DNA of 64,000 nucleotides. It comes from Siphonodentalium dalli (Eukaryota; Mollusca; Scaphopoda; Gadilida; Siphonodentaliidae). Made by a program: the position numbers and the translations under genes. Positions 1 through 64,000 of the stretch are shown piece by piece. The notes beneath the pieces are model-generated. The model worked only from the letters and a program-made list of their open reading frames with translations. It searched no databases and was not told the origin of the DNA. The stretch covers positions 5,752,976-5,816,975 of the forward strand of contig CP136069.1 in assembly GCA_032622095.1 (NCBI GenBank). The letters are read 5' to 3'. Each line of letters begins with the position of its first letter. Position 1 is the first letter of the stretch.

Positions 1-586
1 TACCATGAATTTTGGAAATCGGCAATCTTTTGACGATGACAGGGTAGCATAACTATTGTTATTAGTTATATCTAACAGCATCTCTTCATGATTAATCAAT
101 TTATTTCTATAAATACGCGTCATTAGCAAAGAACGTTTGGCGAACTTTTGGAAAATAGAAAGGAAGTTATAGATAACATCCACTGGCATTACAAAATTAG
201 GACTGGTCACTTGCTAGCTAAACTGACAAACTATTAAATGCATTGGATAGCTATGATTTGTAAGATCATTATAATTCACCAATAAATCTAATGATATACC
301 GATATTGAACAAGAATCGTGCAAGGTATAGTTTCAGATTGGTCATATCTTCAGGTGGCAACCCGATTGCTCGAAATGAGTTTATTACTATAAATAGAAAA
401 AGAATAGTAGGCATGTAGGAATTCTACTGGGGTACTATCGTAAAATAGTATAGCAGTGTGCAGCCAATCAGAATGCGAGAAAGTCACGGGAGATATAATA
501 TTTATAAATAGTTAACTGCACCAGCGTAGCTCCGGTCATGAAGGGGTTAAACTCTAATTTAGCAATTGTTCTTAATTTTCTTGTAG
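1..586. other. Intron sequence, nothing recognised
   Basis: A+T-rich intron upstream of window exon 1. I see no coding segment, terminal repeats or tandem array. Confidence 0.6.
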
Positions 587-775
587 GAGGCGCGAAGAGA
601 AGAGATGTTGGTGAATCGTTTAATGCGGCAGTCACAGCAAGAGAGGAGGATAGCGGTACAGTTACTTCAGGCGAGACACGAAAAAGAAATCATCCGTAAA
701 AACCGCATTCTACGTGAGAAACAATACGAAGAGCGAAGAACCAAGGATTTTGCGGAGGCTTTGAATCGTGAAGCT
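587..775 (+). CDS. spef2: SPEF2 window exon 1 (coiled coil)
   Basis: 63 codons, phase 0 at both ends, acceptor TTGTAG and donor GTATGT. It encodes a very basic and acidic helix opening EARREEMLVNRLM and ending ALNREA, close to the vertebrate segment NRLMRQSQQERRIAVQ. The first Met (605) is internal, since the frame is open from the acceptor. An FB-A foldback starts only about 27 bp past the donor. Confidence 0.93.
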
Positions 776-3700
776 GTATGTATTTTCTGTACAGTTTCAT
801 ATGTAATGCCCAAAGTAATTGACCGCTTAACCACAGCAGAATTATGGGTAATTTTTCAGGATTTAGTCTGAAATGTGGCTTGTTGCCATTCATCATTCAT
901 TCAAATCCCCGAGAGCTTTCCGATGAATGGCAACAAGCCATATTTCCAACTAAATCCTGAAAAATTACCCATAATTCTGCTGTGGTTAAGGAGTCGATTA
1001 TTTAGTGCATTACTTTATTTTAGCCCAGGCAAATTTCAGAGCCTGCCGATGTTTTGTGCAAAATTTAAACAAATTGATGTTGCACTGTGGAAGTCTGTGC
1101 ACAGCAAAAAATCTACTGATAACAAGGACTTCTGAGATAACAAGGATTATCTTGATAATCAGCAATTTTAAACCAGCCCCAACCAATTTGCCTTGAATGA
1201 CATGATAATTATGGACCAAGTTCCAATTGTAAATTAAAGTTTTGTATGTGTAGAGAATGTAACTACAGTAGTGCTCAAAGTAATCAACTTCTTAACCACA
1301 GCAGAATTATGGGTAACTTTTCAGGATTTAGTCGAAAATATGGCTTGTTGCCATTCATCGGACAGCTCTTGGGGAGAGCTTTCCGATGAATGGCAATAAG
1401 CCATATTTCCGACTAAATCCTGAAAAGTTACCCATAATTCTGCTGTGGTTAAGAAGTCGATTATTTAGGGCATTACTGTATCTAGATCCTAGGCTTCTTA
1501 GCCAAGGCTAATTAACTGGGCTTACAGTAATGCTCTAATTAATCGACTCCCGAGAGCTTTCCGATGAATGGCAACAAGCCATATTTTCGACTAAATCCTG
1601 AAAAGTTACCCATAATTCTGCTTTGGTTAAGAGGTCGATTAATTAGAGCATTACTGTATCTCTTATTATTATTAATTCATTAAGTGGACCTCTGATATAA
1701 TATCGATAGCAAAACAGACATGAACAGCACCGACTTGCACCGAATTAACTCAATGTAATGTGAGGTGTCGCATATTATTAACATTACCCATACCTTCGTC
1801 ATATTGAATTAGACTATTGATAGTAGCACAGGCCCCTGGCAGACGTGTCTAACTTCTGGAATTCATTTGATGAATAAAGTTGAAAATATCGAGCACAAAA
1901 ACCCTGGTGAAGAGGTATTCGAAATGATTTCTAGAATATACGGGAGCATTTATAGGTTATGACATCACGTTTAAATACACGTTCGCAACAATTTATTGCT
2001 GGAAAATATTTATTTTATAACGAGATCAAAGGCGCTCGGCGGACACCCAGGCTGATGAGCCAATTTGTTTGGTAGAATTCGGTACTTTCCGATATCATAT
2101 CTCGACTTCCCTTCGTTTTATTTCGCCAAGTTATATGTCAAATGAAAGGGAATTTTATTGTCAATAAGACACACTGGGGGATATTTTGGTTGCTATTATC
2201 GATTTCTAGAATTTGTATGGCTTTGAGAATTGGGTGTGGTTTTAGCTAAAATTGATGATTGGAACCTTTACACTTGTATAATCTATATTGGTATTTTAGT
2301 AATTTTCCCCAGGGGCATGTGGAGAGTAGCAAGCCTTGAAATAAGGTGTCTGTCATTTGCAGAATGAGGTCCCCAGAGGGTGAATTTAGTGATGCTACCC
2401 CGCATAGTGGGCTAGCATCATCAAATTCACCCTCTGGGGACCTCATATGCTTACACCTCAGCAGAATGAGGTTCCCAGAGGGTGAATTTGGTGATGCTAG
2501 CCTGCTATGCGGGGTAGCATCACTAAATTCACCCTCTGGGAACCTCATTCTGCAAATGACAGACACCTTATTTCAAGGCTAGGAGAGTAGCATAAATGAA
2601 TTATTCTTTAACCCTTCTATGACTGGAGCTTCCTGTAGGGAGCCCCATACAGATGGCAGCTTGTATTGCCGAGTGTCGTCTGCTCACGTCTGTGAGGGGC
2701 TCCATGAGGGTAGTTTAACCCTTTCATGACTGGAGCTTTTTGAAATTTTTCAAAAACCCTGTGCAAATGATGTCCCTTAGGAAGCTTCAGATATATAAGA
2801 GAATGCAAAGGCCGAACAATATTTACCTCGAACTTGTAAGCCAGTGCATTCTTTATATATGCGAGGCTCCCTATGGAAGACTCACATTTATAAGATAATG
2901 CACTGGCACTTGATCTTTAATGTTGCACCAATGCAGCTCCCATCAGGAAAGGGTTTTTAAGATATGTAATAATTCCTGAATTTCATCTTTCACCAGGAAA
3001 TGGCTAAATTGGCTAAGCAGGAGTACGAGGAGCAGACTCGTAAAGATAAGGAATTACATGACGAAATATCGAGAGAACGTGGTGAGAAACGATACAAGAA
3101 ACACCACGAAGCTAATATGGAAATTGTCAACCAGATCGTTGATTTCTCGTGTAAAGCAGCCGAGTACAGGGAACTTACTGACAGGTATGTCTGTTACTTT
3201 AACCCTTTCAGTGCCAGGTCCGATTTTTGTATCAACCCATATACCCTGTGCCAATGCATTCTCTTATATATGCGAGTCGACCATAGGTCGCCTCGCATAT
3301 ATAAGAGAATGCATTGGCCTAACAATTTTTCATCATTTGTTATTATTTTTTTACAATTTTTTACAATTTTAATAATTTTTTTTAGGTTTAGTGCCAGGGA
3401 ATCTTACGTTTTTCATGGGCATCAAAATTATTACTATGAAAAAAAAATTCGCTATAGCATACGCAAAAAAATCTAAAAAAAAAAAAAAAAAATTTTTTTT
3501 TATTTATTTAAGGCCGATTTTACAGACCGTAAATTAGGGCCGATGAGATCGGCCCCTGGCACTGAAAGGGTTAACTCATTCATATGTCTACTATTCTTTT
3601 GGAAGGCTACTTTGAGCGAGCGGTGCTGGTACAGCATTAAAAATCCTGCGTTAGTGCATTCTCTTATATATGTGAGTCTCCCATATTGTGTGAGCCAATT

Positions 3701-6700
3701 GTTTGTTTATATACAGCACGTACAGAGTGTGCGATAAGCAAAACACTCCACACAGTGAAGATCTTTTTTTAGATTGGTTCACGGTGACCCATTGTACACC
3801 AAATTCTTGAGTGGCAAATATTAGCGAGGGCTGTACCGCTTGTTAAAGGGGTACCGTACTCAAATGTTGTTGGTTTCTTTAGTCTCTGAGTCGTGGAATA
3901 AGATAACCTGAATTCTATTATTTGAAAGTCTGTTGAGTATGAAGTATTGTTACGGATGGCAGATTAGATGGAATACGAAAATACCAATTGTCTTTGTCGA
4001 ATATTGTTTGGACAGTTTTCAAGCAAATGTATCAAATAAATGTTATATTATATGCATACTAGGGTCATATATACTTATTTAATTCATTGTATAGTCACTT
4101 GTCAGTCAGTGGCTTGAGTTTACGCCCTGTATCAACATATTTTTTTACACCATCATGTGTGCCACTCGTTACCCAATCCACTATTTTAAATTATTTTGAT
4201 TACATCTTGTAAAACAAATAAAATTTATATCAAATTATTAACTTTGATTTTAAGATAACCTATTAACCTGAATGTTTACAGAATACATCTTCGACTCAAA
4301 TTACTTTGTTTTCTATATATTATCAATATTAGATCGTTTTATTTATTGAAAATGTTTTAAGTTAAGATAACTTTGTGGGATCTCCCATTGCCGTTACCAT
4401 AAGCATTTTGAGTGTTTTGCTTATAGCTTATTTTAATATTCTTTGCATTCTAGAGTTTGTAACGGATATATTTACATACTAAGTGTGATTATCACTAAAT
4501 CCAGCATTCCGATTGGTCGGCGCCCACGTGACTTGTTGCAGTTATTTCTCTGTGAACGCGCAACAGCTCATAACTGCAAGCCCATAATTACATCGATACG
4601 TCATCGATACCGGAAAGAAAAACGCGTAATGTTTTGGGTCCATTTGGACTCGCGTAGGATTGACTTAAATTAAATCATCAGGTTTCAATATAAAGAAATT
4701 GTTCCTGTTAACTTTTGCCAAGGGTGCTATGGGATATTTTGGGCTGGTTTTGTCACGATACACTTTTCGATTTAAATACATTTACAAAAGTGGCTTTTTC
4801 GCTAAATGTACCGTATATAAATATAAGGATTAACTGTCATGTGGACTGTTTTTATGGAGATGTAACCGTGAGGTAAGTGGTCATAACTTGAATGTAAAAC
4901 CCTTCGGGTTGACCCATTCATCTAACCCATTAACCATCGGGGTTAGCCGGATTTCAACCGGTTAACCGCTAATTTATAGTGAACTTCTCTCTGACTAATT
5001 ATGTCGACATTATGCCATGCTCCAGGGACAGAGATAGGTGAGAAATAGCAGCTGAAATAAAGACCTTATTCACGGCATTTAACGATATTCAAAAACACGC
5101 ATTCACTGTTCTTTTGCTGGCTCTCGTGATGGGGAATGAGCAAGTGAAATTTGCGAATGCCAGGGGATCGCTTATTTGCAATTGCCGGTGATCAGCATGC
5201 TTGGGCATCTGTAAAACGAGTAACAATAGTATGGGTAATTGGGTATTGGTAAAACGAGTAACAAAATATATACATTAAAGATCTGTAATATATCATTACC
5301 ATCATTGGTATATCCTCCAATGAATTATAAATAAAGACTAAAACGTAATAACTCATAGCTATATAGCACACTTCCGATTTACGCAATTCCATTTAATAGC
5401 ATTTATCGTTAATTATCGCAGAGTATAGATCGATAGCCGTCTTCCCTTCTCAAATTTCAACACGAAATAATACCGAGTCTGAGGGGTATTTCACTGATTC
5501 AGTGACGTCATTGCTTTGAACTATCCCGCCTTGACACACAGTGACTGCACACGTGCTCTCGTCGGAAGATCAGTGAAAACTTCAAAGGGCCGGAATTGAT
5601 TGAAGGTCGCGGACACTTTCAGACAGTTCGAGTATTGCTACTCAGTATCTGATACTACCACGTGTACCAATTAATGCTTGCATTGCACTCTACTATCGGT
5701 GACACAGGGTTTAGTATTAGTTTTGCATCATTTAGCTTAATATTTTGAGGATACCAGGGCATTATTCACGTTCACATTCAACTGACAGAGCAGGATGCGG
5801 TCTCGTCCGGTTCATTTTTTTCTAACTGGTTACGTCGTTAACCGGATGCTAACCGGTTATCCGTCTATCAAAAACAGTCCACATGACAGTTAATCCTTAT
5901 GTGAATATTTCAATGGCAAAGCTGACCGCCAATTCTTACCGTATCTTTAAAAGTGCAGGAAGCATAGATCCCACTCAAGCTAATTTAATTAGGTGAAGTT
6001 TTTTTTTTAAGCAGAAGAATATATGTCTATAAACACTGAATTGAATAAAATATCCTACTCTTGTTGATAGGAAACTTTTTTCTCTGAAAGAACAAGATTT
6101 GCTAAATATTTTAAAAATTAATTTGTTTTCCACCATAAGACTGGTACCAGAAAAGCTATGGAGGGAGTGGAAGGCTCTGTATGTGTCTGGCAAGCCGCTC
6201 TACGACTGTCCTGGAGTGGTCGAATCGAGCGAGCCCACGCCTGAACAGATCCTCGAGGAAGAACGACAGCAGCTTCTTGATGAGGGTGACTTCTTGGAAT
6301 ATAAGGTGCGTTAACCCTTTACCCAACAGAATGGCCCTGTGCCAATGCATTCTCTTATATATGCGAGTCGACCATAGGTCGCCTCGCATATATAAGAGAA
6401 TGCATTGGCTTAACACGTATTAAAAATGATAAAATTGTCAAAGAATGTAGAAAAATATTATAAAAATTGTTAAAAAATGTAAGAAAAATTATTAAATTGT
6501 TAAAAAATGTAAGAAAAAATGGTAAAAAGATTTTTTTTAGGCCAATGCATTCTCTTATATATGCGAGGCGACCTATGGTCGACTCGCATATATAAGAGAA
6601 TGCATTGGCACAGGGTGACTTCATGGAATATAAGGTGCATTAACCGAGGCATTTAAAGAAATAGAAAGAAAACTTATTCTCAGTTAATTTATACCTTGTT

Positions 6701-9700
6701 TCATGTAGGGCAGGTTTGAGCAACAAGATGTCAATGACTTCACAGGATACAATGTGCTTTAATTTAGGAAATTAGAAATAATTGAAATAATAGTGTTCTC
6801 ACTCAATTTGTGTCTCTTTATGATGTCAGTAGATGGAAATAACAACATTTTTTAAATTAAACTTTATATTCAATTTCAATTTCTCAAGTACTTGGAGCAA
6901 TTTCTGCCAAAGAAAAAAATTTATTATAAAAGACAATCCTTTTAGCATTGTAGAATCTTCATGATGATGTACTCCGCTGGATAAAACAAGTGTCCATTGG
7001 TGTCAAGCCTGCAAATAGTGTGTATGTCATTTGCATAATGAGGTCCCCAGAGTGTGAATTTAGTTATGCTATCCCGCAAAACGGGCTAGCATCACCAAAT
7101 TCACCCTCTGGAGACCTCATTCTGCTTATGCCTCATCTTCTGTGAAGTATCTATAGTCCCAAATTAATATTGTTTTTAGTTAGATTTTCCATTTTGGGAA
7201 TTTCTATATCCCCTAATTTGCAGAAGATAAAATGCATAATCGAGGCGCCCAATAGGTGAACATCACCAACTTCAACTGGGGAACTTCAATCTGATCCTAG
7301 GTCTACCATAGCAGTTGAGGGCCTAAGCAGAATGAGGTTCCCAGAGGGTGAATTTGGTAATGCTAGCCCACTGTGCAGGATAGCGTCACCAAATTCACCC
7401 TCTGGGGACCTTATTCTGTAAATGACAGACACGCTATTTGCAGGCTTGCGCGGTGTATTTGCCATTCGGCCGTGGTGTCAGAGTTTGTAACTGCAGTTGA
7501 GCACTGTGGCCGAACGGCAAGTACACCACGGCCGAACGGCAAGTACACCATGGCCGAAACGGCAAGTACACCTCGGCCCAACTGTAGTTAGCCAGTGGAG
7601 CCGCGGTGTACAGCTATGCTCTCAGTAAGCGACCTGTTTAACGAGGTTATGGGCCGGTACCTACCGCGGTGTTACCACCAAAATACCGCGGTTATCATTC
7701 TGTACCGCGACGGAGGGCGGTTGACCCGCGGTACTGGTACGGTATTCTTACCGTTGATTACCGCATGTCACCGCGTTATTGGTGTTCGTTACCGCCGTAC
7801 ACCGCGGTATTTTTTTCGTAACCGCGTTCAAATTACCGCTAACGGCCCTCCACCGCGGAGAGAACGCGACTGAAACAAGGTGTCACACGGTAGGTAAATG
7901 TTTATGAACTTTTGTTTTGAATGAATACAGTAAGCTGCACGTAATTATATATGCGTAATGAATATAAATTAATAATAATCCAATCGGATTACATATGAAC
8001 ACATGTCAGGTTTACATGTAACAAATTACAAATGTACACGTACATCACGTTTAATCACGTCGGCGGTTTTTGAACTCAACTATAGTTGCTTACGGCGACT
8101 GGATTACGCAACACACCGTGGAGTAATAGTTTTGTTGTTAGCATGCAACTATCTTACATATCGTCAAATGATTTACGCACCCGATTCCTATATCGGTTTC
8201 CACTCATGCGGAATTTGTTGTTTTTTTTTGTGTTTCCGAAATCTAAATTTCTCATAAAATGGGAAAAGTCAATCCTCCATTTCTCTGAATTTGGTCGAAA
8301 CCAGCGGGGACGGTGCATTAGTAACACTTGAGTCCGATTTTAGTCTTAGAGGCCAGGGCGGCGATCATTGCAGAAATATTCATATTCGTTCAAATCTATA
8401 GTTTTGTTCATAACCCAAACACAATCGGCGCGTAAATAGTATATTATCGCCAAGACGTATGATTGTACGCATGCGTGAAACAGTAAAGCAATTTACAAAC
8501 ATTTGCGGCTGAAGATTTCTTGTCAGTGGGAATAAAATGTATAACTTAGAAAGCGTGGCACATGTCATGTCATGTCAAAGTAAAGTTGTTATCATCACCA
8601 ATGTGCGCGACAAAAGACACACGCAAAACACCAAACATTGAAAGACACAACGTTGTCAAATCAGTCTGCTTTTGTTACGTGAACATTCATTCAGCTATCG
8701 AGTGCGTGTACGGCGGCATCGTTTGATGTGAAATTGCAACTTTTGGCGAGGGCGTGCACTTGTAGTTCTCGGTGGGTCGCAGTATAAATTATAGCACATA
8801 CTGGTATTCCTATCTAATCGTTATTCGGAAAAAACATGCATGGTGTTGGAAATTGAACTCTAAATACGTTTGTTTGGTTATATACAGTATTACAGAGGTT
8901 AACATTGTAACATAATTATTTCAAGTGATCGAATCCGGTGTGTTTTAGTCCTTGTTAGTTTATTCCCGATACGGTAGCAATAAAGAGCGTTTGTCTCACT
9001 TTTGTGCGACAAATATTTATAAATAGCTATTACGTGCACAACAATTTAAAGATCGAATGAGACTTGTCTGTTTTTTAAAGCCACGTGGTGCTTCGCACAT
9101 AATATTATTCGCAATACCAAAATAGATCGATAAATATCTGAACTACCTTCTGCGAGCATTATGTAAGCCAAACGGACGCATTTGAAGTAATGGACATACA
9201 AGTGTCCAAAACACAAAACAGCCATTCGCGCGTCATGTGTGTAGTTTTACTATATAATAGCACCATCAACAAAACACATATTTATTTCACCCATTGAGCC
9301 CAGTTATAAAAAGACATGACGACATCTTAATTTAAGTTCCCCGTGACCTATATTAACAAAGTCTGCCAGCTGCAGTATGACATAATCAGTGACACGTGCT
9401 TTTGCGCAGAATGTGTTTTTTTCCTGGATATACAGGAGTTCCATTTTGTGTCTTTTATACTAAGACAATAATTCCCGTCATACGAACAAATGGTGTTTGT
9501 GATTTGCAGTTAATGAATGTCAATAAAGTTAATAACGATATTCATTCTGGGGACTATTTAAATAGTGGTCGTTATCATTCAATTTAGGGATCACGTACAT
9601 CTGAACATTGATATAAACTGTAGATACCGGATTTATCGAGCTGTCTAAAATGGCCGAAATCATTTGTTCCCTTCCCGATAACCAACACTGATTACAAATA

Positions 9701-12700
9701 GTGTCATTTATGGGAATTGTAGGCGATAAAACGAGACTAGAAATGTTGTTGTAATTTTTTAATATTCACATTAATTGAAAAATGACTTTCTCAAAGTAAC
9801 TTATACTTACCTTTACTTAATCTGGAAGCCCGTTATAATGGGCATATATTTCCCGATATTCGGCTTTCATCTGTTTCAATATTTTAATAATACACTTTAC
9901 GGTACACAACCATGGACGGAGATCGTGAGAACGGCCGTCCTATTTTGGAAGATTAACGGTCAGCCATCGAATCCCATCATTAACCGCGTTCTAAAAACGG
10001 TACCGCTTGGCGGTAATGTCACCGCGTTTGTGCGGTGCATTACCGCATGCCACCGCGGTACCAACATCTGTTACCGTTTGAAGTGCGGTGGTACCGCGAA
10101 CGTCGCGGTGGTACCGCGGTACCCGCGTGGTAGTTCAACCGCGAATCGGCGGTATGTCGCGGTATTGCACCGCGGTATGAACGCATGTACACCTCGTTAA
10201 AACAGGTCGCTTACTGTGAGCATAGCTGTAGTTGCATTTCGGCTGCGGTTGTTGTTTTGTCCAGCAGGGTATATATGGATAGCCATATGAGTCTTGATCA
10301 AGTGATGACATGAATTGAATGATAACATCTTTATAGACAAGCCTTGAAATAGGGTGTCTGTCATTTGCAGAATGAGGTCCCCAGAGGGTGAATTTAGTGA
10401 TGCAACCCCGCATAGCTAGCATCACCAAATTCACCCTCTGGGGACCTCATTCTGCTTACACCTCAGCAGAATGAGGTTCCCAGAGGGTGAATTTGGTGAT
10501 GCTAGCCCGCTATTCGGGGTTGCATCACTAAATTCACCCTCTGGGGACCTTATTCTGCAAATGACAGGCACACTATTTCAAGGCTTGTTTATAGACTTAT
10601 TAGTGTATAATGCACACAAGTTTTTGACCTTTTGTGAAGCCTTTATTACAGTAATGCCCTTATTAATCGACTCTCTAACCACAGCAGAATTATGGGTAAC
10701 TTTTCAGGATTTAGTCGGAAATATGGCTTGTTGCCATTCATCGGAAAGCTCTCCCCGAGAGCTTTCCGATGAATGGCAACAAGCCATATTTCCGACTATA
10801 TCCTGAAAAGTTACCCATAATTCTGCTGTGTTTAAGGAGTCGATTAATTAGAGCATTACTCTCGGGCTCCAAATAAACGTGCATGCACGTTTATTATTTC
10901 AGGCGGAAAATTCCCCCCTGTACGCTGCTTATTTGGGTCTGCACGTTTATTTATTTTTCAGTAAAATAATTTGTACCAAAAGTGAACCGTCAAATTCATC
11001 AACCAAGTGAAAGTTTTACCACCGTAAAACATCTTTTCACTTCAAATTTAGGGAAACAGTTTGACAGTTATTATAGTAAATACTCGCTTGAGAGGAATTC
11101 CCAAAAATGAAAATAGCAGTGTTTACCTCCCCGCATTCATTTGAAAGTGGCTGCATCCGACTAGTAAGTCGCGCGTGATTGTTAGGATTATCTCATTATC
11201 AGGGGGACGCACCATCATCCATGTTCTTCCAGAATACACATTTCCCCTCCCCGCATGCCTTTAAAAGTGGACCCATCGGTTTCCGATTAAGCCGTGTATC
11301 CATGACGTTTGCGCACGTTTTCATCAGGATTATCTCATTATTAGGGGGGACGCACCACGTGCTTACCGGAATACACATTTTTTACTATGTCAGTGTGGGG
11401 CTCCATTTAGAACCAGATATTTTTGTTTTAATTATCTCAATAAAACACTCAATACTGCCATAACAATTTTATTAGAGGTTAATTTATAAAATATTTGGAT
11501 CATTGAAAGTGTAATAAAATGTTACTTTATAGTTGGGAAGCTTAGTCTATAATTGAAAATGGACGTAGAATAAAACATCGGGGCCTCATTACGCACTGTC
11601 TTTAGGGAATTTCTGTAAAAATTGTTGTTGTTTCCCCGCGAGAATTTAAACATGGCTTACCGAGTTATGTATAAAATATAAAAATTTCACGTCCTCACTG
11701 TTAATTTTATAAACATTTGCTGGAAATTCCCCCTGCAATATTATTTGGGTCTGCACGTTTATTAATTTTCAATGAAAGTTCCCCCCTGCACTATTATTTG
11801 GGTCTGCACGTTTATTAATTTTCAATGAAAGTTCCCCCCTGCACTATTATTTGGGTCTGCACGTTTATTTGGAGCCCGAGAGTACTGTAAGTCGAGCAGT
11901 CTTGGTTGGTGAAAAGACTAAAAATATCTTGGGCCCCTTGTTTCTCTTATACCTATTACATAATCGTCTGATTTAACCCTTTCTATAATAAATGGATTCT
12001 CCCAGTCAGTTAAAAAGTTTACATCGGAATGGTCTATTATTCATTTGGATGGATGTTAAGGTGATAAATATGTGTTATATACACAATGTATTTGTATCGA
12101 TTCATGTATAGCGCCTCGGCTAGTTTTCATGGCCATATAGAGTCGAGGCGACCAAGGTCGCCGAGTCGCTATACTGCCATGAAAACTAGCCGAGTCACGC
12201 GATACATAAATCGTTACAAACACATTGTATATAACACATTTATCTTCCATTAGTGTGACAGAATCCACCGCAGAAATTACATTTTAGGAGTTTCTTAGAT
12301 GCCAAAACTGTTGAATTTGTGTCCGATGATTAGCTTTCTTGAGTAAATTCTCCCAACCTGCAAAGGTATATGTCACGCGATTAGCTCGCTTTGCTAAATT
12401 ATCACAACCTGCAAGTTCACGCGAATATGCCTAATGGAAAATGTATTCAATGGACACAATCTCTTACACCTGCATGTTTTATTTAATTTATAATAAATAC
12501 TGAACAAATACATTATTAGTTACTTTGTGATATGTTATACTATAATACCCATTATGGTAGGCAATCAAATAGTGTTAAAACCTTGGAACTATTTGTTTAT
12601 AGTACGCAAGAATATACGTTGGAATGTCGTTTTGATTTTTCTCGTGATTGATGTGACGTCAGTTCATTCATGATTTTGAACCAGCCAACGACGTCACAAG

Positions 12701-15700
12701 CGCCTTGTATTGCAACTGCAGTAACGATACAGATGTTTTTATTGCCAATTCGTTGTCGCCAATTGTATTAGGGAATTTCATAGGAAATGGTAGATAAAAG
12801 CAGACAGCAGACATATAAAAGGGCAAAAGGAGCCCTATTTATTGAGGGAAATGTTTAGATAAGTTCAACAATGTTTGTTGAACTTATTATGTGAACATTT
12901 CCTATGGGATAACTAATCATCAATGATGCTTTAGTATAGAAAGGGTTAAACTTATTATCTGAACATTTCCTATGGGATAACTACTCACCAATAATGCTTT
13001 AGTATAGAAAGGGATAAACGTATTATTTGAACATTTCCTATGTAATAACTACTCATCAATGATGCTTTAGTATAGAAAGGGTTAAACTTATTATCTGAAC
13101 ATTTCCTATGGGATAACTAATCATCAATGATGCTTTAGTATAGAAAGGGTTAAACTTATTATCTGAACATTTCCTATGGGATAACTAATCATCAATGATG
13201 CTTTAGTATAGAAAGGGTTAAACTTATTATCTGAACACTTCCTATGGGATAACTAATCATCAATGATGCTTCAGTATAGAAAGGGTTAGGTTAAACTTAT
13301 TATCTGATCATTTCCTATGGGATAACTAATCATCAATGATGCTTTAGCATAGAAAGGGTTAAACTTATTATCTGAACATTTCCTATGGGATAACTAATCA
13401 TCAATGATGCTTCAGTATAGAAAGGGTTAGGTTAAACTTATTATCTGAACATTTTCTATGGGATAACAACTCATCAATGGTGCTTTAGGATAGAAAGGTC
13501 TAAACTTATTATCTGAACATTTCCTATGGGATAACTACTCATCTATGATGATTTAGTATTGAAAGGGTTAAACTTATTATCTAAATATTTCCTATAGGTT
13601 AACTACTCATCAATGATGTTTTGAATAAAAAGGTTTAAACTTATTATCTGAATATTTCCTATGGGATAACTACTCATCGATGATACTTTAGTATAGAAAG
13701 TGTTAAACATATTATCTGAACATTTCCTATGTGATAACTAATCATTAATGATGCTTTAGTATAGAGAGGGTTGAACTTATTATCTGAACATTTCCTATGG
13801 GATAACTACTCATCAATGATGCTTTAGTATAGAAAGGGTTAAACTTATTATCTGAACATTTCCTATGGGATAACTAATCATCAATGATGCTTCAGTATAG
13901 AAAGGGTTAAACTTATTATCTGAACATTTCCTATGGGATAACTAGTCATCAATGATGCTTCAGTATAGAAAGGGTTACACTTATTATCTGAACATTTCCT
14001 ATGGGATAACTAGTCATCAATGATACTTTAGTATAGAGAGGGTTAAACCTATTATCTAAGCAGTTACTATGGGATAACTACTCGTCAATGATACTTTAGT
14101 ATAGAAAGGGTTTGACTTATTATCTGAACATTTCCTATGGGATAACTAATCATCAATGATGCTTTAGCATAGAATGGGTTAAACTTATTATCTGAACATT
14201 TCCTATGGGATAACTACTCATCAATGATGCTTTAGTATAGTAAAGGTTAAACTTATTATCTGAACATTTCCTATGGGATAACTACTCATCAATGATGATT
14301 TAGTATAGAAAGGGTTAAACTTATTATCTAAATATTTCCTATAGGTTAACTACTCATCAATGATGTTTTGAATAAAAAGGTTTAAACTTATTATCTGAAT
14401 ATTTCCTATGGGATAACTACTCATCGATGATACTTTAGTATAGAAAGGTCTAAACTTATTATCTGAACATTTCCTATTTGATAACTAATCATTAATGATG
14501 CTTTAGTATAGAGAGGGTTGAACTTATTATCTGAACATTTCCTATGGGATAACTACTCATCAATGATGCTTTAGTATAGAAAGGGTTAAACTTATTATCT
14601 GAACATTTCCTATGTGATAACTAATCATTAATGATGCTTTAGTATAGAGAAGGTTGAACTTATTATCTGAACTTTACCTATGGGATAACTACTCATCAAT
14701 GATGCTTTAGCATAGAAAGGATTAAACTTATTATCTGAACATTTCCTATGTGATAACTAATCTTTAATGATGCTTTAGTATAGAGAGGGTTGAACTTATT
14801 ATCTGAACATTTCCTATGGGATAACTACTCACCAATGATGCTTTAGTATAGAAAGGGTTAAACTTATTATCTGAACATTTCCTATGATAACTAATCATTA
14901 ATGATGCTTTAGTATAGAAAGGGTTAAACTTATTATCTGAACATTTCCTATGTAATAACTACTAATAAATGATTCTTTAGTATAGAAAGGGTTAAACTTA
15001 TTATCTGAACATTTCTTATGGGATAACTAATCGTCAATGATGCTATAGTATAGAAAGGGTTAAACCTATTATCTAAACAGTTCCTATGGGATAACTATTC
15101 ATCAGTGATGCTTTCGAATAAAAAGGTTTAAACTTATTATCTGAATATTTCCTATGGGATAACTATCCATCAATGACGTTTTACTATGGAAAGTGTTAAA
15201 CTTATTATCTGAACCTTATACTATCGGATAACTACTCATCAAAATGATGATTTGGTATAGAGAGTGTTAATTGAATTGTTTTTTTTATTTTCTTTAGAAC
15301 ATGGTTGGTGAATGGCAGCCTGGTGAGGATTGTGAAGTGAAGGAGCTACCTCCAAATAACCCAGTATTAGGACATATTATACAGCGACTCTTCAATTTGG
15401 TTCACCCACCATCGGTAAGTATTAACTAGATAACCCAGTGTAGGGCATATAAAACAGCGACTCTTCAATTTGGTTCGCCCACCATCGGTAGTTATCTGTA
15501 ACATTTTTGTTACATCACTTTGCTCCCATTGCACTGCACAGTACAGCAAGCAAAAATTGGTATCAGATGAGGTCATAATATTTCACTATTATCAGATGTC
15601 TTAATATGTCACTACTATCAGATGTCTTAGTACGTCACTGTTATTGGAGGTCTTAATACATCACTATTATCAGAGTTTTAATACATCACTATCAAACGTC

Positions 15701-18700
15701 TAAGTAACACATCACTATTATCAGAGTCCTAATACGTCACTATTATCAGAGTTTTAATACATCACTATTATCAGAGTTTTAATACATCACTATTATCAGA
15801 GTTTTAATACATCACTATTATCGGACGTCTTAATACATCACATTTATCAGAGATTTAATACATCACTATTATTGGAGTCTTAATGCGTCACTATTATCGG
15901 ACAATTGGAAACAAAGTGTGAGTGGACTTCGATGTATTAAAGGTACTCAATCCGATTCGATGGTCCCCATATCATCAGATTCCAACAACAACAACATTTT
16001 TTGAAATGCTGCTTCAGTTATCAGAATTGATTAATTGATTAATTGATATTTGATCATCGGAGCTTTGATAGGTCGGCTTCTTGACTCGAATCAGATATTT
16101 TTTACCCCGAAGCCAAAGAAATGGTAATTTGGGAGCGTTAATTCAGATTATGCATCTTTCACATATACCGGTATAAGGCATCAAATTAATGGAAAGTATA
16201 GTCAATCAATTTGAAATTAATATTGTTCATATTAGTGTTGCTTTATTATAACAGTCCTTCCCATGAGGAAAAACACAGCAAGTGCATTTATTTGCTCCCG
16301 CAATTCAGAAGACGGGTGCAATATTTATTGCACCCATAATATAATTGTAAGTTGGGTTTTTCTCAAACAAAATGTCATTGTGGGATAGACCTCTGTCCAG
16401 CTACACCCTCATAGGTACAACATTCAAATGAGATATTGAATCAACGATTGCAGTTACCATAAGCATTTTGACAAGAGTGACAAATTTTAGCGACTGTGAA
16501 TTGAAAATTCTGAGTGCATACAGGTGTGAGATTAATCACTCCCATCAAAAAACTTTATTTTGATTTTCAGCCTCCTCCTGTACCACCAGAGTATCCTGCA
16601 TTCCCCATTCGAGCCTGTGTTCTCGGCAAAGTGTTTGGTGGGAAGTCATCATGTGCAAAGAAACTAGCTGCAGGTTTGTGTCTCAATAGATTGCTTATAA
16701 ATTTTGATGATTTTACTGCTAAAGTAATGCCCTAAATAATTGACTCCTTAACCACAGCATAATTATTGGTAACTTTTCCAGATTTAGTCGGAAATATGTC
16801 TTGTTGCCATTCATCAGAAAGCTCTCACTGAGAGCTTTCCGATGAATGGCAACAAGCCATGTGTATTTGTAAATTGCATGTGTATTTATCAATCAACGTA
16901 ACGTTTTTAGTCGAGTTTTTTTCCAAAACTCGACTTATAGTTTGATGGGGGACGGTGGGCGGGCGGGCGGGCGGCGGACGGGCGGGCGGGCGACGTGTTT
17001 TGCTTATAACTCAACTGTTTATTGACGGATTAAAAAAAAATTTGGTGTGTGAGTACATATCCATGCACGTAAGCTGCAGACATAAAAATCGGGTTTGTCC
17101 GCACATTTATTACAGAGTTGTGGCCCTTTGAATTTTCAGCTCGTTAGCGCGATAACTTCAACAAACGTTATCCGATTTGATTGAAATTTGGTATATAGGT
17201 GTCTCCCAATAATATCTCGGATGAGTTCGAAAATCGGCCTGGTCCGATAAAATTTGATAGAGTTATGGCCCTTAATTAGTCATTTTTCACTAATTTTCAG
17301 CTCGTTAGCGCGATAACTTCAACAAACGTTATCCGATTTGATTGAAATTTGGTATATAGGTGTCTCCCAATAATATCTCGGATGAGTTTGAAAACCGGCC
17401 TGGTCCGATAAAATTTGACAGTGTTATGGCCCTTAATTAGTCATTTTTCACGAATTTTCAGCTCGTTAGCGCGATAACTTCAACAAACGTTATCCGATTT
17501 GATTGAAATTTGGTATATAGGTGTCTCCCAATAATATCTCGGATGAGTTTGAAAACCGGCCTGGTCCGATAAAATTTTATAGAGTTATGGCCCTTAATTA
17601 GTCATTTTTCACGAATTTTCAGCTCGTTAGCACGATAACTTCAACAAACGTTATCCGATTTGATTGAAATTTGGTATATAGGTGTCTCCCAAGAATATCT
17701 CGAATGAGTTCGAAAACCGGCCTGGTCCGATAAAATTTGATAGAGTTATGGCCCTTAATTAGTCATTTTTCACGAATTTTCAGCTTGTTAGCGCGATAAC
17801 TTCAACAAACGTTATCCGATTTGATTTTTAAATGTGGTATATAGGTGTCTCCCAAGAATATCTCGGACGAGTTTGAAAACCGGCCTGGTCCGATAAAATT
17901 TGATAGAGTTATGGCCCTTAATTAGTCATTTTTCACGAATTTTCAGCTTGTTAGCGCGATAACTTCAACAAACGTTATCCGATTTGATTTTTAAATGTGG
18001 TATATAGGTGTCTCCTAAGAATATCTCGGTCGAGTTCGAAAACCGGCCAGGTCCGATAAAATTTGATAGAGTTATGGCCCTTAATTAGTCATTTTTTCAT
18101 AAATTTTCAGCTCGTTAGCGATAATTTAACAAACATCATCCTATTTGATTGAAATTTTGATATATAGGTGTCTCCCAAGAATACCTCGGACGAGTTAGAA
18201 AACCGGCCCGGTCCGATAAAATTTGATAGAGTTATGGTTCTTAAGTAGTCATTTTGTACGAATTTTGAGCTCGTTAGCGCGATAACTTCAACAAACGTCA
18301 TCCGATTCAACTAAAATTTGGTATATAAGTGTCTTCCAATAATATCCTGGACGAGCTCGAAAACCAGCCTGGCCCGATAAAATTTGATGGAGCTATGGCC
18401 CTTAATTAGTCCTTTTTCGATTTGACCTATTAATTAGTCTACCGATACTGATGCACACCAATTGGCGGTAATCCACCGAAAACGAGACACAGCATCTCTG
18501 ATGCCACCTCTTGTTTAGCTTTTGAAATCATGGGTTTTTTCTGGGTAGCAAAATGAGCACATCATTGACGAATAATAAGTTGATTGGAAATTTAAATACT
18601 GTCTCATACAGTACATCTGAAAATTTGACAGGCACCATTTTGAAATGACCAACATCATCCATTTGGTGCCTGTCATTTTGACAGTCAGTGAAAAAAACAT

Positions 18701-21700
18701 TATTTTGAGCCTTGCTACTGTTACAGTTGAATTAATGATAAAAGTCCAAATTAGTCCAATATGTGACCCGCCATATCAAATCCAGTCGTAAGTCGGGATT
18801 TTTTTACCCTGTGCCAATGCATTCTCTTATATATGCGAGTCGACCATAGGTCGCCTCGCATATATAAGAGAATGCATTGGCCTAACAATTTTTTATACGC
18901 CCTTTTTGAAAAAAGGTCGTATTATGTTATCAGTCTGTCCGTCCGTCCGTCTGTCCGTCTGTCCGTCTGTCCGTCTGTCCGTCTGTCTGTCCGTCCGTTA
19001 ACATTTTTGGTTTCCGATCGATAACTCCAGTTTGGATTATTTGATCTGAACCAAAGTTGGTATGTGTATTTCCCAGCTAAAGATACAGGCCAAGTTCGAA
19101 TATAGGTTCCGTCCAAATATTTTTACATGAGTTACGGCCCTTTTTCGACTTAGAATTTGACCGTCATTTAACATTTTTGGTTTCCGACCGATAACTCTAG
19201 TTTGGATTATTTGATCTGAACCAAAGTTGGTATGTGTATTTCTCAGCTAAAGATACAGGCCAAGTTCGAATATGGGTTCCGTCCAGTTATTTTTACATGA
19301 GTTACGGCCCTTTTTCAACTTAGAATTTGACCAATTTCATAACATTTTGGTTTCCGACCGACAACTCCAGTTTTGATTATTTGAGCTGAACCAAAGCTGG
19401 TATGTGTATTTCCCAGCTAAAACTACAGACCAAGTTTGAATATAGGTTCTGTCTTAATTATTTTTACATGAATTATGGCCATTTTTTCGACTTAGAATTT
19501 GACCATTTTGCGATAGTACAATTCGAAATGGCTAAAGGGCGTATTTTGCCACGCCCTAGCGATGCTCTTGTTATCATTTGTTTTAAATAAATGTTTTTTA
19601 CAATTTTTAGGACATAAAATAAAAAACATCCATTACCCTGCAGGGAACCCCACACATATATAGAAGCATATAGAAGAGTGTCGTCTGCTCATGTTTGTCT
19701 GGGGCTCTGTATGGGTGAAATTAAAAAATTGTTAAAGAATATAAGAACAAGTTATTAACATTGTAAAAAATTGTTATGGTTGCCTCGCATATATAAGAGA
19801 ATGCATTGGCACAGGGTAAAAAAATCCCGACTTACAACTGGATTTGATATGGCGGGTCACATATGGTATCAAAGTTTAATCAAAACATGATGATAAAAAT
19901 TGAAAAATATTCTGAAAATCATATTCAGATTAAAATATTTGAACAAATCACTGTAACAGTTTCTTTACTTAATAATGCTTTCAACTCGTGAAGTTTCGTT
20001 ATTGTAGAACATATCAATAATGATTCTATAAGAACAATGTTGATTTATTTCTCCGACTTCTTCTTAGTGGTGATGTTTTTACCGGTACATACAGTAATGC
20101 CCTAAGTAATTTTTGGTGATGTTAGAAGAATGCTACACTCCACCATTTGGCATAGTGCCAGCTGAATACAATAACTAACAGTTCCTCTCACCTGAATAAG
20201 TCCATAATATGTCTTTAATGGGATATATTATATACTTTAGCATAGAAAGGAATTAATAATGGAAAAAGTTCTAAGCAGTTAGAACAGTCAGCAGCTGTGA
20301 AATGTATGAAAAATCATATACAGCGATGCCCTAAATAATCAACCACTTAACCACAGCAGAATTATGGGTAACTTTTCAGGATTTAGTCGGAAATATGGCT
20401 TGTTGCCATTTATCGGAAAGCTCTCCCCGAGAACTTTGCTTTCCGATGAATGGCAACAAGCCATATTTCCGACCAAATCCGGAAAAGTTTCCCATAATTC
20501 TGCAGTGGTTAAGGAGTCGCTTCCTGAGGGCATTACTGTACTTTTATTTATTTTTTGCATATTTACTCACTGCGAGTGCCTTGGTCTCTTTAATTCTTGA
20601 CTCAGCATGAGATATTGCCTGTTTTACTTGCAGATCACCGATTAGAGGTCCTAAATGTCGATGAGCTGGTGAACACTGCCATTGAAGCCAGTAAAGATGG
20701 AGAAATGGCCGAAATACCGGAGGTGTGATTTTATTTCAAATTAAAAAAAAATTTCACAAAATTTATAATGCAGCAAAGAACATAAATTTTTAGATTCCTG
20801 AACAGAAAAATTTGTCATCAGGTCAGAGATGAAGCTTTTCAATATCTTTCAATATTTGATTTTCCAAGTAAATTATAATAAACTTTTTTGTTAAATGTTG
20901 ATGAAGATAATTATTAAATTAAATTTGTTAATTATCTTTCATGTTTTCAATTAAATAAGAATTTGTAACTAAAATTCTTAGAATTAATTGTCAAATTCTA
21001 TTATACTTCATTAACTCTTCCGTGACTGGAGCTTCCTGAAATTTAGCAAAAACCCTGAGCCAATGCATTCTTTTATATATGTGAGTCTCCCATAGGGAGC
21101 CTCACATATGTAAGAGGATACATTGGCCTACCAATATTTACCTTGACCTTGTAAGCCAGTGCATTCTATTATATATACTAAGCTCCCTATGGGAGACTCG
21201 CATACATAAAAGAATGCACTGGCACAGGATTTTTAATGCTGCATCAGCACAGCCCCCATCATGAACGGATTAAAAATTTATTAAAATTGTTTGCAGGAAC
21301 CGGAAGAGGAACCAACAGTCCAGAAATCTGATAGTCATCTCTCAAATCTTGAAGGTATATATATGTTACCAGTACAGTTAGATAGTTAACCCTTTCATTG
21401 CCAGGGGCCGATTTCATCGCCCCTAATTTACCGTCTGTAAAATTTGGTTGAATTTTTTTTGGGTATGCTTAAGCATGCTATAGCAAATTTAAAAACCAAC
21501 TGGATAAAACCTATGGGGCATGTTATAACTCAAAACTATCACCAAGTATTCATAGTAATAGTTTTGATGCCCATAAAAAACGTAAGATTCCCTGGCACTA
21601 AACCTACAAAATAAAGTCTGGCACTGAAAGAGTTAAGGAATATAAGAAAAAATTATTAAAATTGTAAAAAATAATAACAACTGATGAAAAATTGTTAGGC

Positions 21701-24529
21701 CAATGCGTTCTCTTATATATGTGAGGCGACCTGTGGTCGACATGCATTGGCACAGGGTATATGGGTTGATACAAAAATTGGACCTGGCACGAAAGTATGA
21801 CATGCAAGGGTTACATAATAAGCACATGCATACATACACAGAACAACACGAGTGTAAATGGGTTTGTCGATACGGCACGAGTGATGTCGCGGAAGGATAG
21901 AACGAGAGGCGCTTGCGTATCGACAAACCCATTTACACTCGTGTCGTTCTGTGTTTATTACACGCTTAGCGTCCTAGAATCCGTGCATTAAAAATACATG
22001 ATTAGAATGTTTATTTAGGCTCATACAGGGCGTGTTTGGCATGTGTGATGATTCTTTTATTTAAATAGTTCCAGTTTCATGGTTGAGGCGAACGTCATGT
22101 ACGTCATTTTACGTCAACGAGATGTGTATGGAACGTACGTTCCATACGGATACGTTCTATACGGATTTGTGAATATGGAACAGCAATAACACTGTACTTC
22201 TAGGAACAAGCGTGTAATAAAAAAATAATAATAAAATAAATATAATAAGATGGTAAAAAAATATGTTATTCATTCACAGGTATGTTCCAGGGATCATATT
22301 TAGTGGCAAGCCTGAGCTAGCCTGCAATTTGCAGAATGACATCCCAGAGCATGAATTTAGTGATGCTGTCCCGCATAGCAGGCTAGCATCACTAAATTTA
22401 CCCTCTGGAGACATCTTTCTGCTTAGGCCTCATCTTCTCTGGAAAGTTTCTTTATTATCAAATTTCTATAGAAACTTCTTCACATAGATTTTATTTATTT
22501 TTTAGTATATTTTCTCTATATATATCCCCAAATTGGCAGAGGACACATTGCATTATCGAGGTTCCCAATGGGTGTACATCACAATATTCATCCTAGGCTA
22601 TATCTCCCATGCAGAATGAAGTCCCCGGAGGGTGAATTTGGTGATGATAGCTCTCTGTGCGGGATAGTATCATTAAATTCACCCTCTGGGGTCCTCTATA
22701 CACTATACTCAGGCTTGTTTAGTGGTATCACTTTAGAATGGTCAGCTTCCTTCATAATTGAGGCAAAAGTCAAATGATTTTGGAGTTTGCATCATTATAT
22801 ATATCGGTAAAGAAAATAGATTTATTGACTGATATGTAGCATGTTGGCCATATTATATAATGATCAGTCCAAATTGCTAATAAATATGTGTTATATTCAC
22901 AATGTGTTTGTATCAATTAATGTGTATCATGACGAGGCTAGTTTTTGAGGCATATTGTGATGGGGGTTACTATGTGGCCATGAAAACTAGCCCTGTCGCG
23001 ATACATGAATCATTACAAACACATTGTATATACCGGTATTACATGTTTATCTACCATTCGTGTGACTCAGAGTTCATCACTCAAATTACATTTTATGAGT
23101 TTTTTAAATGCCAAAATCGTTATATACTACAAGAAAACCAATGTCAGAAATGGTAACGCACTCAAAATCATATATTATATACTACAAGAAAACCAATGTC
23201 AGAAATGGTAACGCACTCAAAATCATATATTATATACTACAAGAAAACCAATGTCAGAAATTGTAACACACTCAAAATCATATATTATATACTACTAGCA
23301 GATTAGCCCGCCACTGGCGGGATTGGTTCCATGGCTTTGTTACAGAACGCCAGGGCTATTTAGGAATTTCTTTGCCAGAAACATGACTATATGATTGTAT
23401 ATGACCGTATATGAGCAAGGACAAGGTCACATTCGAAATTGGACTCTATTTGACCTTGAATTGACCATTTTGAAGGTCAAGGTCAGGTCAGGATGACGAT
23501 TTGACCCGTCCAATACACTCCCCAGACAAAAGTAACCCTAGGTATCAAATTTTGTCCGCCGAAATCCGCCAGTTTTACCCAATTTGATTTTCACTCAAGT
23601 AGATAATTTTTTCAATAGCGACGCCTCATAAACACACGCTCATTAAGTATCACGCTTTAAGAGCATCCAGTTAACCAATTTCAATGAAAATAAACCAAAC
23701 TTGTAGCCAAGAAACAGCTAAAATCTGTTACACAGCTTTAACCAAAATTTCGGCAATTCTGGAAGCCATCTCAGGTAAATGGATTTGATCGAATTTTACC
23801 CGAGTCCAGATTGGAGACCTAGACAATGGATTCGCTCCACTTTATACTTGGATGAGATTCCAGACCATAACGATGATGATTTTTAGTGAACTTTTACCCG
23901 GAACCTAACTCTACATGACTTAGCACTAAGTGAGGTGTGGAAAACAAGAAATTCAATTAATTGAGGAAAAACACACACTGTCCCGAGTGGTATTGATAAG
24001 CTATTGGAGGGTCTACCACTTCGCATGCAAAATAGCAAAATAACATTGAATGTCTCATGTCAAACGTCAGTGCAGCTCAGCAGAAACGCATGGGCACAAG
24101 TTCAGTTCAGCAGAAACGCATAGAGCTTACGATCATAGTACCACCCACTGGACGCGGCTGTGCCGCATCTATCAGTGGGTGAATAATAGCATAAAAATAA
24201 AATGTATCCAAAATAGACTAAGAATATCAGCTGTAACAAAAATGTATATATCAGAAATTGTAAATGCTATATTTTGGGACGGAGCCGGCAAATGCCGTAT
24301 TTTCACTCAAGTAGATAAACGATTCTTAATAGCCTGCACTGTGTATTTTATGATATATGTTCGATAACGCGATTAACCCCACAGTGCCGAGGACAGTCAT
24401 TTTAGTGACTGGGAGTGGAGAACGAGTGCTCGGACGTTCTCAGAAGTGGTGCTATGCACTGTCCGTGGATTTTTAACCTTAGACAGGAAGTTTGGTCTCA
24501 ATCGGTCCAGCCGTTTTCGATTCTATAAA

Positions 24530-24566
<37 letters not shown>

Positions 24567-27500
24567 TCTCAAAATATATAGTAGACAAGAAAACCAATGT
24601 CAGAAATGGTAATGCACTCAAAATCATATATTATATTCTACAAGAAAACCAATGTCAGAAATGGTATCGCGCTCAAAATCATATATTATATACCCATGAT
24701 TGTAATTATAGAAATATAAAATATAGGAACTATTTGTTTATAGTGCGCAAGAATATACGTTGGAATGTTGTTTTGATTTTTCATGCGATTGATGTGATAT
24801 GAGTTCATTCATGATTTTGAACCAGTCATTGACGTCATGAGCTTCTTGTACCGCAACTGCAGTAACTAGATGTATTTATCACCAATTTTATCAGGGAATT
24901 TCATAGGAAATGGTAGATAATATCAGTTATCAGCGATATTCATGGCAAGAAACAATATTTAATGAAAACTGTTCACATAATTGGTCTGAACTGTAGACAT
25001 TAATTGTTCTCTGATAAGATTGATGTGTATCAAAATTGACCTAGTACAATGGAAAACAACTTTTGCCCAATCATTCTTCACAGTTCCAGTCCAAGACCCA
25101 CAGGTTTTATCACCGACTGGTAGCGACCAGAAACCTGATACTGCCGAGAAGTCAAGCAAGCCAGTAACTCCGAGTACACCACTGAAAACTCCCTCAGAGC
25201 GATCAAGTAAACCCGGAACTCCTGCGGACAAAGGGCCTCCCAAACCAGAGGTATTTATTATACTGATTGGCTCTATTTATTATACTGATTGGCTCTATTT
25301 ATTATACTGATTGGCTCTATTTATTATACTGATTGGCTCTATTTATTATACTGATTGGCTCTATTTATTATACTGATTGGCTCTATTTTTCAATGGCCTT
25401 AACCCTTTACCCAACATAAGGGCCCTGTGCCAATGCATTCTCTTATATATGCGAGTCGACCATAGGTCGCCTCGCATATATAAGAGAATGCATTGGCTTA
25501 ACACATTAAAAATTATAAAATTGTTAAAGAATGTAAGAAAAAATGGTAAAAAGTGTTAAAAAAAGATTTTTTTTAGGCCAATGCATTCTCTTATATATGC
25601 GAGGCGACCTATGGTCGACTCGCATATATAAGAGAATGCATTGGCACAGGGTATAACTGTAACTATCACAATGTGGTCAAGGAGCCGGTTCCAATGATAT
25701 CCATATTTGTATGGTTCTATTGAGACAGACCGAAGATATTTTAGGCTGTTGAAGCTTTATTTGGCCGGTTTTGGCCGGTTTGTTGGGTAAAGGGTTAACC
25801 CATCTATAACTGGAGCTTCCTAAAAAAATATTTACAGCACATCTACAGCGTATGGCTTGTTGCAATTCATTGGAAAGCTCTCAATGGCAACAAGCCATAT
25901 TTCTGACTAAATCCTGAAAAGTTACCCATAATTATGCTGTAGTTAAGGAGTCAATTATTTAGGGAATTACTGTATGCGAGTCTCCCACACTCGTTGGAAT
26001 AGATATAGTCAATATTGACATTCTTATGTCTTGGTTTTCAACTTTCCACGGGCAGGGTTCGTGCTGCCACTTGCCAAATTTGCCAATGGCAAAAAAAAAT
26101 CTCATTTGGCAAAAATTTTGGCAAGTGGGTTTTCAATTCTGTGATGTGAACGATCTAGTCCGAAACATAGAAAGTGGGAATATATCGCCGACTGTACAAA
26201 GGGAAACCCGATCGCGGACAGTAGAAAGGGAAACCCGATTAACAACTCTATCAACCAAGCGATCACAAAGTGATATGCAATCATCTTTAGTTTGCACAAG
26301 ACGGACATTCAAAGACGCATTAAACCAACAGTAGTTGAATTATGACAATGTGAAGAATGCAATGTTTTGTAAAGTGTGCATTGATGCCGGTATAAAAGCA
26401 ATTTGTTCGTAACAGGCTGTTTTAATCTGGAGAAAGATTACGTCACTCTGCACGAAACAGCAAAAGGTCATTATTATACATTTAATCCCCTAATCCCCCA
26501 TTGTCTGTCTGGTCACTCACAGGGCTCCTGCACAATCCATGTTTATGATGACATTGTATTTATGATGGTCGAGGTTTATGAGTGCCAAGTGTAAGACAAT
26601 AGCTTAATCAGCCAAATGTGAATCACGACAGATATTATGTGGCTATTTGTCGTCAATACCGATATAGTCAAAATAATATGCATGCTTTTATGACAGATTG
26701 TAATTTGATAATGGCGTAACAGTATTAAGTTATTAGTTTAATTCCAGATGTCACTTATATATTTTCGCAAGGATAAATATGTAATGATTTAAAAAAAAGA
26801 TATTGATATAAAACAAAACAAAATAATGACATTAAGAAGGACAATTCCAGGGTTAGCCCCCCCCCCCCCCCCCCCCCCCAAATCACTCTTTCACATAAAG
26901 ATTAATAAATTTTGAATAAATGGTATTCTAGTTCATCAAAATTATTTAAATTATCGTGTATTTTACCTGTGTTAGATTTTACGTTTTATATGAATCAAGA
27001 TCAAAATGCTAATTTTCCTTGATTGTCCATAATTTGACTTTCAATTTAATTTGGCAAAACAAAATTTCATTTGGCAAACAAAAATTTCATTTGGCAAATA
27101 TTTTGGGAAGAGAAAATTATGGTCCAGCGCCAACCCTGTCCACGGGTACGAGATTAAAGCAGAACACCGCTCATTGCAATTGATAGCTATCTTGTAACAT
27201 GAATTGGCAAACATTGTTTTCAAGTGACTGACAAATAAATTTGATGATAAGATGAGTTATATAATATATAGATAACAAATTTTGAATGTAGCTGGGTATA
27301 ATTCCGTTTCTGAAACAATGCTGTAGGTATGCCGTAAACGTTTTTTATCTACAGCAATGTAGAAGAAGTGTCAACCCCAGAGAAAGCATGGTGTTTATTA
27401 TTATAGAAACTACTAGTATATCATATGCACAGTGTTCCTTTTTGACAGTCGCAGAACATGCTACTGAGAGATTTCCGATGAATGGCAACAAGTCATATTT

Positions 27501-30500
27501 CCGACTAAATCCTGAAAAGTTATCCATAATTCTGCTGTGGTTAAGGAGTCGATTAATTAGAGTATTACTGTACATTATTTCTGTATCAGAGATTACTGAT
27601 ATCATGTGGTTTATATTATTTCTTGCCGATTTCTGTTTAATTCACTGTCAATATATATGACCGCTCAGAACCAACATATACCTGTGGTTCTCGTAACTTG
27701 TTGGTTAATTTTCGGATGGAATTTAGTCCTTTATTGCTTACCTATTGATGTTACCGATATGTAAGTCACAGGCAGAAATTTGAGGGAAAAATTATGTTCA
27801 AAAGTTGGGACTTATACACCGATGTGGTGGTACTACATCTTGCATGTATCAGGAATGAGTGTATCATGATACATTGATACATGCATACTTTCATCCCTAA
27901 TTTTGAGGGTTGTTGTAGTTTATATTATTTCTTAAATATTTTTACAGCCTTCAGCAAGAGCCAAGCTCGGTGCCAAAGCCATAAAGTGTCTGAAAAGAGG
28001 CAAACCTATCGACGAACAAATCATGGTCGATGTGTTACTTGAGAGAATAAGGTAAATACTAGTAAGAAGCAAACCTATCGTCGACGAACAAATCATGGTC
28101 GATGTGTTACTCGAGAGAATAAGGTAAATACTAGTAAGAAGCAAACCTATCGATAAACAAATCATGGTCGATGTTTTTCTCTACTCAAGAGAGATATTTG
28201 TTATTTGGTATATACCATTTTCCCCACATCCACATCCAGTTGTAACTAGAAATCTGTTAGCTACAATGCCACATTTAAATTACCATGTCCCCCATCACCC
28301 TTGGCAGTGGGGTATAAGAGAACGTTCAGGAGGTTAATGGAGGGTACAGGTTTTTCCTTCTGTTTCAGGAGGTTTGTGGAGGGCACAAGTTGTTCCTTCT
28401 ATTTCAGGAGGTTAACTGATGGTATGGGTTGGTTTGTTGCTTGTGTTTCAAGAGGTTAACTGTGGGTAAATCTTGTTCCTTCTGTTTCAGGAGGTTAACT
28501 GAGGGTACAGGTTGGATTCTCGATGGATTTCCAACGAACTACACACAAGCCAAATTATTAGAGAAAGGTCTCAGCGGCTTTGACGACTCCAACAAAAAGG
28601 CTGATAAGAAGTCTAACTTAGTTCCTAACCCACGCCCCACCCCGACTCCAGCGGAACGAGCGAGTGGAATCGATGTCGTTGTTATGTTTGATGTACCAGA
28701 TGAGTTATGTCTGAAGCGTGCTGCGGGACGATCCTGTGAGTCCCCCCCCCCTTTTGATCAGGCCTCAAAATACAGTAATGCTCTAAGTAATCGACCTCTT
28801 AACCACAGCAGAATTATGGGTAACTTTTCAGGATTTAGTCGGAAATATGGCTTGTTGCCATTCATCGGAAAGCTCTCGCATAGAGCCTTCTGATGAATGG
28901 CAACAAGTCATATTTCCGACTAAATCCTGAAAAGTTACCCATAATTCTGCTGGAGTTAACCCTTTACCCAACAAACCGGCCAAATAAAGCTTCAACAGCC
29001 TAAAATATCTTCGGTCTGTCTCAATAGAACCATACAAATATGGATATCATTGGAACCGGCTCCTTGACCACATTGTGATAGTTACAGTTATGCCCTGTGC
29101 CAATGCATTCTCTTATATATGTGAGTCGACCATAGGTCGCCTCGCATATATAAGAGAATGCATTGGCCTAAAAAACATCTTTTTTTAACACTTTTTACCA
29201 TTTTTTCTTACATTCTTTAACAATTTTATAATTTTTAATGTGTTAAGCCAATGCATTCTCTTATATATGCGAGGCGACCTATGGTCGACTCGCATATATA
29301 AGAGAATGCATTGGCACAGGGCCGTTCTGTTGGGTAAAGGGTTAAAGAGTCGATTACTTAGAGCATTACTGAATGGTACTGGACATTAGCAGAATGAGGT
29401 TCCCCAGTTCTTTCCACAAGGAAAACACAGCGAGAGCATTTATTTACTCGTGCAGTTCAGAAGATGGGTGTAATTTCACCCATAATATAATCGTAATTTT
29501 TCTCAAACAAAATGTCATTGTGGGATAGACCTACAGTAATGCGCTAAATAACCAAATCCTTAACCATAGCAATATTATGGGTAACTTTTCAGGATTTAAT
29601 CGGAAATATGGCTTCTTGCTATTCATTCCAATGAATGGCAACAAACCATATTTGCGACTAAATCCTGAAAAGTTACCCATAATTCTGCTGCACATGGTTA
29701 AGCAGTTGATTATTTAGGGCATTACTAAACTAGTATATTTAGTTACACTTCCACATGCTGGACCTTTCTGTACTAAATGAATTCTCCCAGTCAGCTAAAA
29801 ATTCTATTATTTATTTGGAGGGATGTTAAGGTGATAAAAGCAGATGACAGATGAAAAAAGTACAGAAGGAATCCTATGTATTGAGAAATGTTTAGATAAT
29901 GAGTTGAAAAAAATGACAATGATCATTTGTTGACCTTAATATCTGAACGTGAGATAACTACTCTTCAATGGTGCGTCAGTATAGAAAGGGTTAAACTTAT
30001 TATCGGAACATTTTCTATAGGATAACTACTCATTTATGACTATTTAGTATAGATAGGGTTAAACTTATTATCTGAACATGTTCTATGGGATTTCTACTCA
30101 TCAATGATGCTTTAGTATAGAAAGTGTTGAACTTATTATCTGAACATTTCTTATGGGATAACTACTCATGAATGAGTATTTAGTATAGATAGGGTTAAAC
30201 TTATTATCTGAACATGTTCTATGGGTTATCTACTCACCAATGATGCTTTAGTATAGAATGAGTTAACACGTTCACTGCCACTACGAGTTAACTCGTAGTA
30301 AACGATTCCATGGGTACTGCTACTATGAGTTAACTCGTAGTAATGTTCATACCACATAAATAATAACACAAACCGCAAACAATGTTGGTGTATGTGCCAA
30401 TACATGCCCAACGATCCCATTGATCGTTTTTATATGTATAATTACGATGGCTTGAGATACAACGATTTCCACAGCCCGAACAAGGGGTCGGGTCCAGATA

Positions 30501-33500
30501 GAAATCTTGGTAGGATACTCCAATTTACCAGGACCTCTTCTGTACTTCATCGAACCATGATATACAGTTGCAACTACCCCGCTGGACAAAACAAGTGTCC
30601 ACTTAACCGCGGTGCGGTTTGCGTTGCTACCGTGGCCGAACTGCAACTACACCGCGGCTCCACCGGCTGACTGCAGTTCGGCCGCGGTGTACTTGCCTTT
30701 CGGCCGCGGTGTACTTGCCATTCGGCCGCGGTGTACTTGCCGTTCGGCCGCGGTGTAGTTGCCGTTCGACCGAGGTGCTCAACCGCGGTTACACAAAGTG
30801 ACACCGCGACCGAACGGCAAGTACACCGCGGTGGCATTGGACACTTGTTTTGTCCAGCGGGGTAGACCATTCCCAGACACATTGTGTATATATAAATGAA
30901 TTATCGTGCTTTATACAATTTTTGTTGATCAAATCCATGTCAAATGAAAGATGAAATGTGTTATAAAGCTCCTACGAGATAACTCTTAGTCGGCACCTAG
31001 GATGAAACTCACCAGTGGTCATCGCTGGTGCCATGGAGCTATGAGTTATCTCATAGGTAAATACATATTATGTTTTCTGACGTCTTATTCGACGTAGTCT
31101 GTACCAATTATATATAAATTCATTTACCATGTCTTACATATGATACGCTTGTACATGTATAGCACTGTTCTTCATCTAAGACACTGACAACATAATTGTA
31201 TTTACCTACGAGATAACTCGTAGCTGGCACCAGGGATGAAACACTAATAAATTCCGTCCCAGGTGCCGACTACGAGTTATCTCATAGTAGTCTTATAACA
31301 TGTTTCAGCATCATATGACCCGATATTGGTCGAACCATTACTCATACATACGTAAGATATCATCTACTATCGACAAAACATCAAATCCCATGTTGGCATA
31401 CGGGATGGAATTACCCATTGATTTTCGGCAGTGCAATGAACATGTTAAAACTTATTATGTGTACATTTCATATGGTATAACTACTCATGAATTATATTAT
31501 TATTTTTATCTTTATATCCTTTTTTTGTTTAAGATGCGAGCCAGGAGGATCAGGTCTACCACCAGGAATTTAAACCCCCACCAGATGGCAGCGCTACTGG
31601 CGTCGGCAAACAGGAGCAGGTCCTTCCTGTCGAAGACCCGGCTCATGATGAACAACAGATACAACACAGGTAACAATATGACCCATAGAGAGCCTCACAT
31701 ATACTGCAGCAGACGACACTCTGTAGTGCATGCTTCTATCTGTGTGGGGCTCCCCGTGGGTTAAGCATTAAGTTTATATCGCTTCGGTTATTAACCCTTT
31801 AGAGAGCCCCACTTAGACTGCAGCAGACGACACTCTGTGGTGCATGCTTCTATCTGTGTGGGGCTCCCCGTGGGTTAAACATTAAGTTTATATATCGCCT
31901 CATTATTATCCCTTTCATGACGGGAACTATCTGGTGGAGTACTAAAGATCCTGTCCCAGTGCATTCTCTTATAAATACAAGTCTTCCATAGGGAACCTCA
32001 CATATATAAAAGAATGCACTGGCTTACAAGGTAAATATTATTAGGCCAATGTATTCTCTTATATATGCGAGGCTCACATATATAAGAGAATGCATTGGCA
32101 CAGGGTTTTCGCAAAATTTCAGGAAGCTCCAGTCATGCAGGATTAAACAACCCTTATGGAGCCCCTCACAGACGTGAGCAGGCGACACTCAGTAATACAA
32201 GCTGCCATGATGAGGCAATATATGGAATTGGCTTGGCCATCTGGTCGTCCTGTCATTTCCATAGGTAAACATGGAAGTTGCCTTTTACCAAAGACACAAA
32301 ACATTCTATGCATCCAAATTCATAACTTTATTTCTTGATTGAGTTAACCCTTTACCCAACAGAACGGCCCTGTGCCAATGCATTCTCGTATATATGCGAG
32401 TCGACCATAGGTCGCCTCGCATATATAAGAGAATGCATTGGCTTAACACATTAAAAATTATTTTAGGCCAATGCATTCTCTTATATATGCGAGGCGACCT
32501 ATGGCCGACTCGCATATATAAGAGAATGCATTGGCACAGGGCATAACTGTAACTATCACAATGTGGTCAAGGAGCCGGTTCCAATGATATCCATATTTGT
32601 ATGGTTCTATTGAGACAGACCGAAGATATTTTAGACCGTTGAAGCTTTATTTGGCCGGTTTTGGCCGTTTTGTTGGGGAAAGGGTTAAAAAAACCAGGTT
32701 TGTCTAATTGTTTTTATTTACCTGAGTATGGCCCTTAGTTCTGAGATATAGTTCTATAGTTTGTCCATTTTTAGAGATTCTCAGTCGAACAGATTCACTC
32801 TTATGGGCAAAAAAACTCAACCAGAGCAATCTTTAATGCACAACCTAACTGGGTCATATAAAGAGCGTTTCACTAAAGTTATACCTAACCCACAGTGGGG
32901 TTATAGTACAATGGTATAGACCACCTGTACCTTAAATGTACACATTATACTTTTATATACTAGCCCCACATATGTATTTTCCGAATACTAGCTAAAAATC
33001 TACACTTGTTAGGAAGTACATTACAACTTATATACATCTTATAAAATTTTGCGTTATCTATATAGAATAGGATATTTTAATTCAATATACATATATATTA
33101 ATACATGATACATTTGACAAATATTATATTGTATATTCGAGGGGGTGGCATAGTCAGGCTAGACTGTCTTACTGCCACCCCCTTAAAGATGAAAAGATGT
33201 TACGATAGGCGGTCAAGATTCATTGTACAATGCACGGCGAAGTAATTATGTATCACACAATGGTTGAATTTAACTGGATTATATACATGGAGGGTATACG
33301 TCTAGATAAATCGCTTATTGGTTACTCGATGGTTTGTCTCTTTTTTGTCAATGAGATGTTCCTTGAAAGTCGAGTAGGAATGTGCTGAGTGAGGTTGTGG
33401 ATTGCGCTATAGGGGAAGTCACTTATTGACGGCTACCACACAGTCGGGACATCTTTGATTGTTGCATTTAATTGTTGCAGCATATTTTTTAATGCAATCG

Positions 33501-36500
33501 GCATGTAAACGCCGTTTGAATGTGTGTCTGGTTTGGTATGATGTGAATTCGTTATCTAAGTTGTTCCATATAGATGGATAGTTCCATATATGACTGCTCG
33601 TTTTGTAGTTCAGAAACTGGTTGTGTGGGTGCCATCCACATCATATATTTCTTAAATAACACTGTATACGGTTGAATGGGGACGTGTATCTAGCTACTGG
33701 ACTTGGGAGCATATATCAACAATACAATATAAATAGGTCACATAAAGAGCGTTTTACTAATATATATTATGTTTTGTATGAAATAAGCTGTATAACCTTT
33801 TTCCGCGTAACATATATGTAATTTTTTTTCAAAATTTTCGGGAGACTAGACTACCACTTTATATAATCTATTCCATGCACATGAATTACTGCACCATTTA
33901 TATACATAATAATAAGTACATTTTAGGACCGACAATATTGTGTGGAAAATTCTTACAGTAATGCCCAAAGTAAGTGACCACTTAACCACAGCAGAATTAT
34001 GGGTATTTTTTCAAGAGAGCTTTCCGATGAATGGCAACAAGCCATATTTCCGACTAAATCCTGAAAAATTACCCATAATTGGGCATTACTGTATGACATA
34101 TGTTTTTAGTTGTTTTTTCTTTCCTCCTTATTTGACTTTCAAAAAGGCTTCGATCAACCTGCCAGTGCATCACTCTGACTTGCTTTCTGTCATTCCGGTG
34201 TGCTAGGTTTGGAGCTCATCCATCCTGGACTCGTGTTACCTGGTAGACACCCACTTACCAATGTTGGTTACCCATATAAACAAACCCTTGTTAATCTATG
34301 AAAGCCACAGGTGTAATGAACTACTCTTGGGCTCCAAATAAACAAGAATGCACGTTTATTATTTTCGTGGGAAATTTCCCCCATGCACAGTGCTTATTTG
34401 GGTCTGCACGTTTATTAATTTTGAGGCTATGAAAATTGAAAAGAGCACCAACTTGACAAAGATTTCTATATGATTCTGATATCAAAATGATGAGCTTATA
34501 ACTTTATGCATGTACATATTCAAGTATATGGCATACATATGGACATTTAATTAATATTGAATAAAATGACACATACATGTACTATGTTGATTCCTATACT
34601 TGACCTACTATAAAAAATAATTTGTTTAACCAGGCATGTTGATGTTTGCTCAGAGTCCCCCCTGCACTATTATTTGGGTCTGCACTTTTATGAACTTTCA
34701 ATGGAATTTCCCCCCCCCCCCCCGCACTATTATTTGGGCCTGCTCTTTTATTTGGAGCCCAAGAGTAGGTGCACTTGGAAAGCATCAGCCCAAAATGGTA
34801 GCCGACTGATGATATATAAATTTATCCACTGCTCACTACACTCGCTCAGCAACCACAACCAGAACTATAAAACATTAAAGGGACACCTATAGGGACTCTC
34901 CCATACCCTGTATTAAAGCTCGAGGGCTCATCCCCTTACAACATTCATTCAATTCATTTCAACTTTTGCCGGTTTAACCCTTTACCCAACAAACCGGCCA
35001 AAACCGGCCAAATAAAGCTTCAACAGCCTAAAATATCTTTGGTCTGTCTCAATAGAACCATACAAATATGGATATCATTGGAACCGGCTCCTTGACCACA
35101 TTGTGATAGTTACAGTTATGCCCTGTGCCAATGCATTCTCTTATATATGCGAGTCTACCATAGGTCGCCTCGCATATATAAGAGAATGCATTGGCCTAAA
35201 AAAAATCTTTTTTTAACACTTTTTACCATTTTTTCTTACATTCTTTAACAATTTTATATTTTTAATGTGTTAAGCCAATGCATTCTCATATATATGCGAG
35301 GCGACCTATGGTCGACTCGCATATATAAGAGAATGCATTGGCACAGGGCCCTTCTGTTGGGTAAAGGGTTAAGATATGACTATTTTCTATGTTCAAATAT
35401 CCTCACTACAACAAATCATGGAGTGAAGGAGAAGATCACTCGATCTTTTCGATCATCCTGGGCGCTTCGCACCTACCTACTACCTCACTCTACCTCTATT
35501 GCCTACATAAAGCGTGCCTAATAACTAAATGTTACGTTTATTACGTCAATGTAACTTTATTAGGTCAACGTAGCTTTATTAGGTTAGTACTACTTTCATG
35601 ACGTAAATGCATATACAAATTGAGCAGGTTACCTAGGGACGTAAACTGACCTAAATGACGTCATTGTGATTTTGGGATGTTTTTATCATCCATAATTCAC
35701 CGCAATTGATACAAAATTTGTAAACAGATATGTGTTTTTGCTCTAAAACAACTACAAATTATTAGTACAAGGCCAGCTTAGAATAACTATGAAAAAACAA
35801 ACAAACTCTTTTGCTCTAAGCTGCTCTCCGGTTTTTGCACGTCATGAATGCTAATTAGTTTGCTTGACCTAATAAATGTTAAGGGCGTCATCGAAGTAAA
35901 GAATGTAAAACTGAGGAAAATGATTTACAAAAGGCAAGTTTTGTGCGATGGATAAATAAAATATGTAGCTAATGTTGTTGCTTAAACTGCTTATGTCTGC
36001 TCGGGGGATTTGGCATCTGTGGATATGGTAGCCCATGTGGATGTGGTAGCCCAGTGGGTAGAGTGTCGGACTTGTAATGGTGTTAATGCACCGGCATGAG
36101 TTCGCGCCTCGCTTGGTGGACTATTGTCTCGACAACAGTGGCTTGCCCGAATTGAGCGGTGCGGGTGCTATATATAGCCACATGCTGTTTCAAATTTCGT
36201 GCCAGGTTGTGACCCTTGGGCAAGGTCACTTGCACTGTGCTCGCTTCATCGTACCTAGACGAGAAATAGGTACCTGGTTGTTGGGTATCCGTAAGCCGCT
36301 CCAGTGAAGCGCCTGTAAAATGGCAGCAGGCACAAGACTTGGCATTACTCATAAAAAACAGCTGGGGTAAAAATGTGAGCGCTTAGAGCTACACCAGGGA
36401 TTAAGTGCCATATAAATGATATACATTATCTATTGGACTCGGCAGAGCGTCGCCCAATAGATGCTCAAATCCCCTCACGTACATAAACAGTCTAAGAAAC

Positions 36501-39500
36501 GAAACTAGCTACATATTCTAACTATAATAATATGACATCGCTCAATGTTTTTGGCTGGGGTTTCGGCATTGAATGAGTTAAGTTATAAAATACAAATATT
36601 TGTCATTTCAGAATTACTGGTTTCTTAGATGCTTGGCCTAAACTTGACAAGTGGTTCACCAAATTTGGGACTCTACGGAAAATTGATGCGACCATGAATG
36701 AAGAGACAGTGCACCTGGAAGTTGAGAATATTTTTGAAGACATCGTAGCCAAGGTGAGGATCCATTGACTTCAGTGAACAAAACTTAGAACATATCGCTT
36801 AGAAAACCTTCTATCTCCACCATCGTCATTTTAACCCTTTCAGTGCCAAGTCGGATTTTTATATCAACCTGTATTTCCTTGATCATTTTTCAAATTTATT
36901 GATTATAATAATGTGATACATTCCATGTATCACATTATTATAATCAATAAATAAATAAATGAATAATGTGATATATTGATGGAAAGAGCTCTTAGAGCTC
37001 TTTCCATCAATGTATCGCATTATTATAATCAATAAATTTGAAAAATGATCAAGGAAATACGGGTTGATATAAAAATCCGACTTGGCACTGAAAGGGGTTA
37101 ACCCTTTACCCAGCAAACCGGCCAAAACCGGCCAAATAAAGCTTCAACAGCCTAAAATATCTTCGGTCTGTCTCAATAGAACCATACACATATGGATATC
37201 ATTGGAACCGGCTCATTGACCACATTGTGATGGTTACAGTTATGCCCTGTGCCAATGCATTCTCTTATATATGCGAGTCGACCATAGGTCGCCTCGCATA
37301 TATAAGAGAATGCATTGGCCTAAACAAAATCTTTTTTTAACACTTTTTACCATTTTTTCTTACATTCTTTAACAATTTTATAATTTTTAATGTGTTAAGC
37401 CAATGCATTCTCTTATATATGCGAGGCGACCTATGGTCGACTCGCATATATAAGAGAATACATTGGCACAGGGCCCTTCAGTTGGGTAAAGGGGTTAACT
37501 GGTAACGTTGTGATTGGTTGACACTGTTGTAATTCTTCTTGGAAGTAATGGGATTTCCTGCTCTTTATATCCGTCTATCGAACGCATAGCTACAGTGTTG
37601 CCCTAAATAATCAATTCCTTGATCATAGCAGAATTATGGGTAACTTTTCAGGATTTAGTCAGAAATATCGCTTGTCTCCCTGAAAGCTCTCCGATGAATG
37701 GCAACTAGCCATATTTCCGACTAAATCCTGAAAAGTTACCAATAATTTTTCTGTGGTTAAGGAGTCAATTATTGAGGGCATCACTCCAGTTCACAGTCTG
37801 AGTTTGACTCGGGTTGATACACACGTGGCAGCTTCATTTTTATAGTAACAAACTGCTTAATCAAATTATAGACTTCACCAACTGAACATACAAAAATTCT
37901 ATTTGAATGCATTTTGGGGCCCATCGTTTAATCTTTTAGAAAGGTGTTGGCACCGATTGCACGAAAATACGTTGTGGACGTTGACGTTATTAAGGACGCC
38001 ATCGCTAACAACTGAAACCAGAATGGTCTGTGTTCTAATGATGCTCCATAATGTTACGACCCAGTGACGTCATTCATGAACTGCTGGAGGTTAAGTAGTC
38101 CAAGTTCTTGTAACCTTTCTTCCTCACATATTATTCAGTATATCTGCCTAGAGGATGCTTTATCTGTTTAGTAGACAGATAGAGGCGTGGTTTATCTGTT
38201 TAGTAGACAGATAGAGGCGTGGTTTATCTGTTTAGTAGACAGATAGAGGCGTGGTTTATCTGTTTAGTAGACAGATAGAGGCGTGGTTTATCTGATTAGT
38301 AGACAGATAGAGGCGTGGTTTATCTGTTTAGTAGACAGATAGAGGCGTGGTTTATCTGTTTAGTAGACAGATAGAGGCGTGGTTTATCTGTTTAGTAGAC
38401 AGATAGAGGCGTGGTTTATCTGTTTAGTAGACAGATAGAGGCGTGGTTTATCTGTTTAGTAGACAGATAGAGGCGTGGTTTATCTGTTTAGTAGACAGAT
38501 AGAGGCGTGGTTTATCTGATTATGGATAGTAGACAGGGGTAGGAGGTGGATAAATATATAAGAAACAATTTCTAACAATTTTAACTTCAGCTCCAGGGAA
38601 AAGATACCGATGCTAACACAGCAGAGACTGCGGCCACGATAGCTGAAGAGAAAGTTGAGCCGGTAAGGAATTTAGTAAGAGCCCACTTGCATATCATCAG
38701 AATTTGTAATGATGAAATGTTTTTTTTTTTTTGATTGACAGAATGACAGTTACAACTAATGTCTTCCACAGTTCTTTACTACCACTGACATTAACTCTTT
38801 CAGTGCCAGGGGTCGATCTCGTCGGCCCTAATTAACGGTCTGTAGAGTGTTTTTTTCGATTTTGTTTTTTGGGATGAATTTTTTTTGGGTATGCTTAAGC
38901 AAGGTATAGCGAATTTAAAAACAAACTGGATAAAACCTTAGGGGCATGTTAAAGAATATAAGAACAAATTATTAAAATTGTAAACAATTGTAAAAAATAA
39001 TAACAAATGATGAAAAATTGTTAGGCCAATGCATTCTCTTATATATGCGAGGCGACCTATGGTCGACTCGCATATATAAGAGAATGCATTGGCACAGGTT
39101 ATATGGGTTGATACAAAAATCGGACTTGGCACTGAAAGGGTTAAACACTGTATATACTCTGTAATTTGTTGAAGCATTGCTCTGTAGTTTGCTTCTTAAC
39201 ACTTCCATGACAGGAGCTTCCTGAAATATTATCGAAAACCCTGTGCCAATGCATTCTCTTATGGGAGCCTGACATATACAAGAGAAATTACATTGGCCTA
39301 ACAATATTTACCTTGACCATGTAAGCCAGTACATGTAAGCCAGTACATATATGCACTGGCACATGATATTTAATGCTGCACCGGCGCAGCTCCCGTCACA
39401 AAATGGTTAAAAGTAAATTCTAACCTGAGGCAAAGCAAATTCTATGTTCAGTTTTATAGTTCAAGAAATACTATAAAGTGAATGAGCAATTCTTTTTATC

Positions 39501-42500
39501 TAATGTCCCAATGCATGTGTTATACAGTGACTATATATGTCGGCTTTTGGTAAATTTCTATATCCCGTTGACAAACTTTCCAAAGACAAATGTCCCTGTA
39601 AACTTTATTTTTAAATGCTTTCTTTTTTATATTATTGGTCTGTCTGTCAGTAAACTTTGTTTTTAAATGCTTTCTTTATTATATTATTGGTCTGCCCGTC
39701 TGTCCATCAGTAAACTGTTTTTAAATGCTTTCTTTATTATGTTATTGACAGCCTCCTGAACCAGAATTGCCAAAAGTGGAAGTACCCGAGGAGGAAAAAC
39801 CCTCTCGACCGCCGTCAGGAAAGGTGTCCAGGCAAGGTAAGATTCACATTAACACCCCCACCCCTCAGGAAAGGTGTCCAGGCAAGGTAAGATTCACATT
39901 AACACCCCCACCCCTCAGGAAAGGTGTCCAGGCAAGGTAAGATTCACATTCAGACAATAATCACCCCCACCCTTCAGGAAAGGTGTCCAGGCAAGGTAAG
40001 ATTCACATTCAGATAATACATCACCCCCACCCCTCTGGAAATGTTTCCAACCCCCCCCCCAAGATGTCCAGGCAAGGTAAGATTCACATTCAGATAATAC
40101 ATCACCCCCACCCCTCAGGAAATGTTTCCAAACCCCCCAAGATGTCCAGGCAAGGTAAGATTCACATTCAGACAATAATCACCCCCACCCCTCAGGAAAT
40201 GTGTTCAGGCAAGGTAAGATTCACATTCAGATAATACATCACCCCCACCCCTCTGGAAATGTTTCCAAACCCCCCAAGATGTCCAGGCAAGGTAAGATTC
40301 ACATTCAGACAATAATCACCCCCACCCCTCAGGAAATGTGTTCAGGCAAGGTAAGATTCACATTAACATCCCCACCCCCACAAGGTGTCCAGGCAAGGTA
40401 TGATTCACATTCAGATAATAATCACCCCCACCCCTCAGGTAACACCGCCTCCCCCCCCCCCCCCCCAAGGTGTCCAGGCAAGGTAAGATTCACATTCATT
40501 CCCTGGGCTCCTGTGAATAACAATATTTTCATCAAACTGAACTTCAAATCGAATCTTGGTGAAGATTTCACATCGAATAATTTGGCTGGGAAATTGAATT
40601 GATAAATGACATCACTGTCATCAGATAAGAAGAATGTACATTTGTACTGTGGATACTGTCAAGCCTTGAAATAGTCTGTCTAACCCATAGAGAGCCCCAA
40701 ATAGACTGAAGCAGACGACACTCCATGGTGCATGCTTCCATCTGCGTGAGGCTCCCTGTGGGTTAAACATTATACTTTATCTTTGATGTCTGAGATGGAT
40801 GTCTTACATTACTGGACCAAACCTTGAAATAGTGTGTCTGTCATTTGCAGAATGAGGTCCCCAGAGGGTGAATTTAGTGATGCTACCCCGCATAGCGGGC
40901 TAGCATCACCAAATTCACCCTCTGGGAACCTCATTCTGCTGAGGTGTAAGCAGAATGAGGTCCCCAGAGGGTGAATTTGGTGATGCTAGCCTGCTATGCG
41001 GGGTAGCATCACTAAATTCACCCTCTGGGGACCTCACTCTGCAAATGACAGACGCACTATTTCAAGGCTTGGATACTGTGAGGAGTAATCCAATGTGTTC
41101 CTCTTGACTCTCCGGTACAAAGGGGGGTAATTCAATTACCACCTATGACAGTAATTACTTGAAATAATCAGTGCAGGAGGGTCAGTACAATTTAAATTTG
41201 TCATTTGCAGTCATTCTCCAAGTAATCGACTCCTTAACCACAGCAGAATTATGGGTAACTTTTCAGGATTTAGTCGGAAATATGGCTTGTTGCCATTCAT
41301 TGGAAAGCTCTCGGGGAGAGCTTTCCGATGAATGGCAACAAGCCATATTTCCGACTAAATCCTGAAAAGTTACCCATAATTCTTCTGTGGTTAAGGAATC
41401 CATTATTTAGGGCATTACTGTAGATTATTGGAATTTTGGATTCAGTATCATTATTATCATTTGTCCCCAATTTGGAACGTCATTTCCACTAACAGTTTCG
41501 GTATTAACCCTTTACCCAACAAACCGGCCAAAACCGGCCAAATAAAGCTTCACCAGCCTAAAATATCTTCGGTCTGTCTCAATAGAACCATACAAATATG
41601 GATATCATTGGAACCGGCTCCTTGACCACATTGTGATAGTTACAGTTATGCCCTGTGCCAATGCATTCTCTTATATATGCGAGTCGACCATAGGTCGCCT
41701 CGCATATATAAGAGAATGCATTGGCCTAAAAAAAACACTTTTTACCATTTTTTCTTACATTCTTTAACAATTTTATAATTTTTAATGTGTTAAGCCAATG
41801 CATTCTCTTATATATGCGAGGCGACCTATGGTCGACTCGCATATATAAGAGAATGCATTGGCACAGGGCCCTTCTGTTGGGTAAAGGGTTAAGGGGTCGA
41901 TTACTTAGGGCATTACTGTAAATTTGTCATTTGCATTCTGTGTCGGGATGTTCAGTGAGGAGATTAATACGAACCGAAACAAACGATTTTTTTGAAAGAG
42001 TCACAAAATAACAATACTCCTGAACAGATTATATTTTGCGGAAGGACGACAATCGGGTGTACAACTTTGGGAAAATCCATTCGGTGCTCTGGAGGCCCTT
42101 ATCTAGAGATCAGGGGTTGAGGAGTCCAAAATTGTGTTAGTAAACCTAATGATTAATAAATATATATGAAAGTTGAATGAGATCAATGTTTTAAGGTCTT
42201 TATTGTTTATATATATTAGACAGTTAGAGAAAGTTGCACGAGCCTATTGATGCGGGGGGGTTAAAAAATTTATTGAATCATCGTGATCATCTCGAATCGA
42301 ATAGAATCTTTTGCGTGATTTCACATCGAGTCAATTCTCGAACATTTGCATGAGCCTGTCACGAGCATATAGCGAGCCTGTCGCGAACCTGTCACGAGCA
42401 TGTCACGACCATGTCACAAGCCTGTCATCCCCAAAGGTTTCCAGACAAGGTATAGGAATCACATTCAATTGTTCAGAAAAATCCTAATTTCGAAGAATAA

Positions 42501-45500
42501 TTTTGATTTGAAACACTCCGGTAGGGTGATCAAATAGAAATAGAGAATAATCTTGCTGAAAGTAGTTATTCTTACAAATATTATATAAAAATTGACAACA
42601 CATACCGTCATTAACACACACACAAAAAAAAAACAATTTAAACATATATATACCATCTTGTTGTTATAATAACGTGTGTAATTATATGGGGAGAGGGGCT
42701 ATCTAAGTTGTATAACTTGTGCCCCAATCCCATTTGTATATAAATGATACAATAAAATATGTTTAAACTAAAAAAAAATGTCATTATTATATATTCATTT
42801 AATGCAGTGACTTTCGGTGGCGAAATCATTTGTATTAGCTTACCGCGATAGTTGTTTCCGGAATCGAGCAGTAAATATTTACAATTGCGAGTAGTTCAGA
42901 CGATGTGTTCTATAGAGTGGTATGGTTGATTTGCTTCAGATTTTCATCAATGTTAGTAGAATGCTACACTCCTCCAGTTGGCATAGTGCCTGAATACTAA
43001 CCAATCAGCTTCACGCACCCGAACAAGTGCTTAATATATGTCTTTAAGCTCTAAATTATATGAGTATAAATATGAGCTGTATCGGCCTGTTTTGGTGCAA
43101 TATTCAACTATTACATGCCCTTGCTAACTTTGAGGCCAAAATTAATTAAAGATTAAAGTTCGATGCATTATCCGAATTAGTGCTCCCAAATTACTATTTC
43201 TTTGGCTTCGAGGGTAAAAAATATTTGAGTCGAGGAACCCACCCATCAAAGCTCAGAGTGATCAGATATCGATTTTTGAAGTTTGTTATTTCTCGAGATG
43301 TGCAATTATTTGTGGCCCAGAAAACAGTTGTCAAACCGATGGTCTCGGTCAAAATTGCGGATGAAAATAGCTATAGATAACTCAAAAATCAAATGATAAT
43401 ACGGCCATATTTCGTTGAACAAAATGTTGATAAATAACACGTTTTGGGAAATTTTATACCACAGTAGACAGTGGTTAGCATTATTTTGTTGCAACCAATC
43501 ATTTCTGATAACTAAAGCGTATTTTGAAGAAATATTGTTGTTGTGGTTGTTGTATCTTGATGCTATGGGGACCACCTGATCAGATTGAGTACCTTTAATG
43601 TTATGTATAATTGTCATGTGTTTCCCTTGGATTCATTTATTTATTTATTTCGTTGTAGGATCTGCAAAGAAGTCTGGATCAAGGTCAAATTCTAAAGAAT
43701 CAAGAAGCAAATCACCTAAGAGTAAAAAGGGAGATAAGCGTGCACAGAGCGAGTCTCCGAAGAGATCGGGGAGCAGCAAAAAGTCTGATAGCAAAAAAGG
43801 TGAGTAGTTTTGTTAGATCACAATTATGCTGGAGTATTGCCCTAGAACACCCGTATGGTGCCCCTCACAGACACGAGCAGACGACAGTCAGTAATAGATC
43901 CTTCTATCTGTGTGGGGCTCTCTATGGGAGTTAGCCATATATAGTAGAGATTCATAGGGTGATCTACAGTAATGCCCTAAATAATGGACTCCTTAACTCT
44001 TTCAGTGCGAGGGGGCCGATCTCAAAACTATCACCAAGTATTCATAGTAATAATTTTGATGCCCATGAAAAACGTAAGATTCCCTGGCACTAAACCTACA
44101 AACAAGCCTGGCACTGAAAGAGTTAACCACAGCAGAATTATGGGTAATTTTTCAGGATTTAGTCAGAAATATGGCATGTTGCCATTCAACGGAAAGCTCT
44201 CATGGAGAGCTTTCCGATGAATGGCAACAAGCCATATTTCCGTCTAAATCCTGAAAAGTTACCCATAATTCTGCTGTGGTTAAGGAATCCATTATTTAGG
44301 GCATTACTGTAGATTATTGGAATTTTGGATTCAGTATCATTATTATCATTTGTCCCCGATATGGAACGTCATTTCCACTAACAGTTTCGGTATTAACCCT
44401 TTACCCAACAAACCGGCCAAAACCGGCCAAATAAAGCTTCAACAGCCTAAAATATCTTCGGTCTGTCTCAATAGAACCATACAAATATGGATATCATTGG
44501 AATCGGCTCCTTGACCACATTGTGATAGTTACAGTTATGCCCTGTGCCAATGCATTCTCTTATATATGCGAGTCGACCATAGGTCGCCTCACATATATAA
44601 GAGAATGCATTGGCCTAAAAAAAAAACTTTTTTAAACACTTTTTACCATTTTTTCTTACATTCTTTAACAATTTTATAATTTTTAATGTGTTAAGCCAAT
44701 GCATTCTCTTATATATGCGAGGCGACCTATGGTCGACTCGCATATATAAGAGAATGCATTGGCACAGGGCCGTTCTGTTGGGTAAAGGGTTAAACGAGGG
44801 TGAGATACTCTCTACAGCAGGCAGAGAAACACTCTTAGGATTCATGTGTAGGTGTGTATATATGTTGAGCTAATTTACTAAATAGAAAATAGCTTAACAC
44901 TTTCATGACTAGAGTCACGCTTGTGCAGCATTAAAGATCCTGTGCCATCGCATTCTCTTATATATGCTCCCAGAGGGAGCCTCGCATATATAAGAGAATG
45001 CACTAGCTTACAAGGTCAAGGTAATTATTTATAGGTCAATGTATTCTCATATATATGTGAGGCTCACTAGCTATGGGAGACTCGCATATATAAGAGAATT
45101 AATTTGCACAGCGTTTTCTCAAAATTTCAGGAAGCTCCAGTAATGGAATGGTTAAAGGGGTACTGTACACTAAATCTGGCCATTTATGGGACCATCTCCT
45201 TTTATACTCAAAAGAATATATGCAACAAATGAATGACTTTGAGCCATGGATTAGTGCAAAATACAATCACGGGGTCTATGAACGATGCAAACAACATAGT
45301 AGTTATAATGAACATGAATTTATGACTGGAGTCAAAGTTAATTGAGACAATAGATATTTCCCTGAAGAAGAGGCCTAAGCAGAATTAGGTCCCCAGAGGG
45401 TGAATTTACTGATGCTAGCCTACCCTTACAATTCTGCAGTGTACACTTCACTCTGAAGTGTGGTTGCAGTGTAGTTACAGTGTACACTGCAGCCACACTT

Positions 45501-48500
45501 TAACTGGAGTGTATTTGCAGTGTACACTGGAACCACACTTCAAATCCAAGGTGTAGTTGCAGTGTACACTGCAGTCACACTGCATGAACTTCATTTAAAG
45601 AGACCATGAACAAAACTACACTGCAGCTACACTGCAGGGACTTGTTTAAATGACAGCACGAAAAGGCTACACTGCAACTACACTGCTGGGACTTGTTCGA
45701 ATGCGCACACAGAAAGGCTACACTGCAACTACACTGCTGGGACTTGTGAGACATCTTGTTGAATAGAAATATGTAGTGAATGACTGGATGAGAAGGATTT
45801 TTTCCATATTGGCATGAACAACCCTTACATTAATTTTTCTGAGTGTACACTTTCATTGTAAGTGTAGTTCAGGTATACACTTATAGTATACTTGTAGCTT
45901 TTGTTTTTTTAATTCAGTACACTTGTACCATACTCACTTTTTTCGAACTGTGCACTTATTTTGGAAGTGTAGTATAAGTGTTGTAAAAAGTGTACACTTG
46001 CTGTACACTTTTGAGACTTTGGGCATGCTACACTTATGGTACTTTGAAAAGTTCTATCTACACACTTATGAAACTTTTACTTTTAAAATGTTTGGGAACA
46101 CAGCCCACACTTATAGGTACACTTATGGAATATTGGAAAATATTGTCAACACTTATACCATGTGACACCTTAAAATCGAACTTTGATATGGGTATGTTCA
46201 GGAATACTGCTCACAGCCTCGCACGTTTTGTGCAATATATGCCATCTTAAATTAAATATGAACTTTTTCAAATTTGAAATTATTTTGTTTTTCTGTTATT
46301 TATATTCTGATAGTAATAAATTTTATGAATCTTGTGTGCTAAAATAAAGATATATGATTCATTAACTGCAAAATATTTGTCATAGAAACAATGAAAATTG
46401 GTTGCCATCACGTATATGGAAAGCTTCAATGATTGTGTTTCTAAACACACCTGCAGTCAAAAAATGGCCATTCCAATATAGAAATTTTGCATGATACCTG
46501 GTAGTTTGACAGCGCAGATCAGAAGTATAATAAAATCGTTTCTAAACCAGCTGTCTAAACCAGTAATTTTGACATGCAATACTCTAAATATAATAATTGA
46601 ACTCTAAACACAGGTCCCCAGACTTTTTGTTTACCCCACCCCAATTTGGGGTTGGGGTAAATTTTTGTTCTGCATGGGGATATGTGGCTCCGAATGGTAA
46701 CGTCGATTTCGGAATTGATCCGTGCCCCGTCGAGAAAAAGACGAGCGAAAAAAAAATACACACACACAAACAAAACTATTTACCCGGGGACGCTTTTCAT
46801 ATTCACTGTATTAATTAAATCTTAAAAATGATGGGGCAAAGGAATTCAAGTAATGGTCATTTATAGATATTTTAGTAAACGCCGCTGATATATCGTCGAT
46901 CAACACGCTCATTCATGATGCATTAAATAGATTGTTATCAAAACTCGTATATGGACGTGCACGTAATTTCGTGACCTGTTCGACTATTTTGTCGCATAAA
47001 ATCAATAAAATAACGATGAACAGTTACAAATTGTGTTTAACATTCTCGGAGAAATATATGTATTTTTGCTATCTGTTTTAAATCTATCTCCCAAAGTAAA
47101 TGCATGCCGCCCACGTGTTTGTTTGGGGAATTTATATCCCACGATGCACCATTCTCGCTAAGCGTAAACATTGTCATCTGATGTCATCATTTTATTGGGA
47201 AATCCATATCTAAATCAGGTGATAGCCTAGAACTGAGAATACGATACAGGAATGTGTTTTTTTTTAAGATGTCGCAGCTGATTGTATATGCCATAGTATG
47301 GCATATACAATCAGTATTTAAGGTGAACACTTATAGGCCTAACTGAATTATACTTATCACAGAGTGTTTACACGTATGCCGACGTAGACAAAACATCGAC
47401 AGTGCCACAAAAACTGCCAAAAGGAGGTTCCGTTAATACCTTCTAACAGGCTCAAAATACGCTACGTGTTCACGTAAGAGTAATCTTTAAAATTGCTAAA
47501 CCTTCATATTTTGCTTAATAAACATAAGTCATTGTTTGTTTTTATTCCCACTACTTGCCCTTTGATCTTCATGTGACCCACCACTGACTTAATCCAATTA
47601 GCCGCCAACAATAGCAATTAACACCTAATTAGCGACTCGGCGGCTGGCTCGGCTGATCCCAACTACCGTGTACAACTTTTAGTGTGCTGGAGAATGAAAA
47701 ATGTCGATAAAAGTTGAAATATAAGACTTCCAAATTATTTGTAATTGGCATAGCTTACCACAAACCAAAATTCATCATTATTGGAATTATATTTATAACG
47801 ACATTAAACGAAATTGAAAATCGCAACTACACCTTTTACTGGGCTCGGATCGGACTCGGACTACAATTTTTAGTGTGACCCACGTCACTATATGCGCATG
47901 CGCAGACCGCATTCCGGTTAATTTTCGAATTTAAATTCATCTGTTTTTATTTGACAACGTCTTTCATTTCACGAAAATGATGGCGAGAAAACCTCAGAAA
48001 AGCCAAAACAATTCAACAGTTTGGCGAAAAGAAGACAGGAACTACACTAGAGGTAGAAAAACAGGTGGTAGGAGGCTGAATTCGGCAAATAGGCGAAGTT
48101 TGTTCCCAATCCTGCACTGCTGCAGGCTACGATTCGTACGAATAGTGAATACGATTATGAATAGTCGGAATACGATGGCATTGAAAAATTAAATATCAAC
48201 AGTTAAATGGAAGTCACACTGGACGCATACATATTATAACCAATGGAAACGTGCGTTAAATTTAGACAAAACTTACATTTATTTACAAGTGATAATTCTC
48301 AATCGGAGAGTGATGGCTGTCGTCTAGCTGATCCAATTTAAATCATCTTGAACTTGAAGTTGATGTCTTGTGACACTAAGCCTTGTCCAAAATGCTTGTG
48401 CTACGGGACAAAACTAATTTTGGCGGAGGGATAGACTGGGCAGTGGGCACATAGGTCAACATGACCGCTTTCGCAGATTGCTGCTTTCAATGATTATCGT

Positions 48501-51500
48501 AGAAGGATACGCACTACGTTTATGACTGAACTACTGGGCACACAGAGCACATTGGAATTTGGATCTCGGTGACAATGTGACATCAGATGCAGAAGAAGAA
48601 TAAAGTGACACACCTGACCAACTGACATTGACTGCTTTTTTTCAATTTTTGGCGAAAAAAAACTGTAATCGGTCATGCCAACGTTTGCAAATTTCTCTCA
48701 GTCTCAGTGCTAAACATATCCCACAGCAGCTTCACTGATGTCATGAATGATAAATAAAACTGCATGTTCAGAGAATATTCTTACTTGCTGAGTTACTGTG
48801 GCTGAAGCGTTCACTCTCACCAAAAAAAGTTCTGAAGGGTACATAGGATTTGAAAATGTGCTGAAGGGTACACTGGGTTTGAAATGTCGTTCTAAATGAC
48901 GTTTAGTTTTCGTATCTGCCATGATTTCTGTTAGAGTCTATAGAGAATAATTGTTTACGTTCCAATGGCAATGAACATTAAAATCATAATAAAATGAACT
49001 GAAAACAAACTGCTATTTAAATGGGCACCAGACTTTGAAAACACAGTTTGAGTAACGATGTTAGTGGCGATCACAAACCCTGTATACCCTTCAGCACATT
49101 TTCAAATCCTGTGTACCAGTCAGCACTTTTTTTGGTGAGAGTGACCCCTTCGGCGTTACTGTGAGGTGACAGTACTGGCAGTGACATTAGCCTACTCTTG
49201 AGTGCCTAATAAACATACATGTTACGATTATTAAAATCGAGGTAAAATTCCCACCTGTACGATTGTTATTTGGTCCTGTACGTTTATTAAATTAACCATA
49301 AGAACTAATTCACCAATCTTAAATTGTGTTATTCATAGATAAATGAACTCTGATTGTTGACAGTGATCAGCACACTGTAGATTCACAGACCTGGCTATCA
49401 ATCGAAACTATTTCTGTCACATGGCTGACAGCCTTCATAATTGGCTACGGCAATCAGCATTGCCGAAGCAATTTGCTGAAGCAAACTGGGGCACGGCATA
49501 CTGTTGCCGTAGCGGATTGCCGAAGCCAAACAATCTGAATTAAGAGGGCTACATGGCATCAGTAAACCAGTCAGATGGTGCGTTTTGTTGGGATGTATGG
49601 TACTAATATTTCCAGTCTACGTTTATTCCGCCCTGTACTATTATTCAGTTATGCGACATTTTCCAACCTGTACTATTATTCCACCCTGTACTTTTATTAG
49701 GCACTCAAGAGTAATTAATCAACATAATAATACTATACTCTTGAGTGCCTAATAAACATACATGTACGATTATTAAAATCGAGGTAAAATTCCCACCTGT
49801 ACGATCGTTATTTGGTCCTGTACGTTTATTAAATTAACCAAAAGAAATAATTCACCAATCTTAAATTGTGTTATTCATAGATAAATGAACTCTTCAGTCT
49901 TGATTGTTGACAGTGATCAGCACACTGTAGATTCACAGACCTGGCTATCCATCGAAACTATTTCTGTCCCATGGCATCAGTAAACCATGAGTCAGATGGT
50001 GCGTTTTGTTGGGATGTATGGTACTAATATTTCCAGTTTGTACGTTTATTCCGCCCTGTACTATTATTCAGTTACGCGACATTTTCCAACCTGTACTATT
50101 ATTCCACCCTGTACTTTTATTAGGCACTCAAGAGTAGACAACAAAGCTGCAAACACAGTTATAACTTATACAGTAATGCCCGAAGTAATTGACCACTTAC
50201 TAGTAGCCACAGCAGAATTATGCCATTTATGGGTAATTTTTTAGAATTTAGTCGGAAATATGGCCTGTTGCCATTCATCGGAAACTTACGGAAAGCTCTC
50301 GGCGAGAGCTTTCCGATAAATGGCAACAAGCCATATTTTCGACTAAATCCTCAGACCTGAAAAATTAGGCCACTATTAAAAATATGTGTTTGTCCACTAC
50401 CGACCCTAGATTTTGGAAGTGTGCAGGTACTAGTAGGTAGGTAAATATTTTTATTTTTTTTTAATAATAAACCTGATATTTATACCATGTTATAATTATC
50501 CCATATAATAAAACACATCGCAAGTATCATGATTCGGCATGCTTTATTTGACTACCGGTAGTTATATTGCTGAAAATTGTCATTATAACTTTATCTTGAC
50601 AGGCTCTAACAAAATATGGGTGCAGGACATGATACCGGTATCTGTATAAAATCTGACTGTCCTTAAAAACTACAAAGTAATAAGTTTCAATCGAAATGTA
50701 TATCAAGGGTCGGGGCACACATGGCAGAATCGATGCATGTATCCCAGATTTTCAGTCAAAAGATAGGGGGAGTTATATTTAGGCGTGTGGGGCGGCCTGA
50801 CATTGTCGCTCAGATTTTATTCATTGAACATAGGGTCTTACAACTTACATCCAGAGTGCTCTCATCCGAGTCTTCTCCAGTCACCAGCGTTGGACCATGC
50901 CTGCTGCAGCCGTGAAAATGAATTGGTTGGGAGTGGACAAACAAACCTAATTTTAATTTTGGCCTTACCAGACTTTCATTTTTAGAAAATGTAGGCGCGC
51001 AGAGTCCCATACATAGAAATTGTTCAAATGTATTTTTAGCTTCGAATCATTCAGTATCAGACAGATAAATGTAGTGCATTCGACAAGTCACACCGTGACC
51101 TCAAATAACTTTAACTGTCAATCATCGTGGCATGAGGGACTCGCCTTTTGATGTATGCCGACAATGAATGTTGGTTTCGGAGAATTCATTTGATATTTTG
51201 CTACAACATTCAAGGTGTTTCTTTATACTTGTACGCTCTCTGTATTTGGCCCAGGTGCGCAATCGTATGCTCGCTGGTTTTCAATTTTAGCCGCGCGATG
51301 GTGCGCAAGAGCGATCGCGTGTCTCAAAAATGAAAGTCTGCCTTTATACCCATAATTCTGCTGTGGTTAAGTGGTCAATTACTTTGGGCATTATGGTAGT
51401 TCTTGAACACAATTCAACTCATTCAAACTTCGCATATGGGCACCAGATTTATGAAAGATATATATTGAGTCAATATATTGAAATGAATCATGACGTTAAA

Positions 51501-54500
51501 GCAGGGTTTCCGCCAGGGGAGAATTAATGAGTCCGTATTGGGGAAACACACCATGGTTCGTCCTGTCGGGCGAAAATTTTGTTATTTGACACTGAAAAGA
51601 AGCCATTTCCTTGCACCTGAGTGTCCCACAAAGCAATCCAAAGCTACGTATATTATGCAAGTCGATCATTTCCGTGGGTGCATTAATTCTGTTGATGGTA
51701 TCCAAATAGTTAGTCATTTAATTACATACGTAAGACTGCCGTCTGATTGAAGACTATATATATAAATGAACGAGCTACGAGTTTAATACAGTGTTAACTG
51801 TTTACAAATTTATAACTTACAGTAAGATTCCAACAGGTATAATGAATCTAAATACTAAAAAGAATCTACGCATTGACCAATAATACATAGCAAGGAGAAT
51901 TGAATAAAGTATTTCTTAGAATTTCAAGTAGTGTCAGTGAAAATGAAACTGACAGGATTATATATTCTGTCAATCGTAAAACTATTTGTACGCGGTGACG
52001 TCATACTGCAGGGTTTTTCTGCAGGAGATATTTATAGCGGCGAAATACGAATGGTAGCGAAATCTTTCACCTGGAACGCGTAGCTTGTTCAATAGTCTGT
52101 ATTAGTCCAACAACTGATGACCGCAGCTATAGAGTTTTAGCCAACGTGTTATAAAATATAATTGAGTTTTTGGTGGGAAATGTGAACATGTGCGTAGTTG
52201 ATTATTGTGCTTGGGGACCCAGGCGGGACAACGTTACTATTATTGACCGTACTTTGACAAAATCTCCATATTGGGGGGGGGGGGGGGGGGGGGTGGTGGT
52301 ATGTGTTCGTGTTTATCCTCCATGCATGTAATATGGCTCAAATGAATGGTGTTCTCAATGTGAATTCCCGCTATAAAGACTGATTTGGGACAGGTTCCGT
52401 ATTATTGTGAAATAAATCAATTTGGGATTTTGTTAAGTATGCATGGCAATATACGCATAATAATCAACACACGTAGAGAATTACATGTATTTTTCGAGAA
52501 CTTCACTTACCGGTACATCGAACTCAAAACAAATGATAATACAGCAATAAGATAAATGATCAACATTGAGTAGTTTCATCCACGAAAATCCTGTGCATAA
52601 AAATATCCCCGACTCAGTAATTGGGTGTTCTTTCACTTCTTTGATCCAATTATGTAATCGTACGATAGCACGGGGTCTTCGAGCGTGAATAGTTTCATCC
52701 ATGGAATCCCGTGCACAAAAATGTCCGCACTCAACGGTCCGGCATTCTTTGATGTTACCTCGACATGTATTACGCTGTATCTAATGTCGCTATTTGACAC
52801 GCTCTTTCTTATTGTTTTTTCGGGAGATGGACTGTGTCGATTTCATTTTGTCAATATTAATGAAAATAAGTGTAGATATATAGCCTGTCGACACAGACAA
52901 GACTGAACAAGTTTTTAATAACGTCATTTATTTGTGTATGAGTGGGATTTCGTGCAAAGACCGACAGGGGGAATGGGTCCGTAGGACCCGCAGCCGGCCT
53001 GGCGGAAACCCTGGTTAAAGGGAGTGGGATTATTATATAACATTTTTTTTTAAATATATTAAATACTCCTCTTATTGAATAGCTTTCTTTGCAAATATTC
53101 TGATTATTCCCAACAAATTTTAGTCTGAAAATTCCTATCACAACATGCTACATCTTTGCAAATTTTTATCACAAAATGTCTTGCACAGAGAGGCACAGAC
53201 AACAATTTAAAAGATGAAGCCTCAAATGTTTTCTTGAATTAGTACTTAGAGCCTTCCCTATTCTGATAAAATGTATTGTTGATGATTATCTTGTTGCAAT
53301 ATTGATTCAAAAATAAAATTTATCTGTATGGTTAAAAGCATCTTCACTACTCCCCCACCCATATAACTACACTGCATATACACTGCCAGTATCTACACTG
53401 CAACTACACTGTAAGTACACTGCAAATACACTGCCACCCCCACACTGTAGCCACACTGTAAGTACACTGCAGCCACACTCTACACTGCATCTACACTGTA
53501 GGTACACTGCAGCCACACTGCCATTCTCTACACTGCATCTACACTGTAGGTACACTGTAGGTACACTCTCATAGCTCATTTAAATATTTGAAACACACTG
53601 CAAGTACACCTCAGGTACACTGTAAGTACACTGCATGTACACTGTAAGCACACTGCCATCTCCTACACCTCGGCTGCAGTGTACACTGTATAGAGCTTAT
53701 CTCTCTACACTGCAAGTACACTGTAAGTACACTGTAAGTACACTGCGAAAATGTAAGGGTACTGTGCAGGGTACTGTCACTAAATTCACCTTCTGCGGAC
53801 CTCATTCTGCAAATGACAGACACACTATTTCAAGGCTTGTTTCTAACTTACGTGTTGTATACCAAAATGTTATTTTTTCTTTAACACACAAATTCCTGCT
53901 TACCACAGAAGTATGTGTTTCCAACTAACAATAAGCTTTTCTAGCGATAATGACTCATTTATTTTATCACACATTTATTCGTTTTTGAGGAACACTTATT
54001 TTTCATAGCATACAGCCAAAAAAGAGTTTAAGACATATTATGCACTTGTTGGTGTGCGTGAAACTGATCAGTTAATATCCAGGGGCTATGCCAACTGGAG
54101 GAATGTAGCATTCTAGTAACATCACCAAAAATCTGAAGCAAATCAACCATACCACTCCATAGAAAATATCGTCTGAACTACGCTCAATTGTAAATATTTA
54201 CTACTCGATTCGGGATGCATTTGTCGGCAATAAACTAACGAAAACAATTTTGCCATCGAGAGTCACTGCATTTAATTAATATATAAGAATGACCTTGTGT
54301 TCCCATACAGAAATTTCTCATGAGAAGTTGTTAGAATCTTATAAGAATCTCATGAGAAGCATATTAGAAAGATATGCAAAGCAGAGAAAACTAACATGAA
54401 CCTTGTGAGAAGATGTTAGAAATCAATTTTCTAACCAAGGGTCTTATGTGAGAAAAATTTCTCACGTGAGAAATATGAGATCTCGTAAGAAATTCAGACT

Positions 54501-57500
54501 TAGAAATATTTCCACTGAACCGTAGTATATTTTTCTAAGTTGCAAATTCTAATTTGAGTTCGCATGAGAAAAATAGACTTTGAAATTATCATCCTTCAAG
54601 TAAGTTTTTAAAAACATTCCTGAGTTAAAAAAATTTCACGTGATTTCTTATGAGAAATGCAGACTTTGAAATTTTTCCACAAAAACTTATTGGATATTTT
54701 CAAAGTCAGAAATTCTCACGTTAGATCTCATAAGAAATACAAACTTTAAAATTGTGTGTTCTCCAATTCCAGAAAAGTAAGCTAAGTGTGATTTTCTCAC
54801 ATGAGAATATGTTAGAAATAGGGTAAATATTTTAAGTCAGATTTCAATGGTGGGTAAATGATTTAATCTAGAACATGTGGTCGAGAAATCTTATCTGGTG
54901 TTTGCTGGAGAATTCAAAATATAAAATGCGCCAAAACAGTTACTGGAGTAAACCTAGTGTACATGTCAGTTGCTGTGCACAATTTAGACTGTAATTATCT
55001 TCATATCTGTGCTAGAAGCTTATTATATTCATGAGAAGGGAAACATGGAGTTATATTATGGTTTTATTTGTGGATATTCTTTAATGATAAGTTCCAAAAC
55101 ATGGAATACACACTATACTAGGTAAGTGTAATATTTATAGAAATGGCAGAGGGGTTTATAGATCATCATGCACCTGGCATCATGGCAAGATTTCGAGTCG
55201 AAACGGAATGTGGCATATGCTTAGTATACCACAAGTCAGCAATCTGCAACTGATGATGACCCTATCAAAAACTTTGGCACCTTTTCCAAAACATCAACCT
55301 ATTAGTAACATATAAAACCAAATTCCACCTTTGGCATAAATAAATTATCTTTAGGGGGTACGTTCTAAAACATTTTCAAAATTATTTTAAACCGCTCCAG
55401 AAATATACTCTCCATTTCTAAATTTGGTTATGAGAACAGGGAACAAATTGTCTGCAAAAAATTGGGACCCTGACCATAAAAACATGCCTATTCATTAATA
55501 TGCTTAGCAGACAACCTCCCCTTTCTCATACCTAAAAACCTTTTAATGAATGTAATCCCCTTATACCAAACCATATACCACTTAAGAGATATATATGCAT
55601 GTAGAACATTAAATGATGTCTACAAATTTACAATGTTTATAATGTACAATGGCTATATGTTATGTATGTCTGTCTGTCTGTTTGTTTAACTGTCTGTCCA
55701 CCACCACGATAATTTATGTGCATCAGTATGTCTGGTTTGAACGCTTGCACCCAGCATAGTACTACTAACTACAGGGTACTAGAACTTAATATTATTAAGG
55801 GGTATAGGACAATACCTTGGAATATTCACATAATTGCCTTAATTATTATAAGGAGATACTATATTAAATGCCAAATCCTATATTAATTTTAACGGGCATA
55901 GTTATAAGCACAAATAAAATGGACTTAATCATGTTAAAGGATATTTAAGAAAAGGAACTTTACAATTATATAATACTATAATTTAAAATGTATATACATG
56001 TATAAGACACATAAAAGATTGTTATAAATATAATCCATTAAAACATTTATACCCTTTTATGGCATACCCCTATAACGGCATAACCTTTATAGCAACACTG
56101 TGCTGCTAGAAACCAAAAACTATATTATACACTATTATAATATTAATAAAATAATTAGATTTATTCATAATTATATAGGGTTTGATACTCACTGCGCATA
56201 ATTGATAATCCACGGAATCTCATTAAGAAGGTTTTGAGGGAAGTTTTATTTTAATAAATATAAAACATATATGTATAAATGTAATTCAAAACAATTCGAT
56301 CAAAAAGCAGACTATAGACCCATTATTATCAGACTATACTTTGTGTATAAACTAAAACCAAATACCTCATTATTATACCTACAACATATTATTGACTTTA
56401 CTTTTGACCTATATATAGGCTTGTTGACCAACTTTGGTTATAATTTAAAGGTATGCATACTAACAATTTTTTATAATTACCTACGACAATTTTAAGTTAA
56501 CTTTTTATAAATGCATTCAATTATAACCATAGTGAATACTATGATTGTTACATAACAATAGTAACAAATAATTCAACCTAAATACAATATTGATAATTAA
56601 AAGATATTTGACTGACTTCCAGGGTGCTCTATAATTTTATCTTTTATTTCTGCCTTTTTACTTTTGACTGGCTAAAACTGCTCCTACGGCAGACTATCTG
56701 TTCATCATTAGCATTATACAGCTTCCGGTGAGCAAGGCAGGGTACCTTTTTTGTGGGCCCAGGACACTGCGGCATCCCCCATTGCTCACTATGAATGTGG
56801 GCACCATAAAACAAGATTTTAGGGCATGTGGTCTCTTGTGTTGTCTTTACTGCAGGTTCTAATACTAGTATGTAATTTATCAACCAGGTAGACTAATATT
56901 AGTATATTAAAGTTGATTTAAATTTTATTTTCAAATATTAATTATATTTCTAGAATAAATAATGATGGACCATATAACAGCAAATAAACTTCTGCTATTG
57001 TTTATTGATTGTAAGACAGAGTAAATGTGTGAATCTATTTACAAAATGAATGAATTTTAGGAAATAAACAATTTATGGCAGTTTTCATTGTTTCATGGAA
57101 GTGATTTTTACAGTTATTTGGAATATTCCACGAAGAGCAGTTAACATGTTGCAGTGTACACACGCTATGCACACAGCAATTGAAAAATTGGTTAAAAGTT
57201 AAGTTGAAGTTTAGTGTGAGATTTATGTGATAAATACAGATCTGTATTTGTACAGTATAGATTCATCGCACACCACAAATGCCTCTAAGATCAGGGACCC
57301 CAGAAGCAGAAAATGGCAAGGGGGCAAAAGCAGTCCGTAAGCCTGGAAATTCTCAATGACAGTGTTTGTTATTTTATAACCTTAAAAAGATGATAAATGA
57401 CAGTGTTAAATTGTTAATGATACCAAAATGAATTTGGTAGCACATAGATTTGTTTGAATTAGATAGTCCTTATTTATTATACTGTCATTATATTTTGAAA

Positions 57501-60500
57501 AAAGGATTTTTCTCACGTGAGAAATGATTCTTTCTTACGTGAGAAAAAATTATTTCTCACGTGAGGTTTTTAATATGCAAATTAGCAAGATTTTTTCTCA
57601 CGTGAGAAAAAATTCTTACGTGAGAAAAAATATTTCTTACGTGAGGAAAGATTCTTTCTCACGTGAGAAAAATTTCTTACGAGATCTTGCTAATTTGCAT
57701 ATTAAAAACCTCACGTGAGATTCTAACGTGAGATTCTAACGTAAGATTCTCATGAGAATTATGTCAGGACATTTTGGTAAGGGTGTTGTCAATTTGGATA
57801 TAATATTTGTAAAAAATTACTACTTTTAACAAGATTATTCTCCATTTATATTTTATCACCCTACCGCAGTGTTTCACATCACTTTAAGTCAAATCTTTCC
57901 AGATATGTTAAATTTATTAAGTTATTTTTGTTGATTTTAATGATAGCACTTAAACCATTAAATTAACCCTTAGAGACCCCCACATAGACTGCAGCAGATG
58001 ACACTCCATAGTGCATGCTTTCATCTCTGTGAGGTTCACTGTGGGTTAAACATTAAACTTTATATATCGCCATGGTTATTAAGATTTCAATGTAACAGTC
58101 CTGTAACCAGTCCCCGTAAAGAAGGAATAATCTTTATTGGTAAAGGTTTTTCAATAAAATTTGTCTTTTATATCCTATCTCCCCAGCCATTTGAAGCTGC
58201 CCTATAACTATTAATAGGGTAAGAATGTAAAACTGAGACATATTTGCTATATGGCAATTCTTTAATAAGAACTACCGACCAAAATAAATACCACATTATA
58301 TGTGAAGCAATTACCGGCAAGTGGCGCTAGCCTAAACTAGCCACCACTGCCGTAGGTGTACCATGCCACACGTAATGCTCTAATTAATCGACCTCTTAAC
58401 CAAAGCAGAATTATGGGTAACTTTTCAGGATTTAGTCGGAAATATGGCTTGTTGCCATTCATCGAGAGCTTTCCGATGAATGGCAACAAGCCATATTTCC
58501 AACTAAATCCTGAAAAGTTACCCATAATTCTGCTTTGGTTAAGAGGTCGATTAATTAGAGCATTACTGTAGGTCTGAAATGGCAAAGCCAATCAATAAGC
58601 ATACCCATAGTCACTTTCAGGGAGGAATGTCCCTTGAGGACATGGACTAAGGGGAGGGAGTGTGGGAAAAACCAAGACATGACCAGCTGAACCAGCTATC
58701 GCTTTATGAATAGAAGTTTCGGTCATGCCTCCACGAAGACGACTAATCAAGCTAGATTGACCGAACTCCTCGCGCAGCCGGTGGAGAGTTCACTTGACAT
58801 ATAAACACTGCAATGCAGCTGACTGCGTCTGATAAATGTACGGCTTAAGGTCGAACGTCCATACAAATATTTTCCTTCATAAAAATGATTTTTCAGGATC
58901 TCCCAAATCACCAAAAAGAGGTAAAGGATCAGCGAAGAGTAAAACACCCGAACCTGAACCAGAGGTCGAGCCTCCTGTGCCTGAAGGCCCACCTCCTCCG
59001 CAGCCAGGCTCCGAAGAATGGGAGTTTGTGGATAAAGACTTAGAAATGGTAAATTTTAAATAGATTTTAGTTTGCATTATGAAAAAGAAACAGAAAAAAG
59101 TTAGGAATATGTTGGATTATTTATTTTTTTATTGGTAAAGTGTGCAATTTATACGACGAATGGGAGTTTGTGGATAAAGACTTAGAAATGGTAAATTTTA
59201 CATAGATTTTGTTTGCATTATGAAAAAGAAACAGAAAAAGTTAGGAATATGTTGGATTATTTATCTTTTTATTGGTAAAAGTACAGTAATGCCCTAACTA
59301 ATCGACTCCTTAACCACAGCAGAATTATGGGTAACTTTTCAGGATTTAGTCGGAAATATGGCTTGTTGCCATTCATCGGAAAACTCTCATGGAGAAAATT
59401 TAATGGAAGTTAGTGGCCAGTGGAAGTCTGTGGCCGAGTGGATACTAAATTGTATGACTGAAAAGTCTCATTCGTGATCACACAATATATATCCGAATAC
59501 AAAACTACATGACTTCCCTTCACGGCGACATCATGTCCAGGTATGTTGTCGTGAGTGCGGTACGCTGTCGGATCGGGAGCCGACATAAATGGCTGACCTG
59601 TGGTGACTATGTGCATGTTAAAGAACCCGGCTGTAGGTTAGAGTAGCATGCCCACCAAAGCACCGACCACAATCGAGACCTGCATGGACCCTGTCTGTAA
59701 TGCCCGAAAAGGGAGTTGACAGGTAATTCTAGATAGATAGATATCTCATGGCTGCTCTACTGGCTCTGGCTATTGCAGAATCGTCCACCTTTACTAAATT
59801 AAATGTTCTATTTTTGTAGAAATTTCTTCTTGGGGTAGCTTAATTGGGGATTATTTTATCAATGGTTGTTAGTGCTTTTTATAAATCTAAATTGTTGTAT
59901 TTGACTAGGATTTGACTAGGGCCCTGCAAATTGGGCATTTTCATTTCAAATCGAATCTCGATTCGAATCATTGCATCAGTGGTATCAAGAGTGAAGATAT
60001 AGATATCACTGAACTGAGTGGCGGTACCAGTATCAATTTGCTCACTTGGTAACGACGATTAGTGAATGTCAGTATATAATGTAAATATTATACATAAATG
60101 GATCAAATTCACATTTAACCAATTAAGTGCGCATTTGTTGTGTCCATCTCTGCTATAAAATAATGAAACTGTATCTTAAGCAATAATGAAGTCAGTAAGC
60201 AATCACATTCACGCAGCTGAAGTTTGACATATATGAAATTTTGCTAGATCATTTACATCAGTCGTGCAATGCTTCGGTGGTCTATATAGTATGGCTCAGT
60301 CTACAACAGTGTTTGTGTGTGTGGTCTTTCGTTGGTATCATAATCTATCTTCGCGAAAAAGCAAAGGTGTCCATTGAGAATGCAATTGGTGCCAATGATT
60401 CAATATAATTCGAATCAGGACAGCCCATTTCAAATCGAATCTAATCAGATGAAAGATTCCGAATTGCATCGAATTGAATAGATTCGCAGGGCCCTTGATT

Positions 60501-61236: not shown

Positions 61237-61308
61237 GTAAATTAATAAGGACAAATCATGAGAGACCCTTTATTCAGCATCGGAAGGGCTGCAGCCCCTG
61301 CACAAATA

Positions 61309-61739
61309 TGTGACCCGCCATTTTTACCCTGTGCCAATGCATTCTCTTATATATGCGAGTCGACCATAGGTCGCCTCGCATATATAAGAGAATGCATTGG
61401 CCTAACAATTTTTTACAATTTTAATAATTTTCTCTTGTATTCTTTAACAATTTTATAATTTCACCCATACAGAGCCCCAGACAAACATGAGCAGACGACA
61501 CTCTTCTATATGCTTCTATATATGTGTGGGGCTCCCTGCAGGGTAATGGATGTTTTTTATTTTATGTCCTAAAAATTGTCAGAAACATTTATTTAAAACA
61601 AATGATAAAAAATTGTTAGGCCAATGCATTCTCTTATATATTTGAGGCGACCTATGGTCGACTCGCATATATAAGAGAATGCATTGGCACAGGGTAAAAA
61701 AATCCCGACTTCCGACTTGATTTGATATGGCGGGTCACA
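61309..61739. mobile_element. TG-1 element with two HM-1 and one HM-2-like hairpin
   Basis: TA|TGTGACCCGCCATTTTTA to TTGATATGGCGGGTCACA|TA. HM-1 at 61333-61401 and 61619-61687, HM-2-like hairpin at 61462-61546. The left end has lost about 25 bp. Confidence 0.92.
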
Positions 61740-61744
61740 TATAT

Positions 61745-62344
61745 TCAGTGGCAGCTCCTTCATGCATAGCAGGAACAGGATTTGCGTGCCCGCCCGAAGG
61801 GCGGCACGAGGACGGTGTGAGCTCACCCGGAGGTCGCCCTTACGCCCTGTCTTGAATCTTCTTGGTCTTTTCTCTTAACAGTCAGGCCGCGGATCGGGTG
61901 GAGAAGTCTTGAGGTCGGGATCGGTCAGCGTCGCAGGTGTCTTGAATCTTGAATCTTGTCTTGTCTTGAATCTTCCATCTTTGCTTGGGCTTTGCCTTGT
62001 ACTTTTGCCTTGATCTTTTTCTTTTTCTTTGCCTTGTCTCGGCATCTTGGAAAATGCGGGACGATCCAGCGATGATGCTGGATTGCGCATTTTCAGTTGG
62101 TTGTCCAAGCCCGGGACCTTCCAATGGAGGCATTGGATTGCGGGCTGTTAAGAGAGTACGGGACGGTCCAGTGATTCCACTGGACTGCGTGCTCTCTTCT
62201 GTTACTGCCCGGGACGGTCCAATACACCTTATTGGACTGCGGGTCTTTTCTGAAGTGGGATACGGGACGGTCTAGCATGGCCTGCTTGACTGCGTATCCT
62301 AAAACCCGGGACGGTCCAATAAGCATATTGAACTGCGGGTCTTT
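61745..62344 (-). mobile_element. LINE 3-prime region (untranslated)
   Basis: On the minus strand, after the stop: six tandem hairpins (62064-62332), then an A/G-rich stretch (AAGGCAAAGAAAAAGAAAAA) and AAGATTCAAGACAAGACAAG-type repeats. It runs close to the end of the TG-1 element, which may be the insertion point. The exact 3-prime end is not certain. Confidence 0.75.
62062..62336 (-). repeat. Six-unit hairpin array in the LINE 3-prime region
   Basis: Units spaced 44-56 bp. Each keeps GGGAC-GG before and CTGCG after a 7-bp stem (plus-strand sense) at 62064-62083, 62120-62137, 62167-62184, 62218-62236, 62271-62289 and 62315-62332. Stems differ between units but stay paired (TCCAGTG/CACTGGA, TCCAATA/TATTGGA, TCCAATG/CATTGGA, ATCCAGC/GCTGGAT; two have one mismatch). 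Loops are 4-6 bases and unrelated. Confidence 0.92.
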
Positions 62345-64000
62345 TCAGCCACAGAGAAGTTGTTTGCGTTGTAAACACTCCCTCATGATGTCACTGCCGT
62401 CCATTCTCGCCAGTGTACTTTCCGCCAGATCGCGCAGGCGCTCTCTGATGGGTTCCACGTCCGCGATGGTATGCAGATCTACAATACGGGTGTGATACGG
62501 TGCTTGCAGTGCCATTCTCAGGGCTTTGTTTTGGACCACCTGGAGCATTTGGATCGCGCGGTATGATGCCAGGTTGGTGACCACCGATGCGTATTCCATG
62601 ATAGGTCTTACAAACGTTTTGAAGACTCTAAGCAGAGTGGCCATGCTAGCTCCCCAGGAAGTTCCCCTCAGCCGTCTGAGAAGATTGACTCGTTGCATGG
62701 TCCTCGTGGCTGTCTGCTTAACATGGGTTAGCATGGTGAGTCTGGAGTCCAAGGTGACGCCTAGGAAGGTCACCTCTTTTGCGGCAACTAAGTCAATGCC
62801 ACTGACATTCAGTTTGACCACCGAATTGCGTTTTCGTTTCGTGAATATGGCGAATTGTGTTTTGTTTGCATTGAGCTTAATGCGCCATTTCGAGCACCAC
62901 CTTTCCAGGTCACCGAGGGCCCGCCTCAGTCTGAGCTCCACATACTTTGTACTGCCATTGGTGATCCACAGACCCAAGTCATCAGCGAACTGCGACAGTT
63001 GCACTTGGTGCCTCGGGTCTATTTCAATGTCATTGACGTAGAAAATATAGAGCAATGGGCTTAGAACCGACCCCTGTGGTGTACCAGTGTTCAGTGGAAC
63101 AGAGTCCGACGATTCTCTGTCCACCCTCACCTTTATTGAGCGGTCGGTGAGGAAAGAGGAGAGAAGCCTTACAAGTTTGACCGGGAGGCCATACTTGTGT
63201 AACTTGTACCGGAGGCCGTTGTGCCAGACGCTGTCGAACGCCTTTTCAACGTCAAGTAGCACTGTACCAGTTACCCAGTTTTTGTGGAAGCCACTGCGTA
63301 TGTCCTCCACAAGGCGGTAGATGTGTTCTACTCCTTCGCATCCGTTTCGGTATGCCCTCTGCCATTTGTTGAAGAATAAATTCTTCTCCAGATGGTTTCG
63401 GAACCGTGATGCAATGATTGCTTCGAATAGCTTGCCGATGCAGCTAAGAAGACTGATTGGTCTATAGTTGCCAGGGTATTTCAGATCTTTGCCATTTTTT
63501 GGTATCATGATGCCGATTGCCTCTTTCCATGCAACTGGAAAGTAACCAATCTTCAGGCAGGTGGTGTACAGCTTGGTAATGTAAGAGAAGAGTTCAGCTG
63601 GAGCTTCTTTGAGTACCCTGTATGGAATTCCATCGTGGCCAGCGGCCGATCTAGACTTGCACTTGGAGAGAATCCCGATGGTTTCTTCCGAAGTGATCTC
63701 TCTAGTGAGATCGTGGTCGTCCCCCACCTCATCACTCACGTTTTCCTGAGGTTTGAATAAGTCCTCATTCAGGCTGACTAGGTTGTCAACTTCCAGTTTC
63801 CAGTCGTCGTCAAATTGAGGGCCAATTTGAACTTGGTGGGCTCGACTGAGTGCGTCTGAAAAAGCGTCCGCTTTTTCCTTTGTGGAGGAAGTTAACGTAC
63901 CGTCAATACGATACACCGGATTCTCAACGTTCCCATTGCTGGGATTTTTTGAGGTGCCAGTCAGGGTTTTGAGCTTTGACCAGAACTCGCGTCCGTTGTT
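62345..64000 (-). CDS. Jockey-like LINE ORF2, reverse transcriptase part, runs off the window
   Basis: The frame is open from the window edge (NNGREFWSKLKTLTGTS) through 551 codons to a TGA at 62345. Reverse-transcriptase blocks in order: YPGNYRPISLLSCIGKLFE, VLLDVEKAFDSVWHNGL, TGTPQGSVLSPLLY, QFADDLGLW (catalytic Asp pair), WRIKLNANKTQ, EVTFLGVTLD. It ends with a helical tail (LQVVQNKALRMALQAPYHTR) typical of Jockey-clade elements. The endonuclease half should lie beyond 64000. No stop or frameshift, and G+C higher than the introns, so the copy is probably young. Opposite orientation to SPEF2. Confidence 0.93.
   Translation of the reverse strand, partial: NNGREFWSKLKTLTGTSKNPSNGNVENPVYRIDGTLTSSTKEKADAFSDALSRAHQVQIGPQFDDDWKLEVDNLVSLNEDLFKPQENVSDEVGDDHDLTREITSEETIGILSKCKSRSAAGHDGIPYRVLKEAPAELFSYITKLYTTCLKIGYFPVAWKEAIGIMIPKNGKDLKYPGNYRPISLLSCIGKLFEAIIASRFRNHLEKNLFFNKWQRAYRNGCEGVEHIYRLVEDIRSGFHKNWVTGTVLLDVEKAFDSVWHNGLRYKLHKYGLPVKLVRLLSSFLTDRSIKVRVDRESSDSVPLNTGTPQGSVLSPLLYIFYVNDIEIDPRHQVQLSQFADDLGLWITNGSTKYVELRLRRALGDLERWCSKWRIKLNANKTQFAIFTKRKRNSVVKLNVSGIDLVAAKEVTFLGVTLDSRLTMLTHVKQTATRTMQRVNLLRRLRGTSWGASMATLLRVFKTFVRPIMEYASVVTNLASYRAIQMLQVVQNKALRMALQAPYHTRIVDLHTIADVEPIRERLRDLAESTLARMDGSDIMRECLQRKQLLCG

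Follow-up and report, generated by a model that had tools for sequence, protein, structure and literature searches.

To our knowledge, it is an open question for most LINEs how their proteins pick out the element RNA from the thousands of RNAs in a cell. The eel element UnaL2 has a 3'-tail stem-loop system comparable to that of the zebrafish L2 elements. In zebrafish ZfL2-1 and ZfL2-2, the 3'-tail stem-loop is bound by ORF2 and, as stated in the abstract, stringent LINEs have such a stem-loop (PMC4176376). A conserved stem-loop in the 3' UTR of human L1 and Alu has been proposed, according to the abstract, for recognition by the reverse transcriptase (RT) (PMC5135761). The R2 protein is described in abstract form as binding both 3' and 5' RNA regions (PMC4117753). 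Finally, the summary of a study of RNA viruses reports multiple dispersed packaging signals (PMC6281560).

We analyzed a window of 64,000 nucleotides (C9:5752976-5816975), by which we mean the whole stretch of DNA under study, from the 2.23 Gb genome of Siphonodentalium dalli, assembled in nine contigs. The 3' part of a LINE occupies the last 2 kb of the window on the minus strand, and its 3' UTR contains six tandem hairpins spaced by about 50 bases. The initial annotation of this DNA had counted the six units correctly; the array extends over 62050-62340, slightly wider than the limits of 62062-62336 given there.

The locus resembles the ZfL2 elements in having stem-loops in the LINE 3' region, and the ZfL2 stem is recognized in a general way according to the abstract. 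However, the ZfL2 stem-loop lies in the 3' tail and its loop is described as read specifically, whereas here six units lie upstream, their loops are free, the joint between two stems is fixed, and more units are present in ORF1. At 281-571 nt upstream of the LINE 3' end (~61769), the array does not correspond to an L2-type hairpin at the very 3' tail. As in R2, both the 3' and the 5' regions of the RNA are concerned; in the R2 abstract these are bound by one protein, whereas here one small hairpin, repeated in tandem at both ends, provides candidate sites at the start of ORF1 and in the 3' UTR. The likeness to viral packaging signals lies in the many dispersed copies of a common motif along one RNA, with variable stems; for the LINE units, a particle or coat protein that binds them is hypothetical. 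Human L1 and Alu share the structured LINE 3' UTR, for which the abstract describes one stem-loop structure. As far as the abstracts go, in none of these systems is a single small hairpin repeated in tandem at the two ends of a LINE. Among the matches listed in searches of the open-access literature, none describes such a two-ended arrangement or covarying hairpins repeated in tandem in the 3' UTR of a LINE.

The LINE copy and its hairpin array

The element is a non-LTR retrotransposon (LINE) of the endonuclease type, with RT and endonuclease domains, a common 3' end, variable 5' truncation and target-site duplications. The window copy contains an RVT_1 domain (Pfam, 4.1e-38) and breaks off on its 5' side some 40 bases outside the window. 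The 3' end is sharp in 30 aligned copies, and the copies vary in their 5' ends. Of 14 copies inspected, one of them without a located 3' end, 7 have target-site duplications of 8-13 bp at the junction. These features bear out the earlier placement of the hairpins in a LINE 3' region. An apurinic-type endonuclease domain (Exo_endo_phos_2, Pfam, 2.3e-20) is found in a longer copy (L104), and no RNase H domain is present among the Pfam matches of the window copy and L104. We take the clade to be CR1/Jockey-like. The R2 enzyme is of a different type from that of this LINE; an R2 element, with a restriction-like endonuclease and an rDNA target, was rejected on the basis of the apurinic-type endonuclease, the target side being judged from the spread of the 40 scored matches over eight of nine contigs.

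Table 1. Coordinates of the LINE features in the window
Feature	Position	Strand	Remark
LINE RT ORF, 3' part	62345..64000	-	551 aa read, runs off window
LINE 3' UTR	61769..62344	-	common 3' end of copies ~61769
Hairpin unit U1, first after stop codon	62304..62340	-	
Hairpin unit U2, A.A mismatch in inner stem	62258..62299	-	
Hairpin unit U3, short outer stem	62207..62244	-	
Hairpin unit U4, longest outer stem	62150..62198	-	
Hairpin unit U5, A.G replacing A.C mismatch	62108..62146	-	
Hairpin unit U6	62050..62094	-	
Separate hairpin near LINE 3' end, candidate 3'-tail recognition hairpin	61786..61807	-	read by eye
Target-site duplication, 8-bp, 3' side of window copy	61761..61768	-	

Given the direction of the ORFs, the natural transcript is the minus strand of the window. 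Wobble pairs give no preference for the sense strand (22 G.U versus 27 A.C cells there). Read in the sense direction, each unit comprises an outer stem of 4-11 pairs that ends in G-C, a joint, and an inner stem of 7-8 pairs, interrupted in U2, capped by a loop of 4-6 bases. The joint is built from a 3-nt UCC bulge in the 3' strand, a single C-G pair and an A that has C or G opposite. Stems and loops vary within the array and the joint is constant.

Each of the six units, folded singly in the sense direction, forms the two-stem hairpin. The fold of the whole array has an energy of -130 kcal/mol in sense (z -7.1) and -150.7 kcal/mol in antisense (z -7.6), and none of 100 shuffles was as stable in either case. 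In the sense fold of the whole array, U1 pairs with U3 around U2 and not locally, the inner stems of U1 and U3 being alike. A model of the six units missed U1 when searched against the window at E <= 1, though it finds U1 in another copy (L005). Two IUPAC patterns that exclude the stem letters yielded no genome-wide match for a hairpin unit with other stems.

No Rfam match reached gathering scores in the window or in six related loci. At E <= 0.1, none was obtained in L103, L104, L118, L120 and L061, and L077 gave 10 rows, all miRNA models over an inverted-repeat insertion and below gathering scores. A palindromic insertion, whose inverted repeats span at least 33 bases (GCCAATGCATTCTC...), is located at ~61327-61695 of the window, about 75 bases from the LINE 3' end. 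The insertion is also present in L077, where it gives the miRNA-model rows, and in L094, in both cases near other LINE copies. Elsewhere in the window there are tandem arrays at 12877-15270 (68-base unit, 35 copies) and 17130-18418 (161-base unit, 8 copies). The start of contig C2 (L100, C2:1-700) carries a tandem repeat of about 26 bases (TAGTTAGTC..GTACGCGTAGTAT) and no simple telomere repeat.

Copies were searched with a 921-base query from the LINE 3' part that spans the array. The 40 copies scored are 94-100% identical to the query and lie on eight of the nine contigs. The initial annotation had named absence of the array from active copies as a refuting result. The array is full-length in 40 of 40 scored copies, the best of 237 candidates, but the query itself contained the array, so that array-less copies would not show. 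Four copies with common flanks (L006, L014, L015, L016) represent one duplicated insertion, and L021 and L022 are probably another. Variants were therefore counted in 36 copies, after removal of L014, L015, L016 and L022; L008 and L009, which have about 250 bases beyond the 3' end in common, were both retained. Separately, a truncated copy is tandemly duplicated at C6:213823865-213833057 (L014, L015, L102) with a 5.3-kb spacing; over 2711 bases the duplicates agree to 99.96%, and they are separated by repeats of about 160 bases.

In these 36 copies, 186 of 292 sites in the 3' array are paired, as are 36 of 60 private variants and 6 of 11 shared variants. Recent variants of the 3' array do not spare paired sites, and shared and private variants do not differ in a low-power test (Fisher P 0.75). 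Unpaired stem changes at the neutral rate had also been put forward as counterevidence; the variants fall on paired and unpaired sites about as expected by chance, a result that neither supports nor refutes the constraint.

Paired changes and the unit inside ORF1

The evidence for pairing comes from comparison of the units with each other and from the ORF1 units, and not from the copies of the 3' array. In a MAFFT alignment of the six window units compared with 500 shuffles, 88.8% of cells are paired (75.0 +/- 2.4 shuffled; 0/500 reach) and 10 of 20 pairs are changed on both sides (6.2 +/- 1.4 shuffled; 4/500 reach). The covariation score is 0.423, compared with 0.217 +/- 0.037 in the shuffles, none of which reaches it, and falls to at most 0.147 when the partner is slid by 1-3 columns. 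The number of further pair types, 13, is not in excess of the shuffles (462/500 reach). All five stem pairs listed in the initial annotation (CAGC/GCTG, AATG/CATT, AGTG/CACT, AATA/TATT and AGCA/TGCT) are found, and its view that the fold rather than the sequence is kept agrees with the paired changes from unit to unit. Beyond what had been noted there, the outer stem covaries as well as the inner stem, and a fixed bulge and mismatch lie between the two. Together with the ORF1 units, these comparisons make a constraint on RNA pairing in the hairpin unit well supported.

Two longer copies were read (L004 with L104, and L005 with L103). In both, ORF1 encodes zinc-knuckle-like cysteines and ORF2 encodes endonuclease and RT. 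ORF2 of L004 is open over 911 codons, and the other frames of the two copies are interrupted. A zf-CCHC_6 match in ORF1 of the L104 piece scores 16.3 bits, below the Pfam cut-off of 22. The model built on the six window units matches the 5' part of ORF1 three times in L104 (E <= 2.9e-7) and three times in L103 (E <= 2.3e-8); these six matches range from 1.3e-12 to 2.9e-7, and a fourth unit in L103 is found at E 0.023. The ORF1 units are about 4.5 kb from the 3' array and follow each other in steps of 50-105 nt, compared with about 50 nt in the 3' UTR.

DNA searches with the ORF1 start gave 33 and 41 matches, with 28 of 28 and 24 of 24 candidates scored, and 22 sequences were compared (20 stretches, L103 and L104). 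Regular expressions locate hairpins a and d in 21 of the 22 each, hairpin c in 20 and hairpin b in 5. Hairpin c of L114 was placed by position, giving 21 aligned sequences for c, and the anchors used for c and d lie on the 5' side alone. Partial duplication of loci is possible for L122/L123 and L103/L126/L127, and identical rows were counted once. The stretch of unit b is present in L103 and L125-L129 and missing in L104 and L111-L124, a difference between copy groups that amounts to an entire unit gained or lost within ORF1. Just before ORF1, the 5' UTR of this LINE (L111-L127) carries two hairpins of a different type in tandem, their stems rich in AATT; one of them has GGCG/CGCC in some subfamilies and GGTG/CACC in others, a compensating change.

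Between subfamilies, one inner pair of hairpin d is U-A or C-G and another is C-G, U.G or U-A, the U.G intermediate occurring in L117. In MAFFT alignments, the covariation score is 0.144 for d (0.084 +/- 0.016 shuffled) and 0.129 for c (0.088 +/- 0.011 shuffled), reached by none of 500 shuffles in either case. Independent paired events are few: both-side changes affect 3 of 15 pairs in each of d and c, as many as in 24 and 30 of 500 shuffles, respectively. Stem changes without compensation also occur, at pair 19-26 of d in 4 of 9 distinct rows and at pair 14-29 of c in 4 of 10. On one side of hairpin d, the paired changes lead to amino acid substitutions (S to P and G to R in the L004 frame), so that what is kept is not the protein sequence. 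Among eight representatives, 368 of 3297 compared sites differ in the columns of units a, c and d (0.112), compared with 1381 of 7059 in the other ORF1-start columns (0.196).

Single folds of the cut stretches, assessed by reading, give the two-stem form in 8 of 10 distinct sequences of a, 7 of 9 of c and 8 of 9 of d; the commonest c sequence does not adopt it when folded alone. For hairpin b, none of 5 is two-stem, and the cut stretches lose the outer stem. A pooled set of 55 sense matches from 23 sources (30 distinct) has 15 of 18 pairs changed on both sides (16/500 shuffles reach) and a score of 0.550, compared with 0.256 +/- 0.017 (0/500 reach), in an alignment that was made to fit the model and that includes five of the six units used to train it. 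Pair types are not clearly more numerous than in the shuffles for c, d or the pooled set.

The joint remains nearly unchanged throughout. On its 3' side, the letters G-UCC are the same in all 21 sequences of hairpin d, and in c the G, the U and the second C are present in 21 of 21 and the first C in 19 of 21. In 38 of 39 distinct units (one divergent L130 sequence excluded), the C-G pair is found in all 38 and the bulge is UCC in 35 and UUC in 3, counts that hold partly by construction, as the anchors contain GCA and GTCC/GTTC. In the same units the A of the joint faces G in 22, C in 14, and U and A in one each. Two described motifs were rejected: a kink-turn, as no tandem G.A pairs follow the bulge, and an MS2-type hairpin, as the loop is not conserved.

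Hairpins in related LINE families

Degenerate RT patterns that exclude the known codons found 23, 114 and 236 places, with 100 listed for each of the latter two. Related loci were taken from the first (23), the second (20 and a further 4) and the third (10). With the RT of the home family, those of L042, L054 and L059 share about 54% identity over about 355 residues. The home unit model matched none of 23 and none of 20 related loci at E <= 10, in a search whose scope did not include L084-L097.

Several of these relatives carry repeats of their own in the 3' UTR. Two units of about 108 bases are found in L054, L067, L047 and L062, two of about 80 bases in L059 and L043, and three of about 59 bases in L075, L077 and L094, while L061 has three repeats with long hairpins. 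By reading, 14 of 40 related stretches contain a structured repeat; 21 have none at the threshold, some being cut by insertions, and the repeats of L066, L069, L078, L088 and L097 are of other or unclear origin. Among L084-L093 a self-repeat is found in 1 of 10 (L088), so that tandem units are not a constant feature.

Covariation is also found among the nine units of L075, L077 and L094, which score 0.183, compared with 0.097 +/- 0.017 in the shuffles (0/500 reach) and 0.136 for the best slid partner. Neither changes on both sides of a pair (244/500 shuffles reach) nor, clearly, pair types are in excess in these nine units. In a search for ORF1 units in these families, six upstream stretches gave no match to the 3' unit of the family concerned, most likely because the copies are 5'-truncated. 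On viral contigs, 30 stretches match a peptide pattern, none of them a relative of the RT, and a DNA pattern match of 15.8 bits (E 0.0068 in 6.4 kb) was taken as chance.

Candidate readers of the hairpin unit

The joint is fixed while both flanking stems drift, pointing to an internal loop that is read by a protein. The location of units at both ends of the element, in coding and non-coding RNA, favors coating or selection of the whole RNA rather than one catalytic positioning event, and the element encodes a knuckle-bearing protein of its own in ORF1. The likeliest reading, in our tentative view, is that the unit is a repeated docking site for the element's ORF1 protein, for selection and compaction of its own RNA. 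The protein would read the joint, and the stems would serve just to present it. ORF1 protein would load in steps set by the spacing of the units, so that the LINE RNA would be selected and compacted into a retrotransposition particle, as with dispersed packaging signals. Comparison supports the pairing constraint; that a protein binds, which protein it is and whether retrotransposition is affected are inferred. The ORF1 protein is the likeliest reader in our ranking, followed by the ORF2 protein, a host protein and, in fourth place, mutation without selection.

That the ORF2 protein (endonuclease/RT) recognizes the units at both RNA ends, choosing the template and positioning the enzyme, appears unlikely, though it has published precedents. 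The hairpin unit does occur at both ends of the LINE, and abstracts describe an R2 protein that binds 3' and 5' RNA (PMC4117753) and an ORF2 that binds a 3' stem-loop (PMC4176376). However, six units exceed what choice of a template would seem to need, and it is another hairpin, not the array, that lies at the 3' end. The initial annotation had suggested the array as a 3'-end recognition site for the RT, which is not supported in that form: the array is distant from the 3' end, a separate hairpin lies close to that end, and the unit also occurs in ORF1. Less likely still is the use of the units by a host protein that binds double strands or hairpins (in export, stability, translation or silencing), or their action as barriers to exonucleases. 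Free loops and variable stems would suit readers of helix shape, but the nearly fixed asymmetric joint argues for specific reading, and a unit that served silencing only would not be expected to persist in successful copies.

Paired changes might also arise mechanically and without selection, if units were duplicated in tandem and one arm was then copied from the other by template switching in reverse transcription or repair. Arm-copying is a known source of paired changes, the array units are clearly related, and the recent 3'-array variants do not spare paired sites. We nevertheless consider this improbable, since arm-copying would erase the one-sided bulge and mismatch, which persist between varying stems. 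Furthermore, the U.G intermediate of L117 has the two sides changing one at a time, and the ORF1 units change less than their surroundings. The hairpins could finally be a by-product of a repeated ORF1 peptide (Q-x-S..G-x-S-x), later copied into the 3' UTR. One reading frame is common to the ORF1 units, but the 3' UTR units lie past the stop codon, where the first four motifs are 44, 53 and 51 bases apart (L006), not all multiples of three, and the paired changes alter amino acids; we regard this origin as very improbable.

More broadly, LINE RNAs of this clade might carry a packaging code, in which one protein-read hairpin is present about ten times (in ORF1 and the 3' UTR) with drifting stems, and in which families have swapped unit types, which would keep them apart and enforce cis preference. 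This wider proposal is speculative, and we consider it doubtful on present evidence. The unit is a ready test object, being short, fixed at its joint, present about ten times and subject to drift that respects pairing. If it is bound, the logic of packaging signals would extend from RNA viruses to retrotransposons. If related families truly use different units, this would suggest how families stay separate in one genome.
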